42,606 bases of DNA from Candidatus Methanoflorens crillii (lineage in GTDB: Archaea > Halobacteriota > Bog-38 > Methanoflorentales > Methanoflorentaceae), in NCBI GenBank assembly GCA_003162175.1, contig PMMR01000056.1, positions 20,737 through 63,342 on the forward strand. Direction: 5' to 3'. Below are positions 1-42,606 of the stretch, piece by piece. A program made the translations under genes and the position numbers. Below the pieces are notes generated by a model. The model had not been told where the DNA came from, searched no databases, and was given only the letters and a program-made list of their open reading frames with translations. The number at the start of each line of letters is the position of its first letter. The stretch's first letter is position 1.

Positions 1-2
1 TT

Positions 3-92
3 TTCGGGGGGATTAATAAGGGAAGACCAAATGAGGAAGATCTGCAGGAAGCACGGGTATTTGCACGTGGTTTGAAGGAAAAATATGCGTAA
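3..92 (+). CDS. C-terminal end of a probable flavodoxin-fold reductase (partial)
   Basis: The window opens inside a reading frame whose last 29 codons read FGGINKGRPNEEDLQEA followed by a short amphipathic helix ending EKYA and a TAA stop. The composition is clearly protein-like. The GGxNKGRP-(D/E) turn followed by a terminal helix resembles the tail of NAD(P)H-dependent FMN reductases of the WrbA/flavodoxin group, but this is a weak, short-motif inference. The start and catalytic part lie outside the window. Confidence 0.45.
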   Translation, partial: FGGINKGRPNEEDLQEARVFARGLKEKYA

Positions 93-265
93 CCACTTTA
101 GAAGGCCAACAAGCAGGAACGCCCTTGCGCCTTTTTTCTAAAGGAGCTGAAGAAGGGACTCAACACTATGTGCGCGATACAACAGCCACTAGTCGCGGCT
201 TCGCCTTGCTTCGTTTGGTTGTTTTGCAAGCCGCGCTTTTGTGTGCTTAGCGCCAAAATTTTCCT

Positions 266-517
266 ATGTGCAAGTTTGCCGGCCATTTCGAGCTAAGCGA
301 TTTGCGAAAATTCGCTGAGCAGCACGGCGACATCATTGAATGGGGGCACTCAAATCGAGCATACATTATGACGCATGGCGTCTCGGCGGTGGCTTGGGCT
401 CATTACAAGCACCCGCTTCCCGATTCGGTGTACGAAGTTTATATGAAATACTGGGCAGATGTATCGTTCAAGACTGACTTGCAAGTAGTTGGGCATGCAC
501 ACATAGAAATTGCATAA
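266..517 (+). CDS. Orphan 83-residue protein, founding copy of a repeated module
   Basis: I do not recognise the family. The protein is soluble, without a signal peptide or membrane segment. Residues about 20-65 form a module with the pattern G-D-I-I-E-W-x2-S-N-R-x-Y, then THGVSAVAW, then YKHPLP and VYMKYW. The same module, with the same spacing, recurs in damaged form at 6515-6736 and 22176-22298. This copy is the only one that looks whole. No strong ribosome-binding site precedes the ATG at 266; the AT-rich stretch immediately upstream could serve a leaderless transcript. The gene converges on the minus-strand gene at 526-795, with only 8 bp between the stops. Confidence 0.55.
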   Translation: MCKFAGHFELSDLRKFAEQHGDIIEWGHSNRAYIMTHGVSAVAWAHYKHPLPDSVYEVYMKYWADVSFKTDLQVVGHAHIEIA

Positions 518-525
518 ACAGCGGG

Positions 526-795
526 TCAGCCCTGAGACTCGCTCGCTGTATCCGTGCTGCCATCGAGACCGATAACATGCCCCAGAAACAAACGCTTGCT
601 TAACGAGTCAACAGGCTTTTGACGCGCTTCGTTCCCTGGTTCCACGTCCTCAAAATAAGAAACGAGCGCGTTTAACGCTTGGGTATTGTCGAGACTAATC
701 TCTGACTCCTGGTAGGATTTTGCCTTCACTTCCTCAAGTGCACGGCTTAGCAAGTCCGCTTCGCCGTCCGTCAAAACTAACGCCTTGGTGAGCAT
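526..795 (-). CDS. Small charged orphan protein (89 aa)
   Basis: The ATG is preceded by a strong Shine-Dalgarno sequence (AGGAGGGG, 5 bases away), which supports this as a real gene. The product is small, acidic and predicted helical, with no membrane segment or recognisable motif. Its middle (VKAKSYQESEIS, then DNTQALNALVS, and a later KRLFLG) matches a start-less fragment on the other strand at 18174-18392, so it belongs to a small family with a decayed member nearby. Function is unknown. A regulator or a remnant of a mobile element are both possible, but nothing in the sequence decides between them. Confidence 0.65.
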   Translation of the reverse strand: MLTKALVLTDGEADLLSRALEEVKAKSYQESEISLDNTQALNALVSYFEDVEPGNEARQKPVDSLSKRLFLGHVIGLDGSTDTASESQG

Positions 796-1154
796 TTTTC
801 CCCTCCTGTTCGGTGCTAGTCACATGGACTGCCTGACATATTTCATGTTTGCTTTCTTCCAATGCCGATTTTAGCGCCTAAAAGGCCGTTATTCCTCTAG
901 GCGAGCTTTGATTAAACTTCAATCGCTCGATAATAGTTCATCATCTGCCGATACGCCATGTCGGCCGAAGCGACCCAGGACGCCGATATAAGTCGCAATA
1001 GAACGACACGCAGTCTTCGTTGCCGCGACGCTGGCACTTGACATATAGTTGACAGCGCACGCAGTAGGTCATAGACGGTAATAGCGTTGAACTCGTCAAT
1101 TATCTGTATCCGAGAAGTGGACTGAAAGTAATAGCAGGGCCTTCAAAGATACTC
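796..1154. other. Intergenic stretch without a recognisable gene
   Basis: The 796-815 end carries the ribosome-binding site of the minus-strand gene at 526-795. The remainder has frequent stops in all frames and no codon pattern or motif that I recognise. The 1155-1224 end is the transcript tail of the propeller gene at 1225-2202. Confidence 0.5.
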
Positions 1155-1169
1155 AAAAAAAATAAAAAA
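1155..1169 (-). terminator. T-rich terminator after the first propeller gene
   Basis: On the minus strand, about 55 bases past the stop of the 1225-2202 gene, the sequence reads TTTTTTATTTTTTTT. An imperfect GAGC/GCTC hairpin lies just before it. Oligo-T tracts are the usual archaeal termination signal; the hairpin is weak. Confidence 0.5.
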
Positions 1170-1224
1170 GACTGAGCGGATTGCTCCGACTCTGTGGTCT
1201 CGCCTTGTCCGGTTCGCTGTTCAC

Positions 1225-2202
1225 TTAGGGGGGACTAGTCTCGGAGAACCATTCCCAGGTGTTAACCGGGGGCCAATTCCCAGTCGCGAAGCACTGCATT
1301 AGGTTCCCGCTAGTGGTGCTGACCCACACCTCGGTGTGACCACTGTGGCTGAAGGCGATGGCTGGTGAGGATGCGGACAGTACCTCTGGACACGCGGTGA
1401 GGTGGCCCCATGTAGAGCCAGTAGAGCCAGCTAGGCCGAACTGCTGCCACCAGAGCTGGCCGTCCGTGCCTTGCACAAAGACCTCATAGCCGCGGGTTGT
1501 GGTGTTGAGGTCCAGGCCCATAACGCCCGGCCCCGTGTTAGGAGCTAGTTGCCCCCCGAGGGATTTCCAGCTAGACCAAGCAGTGCCGGTCCAATTTTTG
1601 TACCAGCACGCGCCATCAGTGCCACGCACAAACACGCCTATCTGATTAGTAGCTGGCGGTGCCGCAGCGGGTGACGCCGTCAGTTTCCCGCCCAGGGATT
1701 CCCAGCCGGACCACGACGTACCGGAACTTGTAGACCATTTATGCCACAGCGCGCCGTCCGTGCCCTGTACGAAAACGTCGAGACGACTGGAGCCCCACCC
1801 ACATACCGCCGGTCCTGTATTCGATGCTAGCTGCCCGCCGAGGGAGTGCCAGCTGGACCAGGTGGCCCCATTATTCGTGGTAGTCTTCTCCCAAAGGGCG
1901 CCGTCGGTGCCGCGGACAAAGACGTATATCACACCATTACTCAGTGTGGTCGCCGCAGGCGATGACGTCGCGGACCCGCCGAGGGAGGTCCAGCTGCTCT
2001 GATTCACGCTCTGATTCCACCAAACGTGACTACTCGTGTCCACGGCAACCAAGCCTGGTCCACCCTCTACGTATGTCGTGGCGGGGCCGGTGCCGGTCAT
2101 CACGGTGCCACTCACGCCCGTCGCACTGCTTACTACAGCAAAAAGCGAGACGAGCATAAGAGTTGCCAAGACGATGCTCATCGAAGTACGTTTATGATTC
2201 AT
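1225..2202 (-). CDS. Secreted PLL/DUF346-type beta-propeller protein 1
   Basis: This 325-residue protein starts with a signal peptide (positively charged MNHKRTS, then a hydrophobic core ending VVSSATG). The rest is built of roughly 45-residue blades, each with the pattern WxxLGG...(S/T)(P/G)A...VFVRGTDGALW. This is the repeat of DUF346 proteins and of Photorhabdus PLL-type seven-bladed fucose/glycan-binding propellers. Blades alternate between a 'SPAA' and a 'NTGPA' loop, suggesting growth by duplication of blade pairs. It is probably exported and binds a surface glycan or another cell; no catalytic residues are visible. The GGAAGGGGAAGTGA leader before the ATG is identical to that of the second propeller gene upstream. 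Paralogs are at 2498-3538 and 15023-15955. Confidence 0.85.
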   Translation of the reverse strand: MNHKRTSMSIVLATLMLVSLFAVVSSATGVSGTVMTGTGPATTYVEGGPGLVAVDTSSHVWWNQSVNQSSWTSLGGSATSSPAATTLSNGVIYVFVRGTDGALWEKTTTNNGATWSSWHSLGGQLASNTGPAVCGWGSSRLDVFVQGTDGALWHKWSTSSGTSWSGWESLGGKLTASPAAAPPATNQIGVFVRGTDGACWYKNWTGTAWSSWKSLGGQLAPNTGPGVMGLDLNTTTRGYEVFVQGTDGQLWWQQFGLAGSTGSTWGHLTACPEVLSASSPAIAFSHSGHTEVWVSTTSGNLMQCFATGNWPPVNTWEWFSETSPP

Positions 2203-2250
2203 TCACTTCCCCTTCCTTGATGTCCTTCGCTTGAAAAAGAGATATTCAGA

Positions 2251-2282
2251 AGAGCAAAACGGCGGCGTGGCAGCTTAAGTGT
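2251..2282 (-). promoter_or_regulatory. Conserved promoter block of propeller gene 1
   Basis: A 32-bp block matching 31 of 32 bases of the block at 3575-3606. On the coding strand it runs CTTAAG-CTGCCACGCCGCCG then TTTTGCTCT. The CTTAAG may be the TATA element, about 70 bases before the ATG. A second block, 2200-2221 (start codon and ribosome-binding site), is identical to 3536-3557, while the spacer between blocks differs. Confidence 0.5.
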
Positions 2283-2497
2283 GTCGTTTTGCTTTCAAAA
2301 CGGCAGTTCGCGTACTCGTCGTGAATGTCATGGTCACTGAATCGTAAATACAAGCCGTCATATTGATGTTTGTATGCCCGAGGACCTGCTGCTGACATCA
2401 CCGGTCGACCCCAGTTGGCTGCGCTCACACGAAATAGTTAGACCCTGGTTGACCAACTTTTCGCGGCGGACTTTCTTTTGTTCGGCACGGTGCACTA

Positions 2498-3538
2498 TCA
2501 GGGGACAGATATCCAGCCAGACCACCGATTGGTAGCTGCAACATAGTACTTCTGCCAAAGGGCGTTGTCGGTGCCGCGGACGAAAACGTCGATTTGTTGA
2601 GCTACATAATTCAAATTTACATCAGCGGATGTGGGTGACGAGCTCAGCTTCCCACCGAGGCCTTGCCAGCCGGACCAAGACGCGCCCGTATTCACTCGAT
2701 GCCAAAGGGCGCCGTCGGTACCTTCTACAAAAATTTCAAAACGACCTATCTGTTGCGCACTAATGCGGCCCGCATCCATCGCAGGTGCCGTACCAGGAAC
2801 AATCTGCCCACCGAGGCCTTGCCAACCAGACCAGCTACCGTCGGCATAGCTTCTTAGCCAGAGGGCGCCGTCGCTGCCACGCGTGCAGACGTCGATTGAT
2901 TTGTCCGTGAACGATAGGGTAGGCAATGCTGCAGCTGCGGGCGACGAAGTAAGATATCCGCCGAGGCCATGCCAGTTACTCGTGGTTTCCCTCCACCACA
3001 GCGCATGGTCTGTGCCAGCGACAAACCAGGCGTAGTGATTTGTGCTAGTCGTGCCGGACAAAGTAACCCAGCTACATACGGTCGGCCCCGTGCCTGGGAG
3101 AATCTGTCCGCCCCAAGAATACCAACCCCCCCAGGAGTTCCCTCCATCTGAGGTCTCAATCACCCACAGAGCGCCGTCCGTGCCGCGCACAGAGACAGTC
3201 ATGTAATTATAATCTGGTGTCGTCACAGCGGGGTCTGAAGTAAGCCCGCCGGCAGGCGCGCCGAGAGAGGTCCACCCGGACCATGTACCATCCCAGCTTT
3301 CCCACCAGAGGGCACCGTCGTTGCCTCTTACAAAGAGGGCGATGTAGCCTCCATTAACATAAGGCTTGCAGACCGCAGGTGCTCCGGCGACTCCAGCAGG
3401 GGCGCCGACTAGAGCGCTTTGGATATTTGCGCTGCTACTTACAGCTGCACTCACGCTGATGCTCGCGCAGACAGTGCAGAGCGAGACGAGCACGAGAGTC
3501 GTCATGGCGACACTTATAAGAGTACACTTACGTTTCAT
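2498..3538 (-). CDS. Secreted PLL/DUF346-type beta-propeller protein 2
   Basis: A 346-residue paralog of the neighbouring propeller. It begins with a signal peptide (MKRKCTLIS, hydrophobic core, cleavage near SVSAA). At least six blades carry WSGWxxLGG and FVRGTDxALW/FVEGTDGALW signatures, again alternating 'SSPAA' and 'GTGP/GTAP' loops. The last blade closes with WSGWISVP. It lies in the same orientation about 300 bp upstream of propeller 1 and has its own copy of the promoter and leader, so the two are probably separately transcribed duplicates rather than an operon. The expected role is extracellular carbohydrate or glycoconjugate binding. It has several asparagine-poor surface loops and no enzymatic motif. 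Confidence 0.85.
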   Translation of the reverse strand: MKRKCTLISVAMTTLVLVSLCTVCASISVSAAVSSSANIQSALVGAPAGVAGAPAVCKPYVNGGYIALFVRGNDGALWWESWDGTWSGWTSLGAPAGGLTSDPAVTTPDYNYMTVSVRGTDGALWVIETSDGGNSWGGWYSWGGQILPGTGPTVCSWVTLSGTTSTNHYAWFVAGTDHALWWRETTSNWHGLGGYLTSSPAAAALPTLSFTDKSIDVCTRGSDGALWLRSYADGSWSGWQGLGGQIVPGTAPAMDAGRISAQQIGRFEIFVEGTDGALWHRVNTGASWSGWQGLGGKLSSSPTSADVNLNYVAQQIDVFVRGTDNALWQKYYVAATNRWSGWISVP

Positions 3539-3574
3539 TCACTTCCCCTTCCTTGATTTCTCAAAGAAATCAAA

Positions 3575-3606
3575 AGAGCAAAACGGCGGCGTGGCACCTT
3601 AAGTGT
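3575..3606 (-). promoter_or_regulatory. Conserved promoter block of propeller gene 2
   Basis: Coding-strand reading CTTAAG-GTGCCACGCCGCCG then TTTTGCTCT, about 60 bases before the ATG at 3538. It is 31/32 identical to 2251-2282 and resembles elements before the lipoprotein genes at 14834 and 23001. Confidence 0.5.
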
Positions 3607-3631
3607 TGTTATTTAGCCGCGCACGCTAGCA

Positions 3632-3889
3632 TCACGGCTGCTCATACGCCCAGCCGTATTCACGAGACTGATGTATCTGCACTTGTATCCGTTTGATAAT
3701 CCGTCGCAGCTGCTGGAGTGCGCTGTCGGGTAGCCAGGCGTCGTGCACGCGGTCCCGCAGGTACTGGTAAGCCCCCCAACTGGTCGAGCACTTTCTAAAA
3801 AGCTTTTCGGCGGCCATATCGGTGTAATCGTTCTTGTAGTCTGCGATTTCAAGGATGTGTTCATCGACCGCTACGCAATCGTTGTTCAC
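3632..3889 (-). CDS. Small helical orphan protein (85 aa)
   Basis: The frame begins with GTG and reads MNNDCVAVDEHILEIADY, with an even, protein-like composition and a C-terminal basic helix (LQQLRRIIKRIQVQIHQ). An overlapping frame at 3613-3864 has serine/threonine-rich shadow composition and is rejected. No membrane segment, cysteine cluster or known motif is visible, and the ribosome-binding site is weak. It could be an intact orphan gene or the remnant of a larger one. Function is unknown. Confidence 0.45.
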   Translation of the reverse strand: MNNDCVAVDEHILEIADYKNDYTDMAAEKLFRKCSTSWGAYQYLRDRVHDAWLPDSALQQLRRIIKRIQVQIHQSREYGWAYEQP

Positions 3890-4334
3890 GGGGTTGAATC
3901 GTGGGGTTTACCTGGGTAATTGTTAGCTAAAAGCAGTGCGAAAGTGTGGTAAGATTCAGAGGCCCCTCATGCACGACATTTTAACGCAGTCACTCATTGA
4001 GTGTAGTTGCGTCTAAAGAAAGAAGGACGTAATGAGCTTCTACGGCCAAAATGAGTATATCTGCTATGCGCTGTTGTCTGGTCAAAAGGAACACACTATA
4101 CTATCCTAGTGGGCCAGTGAGGGTTCACAGTTGCCTCGTGTTAGTCCGCGTGTAAAAAAACGGTAGTCGGACTATATCGACTACCTAAATGCGCTGGGTC
4201 CCATATTTTTTTAGAGATAATATAACAGCGTTCGCGTGGTCTGAATGGTCTTACACCATTGTAAACCCGTTACTTATCGCAGATACGACGAAAAAACGAA
4301 AAAAGAGAGACTATACGCAGTTCTCTTCCTATAG
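3890..4334. other. Mostly non-coding; one 25-codon ORF
   Basis: The only coding-like item is 4032-4109 (plus strand), MSFYGQNEYICYALLSG plus eight residues. It is preceded by AAGAAGGACG, a reasonable ribosome-binding site. It could be a microprotein or the head of a broken gene. Nothing else is recognisable. Confidence 0.3.
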
Positions 4335-4796
4335 GGTCTAACAATTAAAAAAGGAAGGCCCAACACCGCAACGCAGGTACTCTTCGAGAGCCAACCTGGA
4401 GCTATTAATGAGATAGAAGCTATCCTGCATATTCCTCTCAAGAAAGGAACGACAGGAAAAGCCAATAACGCTCCAACGTGGAAGAAGATGTACGACTACT
4501 TCGAGTTCGGAAACGCGGAATTCCTCGAACGACTTAGCGACAAAATTGTGTCGGAAATGAAAAGCTAAGGCTTTACCAGTTTTGAAAATGTTACCGACGA
4601 AGAGTGAGATGACGTTGTTATGGAAACAATACATCCGTTTCTAGACGAAGCAATTGGTGAATATGCACTCGGCGCTCACAACATTTTCTATATCGGTGTT
4701 TGGTTCGTAGCCAACGCTTTTTGTAAAGACGCTGCTAACCCCCGTAAGCTTTCTTTTTCGCATGCAACTTTTACCGTGCCTCCCGGTTCCGACTGA
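4335..4796 (+). pseudogene. Broken gene of unknown function
   Basis: One continuous plus-strand frame is interrupted by TAA at 4566-4568 and TGA near 4605, yet looks coding on both sides. The first part contains GRPNTATQVLFESQPGAI, then a lysine-rich segment and WKKMYDYFEFGNAEFLERL. The last part, from the ATG at 4620, gives 58 residues (METIHPFLDEAIGEYALG, then a hydrophobic FYIGVWFVANAF stretch). The first part has no start codon. This is best explained as a decayed plasmid- or virus-like gene. Alternatively, the 4620-4796 part could be expressed alone. The 3' end overlaps the minus-strand gene at 4771-4947. I do not recognise the family. Confidence 0.4.
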
Positions 4797-4947
4797 TAAA
4801 CTCTTTCACTCTTTCGCGGTCATAAAGCTCTGTTTTTCTGTTATGTGAATCTTTCATAACTTTATCCGGCGGATTGAGCGCGCGGATGAGTTTTTCATCA
4901 AGTCCATATTCTGTAGCAAGTGCTCGACGACTCACATAATACGTCAT
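4771..4947 (-). CDS. 58-residue putative DNA-binding protein (excisionase-like fold)
   Basis: The start is the ATG at 4947, with GAGGC a few bases before it and a TATA-like TATTATTATAAAG close upstream, so the leader is short. The sequence starts MTYYVSRRALATEYGLDEKL, followed by an NPPDK loop and ends with LYDRERVKEFI and a basic tail. The order helix, EYGL-turn, second helix, proline-rich wing, then 'LYDRERVxxFI' is typical of small MerR/excisionase-like winged-helix modules that read a dipartite site. It is charged and soluble with no cysteines. The likely role is a small transcription factor or recombination directionality factor left by a mobile element. Family assignment is inferred from the pattern only. 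Confidence 0.55.
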   Translation of the reverse strand: MTYYVSRRALATEYGLDEKLIRALNPPDKVMKDSHNRKTELYDRERVKEFISRNREAR

Positions 4948-5798
4948 TTTGCCTCTTTATAATAATATTCAGTTTTAATCCCGTCGGCAGGCGGGGCGGT
5001 CTTCCTCTTGCCACCTCTGCAAGCCTATCAATCTCGTTCCTTCATAATCATATGCCACATCCACCCTGCGCTACTCATCGTTCGTCAGCTCCTTTTCTTA
5101 TAAGATTCGAATTGTATTGCGTGGTCTCCCTTATACGGTTTTTCGTGATTCACCTTGTTAAGCAAAATCTCTCGCGATATACCCTCTGGGAACGCAGCAC
5201 GCGAGTAAGGATTACCACTCTCTTTGTACTGTGCGCGGAAAAAGCATTGAAGAACCATTTGAGTCATCATTTCACCCGCGAGCTACACGTAACCCGAGAA
5301 ACACCGTGCTGTAAGTGTAGCTCAACATTTATCGGTGTCAGCACTTCAAAATGGGTGCGAAGCCCTCTTTTTTCTTATTATTTTACAAAGCTCCGATTTG
5401 CGGCTTTGTTTTAATAAATCCCAAACGCCCGCCAAAATCAAAGGTCGTTTTTTCAGATGTTCCCCCCTAAGGGGCGGCAGCACATGCTGCCGCGTGTAAA
5501 ATGTAGATAAAAGAATGCCTGTCACATAAAAAAGGTGCTGATCTGCTGCGGTAACATCCCACGCTTGATGTTCCAAAAAGGATCGTTTATAGTGGTTGAC
5601 AAAAGGGGAAAAAGAGAGGGGTGGGTTGAGACTCTCAAGCTAGAGAGAGGTAGTAGCAACCTGCAGGAGTGAGGGAGAAACGACAGTAAGATGAAGTTGC
5701 TGAGGGTGTCCCGCAATATTGCCACTCACGGTTGCATAAGTGTTATTAGAACTAATTAAATTAACATACAAATTCGATTAATTAAAGGAGCTACATGT
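4948..5798. other. Long stretch without a convincing gene
   Basis: Open frames here (for example 5085-5270 minus, with an NPYSRAAFPEGIS segment) look like fragments at best. Structures seen: a perfect inverted repeat CGGCAGCA-CA-TGCTGCCG at 5475-5492, a purine-rich run at 5605-5660, and, just before the 5799 gene, AT-rich DNA with TAATTAA...TTAATTA half-sites (about 5751-5785), which probably contains its promoter. Confidence 0.4.
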
Positions 5799-6500
5799 AT
5801 GGAATTTAAAGCACAATCAGATCTATTAAAAAAAGTGCTGGGATTAAAGAAGGAACCACTGGCAATCACGTTCACGAATGACGAAGTTTCAGATGGCCTT
5901 TACGAGAAAACATCGATTTGTAAGGCGTTGAAACGTGCTGCCGAAGGTGACTGTTTTGTTATTGATGAAAAGGTAGAGACCTGCCCTGGCGGCAGTCGGT
6001 ATTGCGGCTTCACGGAGTTTTCGGGACAACAGAAAAGAAGACTTCAACGGTTCCTTACCAGAGGAGAGAAGCTCACCAGTTCGATTGTATCTTTCGAGAG
6101 AATGTTAAAACTGACAGTTCAGCCGCCTACACGATTGGCAGATAGATTAGTGATATGTCCGCTTGAAAAAACAACACTACGACCTGACATTGTGTTGTTT
6201 CAGTGCAACCCAGAACAAGCGTGTCGTCTCATAACCTTAGACACCTACTGGGATGGCATATCACCAAAACAACAGGTCATAGGAGCATTATGTCATAGCT
6301 CTATAACATACCCCGTAATGACTGGATGTACTAACATAACTACGGGTGATTGGACGGCGCGAAAACAGCAAGGATTTGAACCGGACATGCTGTTCCTGAC
6401 AGTACCATACGAACGAATGCACAATTTAATCACTGCTATCCCCAAATGCTCAGCAGGAGATGCAGAAGCAGTAATACCCGAAGAACTCCAATCAGATTGA
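5799..6500 (+). CDS. DUF169 family protein
   Basis: A 233-residue protein matching the archaeal/bacterial DUF169 family in length and signatures: an N-terminal LLKKVLGLKKEPLAITF, a CPGGSRYCGF segment, a central PLEKTTLRPDIVLF, and a C-terminal GCTNITTGDW. The conserved cysteines (CPGGxxYC and a later TGC) are typical and may bind metal or take part in redox chemistry, but no reaction is established for the family. It is cytoplasmic with no membrane segment. The ATG is chosen because AAAGGAGC precedes it. The gene ends just before a fragment of the repeated 'THGVS' module. Confidence 0.8.
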   Translation: MEFKAQSDLLKKVLGLKKEPLAITFTNDEVSDGLYEKTSICKALKRAAEGDCFVIDEKVETCPGGSRYCGFTEFSGQQKRRLQRFLTRGEKLTSSIVSFERMLKLTVQPPTRLADRLVICPLEKTTLRPDIVLFQCNPEQACRLITLDTYWDGISPKQQVIGALCHSSITYPVMTGCTNITTGDWTARKQQGFEPDMLFLTVPYERMHNLITAIPKCSAGDAEAVIPEELQSD

Positions 6501-6514
6501 TTGACATCGGTGTT

Positions 6515-6736
6515 GTGCTTTATGTCGGGTTTAATTTTTGTCTCGTTCTTGAGCCAGTGGCAGGTCTGACCGGCGACATATTGCAATGGGATCAGTCAAA
6601 TAAGAACTACACACCCACACACGGCGTTTCTGAAGTAGATTGGCGATTTTACAAGAGCCCACGTCCTGGGCCGGTGTTTGATACCTATATTGGTATTGGG
6701 GGGAAGTCGAACAAGAAACTGTATTTAACTGTTTAG
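6515..6736 (+). pseudogene. Second copy of the 'THGVS' module (fragment)
   Basis: The frame reads GDILQWDQSNKNYTPTHGVS and then EVDWRFYKSPRPGPVF. It aligns without gaps to the 266-517 protein (GDIIEW, SNRAYIMTHGVS, VAWAHYKHPLP). The C-terminal VYMKYW region has diverged to IGIGGKSNKK. The open frame extends back into the DUF169 gene in another phase, so the true start is unclear; a GTG at 6515 is possible. It may be a 3'-altered remnant or a tiny gene. Confidence 0.45.
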
Positions 6737-7220
<484 letters not shown>

Positions 7221-7311
7221 TAAGTGAAACTTCAACAAAAATCAAAGTCGCGGGAAGCAGAATAGAACGAATCAAAAGAGATTATCAAATAAATATCAGG
7301 AAGTAAGAGGA

Positions 7312-7947
7312 ATGAAGGTTTTATTAGTAAACGGGAGCCCTCACAAGGAGGGTTGTACCTATACTGCGCTTACAGAGGTGGCTAAAACCCTGAACGAAGA
7401 AGGCATCGATACGGAAATATTCTGGGTCGGTATAAAACCGCTGGCCGGATGTACCGCCTGCCGGACGTGTGCCGAAACCGGGCGCTGTGTGTTTGATGAC
7501 TCCGTCAACGATTTTCTTGGCATCGCCCAGGATGCCGATGGCTTTATTTTTGGGTCGCCGGTTCATTATGCCGCAGCCAGCGGAGCGATTACCTCCTTTA
7601 TGGACCGCGTGTTCTTTGCTGATCTGCAATCTGGCAAAGGATCTTTTTACCTGAAACCAGCGGCCGCAATTGTTTCGGCAAGGAGGGCGGGAACGACGGT
7701 GACTTTCGACCAGCTCAATAAGTATTTCACTATTACAGAGATGCCCGTAATATCTTCCCGCTACTGGAATATGGTTCACGGATCAGAGCCGGAAGACGTT
7801 GAGAAGGATTTCGAAGGCTTGCAGATTATGCGCGTTCTTGCCAGGAACATGGCGTTCTTCTTGAAGTGTAAAGAAGCAGGTCTTAAAGCAGGCGTTTCTC
7901 TCCCAGCCCGGGAAGAAAGCATTTTCACGAACTTTATACGCAAATGA
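7312..7947 (+). CDS. Iron-sulfur flavoprotein (Isf-like), flavodoxin fold
   Basis: A 211-residue cytoplasmic protein with a flavodoxin fold. The N-terminal FMN phosphate loop is GSPHKEGCT (residues 8-16). Cysteines at 47, 50, 53 and 59 form CX2CX2CX5C, the compact [4Fe-4S] motif of Methanosarcina Isf. FIFGSPVHYAAASG is the second FMN loop and MDRVFFA follows it. Isf-type proteins pass electrons between ferredoxin, FMN and acceptors such as O2 or H2O2 in methanogens. That role is known for the family and only inferred here. The start has AAGAGGA directly upstream. The protein is about 20 residues longer than typical Isf at its C-terminus. A general NADPH-dependent FMN reductase is the alternative. 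Confidence 0.8.
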   Translation: MKVLLVNGSPHKEGCTYTALTEVAKTLNEEGIDTEIFWVGIKPLAGCTACRTCAETGRCVFDDSVNDFLGIAQDADGFIFGSPVHYAAASGAITSFMDRVFFADLQSGKGSFYLKPAAAIVSARRAGTTVTFDQLNKYFTITEMPVISSRYWNMVHGSEPEDVEKDFEGLQIMRVLARNMAFFLKCKEAGLKAGVSLPAREESIFTNFIRK

Positions 7948-8185
7948 CGTGGCTCACGGTTTCGCTAGGCTTGCGCCAAAAATTACGACAGCCGCCCCCA
8001 TTGTTACAATCAATATGAATTTTCAGCACAGATAAGGCATAATACGTTCGATTTAAGCCCCTTAACAGCTAGTACCTTCCAACTCAACGTTATAGTCGCT
8101 CCGTCCGGGCGCCGCGCTACGCTACTCGGAATCATTACGGCGCTTGGGATACACCCCCGCCCACCGTTGCGTCTTGTTCTCGTAT

Positions 8186-9682
8186 CTAGACGTGCGCCTC
8201 TGCCAGACTCTCCTCTGCCGCCTGCGTTACGGATTCCGTCACCTTCACCGGACCCTTGATCAGGAGCGTAACAATCATCGCCACAACAGCAAGGCCGAAG
8301 CCGGTCAGAAAGATATAATCAAAAGCCGTCGCGGTGGGGAGGTTTGGCCCCATCATCGGACCACGTGGCGTCTGAATAATAACCGGTGCTACGTACGTGG
8401 CGAGGAAGACGCCGGCTATCGTCGGTCCGACCGAGCCGCCGACGGTCCTGAACACGGTGTTCATTCCTGTGGCGGCGCCGGTTTGCGCCTGTTCAACGGA
8501 CTGTAGGATGATGTTGATCATCGCCGTGAACATGAAGCTGACGCCGACACACACGAAGACAGCCCCGAGCGCCACCTGGGCTTCGGTCGCACGGAACAGG
8601 TAGTAGTAATAGAAGCTGGCAGCGAGAATGGCCGCACCGATGAAGAGCGGCAGCTTCGCGCCGCGCCGCGTGACGATCACGCCGGCGACCGGTCCGGCGA
8701 CGAGCATAAAGGCCGCCGCGGGCGCGAGGATCTCTCCCGCACGGAAGATATCGGTGCCGAATCCGACCGGCGCCGGGTACTCCATAAGGTACACGACGCT
8801 CTGAAACAGCATGAACATAGCGAGTCCGGATACAAACGAGGTGATGTTCGGCAGGAACACGTTCCGCTTACGGAGCATGGCGAGGTCGATCATCGGGTCG
8901 CGTGTGCGCATCTCGATGACGATGAACACGATGATAAACACGAACGCCAGGGCCAACAGGCTGATGATGAACCCCGAGGTCCAGCCCCGCGACGTTCCCT
9001 CCGTCATCGCGATGAGGAACGAGACGATAGCGATCGCGAACGTTATGGCGCCAGGAAAATCCACGCGTGAGGGGGTGCGGATGGGGGACTCTTTCAGCGT
9101 GAGTGCGGCGACGACAACCAGCACCAGGGCGACGGGAATCACTGAGTGATACGTCGTCTGCCACCCGTAGTTGTTCGCGACCCACGAGCCGACGACGAGT
9201 CCCACCGCCGCGCCGACACCGAACATCGCGCTCACGATGCCCGTCGCCGTCGGCACCCGCTCAGGCGGGAACTCGTCGCGGATGATCGCAAACGCGAGCG
9301 GGAATATCGCAAGTCCGATCCCCTGAATGGCTCTGAACAAAAGGAGCGACGCCAAACTCCACGCAAATCCGTTGCCGATGACGCCCACGGTGTACAGAAC
9401 CATCGCGATGAGGAAGAACCGCCTTTTTCCGTACGAGTCTCCGAGCTTTCCTAATATCGGGGTCGCCACGGCACCGACGACGAGGTAAATCGAGATGACC
9501 CACGCCGTCCACGTCGTGGTGGTGTTATACTGCGTCTGTATCGTGGGCAGGGCGGCGATCAGCATCGTCTCGGTGTACATGATCATGAGGGCGATGAGTG
9601 ACAGGAGGAGCAAAATCCCCGTTCCAGAGCCCGCTAAGGCAGTGGAACGCGTCTGTTTCGTGTTGTGCGCAGTTTCGTTCAT
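8186..9682 (-). CDS. MFS drug exporter, DHA2 (EmrB/QacA) family, 14 membrane spans
   Basis: The 498-residue product has the 14-span layout of DHA2 antiporters. Motif A is GKLGDSYGKRRFFLIA between spans 2 and 3, IQGIGLAIFPLAF lies in span 4, and the motif C-like GPTIAG is in a late span. The first spans carry METMLIAALPTIQTQYN-type residues (MIMYTETMLIAALPTI). It should sit in the cytoplasmic membrane and expel hydrophobic compounds using the proton gradient. I chose the ATG at 9682, preceded by GAAGG, over an ATG 15 codons upstream at 9727. The PadR gene lies upstream in the same direction (about 90-bp gap) and probably controls this gene in an operon, an arrangement common for PadR-exporter pairs. 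The C-terminal tail is acidic. Confidence 0.9.
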   Translation of the reverse strand: MNETAHNTKQTRSTALAGSGTGILLLLSLIALMIMYTETMLIAALPTIQTQYNTTTTWTAWVISIYLVVGAVATPILGKLGDSYGKRRFFLIAMVLYTVGVIGNGFAWSLASLLLFRAIQGIGLAIFPLAFAIIRDEFPPERVPTATGIVSAMFGVGAAVGLVVGSWVANNYGWQTTYHSVIPVALVLVVVAALTLKESPIRTPSRVDFPGAITFAIAIVSFLIAMTEGTSRGWTSGFIISLLALAFVFIIVFIVIEMRTRDPMIDLAMLRKRNVFLPNITSFVSGLAMFMLFQSVVYLMEYPAPVGFGTDIFRAGEILAPAAAFMLVAGPVAGVIVTRRGAKLPLFIGAAILAASFYYYYLFRATEAQVALGAVFVCVGVSFMFTAMINIILQSVEQAQTGAATGMNTVFRTVGGSVGPTIAGVFLATYVAPVIIQTPRGPMMGPNLPTATAFDYIFLTGFGLAVVAMIVTLLIKGPVKVTESVTQAAEESLAEAHV

Positions 9683-9769
9683 GCGTGTGCCTTCGTTTGT
9701 TCTTTCTTTCCTTCTAAGGCGCCTCATTTAGGCAGCGACGTGTTTTTTTTCCTACCGATCGCGAGCGGC

Positions 9770-10135
9770 TTACGGAGTAGAGGACGGCGCGGTACGTTCC
9801 AGTATGTCGTCAATGATCGTGAGCAGACCTTTGACGAGTGGCCGTTTTTCCAGGGCGCCTTCACGCAGCGTCCGCTTTCCTTGCTCGGTGATCTCGTACA
9901 CGATCTTTTCGCGACCACCAATCGGTTCTCCGGCGCGCACGTCGCCTGCCTCTTTTAACTTGTGCAAATGAGGGTAGACGTTTCCGGCGGTCGCCTTGAA
10001 CTGACCGTGACTGCGCTCCTTGATGAGCTGCGCGATTTCATACCCGCTCATCGGTCCTTGTGTGAGTAGAAAGTACAGAACAAAAAGAGAATATGATCGT
10101 AGCGCGTGCCGGGATAACAGTTCTACCTCCGTCAT
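9770..10135 (-). CDS. PadR-family transcriptional regulator
   Basis: A 121-residue protein with the PadR winged helix: YFLLTQGPMSGYEIAQLI, then the recognition part KATAGNVYPHLHKLKEAG and wing residues GREKIVYEITEQGKRTL. The C-terminal helix is short, so it is of the small PadR type that dimerises through that helix. PadR proteins repress exporter or phenolic-stress genes and release DNA on ligand binding. The exporter immediately downstream is the likely target. A perfect palindrome overlaps the AT-rich promoter upstream (10155-10168), suggesting autoregulation. Confidence 0.9.
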   Translation of the reverse strand: MTEVELLSRHALRSYSLFVLYFLLTQGPMSGYEIAQLIKERSHGQFKATAGNVYPHLHKLKEAGDVRAGEPIGGREKIVYEITEQGKRTLREGALEKRPLVKGLLTIIDDILERTAPSSTP

Positions 10136-10154
10136 AATCTTGTAATATATGTGA

Positions 10155-10168
10155 CTGTTATATAACAG
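10155..10168 (-). promoter_or_regulatory. Palindromic operator over the TATA box of the padR-exporter unit
   Basis: CTGTTATATAACAG is a perfect 14-bp palindrome whose centre TTATATAA fits an archaeal TATA box, about 20 bases before the padR start codon. A second palindrome, AACAT-GATAT-ATGTT, lies at about 10181-10196. A regulator bound here would block TBP, as expected for PadR autorepression. Confidence 0.55.
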
Positions 10169-10403
10169 CTACTGTTGTGTAAACATGATATATGTTTTCC
10201 TTAGACCGTTCCGCTCTAGCGAGGCAATAGCTGCAGGCCGCTCCGTATAGCACCACATACTTAAGCTGTGCGTCTCGCCGCGCCCGCCCCACACTCTCGA
10301 TAAGTTCTTCTAGTGGCACTGTGTGAAGGTAGGCCGCAAAAAGGTTGTAGACGGCCTGTTTCTTATCGCCTGCATCCGCTTGAGAGGGGGGTTGCTTGCA
10401 CAA
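10158..10403 (-). CDS. Doubtful small ORF (81 aa)
   Basis: The frame starts at TTG and has a fairly protein-like middle (VYNLFAAYLHTVPLEELIES, then GRARRDAQLKYVVLYG). There is no ribosome-binding site, and its 3' end runs through the padR promoter palindrome. It could be a gene remnant. I see no family motif. Confidence 0.25.
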   Translation of the reverse strand: MCKQPPSQADAGDKKQAVYNLFAAYLHTVPLEELIESVGRARRDAQLKYVVLYGAACSYCLARAERSKENIYHVYTTVAVI

Positions 10404-10547
10404 ATAGTGAGTCTGTCCGGCAGGTAATAATTCTGCGGCAAAAACGCGCTGAAAGTGAAAGAAACAGAAAAGAGAAAAGGGGGAAGAACCCCTTTCACGA
10501 CCTTATGCCTCATCATGAAATCTGCGTGCAAACATACCGGTTTTTAG

Positions 10548-10590
10548 AGAACAAAAAAAAAGAGAATCCCTCTGAGTGGTGCAGGGGGTC
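10548..10590 (-). terminator. Hairpin plus T9 after the satP pseudogene
   Basis: Just past the TGA of the minus-strand pseudogene, an imperfect stem (GAGGACCCCC paired with GAGGGATTCTC) is followed by nine T residues. A second hairpin, AGGGG-TTCTT-CCCCT with a pyrimidine-rich tail, follows at about 10475-10495. Confidence 0.5.
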
Positions 10591-10594
10591 CTCT

Positions 10595-11191
10595 TCACCC
10601 CAGCGGAGCAACGGTCTTGTTGTACACCTCATCTAGTACCTCTGCGAGGCCGGCATAGATTGCCGAGAAACCGGTGATGATCCCTTCATAGTTCAGCAAC
10701 CACGATAATGGTGGCATTCCTCGTTATCTCACCAATTGCCAGCAGGAAGAAGAGCACTGCGAGTAAACCAAGGACAAGTTGCAATGCCCGGGTTGTTTTG
10801 AGCGCACCGATCAACATGACCAGCGTAAAGAGTCCCTACATCGCAAAGTAGGCCGCCATCCCACTCGCACTTGTCGCATCCACGAGTCCCAGTTTCGCGA
10901 GAACCAGAAGGCCGACAAGGGATAGATAGAAAAACCCGAAAGACAGGAATGCGGTCATCCCGAACGTGTTGTTCTTCGTCCACTCCAGGATCCCTGCAAC
11001 AATCGGGGCGAGACCCCCGTAGAAGATCCCCATCGCGAGGATCATCGAACCGAGCCCAAAGAGCCCTGCATTGCTCAAGCTAAAAAGGGACGGTTATCAC
11101 CCCTAAGGCGATTAGCCCGAGCGCCGCCGGGTTTGCGGTCACGTCCAGGTTTTCACCTGGGTGATGTCTTCGTTCCCGGTTCGTTTGTCAT
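10595..11191 (-). pseudogene. satP: Acetate uptake transporter pseudogene (GPR1/FUN34/YaaH, SatP type)
   Basis: The start ATG at 11191 has AGGAGAG upstream and the final TGA gives the expected length (about 190 codons), but the frame is broken several times. Recognisable pieces in order: TANPAALGLIALGVITVPF, then LSNAGLFGLGSMILAMGIFYGG (split here as one motif), [36 protein letters not shown], and FSAIYAGLAEVLDEVYN. These match six-span SatP proteins. Damage: a frameshift near codon 11, a TAG plus frameshift before LSNAG, a TAG replacing the conserved Trp before GLFTLVM (10836-10838), and a frameshift near 10690. It was once an inner-membrane acetate/succinate-proton symporter, plausible for an acetate-using methanogen. 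Confidence 0.85.
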
Positions 11192-11229
11192 AATCGTTCA
11201 CTCTCCTGTATTATTTTAAGTGAGGAAGA

Positions 11230-11520
11230 TTATGCTTTTTCAGCAGAATAAACACTTATTTCCAGTTCTTTCGCAATCATATCTTTAATGGCTGCACCAA
11301 ATGCTTTGAAATGTTCCGTTTGCATGTGGGTCTCTAATACTTCTCTGTTTTCCCATTGCTCAAACATCACAAGAACATCCTTATCTTGAGTGCTGGCAAA
11401 TAACTCATAACTGATACACCCTAATTCTGAACAGGTGGGTCCAATTACATCCTGAGATATTGAAATAATTTTATCCCTATCGCCCGGTTTGGCTGTTATA
11501 GTGGCTTTTACTATGATCAT
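11230..11520 (-). CDS. ABM-fold monooxygenase (YgiN-like)
   Basis: This 96-residue protein has the dimeric ferredoxin-like ABM fold pattern: MIIVKATITAKPGDRDKI, a GCISYELFAS strand, VMFEQWENREVLETHMQTEH and FKAFGAAIKDM. The central ELF/EQW/H arrangement is the family hallmark. Members act as cofactor-free monooxygenases or quinol oxidases, or as small stress proteins; the substrate cannot be told. It is cytoplasmic. A strong AAGGAGG lies 7 bases before the ATG, with an AT-rich TATA-like region (TTTCATAAAG) just upstream. It stands alone beside the satP pseudogene. Confidence 0.85.
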   Translation of the reverse strand: MIIVKATITAKPGDRDKIISISQDVIGPTCSELGCISYELFASTQDKDVLVMFEQWENREVLETHMQTEHFKAFGAAIKDMIAKELEISVYSAEKA

Positions 11521-11912
11521 ATCCTATCCTCCTTAATTTTACTTTATGAAATTGGATCATACGATCTATAACAATTTCTCTATCCGATTTATGTACACTT
11601 CAGACCATAACCATCTTTCTAATTGCTACTTTTGCCTAGTTTGCGACCTTTTCTTCAACTTTAACTGCGAATTCACAATTTAAAAGACATTTTTTAACTA
11701 TTTATTTAGTTTAGTGGGGTATGATCAAACGGAAAAACATCTCAGGACGCGAAAGATGTAGGCTAGAGATGTAGGCTAGACGGGATATTCACCAGACTTC
11801 TGTTCGTATCTTGTGTCTCTTTACCACAATTAGGCGAAGTAATTAGCCGACTTGTCCTCAGTTCTTTGGCATCACGGAGCTAAGCAGCTGACGGTTCAAA
11901 ATCGCACCCGCT
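11521..11912. other. AT-rich intergenic region
   Basis: The first 50 bases hold the promoter of the minus-strand monooxygenase gene. A short direct repeat, GATGTAGGCTAGA, occurs at about 11755-11780. Otherwise I see nothing here. Confidence 0.4.
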
Positions 11913-12347
11913 ATGGCCGATAACTCTTCGTTTCGGCGCTGCGCTTGCAGCGGCGGAAAGCGAATCATAAGCATTAAATGCGCGGCGCAAACCACTTTAA
12001 CTGCTATGCTAGCCGCTGAACATTACCCATATCATGGTGTTGCGAGGCCAAACCACGAGCTGCTGGAAGTCCATCGCAGCAAAATCTCGCTCCACCTCGC
12101 CAAGGCAGGATACAACTACCCTGCAATACGCCTTCCCTTCACGTTTTCTGCGCTTTTAGGGCTATCGACGCGCATCTATCAAACGGTGCATGATGGGGCT
12201 CTTGCCCTTCTTGTTGTCTCTTCTTCTCACAAAGGTGAAGAAAGAAGGGCGCAGAAATCAGAAAACTTCGCCATTAGCTCTAGACACTCGTATTTACACG
12301 GTGGGAATCAAGCTTTCCAATCGCTTCGAGCTCATCTGTTTTTTTGA
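11913..12347 (+). CDS. Doubtful ORF with a coding-like centre
   Basis: The 144-codon frame has a centre that reads like real protein (YPAIRLPFTFSALLGLSTRI, YQTVHDGALALLVV), reminiscent of short hypothetical proteins I associate with methanogen genomes. That recollection is unverified. Both ends have low-complexity, shadow-like composition and there is no good ribosome-binding site. It may be a fragment of a short conserved ORF, or a conserved non-protein element read in one frame. Confidence 0.3.
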   Translation: MADNSSFRRCACSGGKRIISIKCAAQTTLTAMLAAEHYPYHGVARPNHELLEVHRSKISLHLAKAGYNYPAIRLPFTFSALLGLSTRIYQTVHDGALALLVVSSSHKGEERRAQKSENFAISSRHSYLHGGNQAFQSLRAHLFF

Positions 12348-12370
12348 TTCGGAAGCTCACACACTCAGCT

Positions 12371-12517
12371 TTAAAGCTTAATTTTTAGCCACCGTTCTTC
12401 GTATCTCTTCATCCTCGCGTTGCGGGTGCGAATCCAGCACGCCCAAAGTATCAGGCGCGCTGCGCTGAAGGCCACGAGCAGAATGAGAAGGAGAACCACT
12501 GCGTTCACTGCGTTCAT
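12371..12517 (-). CDS. 48-residue single-span membrane protein
   Basis: From the ATG at 12517 the product begins MNAVNAVVLLLILLVAFSAA, one hydrophobic helix of about 20 residues, followed by WACWIRTRNAR and a strongly basic cytoplasmic tail ending ERWLKIKL. The positive-inside rule predicts an outside N-terminus. GTGAGTG lies before the start, and a TATA-like GTTAAAATG is just upstream. The direct AACGCAGTG repeat encodes NAVNAV. Small proteins of this shape often regulate larger membrane complexes; the divergent GT-C-like gene at 12679 is a possible partner, but there is no direct evidence. Confidence 0.5.
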   Translation of the reverse strand: MNAVNAVVLLLILLVAFSAARLILWACWIRTRNARMKRYEERWLKIKL

Positions 12518-12618
12518 AATTCACTCACATTTTAACGTGCTTCTTGGTTTGTTTGCTCATGACATTATATCTTGGCTATACATCTAGTTCTATGCTGTTA
12601 GCTACCGAATTCAAAACA

Positions 12619-12633
12619 CGAGCTTTAAGCTCG
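12619..12633 (+). promoter_or_regulatory. Palindrome with CTTTAAGC core before the GT-C-like gene
   Basis: CGAGCTTTAAGCTCG is a perfect palindrome about 45 bases before the ATG at 12679. The core CTTTAAGC resembles the core before the lipoprotein and propeller genes, and probably includes the TATA element. Confidence 0.4.
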
Positions 12634-12678
12634 GTTATGCCTCCTAACTCGTGACGTTCCTAATCATGTGGGGTAAAG

Positions 12679-13935
12679 ATGGCGCTAGTGAATTATCTGA
12701 CGAGTAGGGGCTTTGTGCTAAAGGCGCTCCTGTTACTTTTAGGTGCCTTCTATCTTTTCGCTGGCGCGCTGCCCAAGTCCGGCGATTACTGGATAATCAC
12801 CAACATATCCACGGCCTTCGCAGTCGACCCGCTGCACTTTATGGCCGACACGCGAGGCATCGCTTTCCCACCCACCTTCTACGCGCTGCATGGGGCGTGG
12901 CTATGGCTTGGCTCATCTCTTTTTCACTATAACCTATCAGTTTCACCGTACAATCCTTCCGCGCGCGTTTTATTACAAACAAGCTCCAGCATCTTCTATT
13001 TCTGGGGAATGATACCAATATTGGCGGCGCTGTTCCTCTCTATAGGGATAGCGCACAAAGAGCTCCGGAATAAGTGGCTTACGTTGATTTACTTCGGGCC
13101 CATCACGTTCGCATCGGTGATAATCTGGGGCCAAATTGACGTGGTCTGCGTCCTTTTCATATTCGCCTCGATGATACTATTGCGCAGGGCGTTGAAAGCT
13201 CAGAAGTATCTCTCCTTGTTACTGCTTGGTTACCTAACGCTCGGCGTGTCCATGCAGTTCAAAACCTACGGCGGGCTGTTGCTACCAGTTTATGCCATAT
13301 ACACACTGGCACTGGTAAGAACGAGAAAGCTCGATACAGCGAAATCGCTGCTCACATTGGGGTCTTGCTTGGCCACGTTCCTCGTAGCGACGTTTATCGT
13401 GTGGCTGCCGTATCCAGGGTGGTTCAGCACGATAATGCTTCATGGCGAGTCAAACTATCTATTGCACACGCCCTCGCCACTTTTTCAAGTGCCAATATGG
13501 GTGCTGGGCTACGCGTTTATACTATGCTACACGGCCGTGAGAGTCTACAGGAAGCCCCTTACGTTTCTTCGTGACGACCGGTATTTTGCCTTCGATAACT
13601 TCGTTATCGTAGCTTGGTTCTTCATAGCGGTGTTTACCCGGCCCCAGTGGTGGGTGTTCCTCTTACCGCCCGCTCTCTTAGTCCTTGATAGTTTTCGGAG
13701 CAAGAATGGAATTGTCTTCTGCATTCTGACTCTCTTCACTTACCTGTTCTACGCGAACGCATCCATAGGAGGGTTTTGGCTGGCCCGCGTCCCCGTCTGG
13801 GACGTAATAACGGTGATTTCTCGAATCTGGTATGGGTGGGTTTTCGCATTCCTAGCGGGTTTGCTGTTGTTCTGGGTATTCGTGCTGAGCAGAGAGCTTA
13901 GCGATAAGGAGGTTAAGTCAAGTACTACAGCCTAA
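12679..13935 (+). CDS. Polytopic GT-C-like glycosyltransferase (GT87/DUF2029-like)
   Basis: A 418-residue membrane protein with roughly 9-11 hydrophobic spans. It has a long loop after span 1 with DYWIITNIST and FPPTFYALHGAW, then the strong family cue WGQIDVVCVLFIFASMILL followed by a basic turn, YLTLGVSMQFKTYGGLLLPV, and a late TRPQWWVFLLPPALLV. The GQxD-span-R-R and FK-x(5)-P pattern is typical of GT-C mannosyltransferases that use dolichol-phosphate sugars and act on the outer membrane face. The catalytic acidic residue is not certain; the first-loop aspartate (GDYW) is a candidate. It probably helps decorate surface glycans. It stands alone, without glycosylation neighbours, and may be a horizontally shuffled gene. 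Confidence 0.7.
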   Translation: MALVNYLTSRGFVLKALLLLLGAFYLFAGALPKSGDYWIITNISTAFAVDPLHFMADTRGIAFPPTFYALHGAWLWLGSSLFHYNLSVSPYNPSARVLLQTSSSIFYFWGMIPILAALFLSIGIAHKELRNKWLTLIYFGPITFASVIIWGQIDVVCVLFIFASMILLRRALKAQKYLSLLLLGYLTLGVSMQFKTYGGLLLPVYAIYTLALVRTRKLDTAKSLLTLGSCLATFLVATFIVWLPYPGWFSTIMLHGESNYLLHTPSPLFQVPIWVLGYAFILCYTAVRVYRKPLTFLRDDRYFAFDNFVIVAWFFIAVFTRPQWWVFLLPPALLVLDSFRSKNGIVFCILTLFTYLFYANASIGGFWLARVPVWDVITVISRIWYGWVFAFLAGLLLFWVFVLSRELSDKEVKSSTTA

Positions 13936-13997
13936 TGGTGCCGATACTGCTTTGCTGCAACTTGTACGTCTTTGCTTCCGCAACCAGCGCGAAATTG

Positions 13998-14213
13998 TTA
14001 TAATTCGACTTTATCAGGTTCCACTCTAACGCTAACGTGGCTCTGATTGCCGGCTGCGAGTGGTGGCAGGATGTGCGACAACAGTTGCTCTGCGCTGAGT
14101 GGGCGGACTGTACCGTTTGGACTGGTTTGTTCCCAGCCATTCTTCACTTTGCGGTAGCTCTGTGTCCAGTCGTGTTTGGTCGTGATGTAAATTGTGCACT
14201 CAGTGTTCTTCAT
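13998..14213 (-). CDS. Small orphan protein (71 aa)
   Basis: The ATG is preceded by AGAGGAG six bases away, so I prefer this frame to the overlapping one at 13925-14140. The sequence begins MKNTECTIYITTKHDWTQSY, continues RKVKNGWEQTSPNGTVR and ends with a short acidic strand (SVRVEPDKVEL). It is compact, soluble and probably beta-rich, with no cysteine pair or membrane helix. I do not recognise it. Unknown function. Confidence 0.55.
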   Translation of the reverse strand: MKNTECTIYITTKHDWTQSYRKVKNGWEQTSPNGTVRPLSAEQLLSHILPPLAAGNQSHVSVRVEPDKVEL

Positions 14214-14282
14214 GTTGTCTCCTCTTCTCGTAATGCGTTCGCGCAGCGTGTACTAGGCGCGGCTCTTTTGACGCATTTCCTT

Positions 14283-14834
14283 CTACAAGGTTGCGCTCGC
14301 ATTAGCCACGTTAATGACGTTATCGTATTGCGTGACTGCGTACGCCTTCTCAGATGCGCCTAGTATACCCCTCTCCGTATATGGGTAGGCTTTGTAAACG
14401 CTTGGATAATGCCCAGTTGCGTTATGATAGGTGTTACTGGTTGGGTCGCTCGTGTAATCAGTGTTCTTAAAGCTATAATTGGCCTTGTCAAATGCGGTCA
14501 AAAAGCTTGTTGCGTCTTGCGTTGTAGGAAAAGAGCGCACAGTGTCGTTCACCGAGACTGTAGCGGTAAGGCCAAAACTGCTATTGCCGGGAGTATCGAA
14601 CGTAAAAAGAATATTGGCGCTCGTCGCATTGTTCCAGGTCACGTTCCACGCACTGATTGTAGTTGATTGATTTCCGTTAATCTCTTGCTTGTACGCATCG
14701 ATAAGCTTCTCAAGCGTTGGGTCGTGCACTTGTGGTGTCGGACTCGTAGCGGGGTTATTTGTGCTATTTGTGCTATTTGTGCACCCCTCTATAGATAACG
14801 AGGCAATCATCACCAGCACTATGATAACTAACAA
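14283..14834 (-). CDS. Lipoprotein with Asn/Ser/Thr-rich stalk
   Basis: A hydrophobic N-terminus (LLVIIVLVMIASLSIEGC) leads to a lipobox-like IEGC, then a stalk of NSTNSTNNPATSP coded by a 9-bp tandem repeat, then a globular domain (LEKLIDAYKQEIN, SANILFTFDTPGN, SFLTAFDKANYSF). At least six N-x-S/T sequons mark it as an extracellular glycoprotein. The listed start is TTG. A better ribosome-binding fit (GGGGGG, then 6-9 bases) points to ATA codons at 14846 or 14843, giving IIKKLLVII. That would be a non-canonical AUA start or a lost ATG. The upstream element at 14862-14888 resembles that of the propeller genes. Confidence 0.7.
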   Translation of the reverse strand: MLVIIVLVMIASLSIEGCTNSTNSTNNPATSPTPQVHDPTLEKLIDAYKQEINGNQSTTISAWNVTWNNATSANILFTFDTPGNSSFGLTATVSVNDTVRSFPTTQDATSFLTAFDKANYSFKNTDYTSDPTSNTYHNATGHYPSVYKAYPYTERGILGASEKAYAVTQYDNVINVANASATL

Positions 14835-14861
14835 CTTCTTTATTATACGAATCCCCCCTAA

Positions 14862-14888
14862 CGGACGGCGGTGTGATAGCTTAAAGCG
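14862..14888 (-). promoter_or_regulatory. Promoter element shared with propeller genes
   Basis: On the coding strand: CTTTAAGCTATCACACCGCC then GTCCG. Over a 20-bp core it matches the 2251-2282 element at 17 positions (TTAAGCT-x3-CAC-x-CCGCCGT). Confidence 0.4.
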
Positions 14889-14933
14889 TTCTCTTTCAAG
14901 CTAATACAATTCAAAAAGAAAATTACGGAACTG

Positions 14934-14969
14934 AAAAAAAAACACGCCCCCGTCACGTTACGGGGGCGT
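14934..14969 (-). terminator. Strong intrinsic-type terminator after propeller gene 3
   Basis: On the minus strand a perfect 10-bp stem, ACGCCCCCGT paired with ACGGGGGCGT, with a 6-base loop, is followed at once by GTTTTTTTTT. It lies about 50 bases past the stop of the 15023-15955 gene. Confidence 0.85.
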
Positions 14970-15022
14970 TAGGCCTGTCGTTGTTCGGTGTCTCCGTCTC
15001 GGTACAGCAACCGCTGAGGGCG

Positions 15023-15955
15023 CTAGGGGGGGCTGCCAGCGGAGGTCCATTGGGAGATGAGACCGGTAACGTCATGTATGCCATACCAGACTTGCCCGCT
15101 AGTGCTGGTGAAACACACTAAGGTGTGGTCACTGACCGTGAGGGTAGCGCCCGGTGAGGAACTAGATAGTGCCTGGGGGGGCGTTACGCCGACTGATGCC
15201 CAGTGGGCCCCATATGCCCCGGCAATGTTTTGCCAGAGCTGATTGTTCGTGCCTTGTACAATGACCCATAGGTCTTGGCTCACGGCGGGTCCTGTACCGG
15301 CAAGAACGTGTCCACCGAGGGATGTCCAGCTAGACCAACCGTGATTATAGGCCCTCTGCCAGACAGCGCCGTCACTGCCGCGGGCAAAGACGTCGACTAC
15401 ACCTGTACTCGGTGACGCCGCAGCGGGCGACGCCGTAAGCGTGCCGCCGAGGGATTCCCACGCCGACCACGTCGCGCCGTTCCACCATTTATGATACAGC
15501 GCGCCGTTCGTACCTTCTGCAAAGACGTCGAGACGACCTGCTGACCATGAAGCGACAGCGGGTCCCGTGTTAGGAGCGAGTTGCCCGCCGAGAGAGTACC
15601 AGCTAGACCAGCCCCCATTATAGGTCCTCTGATAGACAGCGCCGTTACTGCCGCGCACAAAGACGTCGACACGAGTGGTGGTGCCCCAAGAGACGGCTGC
15701 CGGTGATGAGGTGCAGATTCCACCAACGGAGTTCCAGGTACCGCTACCGCCAATAACAGACTTGCTCCAGAGGGTACCACTATTGTCGACGGCAAAGATG
15801 TTACTTTGCCCGTTGGCAAATGAGGTGCTCGCGGCGGGGCCTGTCGTCCCCATGCTAATACCACTCGCGCTCGCCGCGCTGCTTACCACAGCAAAAAGAG
15901 AGACGAGCACGATGGCCGCCATAGCAATACTTACGACCGAATATTTATAGTTCAT
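15023..15955 (-). CDS. Secreted PLL/DUF346-type beta-propeller protein 3
   Basis: A 310-residue paralog of the propellers at 1.2-3.5 kb. The signal peptide is MNYKYSVVSIAMAAIVLVSL, ending near SSAASAS. Blades carry WSSWYSLGGQLAPNTGPAV, RLDVFAEGTNGALYHKWW, WSAWESLGGTLTASPAAA and VDVFARGSDGAVWQRAY, again alternating 'NTGP' and 'SPAA' loops. The repeat is more regular than in the other two copies, and tyrosine often replaces tryptophan in the LW position. No enzymatic residues are seen; extracellular glycan binding is the likely role. A TTTTAAGC box lies about 90 bases upstream, and a strong hairpin terminator follows, so it is a single-gene transcript. Confidence 0.85.
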   Translation of the reverse strand: MNYKYSVVSIAMAAIVLVSLFAVVSSAASASGISMGTTGPAASTSFANGQSNIFAVDNSGTLWSKSVIGGSGTWNSVGGICTSSPAAVSWGTTTRVDVFVRGSNGAVYQRTYNGGWSSWYSLGGQLAPNTGPAVASWSAGRLDVFAEGTNGALYHKWWNGATWSAWESLGGTLTASPAAASPSTGVVDVFARGSDGAVWQRAYNHGWSSWTSLGGHVLAGTGPAVSQDLWVIVQGTNNQLWQNIAGAYGAHWASVGVTPPQALSSSSPGATLTVSDHTLVCFTSTSGQVWYGIHDVTGLISQWTSAGSPP

Positions 15956-16655
15956 GCTAACGATTCACCTTCTTCCCGGTGGCGGACCGTACGCGAGAAC
16001 CGACATCCACGCAGACGGCACTCGTCAACAGGGTTTCTTGCTTAAAACATGTACCAATACTTGTATTAGTGATAAAAGTTGTGTAACACGAACCTGTTAC
16101 AGCGTATTGTAGTATAAGCCGTCGACGAAGAATAACAGCACGAAGATGAAACGATTAGACTTTCCCACGTTATTGCGGATCGCCTAACTTTTTTTGGGAG
16201 CGGCCAGTGCCATCGTCGCCGCGTGGCCGATGCCGGCGCGTTTGATGACCGAAACACCTCTTAAAACGGCACGTTAGCAAACACATCCTGCATATCCCGG
16301 TCATTAAACTGCAGGTAGACTTTGGACATATCACAGGCAAAGCGCGTTGGGGGAACAAATCGCCGATATAACCCGCATGCGGCTAAAATAGGATGGCCGG
16401 GTGCCCTCATGCCCCCGGCGATTTGCTTCATCAGTCCAGTCTTCGAATCATCATCGCCGCGAGACCCATATCACGCAAACCTGAGCCGTCACTCGTAGGA
16501 CAGAGGCGAAAGAGTTAACACCGAGGGAGACCTAGCTGGCGGTGAGGCAGGGAGCTCACGCAAAAGCGCATCACCGGCTAAACGAACCGATGAGGCGCGA
16601 TGATTGTTCGATACCGCAGCCACCTGCATACATGATTAATTGATCAAAACGTACT
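15956..16655. other. Gene-poor stretch with coding traces
   Basis: The first 90 bases carry the promoter of the propeller gene. On the minus strand about 16120-16440 there are coding-like pieces in shifting frames (for example CDMSKVYLQFNDRDMQDVFA, then VIKRAGIGHAATMALAAPKK), suggesting a badly decayed gene that I cannot identify. From 16440 to 16655 I see nothing. Confidence 0.35.
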
Positions 16656-16910
16656 ATGCGCGTCTCTCACTGTACCCAATGCGAAGTAAGACTCGGGCCC
16701 GGAAACGCCGAGCTCGGCTCTAAAATGTGCAATAAATGCCGCATGCAGCAAGTAGGGATAAGACCACAGACTGACTCTGTTCACAGACGGCCACAGACGA
16801 CTGCCCCTCAAAGATATCAGCAGCTCGTATGTAAGCTTCGACCGGCAGCTGCACCACAGGGATACTGGCAACTCGTATATGAGCTTCGGCCGGCACCGCA
16901 CTGGCATTAG
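16656..16910 (+). CDS. Small zinc-ribbon protein with a 16-residue tandem repeat
   Basis: The N-terminus MRVSHCTQCEVRLGPGN, then CNKC, supplies a CX2C-x(n)-CX2C zinc-binding knuckle pair (Cys 6, 9, 25, 28). The C-terminus is two 16-residue repeats, APQRYQQLVCKLRPAA and APQGYWQLVYELRPAP, coded by a 48-bp tandem duplication (16803-16850, 16851-16898). The acidic/aromatic repeats may bind a partner. An AT-rich ATTAATTGATC lies just upstream; no ribosome-binding site is evident, so it may be leaderless. Another tiny Cys-rich gene follows at 17021. Function unknown; a DNA- or RNA-binding role is a guess. Confidence 0.5.
   Translation: MRVSHCTQCEVRLGPGNAELGSKMCNKCRMQQVGIRPQTDSVHRRPQTTAPQRYQQLVCKLRPAAAPQGYWQLVYELRPAPHWH
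16803..16898 (+). repeat. 48-bp imperfect tandem repeat
   Basis: Two units, 16803-16850 and 16851-16898, lie in frame within the zinc-ribbon gene. They share words such as CTCGTAT and AGCTTCG and differ at scattered positions, so the duplication is not very recent. Confidence 0.7.
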
Positions 16911-17020
16911 CTCTCGCGTCTGTCCGTCCGACGCTATCTACCGATAACCGTGTCCAGGAGCAGTTACTTTCCCACTGCGCGGGTCGACCTCTTTATTCTG
17001 ACCGTCCAAGAAATGCACCT

Positions 17021-17131
17021 ATGATGAATTGTCAGCGGTGCGAAAAGTACGCGCATTGCAGGCTGCGTGGCGATAGAGAGCGCGTTCCGTATTGCGAAGA
17101 ATATCGCCGCCCGCGTTATATCAGAGACTAG
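17021..17131 (+). CDS. 36-residue cysteine-rich microprotein
   Basis: From tandem ATG codons at 17021 and 17024 the frame reads MMNCQRCEKYAHCRLRGDRE, then RVPYCEEYRRPRYIRD and TAG. Four cysteines (CX2CX5CX10C) can bind one zinc ion. It is short but resembles the neighbouring zinc-ribbon ORF in style. Its last eight codons and stop are exactly duplicated at 18115-18140, in the same reading frame relative to a TAG. That duplication supports the idea that this is a genuine gene end. No ribosome-binding site is visible. Function unknown. Confidence 0.45.
   Translation: MMNCQRCEKYAHCRLRGDRERVPYCEEYRRPRYIRD
17106..17131 (+). repeat. 26-bp direct repeat, left copy
   Basis: Begins GCCGCCCGCG and ends CAGAGACTAG; identical over 26 bp to 18115-18140, with different flanking bases on both sides. 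It covers the last codons and stop of the 17021 microgene. Confidence 0.9.
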
Positions 17132-17233
17132 TGGCAGTGACCATCTGCCTGTTGAAGCTGGTTTAACGCTCGTCGCTTGGAATGACGGCCGTTTTTACGC
17201 TATTACTGACGCCAGAAAAAAGCGATCACTTGT

Positions 17234-17476
17234 CTATTTTTCTAATAAGAACTGCTCAGGGCCTGCTTCATACTGTTTAACATCCATCTCTTTAAGGGTA
17301 TCATTGCATATTACCACTGCTTTAAATAGCGCGGAGATACACAGTTCACGTGTTTCTGCCTTCTGTATCTTCTGTAGTTGCAAGGCTTTGATCTTAAGTA
17401 CCTTCTTGTACAGGCGCTGGTAACGTGCTAGCATCCTGTCATCACTATCGTGCATCCAACTTACTTTGCTTGGCAT
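17234..17476 (-). CDS. Small basic helical protein (80 aa), second gene of a pair
   Basis: I chose the ATG at 17476 (MPSKVSWMHDSDDRMLARYQ) because AGGAGG lies 9 bases before it, inside the end of the preceding gene; the longer GTG start would skip that site. The rest is a lysine-rich helix (RLYKKVLKIKALQLQKIQKA) and a C-terminal segment ending GPEQFLLEK. It is soluble with two or three scattered cysteines. It is co-transcribed with the 17493-17960 gene (16 bp between stop and ATG). Both lie between the 26-bp direct repeats. Unknown function. Confidence 0.6.
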   Translation of the reverse strand: MPSKVSWMHDSDDRMLARYQRLYKKVLKIKALQLQKIQKAETRELCISALFKAVVICNDTLKEMDVKQYEAGPEQFLLEK

Positions 17477-17492
17477 ACTGCCTGCCCTCCTG

Positions 17493-17960
17493 CTAAATAA
17501 CACCGTTCTCTCGTAGCTCGTTTATTAAGTGTAGCTGTATCTTCTTGAGCAGAATAAGGCACTCCGTCTGCTTTCCCTTATCTCTCATTGCTCGTAGGTA
17601 GTCAGCTCGGACATCGGCCCTAGCACAATTCAAAACGCCCAAACAGCTGTCTCTTACATTTTCCTCATAGCCTACTTGAGCAACTTCCTCCCAGAGTTCT
17701 GCACGTGTCTTCCCAGTCCACACCATTACTTCATCCGGGTCAAGTCCTACCCATTTATCCCACTTATCTTGCTGTCCTCTCGTGCTGTAAAAAAGCTCAT
17801 CGTAGCGCTCGGACCCACGCTTCTTGGCAGCATACTTACGCTTATACAATCGGTCTTTATCCTGGTGGCTCTGCTTCCAAGCTGCTATGCGGTTACGGCA
17901 AGAAGAGCACGTTTTAAGTGGGCCGGCGTGCTCGTTGTGGCACGTAGGACAAACTACCAT
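17493..17960 (-). CDS. Zinc-ribbon protein (155 aa), first gene of a pair
   Basis: The N-terminus MVVCPTCHNEHAGPLKTCSS, then C, forms a CX2C...CX2C zinc ribbon (Cys 4, 7, 18, 21). A very basic helix follows (KQSHQDKDRLYKRKYAAKKR), then WDKWVGLDPDEVMVWTGKTR and a helical C-terminus. The layout, zinc ribbon plus basic helix at the N-terminus, suggests nucleic-acid binding and resembles small proteins of archaeal viruses and plasmids, but I recognise no family. Two copies of a 13-bp direct repeat lie just upstream (17978-18013) and may be an operator. It is the leading gene of a two-gene unit bracketed by 26-bp direct repeats. Confidence 0.65.
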   Translation of the reverse strand: MVVCPTCHNEHAGPLKTCSSCRNRIAAWKQSHQDKDRLYKRKYAAKKRGSERYDELFYSTRGQQDKWDKWVGLDPDEVMVWTGKTRAELWEEVAQVGYEENVRDSCLGVLNCARADVRADYLRAMRDKGKQTECLILLKKIQLHLINELRENGVI

Positions 17961-17977
17961 TGCAATACCATACTACT

Positions 17978-18013
17978 TCATACTCTACAATAAGCCTTTC
18001 TCATACTCTACAA
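17978..18013 (-). promoter_or_regulatory. Pair of 13-bp direct repeats upstream of the zinc-ribbon gene
   Basis: TCATACTCTACAA occurs at 17978-17990 and 18001-18013, 23 bp apart (about two helical turns), 18-53 bases before the start at 17960. This is the spacing expected for cooperative regulator binding. Confidence 0.45.
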
Positions 18014-18114
18014 ACAGATTAAAGAAAGGGCCGCGGCCTCTAACCTAATCCCTCCTTTGTGCTTGCGTTCTTCGTTACCGCTTGACTTATAGGTGTGTTT
18101 CTTACATCAAGAGA

Positions 18115-18140
18115 GCCGCCCGCGTTATATCAGAGACTAG
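18115..18140 (+). repeat. 26-bp direct repeat, right copy
   Basis: Exact copy of 17106-17131. Read in the same frame it gives RPRYIRD and TAG, but upstream of ESRPRYIRD no gene body remains (an in-frame stop lies 15 codons earlier). Confidence 0.9.
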
Positions 18141-18173
18141 CAAGACGGCCATTTACCCTTTTAAGCTTTTTAA

Positions 18174-18392
18174 GCGCTCGCAGCGGTCAAAACAAAAACC
18201 TATCGGGAGTCCGAAGTCAGCCTAGATGATACCCAGGCACTGGACGCCTTAGTTTCGAGTTTTAGAAATGCTGGGAAAGAAGAACTGGAGAAAGAGAGAC
18301 GTCACACGTATCTTAGCCCCTTAGGTAAGCGCCTCATGCTTGGCACGCTTCTTGATAGGCCAAGCCGCGACGCGGACAGTCGCGAGAGTTAA
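18174..18392 (+). pseudogene. Start-less relative of the 526-795 gene
   Basis: The frame from 18174 reads ALAAVKTKTYRESEVSLDDT, QALDALVS, and later LGKRLMLG. It matches ALEEVKAKSYQESEISLDNT, QALNALVS and LSKRLFLG of the 526-795 protein. An in-frame TAA lies immediately upstream (18171-18173) and no start codon is available, so the N-terminal 20 or so residues have been lost. The terminal TAA at 18390 gives a natural-looking end. It lies on the opposite strand from the intact copy, just right of the 26-bp repeat. Confidence 0.65.
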
Positions 18393-18455
18393 ACACGTCC
18401 GCGCCGAACGCTGGATTGGGGCCGTTGCAAGCCGGAGCCGTTTTAGCTACAGTCA

Positions 18456-18668
18456 CTAACCGCAAGGTTCCGTTAACTCCTGCAAGCTTGCCCCCAAGTG
18501 GTCCATGTGCGCTCGTATTTCCGCAGCCACGGCACGCAAAAAAGGTTCGTCTAGTTGCAAGTCCTTAAGCTTGTTTAATTGGCCACACGCCCTTTCGACC
18601 TCATAAATTAGAGCTTCTTGGCCCGTCCCAAAGCTAGGCTCTTTTGGCTCACGCTCCTGCGTAGTCAT
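18456..18668 (-). CDS. Small acidic helical protein (70 aa)
   Basis: The sequence is MTTQEREPKEPSFGTGQEAL, then IYEVERACGQLNKLKDLQLD and a helix ending LQELTEPCG. The even charge pattern and heptad-like leucines suggest a helical hairpin. No known motif is seen. There is no clear ribosome-binding site, but TAATTACC just before the ATG could allow a leaderless transcript. Unknown function. Confidence 0.5.
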   Translation of the reverse strand: MTTQEREPKEPSFGTGQEALIYEVERACGQLNKLKDLQLDEPFLRAVAAEIRAHMDHLGASLQELTEPCG

Positions 18669-19068
18669 AGGTAATTACTGTGTTTGCACTACTATTAGCC
18701 GCTTTCACACAACCATCGACGTGAGCGTTTCGACCATGTACTTGCGGTCAATCGACCCTAACCCGGTGGGTTGACCCTCGCAACCATCACAGTGCCTGTG
18801 TCTGCCGTATCAGACTCTGCACCTGCGGATAGGACCGACTCTGCGCTGCTTACGTTTGATACGTGAAGATTATGCAGAGAGGTGACGCAAGAATTCGACT
18901 TCTTCCTAAATCTCGCATCTGGTTATCTCGCGCCGCTTGCAAGACTACTATGTAAATCTCCAACTGCATATCAGCGAGCGCGGCGCAAGCGAAACGCTTA
19001 CGTGCTCAAATCCCATAGAAGACTAGTTTTCTGCCCCCGGAGGAAACCGGACCTAATAAGGGACCAAC
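18669..19068. other. Intergenic stretch without recognisable content
   Basis: One 72-codon frame (18882-19100) overlaps the start of the next gene and has a shadow-like composition. I see no motif, repeat or hairpin of note. Confidence 0.4.
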
Positions 19069-19365
19069 CATGGCGACTGACCTGCCCCATCTGCTGCTGA
19101 CGGTGCTGCATTCGCCCTTGCGAGCATGGTGAGTCCGCTGACAATAATCATCGTCATGGCAGTGCTCAGTGCGACGAAGCGTCGGGCACTCAAGGCGGTC
19201 CTATTTGCGATAACGTACGCGACGGTCTTTTCGGCGATATGCCTGTTGCTCGTTGCCGTCGGGAGTGCCGCGACAATCGGCGGAAATCCCTCATCGGCAA
19301 TCGTGGGCATTGACGTCTTCTTGGGTGTCATTCTGCTTAACATAGCCGGTCGCTCGTTGACCCGG
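19069..19365 (+). pseudogene. Truncated LysE/GAP-like membrane protein gene
   Basis: From the ATG at 19069 (MATD) a one-base shift leads into APSAADGAAFALASMVSPLT, IIIVMAVLSATKRRALKAV, FAITYATVFSAICLLLVAVG, then a later span VGIDVFLGVILLN. The first span with A(S/L)SP-T/L and the following RRALK turn resemble LysE-type/GAP (Sap) exporters. Homology stops near 19365, where the frame enters sequence antisense to the next pseudogene. The gene has thus lost its 3' half and has a 5' frameshift. It would have been an inner-membrane exporter of unknown substrate. Confidence 0.5.
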
Positions 19366-19399
19366 GGGGTGGGCACGCCTCTGGTCCGGTCGTTTAACC

Positions 19400-20164
19400 C
19401 GGATGCGATGAGCGTTGCCGACCCCGGTCGTCGTGCCGTTGACCGTCAGTTTCCCAGTGACCGTGAAGTTCGCGCTGACCGTTGCGTTTGCAGGTGCGGC
19501 CGCGGTGAGCGCCGTCGGAATCTTTACGATGACCTTAACGACGTTACTAGTGGCGTTCGTCAGTGTGGCGTTGCCTGCGTAGGCCGTGCGGTAGTCGTAC
19601 GTGCCCGCCGTCGTCTCGTTTTTGCTGAACTGGTAGCCGCCGCTGACGTTCGTCGTGTTGTTTGCGAACGGGGCGTTGTTCGTAGAGCGCTGCAGGGTGA
19701 TGGTTCGGCTGCCGATGCCCGTCGTACCGGCGCTCAGCGTGCCGTTGATGGTGAAGTTGTGGTTGACGGATGCCGTGGATGGGGCGCTGATGGTAAGCGT
19801 GGTCGGCGTGCTCACTTATTCGGTGCCGATGGCATAGACGTTGCCATCCTCGCTCCCCACGTAAACGACGCCGTTGGCGACGGCGGGGGATTCAACACCG
19901 CCTCCGCTCGTGTAGTTCCAGAGCTTCGCCCCGGTGGTGGCGTTGAGGGTGTAGACGCTGTTGTTTACGTTTTTTCCTAGTCCACCGCATCCCCGCTCCC
20001 GACGTACACCATGCCGTTTACGACGGCAGCAGCTAAGAGAACACGGGGTATTTGGTCGTGTAGTTTCACTTGAGCGTGCCGTTGTTGGCGTAGAAGGCGT
20101 CTGCAAATAAGACGGTAATGAGAAGAATTACCACAGAAAATAGGACGATTTTGTGTGCGTTCAT
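19400..20164 (-). pseudogene. Secreted PQQ-type propeller plus Ig-like surface protein, broken
   Basis: From the ATG at 20164 (ribosome-binding site GAGGT) a signal peptide reads MNAHKIVLFSVVILLITVLF. Then come PQQ-like repeats (YVGSGDA; then LNATTGAKLWNYTSGGGVES and VANGVVYVGSEDGNVYAIG), followed by Ig-like repeats (TTLTISAPSTASVNHNFTI, GSRTITLQRSTNNAPF). Damage: TGA at 20066-20068 replacing a Trp, a frameshift near 20050, a TAG after the GDAVD segment, a TAA at 19816 between the propeller and Ig parts, and loss of the 3' end near 19410. Intact relatives are large secreted surface proteins of methanogens. Many N-x-S/T sequons remain. Confidence 0.75.
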
Positions 20165-20180
20165 GATTACCTCGCGTGAG

Positions 20181-20200
20181 GTTCCTAGGCGCCTAAGAAC
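20181..20200 (-). promoter_or_regulatory. 20-bp near-perfect palindrome
   Basis: GTTCCTAGGCGCCTAAGAAC has 9 of 10 arm positions paired and ends 17 bases before the start codon of the surface-protein pseudogene. It could be an operator or a leader hairpin. The rest of 20201-20472 holds only a possible TATA-like GGTATTTAGAG (about 20368) for the next gene. Confidence 0.45.
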
Positions 20201-20472
20201 GTGCCGAAGAGATGGTAAAGGTTTCAGTTTGACCTAACAGCCGAGACTGTGCTATGGTGCTGTTCAAATGGTCAAAGAAGTCGTTCGAGCGGTCAGACTT
20301 CCGTTTGATCGCCCTTCTTTGTTCGCGCCGCGCCGGTAGTGATAGCTGAAGCTATGGTCATATTCAAGGGTATTTAGAGTACAGCGCACGCCCAACGCGA
20401 CACAAGGGCCTCATTTAGCCAGTCACGCAAATTAGGAAGACATATAAGCGCATGACACACTTCTAAGAGGCG

Positions 20473-21330
20473 ATGGGAAGACTTTCCCAGGGCATCAACC
20501 TTGTAAGAGCTACCTTTTTCGTCCTCAGAAAGGATAAACAACTGGTGTTCTTTCCGCTGATATCCGGCGTCGCCTTCATTCTCATTCTCATTGCGTTCAT
20601 CACGCCCTTGGTTTCCGTCGGGACACTCACTACAAACGGAATATCGAACCCCTATGCGTTCTATCCGGCGCTGTTCCTTTTTTATCTCATCAGCTATGCT
20701 GTCGTAATCTTCTTCAACGCCGGATTGATCACCTGCGCCCACATCAGGCTCACGGGAGGCGACCCCTCCATCCATGACGGTTGGGAGAACGCCGTGCGAC
20801 ACATACGGCCGATCATCGCGTGGGCGCTCATTTCTGCAACGGTCGGTCTTATCCTTCAAATAATAGCCGACCGGGCCGGTGCGGCTGGAGAGGTCATCCG
20901 GGGTATAGTCGGCGGTCTATGGAGCCTTATCACCTTCTTCGTTATCCCTGTTCTTGTGTTTGAAGAGAAAGGGGTCGCCGATGCGATCAAGGAGTCGTGG
21001 GGGTTGTTCAAGCGAACGTGGGGTGAGAACGTCATCGGCCAAATCTCGCTTGCGTTGCCCTTCGTCGCGATCGGCGCGTTGGTTATCGTCGCGGCGGTCG
21101 CCGTGGCACTCGTCGGTAACCCCGTCCTCGCGGTGGCTGCCCTCGTTGTAGCGATTATCCTCATTGCGGCGCTTGGCATCGTGTACACCGCACTGCATGG
21201 CATCTTCGTGGCAGCGCTCTATGTCTACGCACAGTCCGGAGAGGTGCCGTCAGGCTTTCAGCGGGGACTGGTCGAGGGTGCGTTTGCCCCCAAGAAACCA
21301 AAGAAGGGCGTCGTAGGCGGTCAGATCTAA
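20473..21330 (+). CDS. Six-span membrane protein, DUF6159-like
   Basis: A 285-residue integral membrane protein. The N-terminus GRLSQGINLVRATFFVLRKD is followed by KQLVFFPLISGVAF and about five further spans, a conserved-looking loop FFNAGLITCAHIRLTGGDPS, then AIKESWGLFKRTWGENVIGQ between spans and a C-terminal YVYAQSGEVPSGF with a basic tail. This layout (short N-terminal amphipathic helix, six spans, ESW...W motif) fits the DUF6159 group of uncharacterised proteins. No catalytic or transport motif is evident. The weak GAGGCG lies immediately before the ATG. The gene is intact, GC-richer than its surroundings, and stands alone. Confidence 0.75.
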   Translation: MGRLSQGINLVRATFFVLRKDKQLVFFPLISGVAFILILIAFITPLVSVGTLTTNGISNPYAFYPALFLFYLISYAVVIFFNAGLITCAHIRLTGGDPSIHDGWENAVRHIRPIIAWALISATVGLILQIIADRAGAAGEVIRGIVGGLWSLITFFVIPVLVFEEKGVADAIKESWGLFKRTWGENVIGQISLALPFVAIGALVIVAAVAVALVGNPVLAVAALVVAIILIAALGIVYTALHGIFVAALYVYAQSGEVPSGFQRGLVEGAFAPKKPKKGVVGGQI

Positions 21331-21840
21331 GGGTCGAATGAGGCGAAAAACGCTATTAGGGGCGATCGGCCGTCGCTGCGACGCGCGTCTTCCCTTTGCT
21401 CCTAAGCTAGCTTGAACCGTGATCATCTCTTTCATAAACGCACGGTCTTAGTTACTAGCGCTCCAGTGCCCGCGAAGTACGTGTCTGTGTAGGTGGTGTG
21501 CTGTCCTCACCACCGTGCTTTGCTACGTTATCAATCATCGTCTGAACGTCCGGCGCCATGCGCAGATGCCGACGCCGGGTCTATAAATCTGCGCCGTTTG
21601 GCAACGAGTCCAAGTTAACGCGAAAAGCTGTCGGTTTTGGCGCAGGAACTGGAACTGCTCGGATTCGTTGACAGATAGCTAAAGCAGACGTGGGCGCGTC
21701 GCGTCAGGTTTTGCGTAGCCGCAGAAGGCCAATCATAACGACTAAGCGGCTTTTCGAATATAAACCCCGAGCAGACTTCCCCATCGAATCTTCAAGATTC
21801 CAACGGCTGCAGTGAACAGAATAACACCAGTCTGGCGACT
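21331..21840. other. Intergenic stretch without recognisable content
   Basis: No coding frame, repeat or strong hairpin was identified. The AT-richer end (about 21740-21800) may hold a promoter for the small membrane protein. Confidence 0.4.
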
Positions 21841-22173
21841 TTGGTGCAGCAGTATATCAAGAACGAACTCACAAGCTGCACCAAATTTCGGGTAGCCGGA
21901 ATAAGTAAGGCATCAATTCCTTGGATGAACCGATGTTCTCTCACTTTTTGGAAAGCTACTCGAGGTATGATCAACAAGGAACGGTGCGACGCATTACGAG
22001 CATCTCTCATCATCGCTACTGTCATCGTTGCTGTCACAGATGCTATTGTTTTTTACGTTATTTGGAGTGGGAAAGCACAAATAACGCCACTGTTCGTCAT
22101 CTTGGTCATTGTTGTAACGATGTTACCCATTGCGATCAATCTCTGGGTTCACATTTTCACGCAACTTAGCTAG
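21841..22173 (+). CDS. Small two-span membrane protein, start uncertain
   Basis: The C-terminal two thirds are convincing: ALRASLIIATVIVAVTDAIV, then YVIWSGKAQITPL and FVILVIVVTMLPIAINLWVH form two membrane helices joined by a short loop. The N-terminal part is doubtful. In this frame an ATG at 21967 (MINKERC) would give a 69-residue protein. In the +2 frame the upstream DNA reads MDEPMFSHFLESYSRYDQQG, which looks more natural and suggests a one-base frameshift near 21985. It could be an intact short gene or a lightly damaged longer one. Function unknown. Confidence 0.45.
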   Translation: MVQQYIKNELTSCTKFRVAGISKASIPWMNRCSLTFWKATRGMINKERCDALRASLIIATVIVAVTDAIVFYVIWSGKAQITPLFVILVIVVTMLPIAINLWVHIFTQLS

Positions 22174-22175
22174 GC

Positions 22176-22298
22176 ACCCATATCGCAGCTCACAAAAATG
22201 TTAGTGTCGAGTGGAGCGCCTACCGGCACGCGCTGCCTGAAAACGTCGACAATGTGTATATGCAATATTGGAAGGACGTTGAACTCAGCATTTCCTGA
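22176..22298 (+). pseudogene. Third copy of the 'THGVS' module (3' fragment)
   Basis: The frame reads THIAAHKNVSVEWSAYRHAL, PENVDNVYMQYWKDVELSIS and stop. It aligns with THGVSAVAWAHYKHPLPDSV and YEVYMKYWADVSF of the 266-517 protein. There is no start codon, and the N-terminal GDIIEW part is missing. Confidence 0.6.
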
Positions 22299-22390
22299 TA
22301 ATCAGCGAAAACTCAAACGTCATTTTGTCTAATTATTGCACGATCTTTCACAAGGCCCGCTTGAAATTTTATTCCTTACCAGTCCGCAAT

Positions 22391-22418
22391 AAAAAATAAG
22401 GAGATGGTTACCCATCTC
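22391..22418 (-). terminator. Hairpin plus T-rich terminator of the lipoprotein gene
   Basis: Minus strand: GAGATGG-GTAA-CCATCTC (perfect 7-bp stem) followed by CTTATTTTTTATT, starting about 10 bases past the stop at 22429. Confidence 0.75.
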
Positions 22419-22428
22419 TATACGGTCA

Positions 22429-23001
22429 TTACGAGTGTATCTCTGCCACCACCATTGCCTGACCATTGGTGAACAGTGTCCTTCCAACGGTCGCCATACT
22501 GCCGCTGGCGTTAGCCCCCGCCCATGCAGCATACGACGCTGATGCGCTTGAGGCCGCTTCTCCCGAATATCCCTGACCTTTAACATATGCAACCATAGCG
22601 TTAAACCGTGAGGGTGCATCGCTCTGGGAGGTCTGTTCTGCAAGGATTTTGATAGTAGTTCCCCCTTTTACGGCGGTAGCAGAATCGACGCTCGTGCCGA
22701 GACTACTGATTGTTTGTGCTGCAAATGGAGATGTGAACGTATACCCCTGGCTAGTCATGGATGCGGTTGTGGATTTCTCCCAGTCGGAGACCGATGTTGG
22801 TGTCGCGGATTTTGCTGCTCCAGTTGGTGCCGCCGTTGCTGCTCCAGTTGGTGCTGCCGATACAGTCGGCGTGGGACTAGAGCTAGTCGACGATGTGCAG
22901 CCAGCCACCGAAATAATGATGATGACACCAATCAACAACAACAACGCCTTTCTTACTGGCACGTTGACGTATCGTTTTGCTATTTTCGTTATTGGCTTCA
23001 T
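22429..23001 (-). CDS. Lipoprotein with Thr/Pro/Ala-rich stalk
   Basis: The 190-residue protein starts with a basic leader (MKPITKIAKRYVNVPVRKAL) and a hydrophobic segment ending VAGC, a lipobox. A stalk with the repeat APTGAATAAPTGAAKS follows, then a small globular domain (SMTSQGYTFTSPFAAQTIS, AMVAYVKGQGYSGE, GQAMVVAEIHS). The same domain, marked by 'SQGYT..SP' and 'Y(V)xxQGY', forms the end of the zinc-ribbon protein at 23386-24135, so the two are paralogs anchored in different ways. It is expected on the outer face of the cell membrane. GAAAGGG precedes the ATG. Ligand unknown. Confidence 0.7.
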   Translation of the reverse strand: MKPITKIAKRYVNVPVRKALLLLIGVIIIISVAGCTSSTSSSPTPTVSAAPTGAATAAPTGAAKSATPTSVSDWEKSTTASMTSQGYTFTSPFAAQTISSLGTSVDSATAVKGGTTIKILAEQTSQSDAPSRFNAMVAYVKGQGYSGEAASSASASYAAWAGANASGSMATVGRTLFTNGQAMVVAEIHS

Positions 23002-23385
23002 TTTAGACCCTTTCTTATCTCTACTTCAAAATTCAAATCAAATGGCACGCTAAATGCGGCACGGAACCTTAAATGTTACCGGTTTTGCTTTGATTTCTGT
23101 ATCGATGAGGTACCGATGATACTTCGATGATGGCCGTTAATTTAGCTGTCCTAACCAACGCGCTGAACGTCTTAGAGGAAAAATGTGCAGCGGCGCTCAG
23201 AAGGAATAGCAGCCCATTCATAAGTGAGAAATAACTCGCTTAGCTCAGTTCTTAGCCTAGCGTTTCGATGCCGCTCGTGTGGCTACCCCCAAGATGCCGG
23301 GCTTCGACTGACTTCCGATGAGCTACTATCAGCCAGCTTGAACCCGCTGAAAGGAAAGAAAAAAGGAAAAGGGGTTCTAGCCCCC
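23002..23385. other. Promoter and terminator stretch, no gene
   Basis: At 23043-23074 the coding strand of the lipoprotein gene carries TTTAAGGTTCCGTGCCGC, a relaxed version of the propeller-gene element. At about 23355-23385 the minus strand carries GGGG-CTAGAA-CCCC followed by TTTTCCTTTTTTC, a terminator for the gene at 23386. Between them I see nothing. Confidence 0.45.
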
Positions 23386-24135
23386 TTACACACTGACGTT
23401 TGCCGTGTAAACAGCCACTAGCGAAATGTCTTGAGTAGTTATTACCTGAACACCTGCGACGGTTCCCGTCGATGATGATGCGATCAGGTCTCCGATCCAC
23501 ATGTCCGAAGTACTGCTTGCGGTGTCTTTTGTGTATCCCTGCGCTACATAACCGTTAATTAACTGCTGTTGATAACTGAGGGCGTCACTATTACTCCCCA
23601 TCCTTATGAAGGTGACCTCGTAGGTCTGCCCGTCCTTTGAATAAACGCCTGCATAAGCGGTTCTCCCCTGAAACGTCGTTGGTGACGCTGGCGAAACCAC
23701 AGTATAACCTTGACTGGTTAAGGCGCTTTCAGCCACCGTCACAATTTCCTGCGTCGAGAGGCCTGATGACGTCGGCGTCGCCGTAGGCGTTGCCGTTGCT
23801 TGCGGCGGTGTGGTTGCCGCCTGTGTCGCTGTCGGATTCGTGGTCGTCGTTGTGCTTGGTGTGTTCGCCATTAACGCCACACATCCCAACGTAAGCAGCA
23901 AGACTACTACCACGAGACCAACAACTATCATTTTCCTGCTTAAGCCAAATATCGTTCGTGGCCTAGGCGGTGGGCTGTACGGTGCTTGCTGCCTCAATGG
24001 GGTCGGCGCAGCCGATGGTGCTGTGCCGGACGGCGATGCGGCAGCGCTAACAATCGTGGCACCACAGTTTGCACAGAACTTAGCATCTGGCAGATTTGGC
24101 GTCCCACAATTTCGACAATATTTTTGGTCGACCAT
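23386..24135 (-). CDS. Zinc-ribbon / single-span / Thr-rich stalk surface protein
   Basis: A 249-residue protein with four parts. A cytoplasmic zinc ribbon, YCRNCGTPNLPDAKFCANCG (two CX2C pairs), is followed by a proline-rich segment (QQAPYSPPPRPRTI), one membrane helix (MIVVGLVVVVLLLTLGCVAL) and a Thr/Pro/Ala-rich external stalk. The last part is a globular domain (SQGYTVVSPASPTTFQG, then GYVAQGYTKDTASS) shared with the 22429-23001 lipoprotein. The topology, metal site inside and binding domain outside, suggests signalling or anchoring, but no partner is known. The ATG sits 5 bases after GGGGGG. A same-strand zinc-ribbon membrane protein lies upstream at 24336. Confidence 0.75.
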   Translation of the reverse strand: MVDQKYCRNCGTPNLPDAKFCANCGATIVSAAASPSGTAPSAAPTPLRQQAPYSPPPRPRTIFGLSRKMIVVGLVVVVLLLTLGCVALMANTPSTTTTTNPTATQAATTPPQATATPTATPTSSGLSTQEIVTVAESALTSQGYTVVSPASPTTFQGRTAYAGVYSKDGQTYEVTFIRMGSNSDALSYQQQLINGYVAQGYTKDTASSTSDMWIGDLIASSSTGTVAGVQVITTQDISLVAVYTANVSV

Positions 24136-24335
24136 AATATCCCCCCTTTAACGAGTCGTCCCCAAAGAATTGAGCTACGCTTTATTCTTTTTAAGAGTCG
24201 CTTTGTAAGCCCTTGCAAGCAGCTTAAACGTTATGATTTAGCTGCGCACGTTTCATACGTCGAAAAACTTAGTTTAGCGCACCGACCAGTCGAATCATTA
24301 AGGTGTAGAGCTGACCAACCTGGCGCTTTAACGCA

Positions 24336-24716
24336 TCACACTCGCGCCAAAGACGTTAAGTTCCCAAAGAAGAGGTTTCCTATGCCAACGCCGAGCATCG
24401 TCAATACAACTGCAAACACGATGAGGATGATGACGAGGACTACAAGTGCAATAATTTCAGCGATTGCGAGAACAAATCCAAACCGTATGCCAAATCCGAT
24501 GAGCCCCCCAAAGCCGAGATGCATCAACTCATCGAGCGCGTTACGCGGTGGCTCAGGTAGCTCATCGCTTGCGCTATACGACGAGATATCTGCCTCCTGA
24601 GGCGTAGGCGTCGACGCATTCTGCGGTAGTGGTTCGCCACAACGTCTGCAAAACTCAGCATCTGCGTAGTTAACGGCCATGCATTTTTCACACATAATGC
24701 GGTCTGCTTCTTCCAT
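24336..24716 (-). CDS. Zinc-ribbon membrane protein (126 aa)
   Basis: The N-terminus CEKCMAVNYADAEFCRRCGE gives a zinc ribbon with two CX2C pairs. A polar linker rich in Pro, Ser and Glu follows, then two adjacent hydrophobic segments (LGFGGLIGFGIRFGFVLAIA and ALVVLVIILIVFAVVLTMLG) that may form one hairpin or two spans, ending GNLFFGNLTSLARV. The family of 'zinc-ribbon domain plus membrane tail' proteins is large and mostly uncharacterised in archaea. It lies upstream of, and in the same direction as, the related protein at 23386-24135 with a 200-bp gap, so the two might share a transcript or each have a promoter. Confidence 0.65.
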   Translation of the reverse strand: MEEADRIMCEKCMAVNYADAEFCRRCGEPLPQNASTPTPQEADISSYSASDELPEPPRNALDELMHLGFGGLIGFGIRFGFVLAIAEIIALVVLVIILIVFAVVLTMLGVGIGNLFFGNLTSLARV

Positions 24717-24754
24717 GTTACCAGATCCTGCGGATTATTTTCGGCTTAACTGTT

Positions 24755-25495
24755 TTAGTCTTTCGGGCCGAATATCCGAGACCAAAAACCGACTTTGGGA
24801 GCAGGTAATCGCAACGTCAGCAATTCGACTTGCTTCTGCATCGTCTCCTTATCGGCTTTCAGTTCAAGCGAGTGGCCTTTCTCAACTTGCAGTGCCGCTT
24901 CGAGGCTTGTTTTATCCTTTTCCAGGAGCTCAACGCGGTGCTGCAGGCCAGTGACAACAACTTTTTTCGATGCTTCTGATTCCCGCAGCGTTTCCAGCAA
25001 AGAGCGGTGGCGCTCTTCAGCTTCTTTCAGATTGGCATCTAGCTTCTGCGTGACACTTTCAAGTTCTTCAAGTGAGTTCTCTAGCTGTTGGATACTCGCA
25101 GAACGGTCTGCCTTAATCTGTTGTATTTGCTTCTCACAGTCGGTGCGGATTTGCTGTAACTCAGCATCATACTCAGCAACAAGGTTTGCAATCTTTTTCT
25201 CGTGTTCGTCACGCACCCGCTGCACGATGCTTGCGCTTTCCGCGCGCTGATTTTGGACTTGTTTTTCGTATTCCGCACGTTGCAGCTGCAACGCCTCTTT
25301 AGAACTTGCTTGCAATGCAGCTATCTCACGCTTATAGTCGGCTAGTGTTTTTCTCTCTGCGTAATGCTCTTCGACGATCTGGGCCAGAAATGCTGAGAGT
25401 GATTTACCCTCACTTGCCGCTTGTTTTTTGAGAAGCGATGCCAGGTCAGACGCTAATGCAATCGAATAGCGAGTTTTTCCGCTTTCCTGCGCCAT
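24755..25495 (-). CDS. Ribbon-helix-helix plus long coiled-coil protein
   Basis: 246 residues in three parts. Residues 1-50 (KTRYSIALASDLASLLKKQA, then GKSLSAFLAQIVEEHYAE) match a CopG/Arc-type ribbon-helix-helix DNA-binding domain. Residues about 55-225 are one long, highly charged coiled coil with regular heptads (for example EYEKQVQNQRAE, LEELESVTQKLDANLKEAEE). The last 16 residues, PAPKVGFWSRIFGPKD, form an aromatic/basic tail that could contact a membrane or partner. A DNA-binding head on a long coiled coil is also the layout of KfrA-like and some partition proteins. A helically phased TGCTGCA array starts about 60 bp upstream and is the obvious candidate site. GGGTGG precedes the ATG. 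The exact role is inferred. Confidence 0.75.
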   Translation of the reverse strand: MAQESGKTRYSIALASDLASLLKKQAASEGKSLSAFLAQIVEEHYAERKTLADYKREIAALQASSKEALQLQRAEYEKQVQNQRAESASIVQRVRDEHEKKIANLVAEYDAELQQIRTDCEKQIQQIKADRSASIQQLENSLEELESVTQKLDANLKEAEERHRSLLETLRESEASKKVVVTGLQHRVELLEKDKTSLEAALQVEKGHSLELKADKETMQKQVELLTLRLPAPKVGFWSRIFGPKD

Positions 25496-25637
25496 GTATC
25501 CACCCTGGTTTGGTCTTTTTCAATCTGTTGCAACGTTCCTGCAAATATTTCTCAATTGCAGCATCAACAAGCCTGTTATGCTGCATGCTTGCAGCACCAT
25601 TAAAACTTCCGAAACGGTCCAAAATAAATTGCTGCAC
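25446..25637 (-). CDS. Open frame running through the heptamer array
   Basis: The frame starts at GTG 25637 and reads MQQFILDRFGSFNGAASMQH, then NRLVDAAIEKYLQERCNRLK, which is convincingly protein-like. It overlaps the start of the ribbon-helix-helix gene by 50 bp. In the same frame it stays open upstream to about 25711 (INAALLVILAAREFKSAAHV), but without any start codon. It could be a real small regulator with an unrecognised start, the decayed tail of an earlier gene, or chance. The heptamers fall in different codon phases, so they are not simply repeated amino acids. Confidence 0.35.
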   Translation of the reverse strand: MQQFILDRFGSFNGAASMQHNRLVDAAIEKYLQERCNRLKKTKPGWIHGAGKRKNSLFDCISV

Positions 25638-25700
25638 ATGTGCTGCAGATTTAAATTCTCGTGCTGCAAGAATAACTAAGAGTGCAGCGTTGATGCTGCA
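25557..25700. repeat. Helically phased TGCTGCA/TGCAGCA array
   Basis: Seven perfect heptamers start at 25557, 25579, 25590, 25630, 25641, 25662 and 25694, and one 6/7 match (TGCAGCG) starts at 25683. Orientation is mixed (TGCTGCA or its complement TGCAGCA). Start-to-start distances are 22, 11, 40, 11, 21, 21 and 11 bp, all close to whole multiples of 10.5 bp, so every site faces the same side of the helix. The array ends about 60 bp before the ribbon-helix-helix gene at 24755-25495. It resembles an operator/centromere-like site for a cooperative DNA-binding protein. Confidence 0.75.
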
Positions 25701-26211
25701 GTTTTCACGTACTCACTCTTCCTGCTGCTTTTTGGGGGGCGGTCAGCGAGGCCACGGTCGCAGCGTCGTGACGAACAGTCGGTGAGGCCTTCACAGGTCG
25801 CAATCTATTAGTATGATTAGTATGATTAATATGTTTAACATACTCAAACTCAAGGGAGACGAAGACAAAATGCACGAAAGATACGAAGGAGATAGGGGAG
25901 TAGATTATCTGCTAAGACTTAGCACCGGCAGATATAACGAGAGAGGGCCCTCCAGCTCAACGTTTTCGAAAAGCAAGCGGCGTGCGGCAATAAAAGTGCG
26001 TTACGCTAATCCTAACAACAAAGAGACAAATACTGCGCCATCATACCGTTCCGCGCCGGTAACTTTTAACATCTTGGCAGGATGTATGCCGAGCATCTCG
26101 ATTCGTGCTTCTTTTGCGATATGAATCTCAATGAGTATTTACTAAGCATGGACATTTCAACCGATTGCTGTCGGGTGTGAATTTGAGGCGCAGCACACGA
26201 GAGGGTCATAC
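25701..26211. other. AT-rich direct repeats, no sure gene
   Basis: At 25808-25845 TTAGTATGA is repeated (25809 and 25818 regions) and AGTATG...CATACT forms an imperfect palindrome, which suggests a promoter or operator. The 103-codon frame at 25813-26124 starts inside these repeats, has a mixed composition and no family motif, and I do not accept it as a gene. Confidence 0.35.
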
Positions 26212-27216
26212 ATGACGTTTGCGATTGACGCGAGAGGGCTTGAAAAGGTTTACAAAGGCAACGTCGCGGCGCTAGCTGGCGTCGACTTGGACGTCAAAGC
26301 CGGCGACATCTTTGCATTGCTTGGACCCAACGGTGCGGGCAAGACGACGCTCATGCGCATTTTGACGACCCAGTTCAAACCGACGTCCGGCGAAGCGCAC
26401 ATTTTCGACCTGGACGTCGTCCGAGACGGCGCAGAAGTCAGGAAAGTGATAGGCTACGTCCCCCAAGAGACGAGCGTCTGGAGCGATATCAACGGCTACG
26501 AGAACCTCCTCATTTACGCCAAAATATACGGTCTACCGTCACGGTCACGAAAAGACGTTATCCACGACATGCTTGAGAGCATGGGGCTGCGCGCTCCCGC
26601 CGAGCATCTCGTGAAGACCTACTCAGGTGGCATGGTCAGGAAGCTCGAGATCGCGTGCGCGATGCTGATTAGGCCCAAGATTCTATTTCTCGATGAACCG
26701 ACGCTCGGACTTGATCCCGCAGCCAGAATCGCTGTGTGGGAGAAGCTGGTATCCTTCAAAGAGGAGTTTGGCACGACCGTATTTTTCAGCACGCACTATA
26801 TGGACGAAGCGAACGCCTACTCAGACGAGGTTGCAATTATCAACACGGGGAGGATGGTCACCTCAGGCACAGCCGACGAACTTAAGCACTCACTTCGAGG
26901 TGAGCTCATCAAATTCAGCTTGTCCGATCACCGCGTCGATGAGCATACGTTGGGTCGGATACGAGGCCTTGAACCAGTGAAAAGCGTCGTTGTTACTGAC
27001 TCCACCCTCAACGTGACCGTCGAGGACGCAGAAACCGCGCTGCCTTGCGTCATGGATGCACTCAGAAGCGAGGGAATCCCCGTCGAGCGAATAACGACCA
27101 CGAAGCCAACGTTGGAAGACGTCTTCTTGTGGTATGCGGGAACGACACGCGCGCCCGGCGCCGCCAGCTCGATAGGGCGAGTTGAGGGGAAGGCAGGAGG
27201 TACTCGCCGTGAATGA
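26212..27216 (+). CDS. ABC-2 exporter ATPase (DrrA-like)
   Basis: A 334-residue ABC ATPase with Walker A GPNGAGKT (residues 38-45), Q-loop glutamine at 85 (VPQET), signature YSGGM (137-141), Walker B ILFLDEP (157-163) and the switch histidine in STHYMDEA. The C-terminal extension after about residue 230 (LKHSLRGELIKFSL, RITTTKPTLEDVFL) is that of the DrrA/CcmA group that pairs with ABC-2 permeases. It is the nucleotide-binding subunit of an exporter for a drug, lipid or glycan; the substrate is unknown. The permease gene starts 8 bp before this gene's stop, so the two are translationally coupled. Confidence 0.9.
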   Translation: MTFAIDARGLEKVYKGNVAALAGVDLDVKAGDIFALLGPNGAGKTTLMRILTTQFKPTSGEAHIFDLDVVRDGAEVRKVIGYVPQETSVWSDINGYENLLIYAKIYGLPSRSRKDVIHDMLESMGLRAPAEHLVKTYSGGMVRKLEIACAMLIRPKILFLDEPTLGLDPAARIAVWEKLVSFKEEFGTTVFFSTHYMDEANAYSDEVAIINTGRMVTSGTADELKHSLRGELIKFSLSDHRVDEHTLGRIRGLEPVKSVVVTDSTLNVTVEDAETALPCVMDALRSEGIPVERITTTKPTLEDVFLWYAGTTRAPGAASSIGRVEGKAGGTRRE

Positions 27217-27973
27217 CTCCTTAAGGGTAGTGCTTGCAATGATAGAGCTCGAGCTTCGGCGACTTAGAAATGACCGGACGGAAGTGTTCACAAGGGCCGT
27301 TCAGCCCGTGTTGTGGTTAGTGGTTTTCGGAACGGTCTTCAGTCAGCTACACGCCATACCGACCAGTGGAATACCATACGTTGACTACATCACTCCTGGC
27401 GTCATGCTGCAGTCAGTCCTCTTCGTCGCCGTCTTGTACGGCTTGACGCTCGTGTGGGAGCGGGATACCGGTATCTTAAAAAAGCTTCTTGTGGCACCGG
27501 CTCCCCGATATGCGACTGTTATAGGCAGATCGATGTCTTCAGGCGTCAGAGCAATCATCCAGGTAGTAATCATCATACCCGTGGCGCTCCTCCTCGGCGT
27601 GAGCTTCATCCCCAACCCTGCCTACTTCGTCGCAGCGCTCGCAATATTATTCGTCATTTCCGGGGGGTTCGCCGCCCTCTCAATCATTGTAGCATCGTTA
27701 TTGAAAACCAGAGAGCGATTTATGGGAATCGGCCAAGCGCTTATCCTACCGCTCTTCTTTGCCAGCAACGCCCTTTACCCGATAGCGTCAATGCCTCGCG
27801 CAATCCAGATCGTCGCGGTTTTTAACCCGCTGACATATGCCGTAGATGCTGTGCGTGGACTAATGATCACCGGTAATCTGGCGCTCCTTCCGCTTGACGT
27901 TGCCGTCATAGCGCTTTTTGATATCCTCATGTTTGCAGTGGCTTCATTGAGCTTCCGGAAGATAATCGAATGA
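27209..27973 (+). CDS. ABC-2 type permease subunit
   Basis: A 254-residue protein with six predicted membrane spans and the ABC-2 permease pattern: an N-terminal cytoplasmic helix (ELRRLRNDRTEVFTRAVQPV), then LWLVVFGTVFSQL, the loop GIPYVDYITPGVMLQSVLF, ERDTGILKKLLVAPAPRYAT (coupling region) and a late LILPLFFASNALYPIASMP. I prefer the GTG at 27209 because AGGAGGT lies 8 bases upstream; a TTG at 27182 is also open. It overlaps the ATPase gene by 8 bp, so it forms the membrane half of that exporter. Confidence 0.9.
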   Translation: MNDSLRVVLAMIELELRRLRNDRTEVFTRAVQPVLWLVVFGTVFSQLHAIPTSGIPYVDYITPGVMLQSVLFVAVLYGLTLVWERDTGILKKLLVAPAPRYATVIGRSMSSGVRAIIQVVIIIPVALLLGVSFIPNPAYFVAALAILFVISGGFAALSIIVASLLKTRERFMGIGQALILPLFFASNALYPIASMPRAIQIVAVFNPLTYAVDAVRGLMITGNLALLPLDVAVIALFDILMFAVASLSFRKIIE

Positions 27974-28048
27974 TCAACCTATGATTCCCGCGTCTCGCAA
28001 AGGTTTATCAGCGATGCTTCCACAGAAAAGCGATACATTTTGAAAAAG

Positions 28049-28081
28049 TGGCACACTTTTGGCACACTTTTGGCACGATCT
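28049..28081 (+). promoter_or_regulatory. Triple 11-bp direct repeat upstream of ilvD
   Basis: TGGCACACTTT starts at 28049 and 28060 and a partial third copy, TGGCACGATCT, at 28071. The period of 11 bp puts the sites on one face of the helix. They end 15 bp before the TATA box, where an activator or repressor would bind. Confidence 0.5.
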
Positions 28082-28095
28082 TAGCAGCGCACTCA

Positions 28096-28105
28096 TTTTT
28101 ATAAC
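28096..28105 (+). promoter_or_regulatory. TATA box of ilvD
   Basis: TTTTTATAAC is about 25-30 bases upstream of the ATG at 28129, which implies a leaderless or near-leaderless transcript. No Shine-Dalgarno sequence is present before the ATG, consistent with this. Confidence 0.6.
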
Positions 28106-28128
28106 TTCAGTGATCATTCTTTAGGCAT

Positions 28129-29802
28129 ATGGAACTAAGGAGCAAGGAGATAACGAGGGGGGTGACGCGCGCCCCCCAAAGGGCCCTCTTGAACGCCTTG
28201 GGCGTGGGAGACGAGGATCTCGAACGGCCATTTGTCGGCATCGCTAATGCCTGGAACGAGATCGTTCCCGGTCACCTTCATTTGCGTGATCTCGCCGAGT
28301 TTGTCAAAAAAGGGATACACTTGGCCGGCGGCATCGCGTTCGAGTTCGGCACCATCGGCATCTGCGACGGCATCGCCATGGGACACTCCGGCATGCGCTA
28401 TGCCCTCCCGTCCCGTGAGAACATCGCCGACTCCGTTGAGCTCATGGCGCAGGCGCACCAGTTTGACGGCTTGGTCATGGTAGGGTCGTGCGACAAGATC
28501 GTTCCCGGGATGTTGATGGCGGCGCTGCGGGTAAACGTGCCGACCATGGTAGTGACCGGGGGGCCGATGCGAGCGGGGTACTACGAAGGCACCGACGTCA
28601 CGCTGGTCTCGACGTTTGAAGGGGTCGGCTGTGTCCAGGCGGGCACCATGACCGAAGCGCACCTTGAGGAGCTCGTGAGCCGGGCGTGTCCCGGGTGCGG
28701 CAGCTGCCAGGGCCTGTACACGGCCAACACCATGGCCTGTATGACTGAGATGCTGGGCCTCTCGCTTCCCTATTGTGGGACAACGCCAGCAGTTGATGCT
28801 CGAAGGAGGCGCATTGCTGAAGCTACCGGGAAGCGAATCGTCGATCTCATCGTTAACGGGGTCACGCCACGTGACATCGTGACCGAGGCATCGTTTCGGA
28901 ACGCGATCATCCTCGATATGCTCATCGGCGGCTCGACGAACACGGCGCTGCACCTCCCTGCAATCGCACACGAGGCAGACATATCGCTGCCGCTCACGCT
29001 TTTTGACGAACTGAGCGCACAGACGCCGCACATCGCATCCCTAAATCCGAGCGGCCCGTATACCATGAGCGACCTCGACGCCGCTGGCGGCGTCCCCGGC
29101 CTCATGAAACGCGCTCGGACGCTGCTGCGCAACGAAATGACCTGCTCGGGCAAGAGCGTTCACGAGATCGCCGATGAGGCACACATCCGTGACGATGCAA
29201 TCATACGCCCCCTCGACGATCCGGTGCACGCGACAGGCGGCATCACGGTGCTGTTCGGGAACCTTGCTCCGGACGGCGCCATCGTCAAAAGCGCCGGCGT
29301 AAGGGACGACATGCTCCGATATACGGGAAAAGCACGCGTATTCAACTCCGAAGATGAGGCGATGCAGGCCATTCTGGCCGGATCGGTGAGCGAAGGGCAG
29401 GTTGTGGTCGTGCGCTATGAAGGGCCCAGAGGTGGACCAGGAATGCCCGAAATGCTTGCGCCAACCGCCGCGATATCGGGAATGGGGCTGAGCGTACCCC
29501 TCATTACAGACGGGCGTTTCTCGGGCGGGACTCGGGGCGCCGCGATCGGACACATATCACCAGAGGCGGCCGAGGGTGGCCCCTTGGGGCTCTTGCACGA
29601 CGGGGACGAGATTACCATTGACATCCCCAACCATCGGCTGGCCGTGCAGCTGACCGACGAGGTCCTTGCGGCCAGAAAGGCAACGTGGACGCCGGTGCGA
29701 AAAGACATCATCGGCGGCTACTTGAAGAGATACGCCGCCGCGGTGAGTTCGGCAAGCAACGGAGCGATACTGCGCGCGCCGCGGGAAACACGGGAGCCGT
29801 GA
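28129..29802 (+). CDS. ilvD: Dihydroxy-acid dehydratase
   Basis: IlvD converts 2,3-dihydroxy-isovalerate and -methylvalerate to the 2-keto acids, the third common step of valine/isoleucine (and leucine) synthesis. The 557-residue length is normal. Conserved features: [13 protein letters not shown] near residue 46, [19 protein letters not shown], the metal-ligand [12 protein letters not shown] (Cys121-Asp-Lys), [18 protein letters not shown] with the cluster cysteines, [10 protein letters not shown], and [13 protein letters not shown] with the catalytic serine. The PGH rather than PCN at residues 47-49 resembles the E. coli [4Fe-4S] type, suggesting an oxygen-sensitive enzyme. It stands alone, with its own TATA box and repeat element, not in an ilv operon. 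Confidence 0.95.
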
Positions 29803-29816
29803 TCCCGGCGCGCCGC

Positions 29817-31781
29817 CTAGCTGGCCTTGTAGATGTACGCGTTGCCAAATCTCGTCACTGCCGTGTAACCGTTTGATCTGAGGTAACTGTCAAAGGTGGT
29901 TCGATTGCTGTTCCCGAAGTTCTCCGACAGGATCACGTACTTGTAAAAGTCTCTGTCGCTTTGAATGGCGGCCTGTAACACAGCGGTGTTATTCGACACC
30001 TCGTCTCGGTACGCCATCGGCGAGGAATCAAACGCAGACGGGTTTGTGGTGTAGAACAACGCCTCGCGCTGCGAGGAGCTCGCGTTCGCAAACGGGTCGT
30101 TCGGGTTGGGGGGGGCGAAAAACGCCAGTGTCGTATGGTTGCCGGGGAGCTGGCCCACGTACCGAATCGCGTTGAAGTCGTCTTGTCCGATCACCGACTG
30201 GTACTTGTCGGTGCTTATGGCCCCCGCCGCATTGGTCGTAATGACAAGCGCTACCAGCACGACAGCGATAATTCTGCCCGGAGAGATAAGTGCAGATCTG
30301 CGTCCGAGAGATCGCTCGATCATGGAGACCCCGAGACCCGCGGCGGGTATGAGAACCGCTTGGGCATACGCCACGCCCCGCCCGAGGAAGATCTCAGCGG
30401 TCGCCGGAGCAAACGAAAAGTACACGGTTGACAGGGTCCAGCCGACCAGTATACCCAGGATGAATGCGAGCAAGACGAGATGAGAGAGCTCCCACTCTTT
30501 GGTCTCGATCAGAGAGCCTGCGAGTCCTACCACGGCGAGCGCCGCTATCAAGGGCGTTACGTAGAGGAGGATGTACGTCGGGTCGGGGTACATAATTTGG
30601 AGCGCAATCAGCGGGAGAACAGACTGCATCGCAAACGGCGCCGCCCCGATGGTGACGAGGGCTGGACTGAAGCCCTCGAACGGCGCCGCCCCGATGGTGA
30701 CGAGGGCTGGACTGAAGCCCGTCGGAATGCCGTAAACGATGAAGCGCCAGGCAAAGAGCATCAACCCGAGCACATACGTCGGAATAGAGACAATCGTCGT
30801 GAGCGTGTTCTGTCGTTTCATGAGCTGGGCAATCACCACGAACGCGAATATGAACGGTGTGTAGACCCCGTAGAGGATGTGAATGTCAATGGAGAGCCCC
30901 AGCACAAACGCGCCAGCTAGGAACGAACCCGCCTCTCGTGAAGCACAGAGATAGAGGCCAAAGAACACGAAATAGGTGCCCACGACCTGCATCATCGAGA
31001 TGTTCGTCCTCCAGAAGAGTTCAAACAGCGGGGACATTGAGCCAAACAAGAAGAGCGCGACGACTTTGCCGGATAGGCTCACATCGAGTCGCTCCAAAAC
31101 GGCGAGGAGCATTATGGAGGCCAAAACGCCGAACACGGGTCCGAACCAGATCGCCATGTCGACGACCGACGCGTTACCGATCATCGCAAACGACCCCATG
31201 GCGAACTCGAAGCTTCGCTCGCGGACAACGTCGCCAGCGCCGGCTGTCAAGAATGAAGGTATGCCCGTGAAGCCCGTGTGCACGAAGTAGGCCGCGCGGG
31301 TTGCCCAGTAGAGAGGATCAAAGTAGGGAATCGTGCCTACCGTCGCCGGATACCAGAGCCGTACAACACCCCCGAAAAGGAGCATCGCGATGATTATGAT
31401 ATTCTCAGGCTTGAGCAGGGCGGACGCACTGATAGGTGCCTGCTCACGGTTCAAGGCCAGGGCGAAAATGAACATCAGGGTCGTCCAAAGAAAGAGCGGC
31501 CCGACGATGGAGAGAGGACTTCCCGGTATCAGCAGGGCCGTGTACACGACTTCGAGAATGGCGAGGAAGACCACGCTAAAACCAATCGCTGTGCCGATCC
31601 TGCCTGCGACGCTTTGGTCTCCCAAGATGACGAGCGACGTAAAATACCCTGGGAAAAAAAAGAGAACAGCGCCAGCACAGAAGACCTGAATAATAGTCCC
31701 AATGGGGATTGCGAGCGGTATGCACAGCGCCAGAAAAATGAAATAGGCGACACTGATGGGCCTGAGACTCTGAAAATTCAT
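29817..31781 (-). CDS. Large polytopic membrane protein of the glycan locus, GT-C-like
   Basis: 654 residues with about 13 hydrophobic spans and a 130-residue C-terminal extracellular region (NATLAFFAPPNPNDPF-type segment with NHTT, NASS and NRTT sequons). The first 100 residues (AGAVLFFFPGYFTSLVIL, then a G-R-I-G-T motif) resemble the start of DUF1616 proteins such as that at 38913. The loop GTIPYFDPLYWATRAAYFV could be the acidic first loop of a GT-C transferase. A 15-residue tandem duplication, GFSPALVTIGAAPFE then GFSPALVTIGAAPFA, sits in a mid-protein loop. TATATAATC about 30 bases upstream fits a leaderless start. The likely role is glycan transfer or polymerisation at the outer face, inferred from its neighbours. 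Confidence 0.6.
   Translation of the reverse strand: MNFQSLRPISVAYFIFLALCIPLAIPIGTIIQVFCAGAVLFFFPGYFTSLVILGDQSVAGRIGTAIGFSVVFLAILEVVYTALLIPGSPLSIVGPLFLWTTLMFIFALALNREQAPISASALLKPENIIIIAMLLFGGVVRLWYPATVGTIPYFDPLYWATRAAYFVHTGFTGIPSFLTAGAGDVVRERSFEFAMGSFAMIGNASVVDMAIWFGPVFGVLASIMLLAVLERLDVSLSGKVVALFLFGSMSPLFELFWRTNISMMQVVGTYFVFFGLYLCASREAGSFLAGAFVLGLSIDIHILYGVYTPFIFAFVVIAQLMKRQNTLTTIVSIPTYVLGLMLFAWRFIVYGIPTGFSPALVTIGAAPFEGFSPALVTIGAAPFAMQSVLPLIALQIMYPDPTYILLYVTPLIAALAVVGLAGSLIETKEWELSHLVLLAFILGILVGWTLSTVYFSFAPATAEIFLGRGVAYAQAVLIPAAGLGVSMIERSLGRRSALISPGRIIAVVLVALVITTNAAGAISTDKYQSVIGQDDFNAIRYVGQLPGNHTTLAFFAPPNPNDPFANASSSQREALFYTTNPSAFDSSPMAYRDEVSNNTAVLQAAIQSDRDFYKYVILSENFGNSNRTTFDSYLRSNGYTAVTRFGNAYIYKAS
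30634..30720 (-). repeat. 45-bp in-frame tandem duplication
   Basis: The 42 bases 30634-30675 recur exactly at 30679-30720 (period 45). The duplication adds 15 residues to a loop of the membrane protein and is perfect at DNA level, so it is recent. Confidence 0.9.
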
Positions 31782-31804
31782 ATTTGGGCCTTCTATACTT
31801 TTCC

Positions 31805-31816
31805 GATTATATATGC
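31805..31816 (-). promoter_or_regulatory. TATA box of the GT-C-like gene
   Basis: Minus strand reads GCATATATAATCGG, centred about 30 bases before the ATG at 31781; there is no ribosome-binding site in between. Confidence 0.6.
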
Positions 31817-31975
31817 TTTATCAAGTATGAGGTGTCACACGTTTACCGCTTGCCGGGGTTTAATGCGGCTAATTTGGGCGCCTTGCGGGCTACGAATGCG
31901 TAGTCGATCGCGAAGGTGAAGGCGCCGCTTTTTACCCAAGCTCTGCAGCGCCGGACGTGAGGCACCGAGTTCGAG

Positions 31976-33403
31976 ATGACCACTAACAGACGGATCTTCA
32001 AAAATACCGCAGCATTAGCCTCAGCGGACATTTTTACGCGTCTGATGCGCTTTGGGCTCGCCGTTGTCATAGCCAGGACGCTCGGTCCTGCTGGATACGG
32101 TGTGTATGCGTTTGCGTTCTCGTTTGCGGAGGTCTATGGCGTCATCTCAGATTTCGGCATGAGCAACCTCATAATCCGCGATACCTCAAGAGAGAAGAAG
32201 TACCTCGCTCGTTATGTCGGAAACATCTTGTTCGTTGAAACAGCGCTTTCCTTGATCGCCTACGGCTTCCTGTTCGTTCTCGTCGGCGCAATGAACCTAC
32301 CTCAAGAAAAAGCCGTTATTGTCTATATCGCCGTTATCTCCTACGTTCTGACGGCTCTCGCGCAGATCGTCCGAGCGACGTTCAAAGCTCACGAGAGGAT
32401 GGAGTATGACGCGACGCTAAACATCATTCAACAGAGCGTTACCGTCATCCTTGGCATCGGCGTGCTGTATTTCGGTTACGGATTGATCGCGCTCGCCATG
32501 GTGTTCGTTTTAGGAAGCTTGATCAACCTCATCGCAAGCCTCGCGCTCGTTTCAGTGAAATTCACGCGGCCTGCGTTCAGGTTAAACCGACGCTTTTTGA
32601 CGTATCTGGTCAAAGAGGTCCCCTCTTTCGGACTGATTGTATTTTTCTCGCTTATCTATTACAAGATAAGCACGCTGCTTCTGTCGTTTATCCAGGGGGA
32701 TGCCGCGACCGGTTGGTTCAACGCCTCGTACGCCATGGCGGTGTCGCTCACCTTTCTGCCGGCAGCATTCATGGGGGCCCTATTCCCTGTAATATCGACG
32801 CTCCACGTCTCCTCGAAAGACCTTGCAAAGACCGTCTATAACGAGTCATTTCGCTATATGGTTATCTTGGGACTTCCGCTTGCATTCGGCACGACCGTGC
32901 TTGCGGACAAAGTCATCGACATCATTTATGGTCCGCCATTTCACAACTCAATCGTCGTCTTGCAGATCGTCATTTGGTCCGTCTCAATCTTATTTCTCAA
33001 TTTCGTGCTCACCACGACGTTGACGTCGATAAATCTGCAGCGCGTCGTTATGTATGCCACGGGAGTCGCCGTCACTGTCAACATCATTCTCAACCTCCTC
33101 GTTATCCCGGGATATAGCTACGTCGGGGCAAGCTACGTAATGATAGCGACCGAGCTCACCACTTTTTCGATCTGCTTCTACTACGCGTCGAAAAACTTGT
33201 ACTTCATTCGGCTGCACCGGCTTCTGCTCAAACCGCTCCTCGGGTCATTCGTCATGGCGGTCGTCGTGTATTATCTGAGGCCGATCAACCTGTTCATTAT
33301 AGTTGGGGTTGCGGTCTGGGTGTATTTCGCTACCCTCCTCGCACTGAGGACGTTCACGAAGCAAGACGTGAGCGTCATTAAGAGCATAATCGGCAGAACG
33401 TGA
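31976..33403 (+). CDS. Oligosaccharide flippase (Wzx/PST family)
   Basis: A 475-residue protein with about 13-14 spans typical of the MOP superfamily. The N-terminus FKNTAALASADIFTRLMRFG, ARTLGPAGYGVYAFAFSFAE and SDFGMSNLIIRDTSREK are the standard RfbX/PST opening. Later LPAAFMGALFPVISTLH and VIDIIYGPPFHNSI match the family's C-terminal half. It should flip a lipid-linked (dolichol-type) oligosaccharide across the membrane for surface glycan or N-glycan assembly. It is divergent from the GT-C-like gene with 194 bp between starts. A GT4 gene follows in the same direction 45 bp downstream, so they probably form an operon. Confidence 0.9.
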   Translation: MTTNRRIFKNTAALASADIFTRLMRFGLAVVIARTLGPAGYGVYAFAFSFAEVYGVISDFGMSNLIIRDTSREKKYLARYVGNILFVETALSLIAYGFLFVLVGAMNLPQEKAVIVYIAVISYVLTALAQIVRATFKAHERMEYDATLNIIQQSVTVILGIGVLYFGYGLIALAMVFVLGSLINLIASLALVSVKFTRPAFRLNRRFLTYLVKEVPSFGLIVFFSLIYYKISTLLLSFIQGDAATGWFNASYAMAVSLTFLPAAFMGALFPVISTLHVSSKDLAKTVYNESFRYMVILGLPLAFGTTVLADKVIDIIYGPPFHNSIVVLQIVIWSVSILFLNFVLTTTLTSINLQRVVMYATGVAVTVNIILNLLVIPGYSYVGASYVMIATELTTFSICFYYASKNLYFIRLHRLLLKPLLGSFVMAVVVYYLRPINLFIIVGVAVWVYFATLLALRTFTKQDVSVIKSIIGRT

Positions 33404-33448
33404 GCTTATGTCGCGCAACAAAAAAAGGGACGACGGAAAGGTGGGCGT

Positions 33449-34597
33449 GTGAGGATAGCCCTTACGACCTTCGAATACGACCGGAACCTCATCGGCGGTG
33501 CGGGCATTTACGCGCTTGAGCTGAGTCGGTGGCTGGCACCACTCTGCCAGCTCACTGTGCAGAGTTGCGACGCATATAAGACTCCACCAGACGCCTTCAC
33601 TGCCGCTTGGTTTGGGGCGGGAGTACCAAACGTGAGATACCGGCAGCTGCCTCAACCCTTACGGGGCCACGGGGTTGCAGCCTTTTACTACTACGCGCTC
33701 GTTCGCGAGCGATTCGAGGGGTGCGACGTGCATCTGATTAACGACCTCTCGCAGGGGGTGGCAATTCATCGCAACGCTCCTCTCGTCCAGATTCTGCACC
33801 ACCTGCCCTCGTCAGAGCTGCAGCAGTTGCCACTGTCAAAATCGCGCATCGCAATCACTATGCTTGCCGCGCTCGAAAAGCGCGCACTAAAACGGGCTCA
33901 AGCAGTTATCTGCGACAGCAGCGACACGATGGCGCAGGCGCTCGCGCGATATCCGGAGCACGCGGAGAAGCTGAGAGTTATACCTAACGGTGTTGACGTG
34001 AACCTTTTCACACCTGTCGACACGCCGACCGAAGGCGTTGTGGCCGAGAAACCGCTCGTTGCGTGTGTTGCTCGGGGACTCGAGGCGAGAAAGGGTATCG
34101 CGGACTTGATCGAGGCGCTCGCGGCGGTCCAGCGCGTCACGCCGGTTGAACTCGTTATCATAGGCAAAGACTCGCAACGATTGAAGCAGCGGATGCTGGC
34201 GCTCGCGCTCGCGCTCGGTGTAATCGACGTGGTCACGTTCGTCGATTCCGTATCACTGCGCGATCTTATCGCGCTCTATCAGCGCGCCACCGTGACGGTG
34301 GTGCCCTCATTGCTCGAGGGATTTAGCAAGCCGGCGCTCGAATCGATGGCGTGCGGAACGCCTGTGATCGGAACGGCTGTTGGGGCGATCCCAGAACTCG
34401 TCGACGAAAGCTCCGGGGTCCTAGTCACTCCCGGAGACGCAGGCGCTCTCGCTGCGGCGCTGATCGATTTGCTCCAGGATGACCGGCGAGTGAAACGGAT
34501 GGGGGTGGCCGCACGGCGACGTGCGGTTACGCTTTTTGCTTGGGATAGTGTCGCCAAGCGCGTGCTCAGCGTGTGCGAGCAGGCCATGTCATCCTGA
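33449..34597 (+). CDS. GT4-family glycosyltransferase A
   Basis: A 382-residue GT-B-fold enzyme. The N-terminus MRIALTTFEYDRNLIGGAGI (GTG start, ribosome-binding site GAAAGGTGGG) has the glycine-rich acceptor loop. The C-terminal donor domain contains RVIPNGVDVNLFTP, VARGLEARKGIADLIEAL, and the EX7E motif in LLEGFSKPALESMACGTPVI. It transfers a sugar from a nucleotide donor to a lipid-linked intermediate in the cytoplasm; the sugar is not predictable. Its last 9 bases overlap the end of the convergent GT4 gene at 34589. Confidence 0.9.
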   Translation: MRIALTTFEYDRNLIGGAGIYALELSRWLAPLCQLTVQSCDAYKTPPDAFTAAWFGAGVPNVRYRQLPQPLRGHGVAAFYYYALVRERFEGCDVHLINDLSQGVAIHRNAPLVQILHHLPSSELQQLPLSKSRIAITMLAALEKRALKRAQAVICDSSDTMAQALARYPEHAEKLRVIPNGVDVNLFTPVDTPTEGVVAEKPLVACVARGLEARKGIADLIEALAAVQRVTPVELVIIGKDSQRLKQRMLALALALGVIDVVTFVDSVSLRDLIALYQRATVTVVPSLLEGFSKPALESMACGTPVIGTAVGAIPELVDESSGVLVTPGDAGALAAALIDLLQDDRRVKRMGVAARRRAVTLFAWDSVAKRVLSVCEQAMSS

Positions 34598-35791
34598 GGC
34601 GGCCCGTTCGTATATCGCTTCGAGCTTACGCAGATGGACGCTCATGTCAAATGTTGCTGCGGATCTGCGCGCGTTTTGGCTCAATTCACTGAGAAGCTTC
34701 GAATCAGACGACAACGTTCCTAGAATCTCACTCAGCGCTTCAACGTCACCGGGCGGAAAAAGAAAACCGTTGTATCCGTCACTGATGAGTTCAGGAATCG
34801 CCCCGGCTCGGCTTCCGAGCACAGGGATCCCCTGCAAGTAGTATTCGGGGACAACGAGGCCGAACGTCTCGTTATAGATGGACGGCACCACAGCCACGTC
34901 GGCTATGCCGTAGAGCTGCCGAAGCTTTTCGGGGGCCAAAAAGCCATAGAAGACAATGCGTCCGTCATCGTGCGCAGCGCGCTTGAAACTTACCACGTCG
35001 CTGCCTTGACCGACTATGTGCAGTCGCGCGTCGTCAAAGTCTAAGCTTTTCACAGACTCTATGAGGACGTGGACGCCTTTGTGTTTTCCCAGACGCCCGA
35101 CGTAGAGTATGTCAAACGTGCTGTTGTTGACCTTTGCCACTGGGTCGCCCCCCTCTATGCCGAGCGGGAGCTTCGTCTTTTGCGCGGTGGTGAATAGGCC
35201 GAAGCTCGAAAGTGTATTAAGTACAAAGTCAGACGGGGCGATTATAACCGCCGGATGAACCCGCTTGGAAATCCAGCGATAGAGGCGACACAAGCGATGA
35301 GGGTTGACGCACGAGGCGTTGGTCCGCGTAAGCAAAGTCGTCTTGGGACACACGAGGTTGTAGTCGTGCACCGTGTGAACCGTGGGAATCTCGAGATCGT
35401 CGGCGGCGCTAAACACCGACGCTGACAAGCCCTTGAAATTGTGCACGTGGACCACATCAGGGCTCTCTCGCCTGAGCACAGCTTTCGTAAACGCATACGT
35501 GTACGGATTCCACACGTCGACCGCGTGCCATATAGGTTTGACGATGCGGGGCCTTCGGGAATAATGATAATTAGTGTAGAGATTGAGCGGGAAAAAACGG
35601 TAGATAGACTCTCTCGTCGGGGCTTCGTGCTCTGAAGTTGTATGCGCGTGGCTACCAAAAGGAGCGGTCGTTATTACCGAGATGTCGTGGTCGTCGCTCA
35701 GCCTCTCTGAGATGTGGGAGACATACAGCTCAGCGCCACCGTGAACATAGGGCGGGTAAAGGTTAGAGACCATACAGATTTTCACGAACAC
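34589..35791 (-). CDS. GT4-family glycosyltransferase B
   Basis: A 400-residue GT4 enzyme. The N-terminus is KICMVSNLYPPYVHGGAELY. VHTVHDYNLVCPK in mid-protein marks the acceptor half; then ILYVGRLGKHKGVHVLIESV and VVPSIYNETFGLVVPEYYLQ (EX7E-like) form the donor half. CRLYRWISKR with nearby cysteines is an unusual insert. It is cytoplasmic or membrane-associated and retaining in mechanism. Convergent with GT4 A, it is transcribed with C and D as a probable minus-strand operon (65-bp gap to C). Confidence 0.9.
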   Translation of the reverse strand: MFVKICMVSNLYPPYVHGGAELYVSHISERLSDDHDISVITTAPFGSHAHTTSEHEAPTRESIYRFFPLNLYTNYHYSRRPRIVKPIWHAVDVWNPYTYAFTKAVLRRESPDVVHVHNFKGLSASVFSAADDLEIPTVHTVHDYNLVCPKTTLLTRTNASCVNPHRLCRLYRWISKRVHPAVIIAPSDFVLNTLSSFGLFTTAQKTKLPLGIEGGDPVAKVNNSTFDILYVGRLGKHKGVHVLIESVKSLDFDDARLHIVGQGSDVVSFKRAAHDDGRIVFYGFLAPEKLRQLYGIADVAVVPSIYNETFGLVVPEYYLQGIPVLGSRAGAIPELISDGYNGFLFPPGDVEALSEILGTLSSDSKLLSELSQNARRSAATFDMSVHLRKLEAIYERAASG

Positions 35792-35856
35792 AGCCTCGAA
35801 AATCTACGATGTAAAAGAGCTGATCGGATGCTTCAGTCTATTCTCTTCAACTGAGC

Positions 35857-36990
35857 TCATATTAAGGCCTCGTATACTTCCCTAGTGCGGGCAATCGCTT
35901 GAGTCCAGGTAAACTCACTCTTAACTCTCTGATAGCCGTTGTGGCCCATCCTGTCTGCCAGTTCTTCGTCGCTCAGCACCGCTCGTATTGCTTCCACAAG
36001 TCCGTGCAGATCGCCTGGCTGAACTAGCAACCCATTGTAGTGATCTTGGATCACCGACGGGATGCCTCCAACGTTCGTACCGATAACTGGTCTGCCGCAG
36101 GCGTTTGCCTCAGCCAAAACCATCCCGAACCCCTCGGCATCGGTGAGCGTGGGGAGCACAGCGAGATCCGCTCCCCGATAATAAAGAGGCATCTCCTCCT
36201 CGGGTATGAGCCCGGCGAATACCACCCGGTCTTGAACTCCGATACGCCGCGCATAAGTTGCGTAGTGCGAGCGCCAGTTTCCATCGCCCACAACCACGAG
36301 GGTTACGCTTGGGTCAAGACTGCGGAGCGCACGGATAAGCATGGGGAGCCCTTTGTGTCGGTGGGCTTTGCTTAGCTGGCCGACAAAGAGGATAATGTGC
36401 CCCCCGAGGCCGTACTTGTCTCTTATGTGGCCAGAGTCGACCGTCGGATTGAATGTCGCTACGTCCACACCGGGGGGCACGGCTGACGTTTTGCTGAGGT
36501 AACCTTGGAGAAACGGAGAATGTGCGGCGTAGTGGTGCGAGGTCGTGACGATCCAACTAGCGCGGCGAATGGTGTCCCTCCCCAGGAAGCGATAGTAGGC
36601 CCTTACCAAGAGCTTGGTTGTCGCATTTATTCCCACCGCGTCATTGTGGTAGGTCAACACGAACGGCCTATCACCAGAGACTCGTGCGGCGACGTCAGCC
36701 ATGTAGGGGACGGGCAAATGTCCGTTCACCACGTCAGGGTCAACCTCGTCGATAACCCTCTTTATGGATCGAAACCAGCGCAAGCTGAACGGGGTGTTCG
36801 ACACGGTCGTAAGTCGGGGAAGCGTGAAAACCCTCGGGCCGGACTCGTCGAGCACGCGCGAACAGGTTATGACTGTCGTGTCGACTCCTGCGTTGTGCAA
36901 GCCGACTGCGATTCTGTACGTGTACTGCTGAAGTCCTCCCACGCCGGAATAGTACGGCGAAGCGATTAGTGCTTTCATACGGGGTTGCAC
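35857..36990 (-). CDS. GT4-family glycosyltransferase C
   Basis: A 377-residue GT4 enzyme. The true start may be the ATG at 36978 (MKALIASPYYSGVGGLQQYT), four codons in, because homologs usually begin with that strand. GHLPVPYMADVAARVSGD and VLTYHNDAVGI define the acceptor domain; IILFVGQLSKAHRHKGLPML and LTDAEGFGMVLAEANACGRP the donor domain with its EX7E motif. It lies between GT4 B and D on the same strand and should add one sugar of the lipid-linked glycan. Confidence 0.9.
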   Translation of the reverse strand: MQPRMKALIASPYYSGVGGLQQYTYRIAVGLHNAGVDTTVITCSRVLDESGPRVFTLPRLTTVSNTPFSLRWFRSIKRVIDEVDPDVVNGHLPVPYMADVAARVSGDRPFVLTYHNDAVGINATTKLLVRAYYRFLGRDTIRRASWIVTTSHHYAAHSPFLQGYLSKTSAVPPGVDVATFNPTVDSGHIRDKYGLGGHIILFVGQLSKAHRHKGLPMLIRALRSLDPSVTLVVVGDGNWRSHYATYARRIGVQDRVVFAGLIPEEEMPLYYRGADLAVLPTLTDAEGFGMVLAEANACGRPVIGTNVGGIPSVIQDHYNGLLVQPGDLHGLVEAIRAVLSDEELADRMGHNGYQRVKSEFTWTQAIARTREVYEALI

Positions 36991-37073
36991 TCGCGCTTGT
37001 TTAGGAATAAGCTGTTGCCGCCACGTGACCTATACAGGAAGAAGTGGTACGTAGTCATCTGGGCGACCTTCGG

Positions 37074-38207
37074 TTAGCTCATCAGTTTCGCGTAGGTATC
37101 TATAATGCTTTTTGAGATATCCGACCACGCGAATTTCTTTGACATTTCGAATCCGTTTTCAGCCAGTTGTTCACGCAGTGCGCGGTCGCTGACGACATCA
37201 AAAATAACGTCGGCGATTTCATCGGGGGAGCCGTCGCTGACGAGGAAACCATTGACGCCGTCTTGAACGAGTTCCCGGACGGCGCTCATTTCGTGACTTA
37301 TGCTGATCACCGGCAACTTACACGCATTTGCCTCGATGATAACGAGGCCGAACCCTTCGCGAACGGAAGGGAGAACGAATACCTTTGATGACTTCATAAA
37401 CGCCGTGAGCCCGTCTTGGTCGACAAAGCCGGTAAAGGTGACGGTCTCGTCGAGTCCAAGCTTTGACGCCAGGTCTTCGAGCGAGGCTCGCTCCGGACCG
37501 TCCCCGATAATCGCGCACCTAATGGCAGGAATCCTTGTTTGTGCAATCGCAATCGCGTTTAGCAAGAGATCAACGCGCTTTTCACTGATGAGCCTTCCCG
37601 CAAACAGCACATCGGTTGCGGTCGACGCAGGCGCGATCATCGTGATGCGCTCAAGATCGATGCCGACAGGAATGACGTCGATGCGTTCGGGTTTGACGTG
37701 ACACCGTATAAGGTCGTCTCTCGTCTTGTACGATATCGCCACGATACCATCAGCGAGTCGCATCGTCAGTCTTTCAACAATTCTGCCTATGCTTCCGCGG
37801 ATCGGTCCAAGATAGTCCCGCCAATAGGTGTCCCATACCTCGAGCCACGTGACCACTAGTGGTTTTCTTTTTACGATTGAGGCAACTTTGCCCGCGAAGC
37901 ATGGAAAGTAGGGGAATTGGTTACAGTCGATGACGTCGCAATCCGCCTTCAGCAAGGCCGGTAAAACCCTCAAAGAGTAGATGAGGGCCTCGGCAATCGA
38001 GCGGACGCCCTGGTTGTTGTACAGTTCGCGAACCTTGCACACGCCGTGGAGGTGAACGTTGTCCGTGACGATCGTATCAGCTCCCTGCCACCATTTCATG
38101 CCGTAAATGTGGACCTCGTGCTCTCCGTTTTCGGCGAGCTTGCGCGCGAGTTCCCAGAGACGCTTGTCTGCCCCCCCCATGTTGTACGGATAAATTGCAT
38201 CCATCAC
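37074..38207 (-). CDS. GT4-family glycosyltransferase D, unusual start
   Basis: A 377-residue GT4 enzyme: AIYPYNMGGADKRLWELARK at the start, NVHLHGVCKVRELYNNQG, VLFAGRLISEKRVDLLLNAI, and SVREGFGLVIIEANACKLPV with the EX7E motif. The listed start is GTG 38207, but homologs usually begin MKIAYVMDAIYP. Here the equivalent frame is ATA-AAG-ATC-GCG from 38222, with GGGAGGCG ideally spaced before the ATA. The ATA also overlaps the stop of the gene upstream as ATAA, imitating the usual ATGA coupling. So an AUA initiation codon, or a start lost by mutation, is likely. Next to GT4 C, it forms part of the glycan operon. Confidence 0.9.
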   Translation of the reverse strand: MMDAIYPYNMGGADKRLWELARKLAENGEHEVHIYGMKWWQGADTIVTDNVHLHGVCKVRELYNNQGVRSIAEALIYSLRVLPALLKADCDVIDCNQFPYFPCFAGKVASIVKRKPLVVTWLEVWDTYWRDYLGPIRGSIGRIVERLTMRLADGIVAISYKTRDDLIRCHVKPERIDVIPVGIDLERITMIAPASTATDVLFAGRLISEKRVDLLLNAIAIAQTRIPAIRCAIIGDGPERASLEDLASKLGLDETVTFTGFVDQDGLTAFMKSSKVFVLPSVREGFGLVIIEANACKLPVISISHEMSAVRELVQDGVNGFLVSDGSPDEIADVIFDVVSDRALREQLAENGFEMSKKFAWSDISKSIIDTYAKLMS

Positions 38208-38218
38208 GTACGCGATCT

Positions 38219-38712
38219 TTATGGCGCTCGCCTCCCGCCCGGAGCCATCCGTCGCTTCGGCAAGAAAGACGCGATCTTCAGTCCGTCGCAGATGGATCTC
38301 AGCTTGGGTCGATCTGCGCGCTTGCCGTAGTCTATAGCGATTTCTCCTATCCTAAAACTGTGACGCGCACATTCAATAAACATGTCTGCTTCAATCTCAA
38401 GTCCCTGTGCGATAAGGCCCATACGGTCAACGAGGCACCCGCAGTACCCCCAGAACGCTGTGCACAAGTCAGTTGTGTCTTCTTTAAAGAGCATCCGAGC
38501 CACGGAGGTAAGCGCCCGGTTGCCAAAAACATTGGTTCGGGTCATGGCACGGGCTTTTTGCTGCGTTGCGTCTTCAGAGTCTCCATCAATGACATATAGG
38601 GGGTATCGTAACCCTCGTCCGAGAGCACGCGAACAGGAACCTTATCAATCACCTGGCCGATAGTCGCCTCTTCATTGAGGGTCGTAATAAGCACCGCTGC
38701 CTTAGGTTTCAT
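38219..38712 (-). pseudogene. Dolichyl-phosphate-sugar synthase-like GT2, broken
   Basis: The ATG at 38712 begins MKPKAAVLITTLNEEATIGQ, a normal GT2 start with the NEE motif. A frameshift near 38600 leads into YVIDGDSEDATQQKARAM. The middle of the enzyme, with the DxD donor-binding segment (about 80-90 residues), is missing. The C-terminal half follows as GNRALTSVARMLFKEDTTDL, FWGYCGCLVDRMGLIAQGLE, IEADMFIECARHSFRIGEI and KLRSICDGLKI, which matches DPM1/dolichyl-P-glucose synthases. Such enzymes make dolichol-phosphate sugars for GT-C enzymes. Losing it implies a paralog elsewhere or a changed glycan. Confidence 0.8.
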
Positions 38713-38912
38713 GGATCGGCGCGTCTGCTGTTGAGAAACGCTATTAGACGGAAGCTTTGCTTTTTGAGCTTAAGTCTTGCGTTCTGTTTCATCAGGCCGA
38801 ACAAAGGTCGGTGTGCACACGTTGTTGCGCTATTGTCGTCTAAGGTAGCTATATAGTTCGACTTGTTTATCTTTAATAGAGCTCAATACCCTGACGATTT
38901 GTTAGAGGCACG

Positions 38913-39653
38913 ATGGATACCGTTGTTTTGTCCGTTTTTCGGCTGCTGGTAGGGGCCGCACTGTTCTTTTTTGTCCCTGGTTTCTTTTTAACTGCTGTGT
39001 TGTTTCCGAAAAAACAAGACTTGCCGAGTCTGGAGAGAATCTCAGTGGCGGTTATTATCAGCGTTCTTGTTTCAATTGCTGACGGGACTGCTCTTCTGAT
39101 AACGGTCGGATTAGATTTTACGACGCTCGCACTCTCAATGTCTGCGCTGGTGGCGGCGTTCGCGATGGCAGCGTTCGCGCGCTGGCGGCGCCTTCCGCAG
39201 TCTGACCGACTCGTCGTCCGGGGAGCAGGCACCCCGATCGTGCTACCGGCAGTGGGGGCCGCGATTTGTCTTTGTCTCGCTTTGGTTGGCACGACGCTCC
39301 TGTTAGCCCCCCACCCGAACGAAGCCAGTTACAGCGATTTCTATGTGCTCGATAGCAACGGACAGACCATCGCCTATCCCACAAACGTGACTGCGGGAAC
39401 GTCATCTACTCTAATCCTCGGCATCACCAACCACGAGAACACCAGCAACACGTATGCCGGCACCGTGTCGCTAGGCAATTCAACACTCTATCGTTTCGAC
39501 AATCTGACGCTGGTCCAAGGGCAAAATGTTGAACGGCCGATATATATCGCATTCACCTCTGTAGGTGAAAAACAGAAACTGAACTTTACGCTCGTTGATT
39601 CCTTTGATAAGACCTACGAATTGCACCTCTGGGTCAACGTACGCCCGCCTTGA
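38913..39653 (+). CDS. DUF1616 family membrane protein
   Basis: 246 residues. Four membrane spans (RLLVGAALFFFVPGFFLTAV, then an FPKK-x(5)-LERI motif, further spans to ALVGTTLLLAP) are followed by an extracellular beta-rich domain of about 110 residues with sequons NVT, NTS, NST, NLT and NFT. The FFFVPGFFLTAVLFPKKQDL box and LERISVAVIIS are the DUF1616 signature. The family is archaeal, commonly sits in glycosylation loci, and is probably a surface/S-layer-associated glycoprotein; no activity is established. ACTTTAATAG-like promoter DNA lies about 40 bases upstream. Confidence 0.8.
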   Translation: MDTVVLSVFRLLVGAALFFFVPGFFLTAVLFPKKQDLPSLERISVAVIISVLVSIADGTALLITVGLDFTTLALSMSALVAAFAMAAFARWRRLPQSDRLVVRGAGTPIVLPAVGAAICLCLALVGTTLLLAPHPNEASYSDFYVLDSNGQTIAYPTNVTAGTSSTLILGITNHENTSNTYAGTVSLGNSTLYRFDNLTLVQGQNVERPIYIAFTSVGEKQKLNFTLVDSFDKTYELHLWVNVRPP

Positions 39654-39770
39654 TAGATTGCTTCACGTGCCCGACGGCGTTGCTGCCAACGTTAGACTCG
39701 GCACCGGCATAGCTAAAGCACTTTTTTGACGACAGATGTGACCGACGAGCACGACGCTATACAGCTTGGG

Positions 39771-40298
39771 CTATCTGAACGCATCAAAAAGCACTAAGCG
39801 CTCTCGCACCAAGTCCGGTATTCTCGCGTACCCGCCAGCAGCTGTAATCTCCTGCTCGGTGATGTTAAACGCGTGCATTAACGGCGCGTTTTTTGTCTCG
39901 TCGTACTCCATAACCCGTGGATCTGAGCATATCAAGACAGTGAGCTGCGTCGCAGCTCTTTGAATTGATTGCTTCGCACCAACGACAATCAACAACACGT
40001 CCATCCCTCCTTCGTGAACGCCCATTTCAAGCGCTTTTCGTATCTGCCGGCAAGCGCCCAAGTGAAGGAGAATTTCGACGCCAAGGTCCGTGGCGATGTT
40101 TCGATGATCGCGAAACGACCGCATGGCGTTGCGTATGGCACAATCAACGTGCCGCCGACCGGCGACTTTTGTGGCGTCGACGGCTTGAATTGTCGTGTTG
40201 CTTGGCTGCGCAATGGCGTCAAGCTCCCTCAAAAAAGCCTCAACACTCCCAATGGTGATTTTTCCTGCCACGACGTCATATTGCATGGGTTGACTCAC
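39771..40298 (-). CDS. cgi121: KEOPS complex subunit Cgi121
   Basis: A 175-residue Cgi121/TPRKB-type protein. KEOPS (Kae1-Bud32-Cgi121-Pcc1) makes the t6A modification on ANN-decoding tRNAs; Cgi121 binds Bud32 and the tRNA 3' end. Supporting sequence: VEAFLRELDAIAQPSNTTIQ, DATKVAGRRHVDCAIRNAMR, LGVEILLHLGACRQIRKALE, MGVHEGGMDVLLIVVG and a terminal FNITEQEITAAG. The start is GTG, overlapping the hel308 stop as GTGA, so the two genes are co-translated. This pairing is common in methanogen relatives. It is cytoplasmic. Confidence 0.9.
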   Translation of the reverse strand: MSQPMQYDVVAGKITIGSVEAFLRELDAIAQPSNTTIQAVDATKVAGRRHVDCAIRNAMRSFRDHRNIATDLGVEILLHLGACRQIRKALEMGVHEGGMDVLLIVVGAKQSIQRAATQLTVLICSDPRVMEYDETKNAPLMHAFNITEQEITAAGGYARIPDLVRERLVLFDAFR

Positions 40299-42475
40299 TC
40301 ATCTGTGAGAAACGTCGCATCCGCTCTATCCGTTCGATCAAGTACGCCCCCGGGTTCGCCGAGTTGCGTAAAGACATCAGACGCTAGCGCAGGCCCAAGA
40401 AGTGCCGCCACCGTTTCAAAGGGAGCCTTTTTAAGTTCTTTTCGGCTTGTGAAACCCGCATCGTGCAGTTTTCGGGCGCGGACTCGGCCGATGTTTTTCA
40501 GTTGCACGAGATCAAGGAGCTCACGATTGATACCATACTGGATGCGCGCTGTGAGCTCCCGGGCTTCTTTCCTTGAAGGAACCTTGAGGTAGGCTGCAAG
40601 CTCGGCGAGCGCATGACTCACCCACTGCACCGTATCGACGAGATTTCTGATGTCGCCCGGCCCGACGTTGTAGCTTTCGGTGATCTCCTTTTCGCCTACT
40701 TCGGTTATCCAGTCGTTGACGAGCATTGCCGTTTTTACCTCAGAGAGGAACCAGTCGTAATCGACGTCTCTGAATCGATTAGGAATCTCATCCAGGAACT
40801 CATCGAGGTGCCGATTGACAAATTCAGTTACCACGCGGTAATCCTTGTTTCGCATGAACAGGCGCTTAACGTCCGGGGTTGAACAGATGAGGTGGAGCAG
40901 CGATACGTCGCTCACCGTCTCGGCGTTGCTTAGTCCTTTTCGTATCTTCACCGCAGTCAGCGGATCGACATAGAGCCGCGACACAAGATGCCCAAATGTC
41001 GTCGCCTTGATGCGCCCGCTCGAGTCGACAATCATCTCTTCGTTCTCGAGAAACGCCAAAACGCGGTCGATCGCATATCGCAAGAGGTTCAGCCCCGTCT
41101 TTTGCTGAAATCCGAAGAACGTCGCGTCAAAGAACTGTTCGAGATCAGCCCTCGTGTGTGCGAAACCGTTTGAAATGGTCGAGAGAACGTGCATGCGAAG
41201 CGCTGTCTCCGTTCCAAGTTTTGAAATAACGTCTTCGGCCTCGCTGAGAATATAGTGGTCTGCGAGCGCCTCACACTCACTCGGCGATTTAGCGATGAGA
41301 ACTGCCTCTCCGTACGCATCGAATCCGGGCCTCCCCGCGCGACCGGCCATTTGCTTGTATTCGAGCACGGGAATGTCCGTCATGCCGTAGTTCGCGTCGT
41401 AGCGCTTGTAATCTCTGATAACGACCCTTCGGGCAGGAAGGTTGAGTCCCGACGCGAGCGTAGGCGTCGAGACGATTACCTTGATAAGGTTGGCGCGGAA
41501 CCACGTCTCGACGTGTTTCCGGTGGTCGATGAGAAGGCCGGCGTGGTGAAATGCCGCTCCGTGGCGCACGCAGTAGGCGAGCTTCTCTGCAATCCCGGTC
41601 TCCCCGTGGATTTTCGCAGCAAGCTCCTTGGAGTCGAAATCGCCCTGTGATCGGAGCGTCGTTGCGATTCTCTTTGCAAGGCCTTCAGCATTTCGCCGTG
41701 TATTGACAAAGATCAAGCATTGGCCACCTTCTCGCAGGGTATCGATGGCGAGTGCAATCGCCGGGTCGCTTGCGCCATCTGAAACGGCTTTTTTCACAAC
41801 GCCGAGCGGTGGCGCGCCGTGTAAGAACGCGATAACGGCGCGCTCAGGAAGATAAAGACCCTCGTGCAATGCGACGGGCCTCCAGTCACTTCTTATGAGT
41901 TGTGCGTCAAGCCAGGCTGCCATATCGTCGGCATTAGACACCGTTGCACTGAGCGCGAGAATTTGAGCTGTCGGATTGAGTCTCTTTAGCTTAGTCAGCG
42001 TTACCTCGAGCGTTGGACCGCGATCTATCGAGTTCAGCAAGTGGATCTCGTCCGCGACGACGACAGTAAGCGCCTGCATCCACGCAACGCCGTTTCGCAG
42101 CAGCGAATCTGCTTTCTCGGAAGTGGTGACTATGATATCGTTGCGTCCCAGATTGTCGTCACGAACGTCGTAGTCTCCTGTTGAGATCCCGACTCGCACG
42201 CCTGACGCGGCAAACAGCGAGAATCGGTCGAACTTCTCCGAAGCGAGCGCCTTCAGGGGGACGATATAAAGGCATTTGCCGCCTTTAACGATCGAATTGA
42301 GCATCGCGAATTCTGCGAGCAGCGTCTTGCCCGAAGCGGTGGGCGTCGCGACCACCATACTCGCGCCGTTGAGCAGCCCGCAATCTAGTGCTTCGGCTTG
42401 CGGCGGATAGAGCTCCGTGAAGTCCGGCTGAGTATAAAAACGCGTAATTTTTTCAGGTAAATCCGTTACGTCCAT
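40295..42475 (-). CDS. hel308: Superfamily 2 DNA helicase Hel308
   Basis: A 726-residue archaeal helicase that unwinds lagging strands at stalled forks with 3'-5' polarity. Q-motif LYPPQ (residues 22-26), Walker A TPTASGKT (44-51), DEIH box (142-145), SAT (176-178), motif IV TLREGGQCLIFVNTRRNAEG, motif V STPTLASGLNLPARRVVIRD and motif VI QMAGRAGRPGFDAYGEA are all present. The C-terminal helix-hairpin-helix ends NIGRVRARKLHDAGF and GPALASDVFTQ. Length is normal. It is upstream of cgi121 with a 4-bp overlap. TATTAATATC at 42504-42517 is a likely TATA box. Confidence 0.97.
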   Translation of the reverse strand: MDVTDLPEKITRFYTQPDFTELYPPQAEALDCGLLNGASMVVATPTASGKTLLAEFAMLNSIVKGGKCLYIVPLKALASEKFDRFSLFAASGVRVGISTGDYDVRDDNLGRNDIIVTTSEKADSLLRNGVAWMQALTVVVADEIHLLNSIDRGPTLEVTLTKLKRLNPTAQILALSATVSNADDMAAWLDAQLIRSDWRPVALHEGLYLPERAVIAFLHGAPPLGVVKKAVSDGASDPAIALAIDTLREGGQCLIFVNTRRNAEGLAKRIATTLRSQGDFDSKELAAKIHGETGIAEKLAYCVRHGAAFHHAGLLIDHRKHVETWFRANLIKVIVSTPTLASGLNLPARRVVIRDYKRYDANYGMTDIPVLEYKQMAGRAGRPGFDAYGEAVLIAKSPSECEALADHYILSEAEDVISKLGTETALRMHVLSTISNGFAHTRADLEQFFDATFFGFQQKTGLNLLRYAIDRVLAFLENEEMIVDSSGRIKATTFGHLVSRLYVDPLTAVKIRKGLSNAETVSDVSLLHLICSTPDVKRLFMRNKDYRVVTEFVNRHLDEFLDEIPNRFRDVDYDWFLSEVKTAMLVNDWITEVGEKEITESYNVGPGDIRNLVDTVQWVSHALAELAAYLKVPSRKEARELTARIQYGINRELLDLVQLKNIGRVRARKLHDAGFTSRKELKKAPFETVAALLGPALASDVFTQLGEPGGVLDRTDRADATFLTDE

Positions 42476-42503
42476 GCTGCTCTAGGTAACCCATATGAGC
42501 AGT

Positions 42504-42517
42504 CCGATATTAATACC
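42504..42517 (-). promoter_or_regulatory. TATA box of the hel308-cgi121 unit
   Basis: Minus-strand GGTATTAATATCGG lies about 35 bases before the ATG at 42475; the leader is short. The remaining bases to 42606 show no other gene. Confidence 0.55.
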
Positions 42518-42606
42518 GTTCTCAGCAGTTCTGGCGCCAGCGGCGCATAAGGCGAGGAGGGCCGCGCTCAAGGCCGACGGTCGTTAAACCACCCTTTACC
42601 GGCGCT

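Follow-up and report, generated by a model that had tools for sequence, protein, structure and literature searches.

Results

The window, by which we mean the whole 42.6-kb stretch of DNA analysed, carries on its minus strand a gene (24755..25495) for a 246-residue protein, P0001, with an N-terminal ribbon-helix-helix (RHH) head (residues ~8-46), a long helix (51-229) and a flexible tail that ends in GFWSRIFGPKD. Downstream on the same strand is a gene for a 126-residue zinc-ribbon and transmembrane protein (24336..24716), which is probably in one operon with the RHH-coil gene. On the other side of the RHH-coil gene are a putative phased operator array of TGCWGCA heptamers (25557..25700, minus strand), a promoter-proximal extension of this array (25526..25543, minus strand) and a candidate TATA element. 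The array and the two genes form a conserved unit (24321..25703, no strand assigned) whose identity to the orthologous locus in genome G001 ends 3 bp past the outermost site. The unit is found in a different genomic context in genome G004; the window copy adjoins ilvD and an ABC transporter, and the copies in the window, G001, G004 and G006 all lie among metabolic genes. The zinc-ribbon gene is kept in both orthologs of the TGCWGCA type and is not found beside the GTGTAT or GTGCAT types described below. Past the unit, the ~2.3 kb of the window that separate the array from ilvD (25704-28025) and hold an ABC transporter pair are unmatched in G001, whose identity to the window resumes at 28025. 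Farther along, a minus-strand gene of 654 codons contains a 45-bp tandem repeat in two perfect copies (30634-30720).

In the AlphaFold model of P0001, residues 51-229 form one continuous predicted helix of ~180 residues with pLDDT mostly above 90; the two RHH helices are in the expected place, and the strand is not modelled in the monomer. The Pfam family RHH_1 matches the window protein at E = 0.015, below the curated cut-off, and RHH_5 matches two relatives at E = 9e-5 and 1.4e-4. A PHROG Arc-like repressor is matched at 8e-4, and the family profile finds its top PDB hit in CopG (E = 0.014). On its strand-helix-helix order, hydrophobic core pattern and alternating ribbon contact residues, the head is assigned to the RHH (CopG/Arc/MetJ) superfamily. 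The gene is under purifying selection, with a dN/dS of 0.26 against G001 and of 0.11 in the RHH part. Searched by its C-terminal part in 394 genomes of the phylum, the family turned up in every one of the 7 genomes that represent the genus and in 0 of the 387 others; among the genomes compared this genus is alone in its family, and its next relatives belong to other families of the phylum.

Many genes of the genus, often broken ones, share the tail LRLPAPKVGFWARLFG (L063:5213-5782, L064, L065, L066 and L067), one of which carries an unrelated N-terminal domain, and we regard it as a lineage-specific mobile tail. A DUF4350/MoxR/DUF58 cluster at L062:8282-9934 (G003:C2) includes an in-frame fusion of the RHH-coil head with a MoxR AAA+ ATPase. 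In the G004 ortholog (L058:5382-6128, G004:C21), the reading frame of the tail is lost following LPAQ and apparently regained close to the end, reflecting either a frameshift or an assembly error.

Exact copies of TGCTGCA or TGCAGCA start at 25557, 25579, 25590, 25630, 25641, 25662 and 25694 and span 144 bp, with a 6/7 site (25683-25689) inside the array; these positions and their spacings are as claimed in an earlier, sequence-only reading of the window. Two further 6/7 sites, both in phase, make up the extension: TGCAACA (25526-25532) and TGCAGGA (25537-25543), the latter exact in G001. When one mismatch is allowed, ten sites run from 25526 to 25700. The candidate TATA element, AAATATTT (25543..25550, minus strand), was inferred from a pattern scan and lies between two array sites. 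Its counterpart in G001 reads TATATTT, and the pattern scan placed TATA-like elements among the array sites in the main types.

The clustering of these sites is far beyond chance. There are 395 TGCWGCA sites in the 1.82-Mb assembly, a rate at which ~0.03 would be expected in the array span and at which the probability of seven or more is 4e-15 per span and 8e-9 genome-wide. The window as a whole holds 17 sites against a shuffle mean of 6.9, and other heptamers in it reach at most 4 copies per 144 bp. Pairs of sites 31 bp or less apart occur at seven places in the assembly, five of them in this array. The array is the unique cluster of exact TGCWGCA sites, the form covered by the genome-wide search, in the 1.82-Mb assembly, and the heptamer is not equally dense elsewhere in the genome.

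The seven exact sites are phased at 10.5 bp with R = 0.93 (p = 4.5e-4), and the ten sites obtained with one mismatch give R = 0.94 (p = 5e-5), which bears out the proposal that they face one side of the helix. The mixed orientation of the sites had also been offered as an argument for selection, and this argument falls: TGCTGCA and TGCAGCA are reverse complements and constitute a single pseudo-palindrome, TGCWGCA, so that orientation carries no information and reflects just the central A or T. A pseudo-palindromic site of this kind suits a symmetric dimer.

Phased arrays are conserved in the same place beside the orthologs in G001 (87% identity) and G004 (76-79%). This conservation and the uneven density of the heptamer answer two of the tests named in the sequence-only reading, and both turned out in its favour. 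About 30% of the spacer bases differ between the window and G001, and simulated drift at 30% leaves a mean of 0.7 exact sites, whereas G001 has six (P ~1e-4). At two positions with a 6/7 match in the window, G001 has an exact site, so individual sites turn over while their number and phase are kept. Compared base by base between the window and G001, conservation is 78% in sites versus 70% in spacers, a difference that is not significant (p = 0.19); we therefore base the case on how many sites are retained and on their phase.

Such an array could in principle be a by-product of coding, if the minus strand encoded an alanine-rich amphipathic helix in which 3.5 residues equal 10.5 bp. One minus-strand frame indeed runs through the array without a stop and would place Ala-Ala pairs at heptad intervals. 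However, this frame has no ATG, GTG or TTG before the array, the first being mid-array, the sites fall in different codon phases, and a Pfam scan of the frame was empty. Moreover, single-base indels and stops disrupt the frame in G001, as do further indels in G004. Since neither ortholog has kept the frame open and both have kept the sites, we reject a coding origin of the repeats, to which we give almost no credence, and the suggestion of selection at the DNA level is upheld.

Other members of the family have other heads and other arrays. A near-identical pair, G004b and G006, has nine GTGTAT/ATACAC sites in 300 bp at the same position, with one or two elsewhere on the respective contigs, and these too show 10.5-bp phasing (R = 0.84; p = 7e-4 and 3.5e-4). 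G005 has six GTGCAT/ATGCAC sites in 200 bp (R = 0.87, p = 0.007). In G003 there are three GTGTAT sites in 100 bp, a weak array that is too small for a good test of phasing (p = 0.27 with one mismatch). Motif choice was tested against 200 shuffles per upstream region, and in all regions except that of G003 the observed six-mer count exceeded that of every shuffle. Only three motif types are known (TGCWGCA, GTGTAT and GTGCAT), and the upstream regions contained no motif of another type, one GTGCAT in the GTGTAT type excepted.

In these comparisons, the head predicts the motif. The heads of G003 and G004b are 73% identical and both are accompanied by GTGTAT, although the G003 coil has diverged, and either head is only ~30% identical to that of the window. 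The predicted DNA-contact residues of the ribbon, assigned by analogy with CopG, change with the motif (R-S-A versus R-N-T). When the window type is compared with the G004b type, the coil DNA is 86-88% identical, identity breaks off just after the head, and the upstream DNA is unalignable. Similarly, the coil has a dS of 0.3-0.48 (0.36 for the two copies of G004, which carries both the TGCWGCA and the GTGTAT type), whereas dS in the head is 1.1-2.3 or saturated. Since the coil is shared while the head and the upstream DNA cannot be aligned, head and array seem to have been exchanged together, and the simplest reading would be that one recombination replaced both. Of all the evidence for a head that reads the array, this co-exchange is the strongest; it strongly suggests that each head binds its own array, and it supports the link between array and gene that had been proposed from the window.

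The neighbours of the family were scanned for a replicon or a partition partner. At L061:3952-6407 (G005:C226), the gene is followed by a small coiled-coil ORF, origin-like inverted repeats and Orc1/Cdc6. Two 26-bp inverted repeats (2 mismatches) flank AT-rich DNA between the ORF and Orc1/Cdc6, which we take to be the layout of an archaeal replication origin, and the locus looks like a replication origin module. G003 has a tail relative close to a Cdc6-like fragment. No partition NTPase (ParM, ParA or SegA) was found among the neighbours scanned; a NifH-like neighbour in G004 and G006, considered as a ParA partner, was rejected as it scores as Fer4_NifH. Phage records, plasmid records and viral contigs held no match, and a phage or plasmid origin by sequence was likewise rejected.

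Discussion

We propose that the RHH/coiled-coil protein uses the neighbouring array as its cognate multi-site operator and acts as a cooperative autorepressor, and we consider this likely. The conservation of the array in orthologs, the change of motif with the head and the joint exchange of head and array all argue for the putative self-controlled operator first suggested for this locus. Against it weigh the RHH_1 score of the window protein below the curated cut-off, the non-significant base-by-base comparison, the weak array of G003 and the small number of motif types. RHH dimers would bind the TGCWGCA pseudo-palindromes, which are set at whole helical turns (~11, 21 or 42 bp), and would line up next to each other along one face of the DNA, with their coiled coils holding or linking them. 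The resulting cooperative nucleoprotein array may cover the promoter and repress the gene. Head and array would then be a single exchangeable specificity module, and the coil and C-terminal tail would carry a function common to all types. By analogy with KfrA, this common function is probably the maintenance or positioning of the DNA element that carries the gene. Since there is no other site cluster in the genome, the only evident target of the protein would be its own gene or that carrier element.

The order of these functions could also be reversed. The array may be centromere- or incompatibility-like and the protein may segregate or position a plasmid-like replicon, with autoregulation being secondary and the window copy integrated or domesticated. 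Such a maintenance role is plausible but speculative, and as the primary function we hold it possible without favouring it. The origin-like locus of G005 and the Cdc6-like fragment in G003 point in this direction. The arrays exceed the length needed for simple repression, and alleles of different specificity coexist in G004, as expected of compatible replicons. In C. perfringens, head specificity of ParR sets plasmid compatibility (PMC9426499). However, no ParA, ParM or TubZ adjoins any member scanned, and the copies in the window, G001, G004 and G006 have metabolic neighbours. The partition or DNA-bridging system entertained in the sequence-only reading is thus not established, as a cognate NTPase is not adjacent and the only link to a replicon is the G005 locus. 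A bolder form of this idea, which strikes us as rather unlikely, is a self-contained archaeal determinant of identity or segregation, in which the phased array and RHH head would be exchanged as a specificity cassette on a conserved coil and differently marked copies would coexist in a single cell without a dedicated NTPase.

Two other roles deserve less credit than autorepression by the cognate protein. RHH antitoxins autoregulate through repeated operators, and P0001 could likewise be an autorepressor of antitoxin type, its toxin being either the zinc-ribbon membrane protein encoded next in the TGCWGCA-type orthologs or some other partner. The zinc-ribbon partner, however, is not kept beside the GTGTAT and GTGCAT types and matches no Pfam toxin family, and a 180-residue helix is atypical of antitoxins; we find this very improbable. 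MatP combines an RHH with a coiled coil, as the window protein does, and a chromosome organiser of the MatP or SegB type would bridge distant sites. SegB, an RHH protein of archaea, has sites close to the gene that encodes it, but its sites as a whole are scattered over the chromosome (39 peaks; PMC12284271). In contrast, TGCWGCA is clustered nowhere else in the genome studied here, its genome total of 395 is not above that of a reversed-pattern control (535), and SegA is not adjacent. An organiser thus seems improbable, if slightly less so than an antitoxin, and a global regulator or chromosome organiser was rejected because the genome has no further site clusters.

If this proposal holds, archaea would have an equivalent of plasmid KfrA in which another DNA-binding fold serves as the head. 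The most interesting feature of the system is the head-array exchange. The three natural pairs of head and array (TGCWGCA, GTGTAT and GTGCAT) would provide a ready test of how RHH ribbons choose their bases, and also of why such proteins need same-face spacing. The system would further suggest a tag for plasmid-like elements in an uncultured lineage of peat archaea.

Among known systems, KfrA of plasmids RA3 (IncU) and R751 (IncP-1) is the closest functional match. KfrA of RA3 is an autorepressor with a helix-turn-helix head and a coiled-coil tail, and the operator overlying its promoter has five 9-bp repeats, of either orientation, with a motif absent elsewhere on the plasmid (PMC7783346). 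Some KfrA-related proteins share the same head and have different tails (PMC7783346), and KfrA polymerises on its cognate DNA (PMC7821693). Like KfrA, the window protein has a predicted N-terminal DNA-binding head and a long alpha-helical coiled-coil tail (predicted helix 51-229). A putative operator array of repeats lies over its candidate promoter. Unlike KfrA, its head is RHH and not helix-turn-helix, so it is not a KfrA; a sequence relation was not found, and a Pfam scan of the window protein for KfrA_N gave no KfrA domain. The family is also archaeal and mostly located among chromosomal genes, with no match in the plasmid collection and one member, in G005, beside Orc1/Cdc6. Its sites are spaced by helical turns, and head and array are exchanged while the coil is kept.

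RHH proteins on repeated sites are known from several partition and repressor systems. In ParR/parC (type II partition; R1, pB171 and pCW3), an RHH head binds repeats at about one helical turn upstream of parM, 11-bp in R1 and 10-bp in pB171, and the specificity of the ParR head separates families (PMC9426499). The locus described here differs in having no ParM, a long coiled coil, and pseudo-palindromic sites with irregular whole-turn gaps in place of regular direct repeats. The RHH protein omega (ParB) of pSM19035 binds as dimers to parS, in which 7-bp sites are arrayed in mixed orientation (PMC9499535); those sites are contiguous and the dimers spiral round the DNA, whereas here the sites lie on one face and there is no ParA partner. 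SegB of the Sulfolobales is an archaeal RHH protein that binds palindromes upstream of its own locus (PMC12284271), but it has a ParA-like SegA and scattered chromosomal sites, compared with one array and no adjacent SegA here. AvtR of Acidianus filamentous virus 6 is an RHH repressor that protects ~100 nt near its own promoter, consistent with oligomerisation along the DNA (PMC5569661). Both AvtR and CopG resemble the window head as RHH repressors, but they are much smaller and without a coiled coil.
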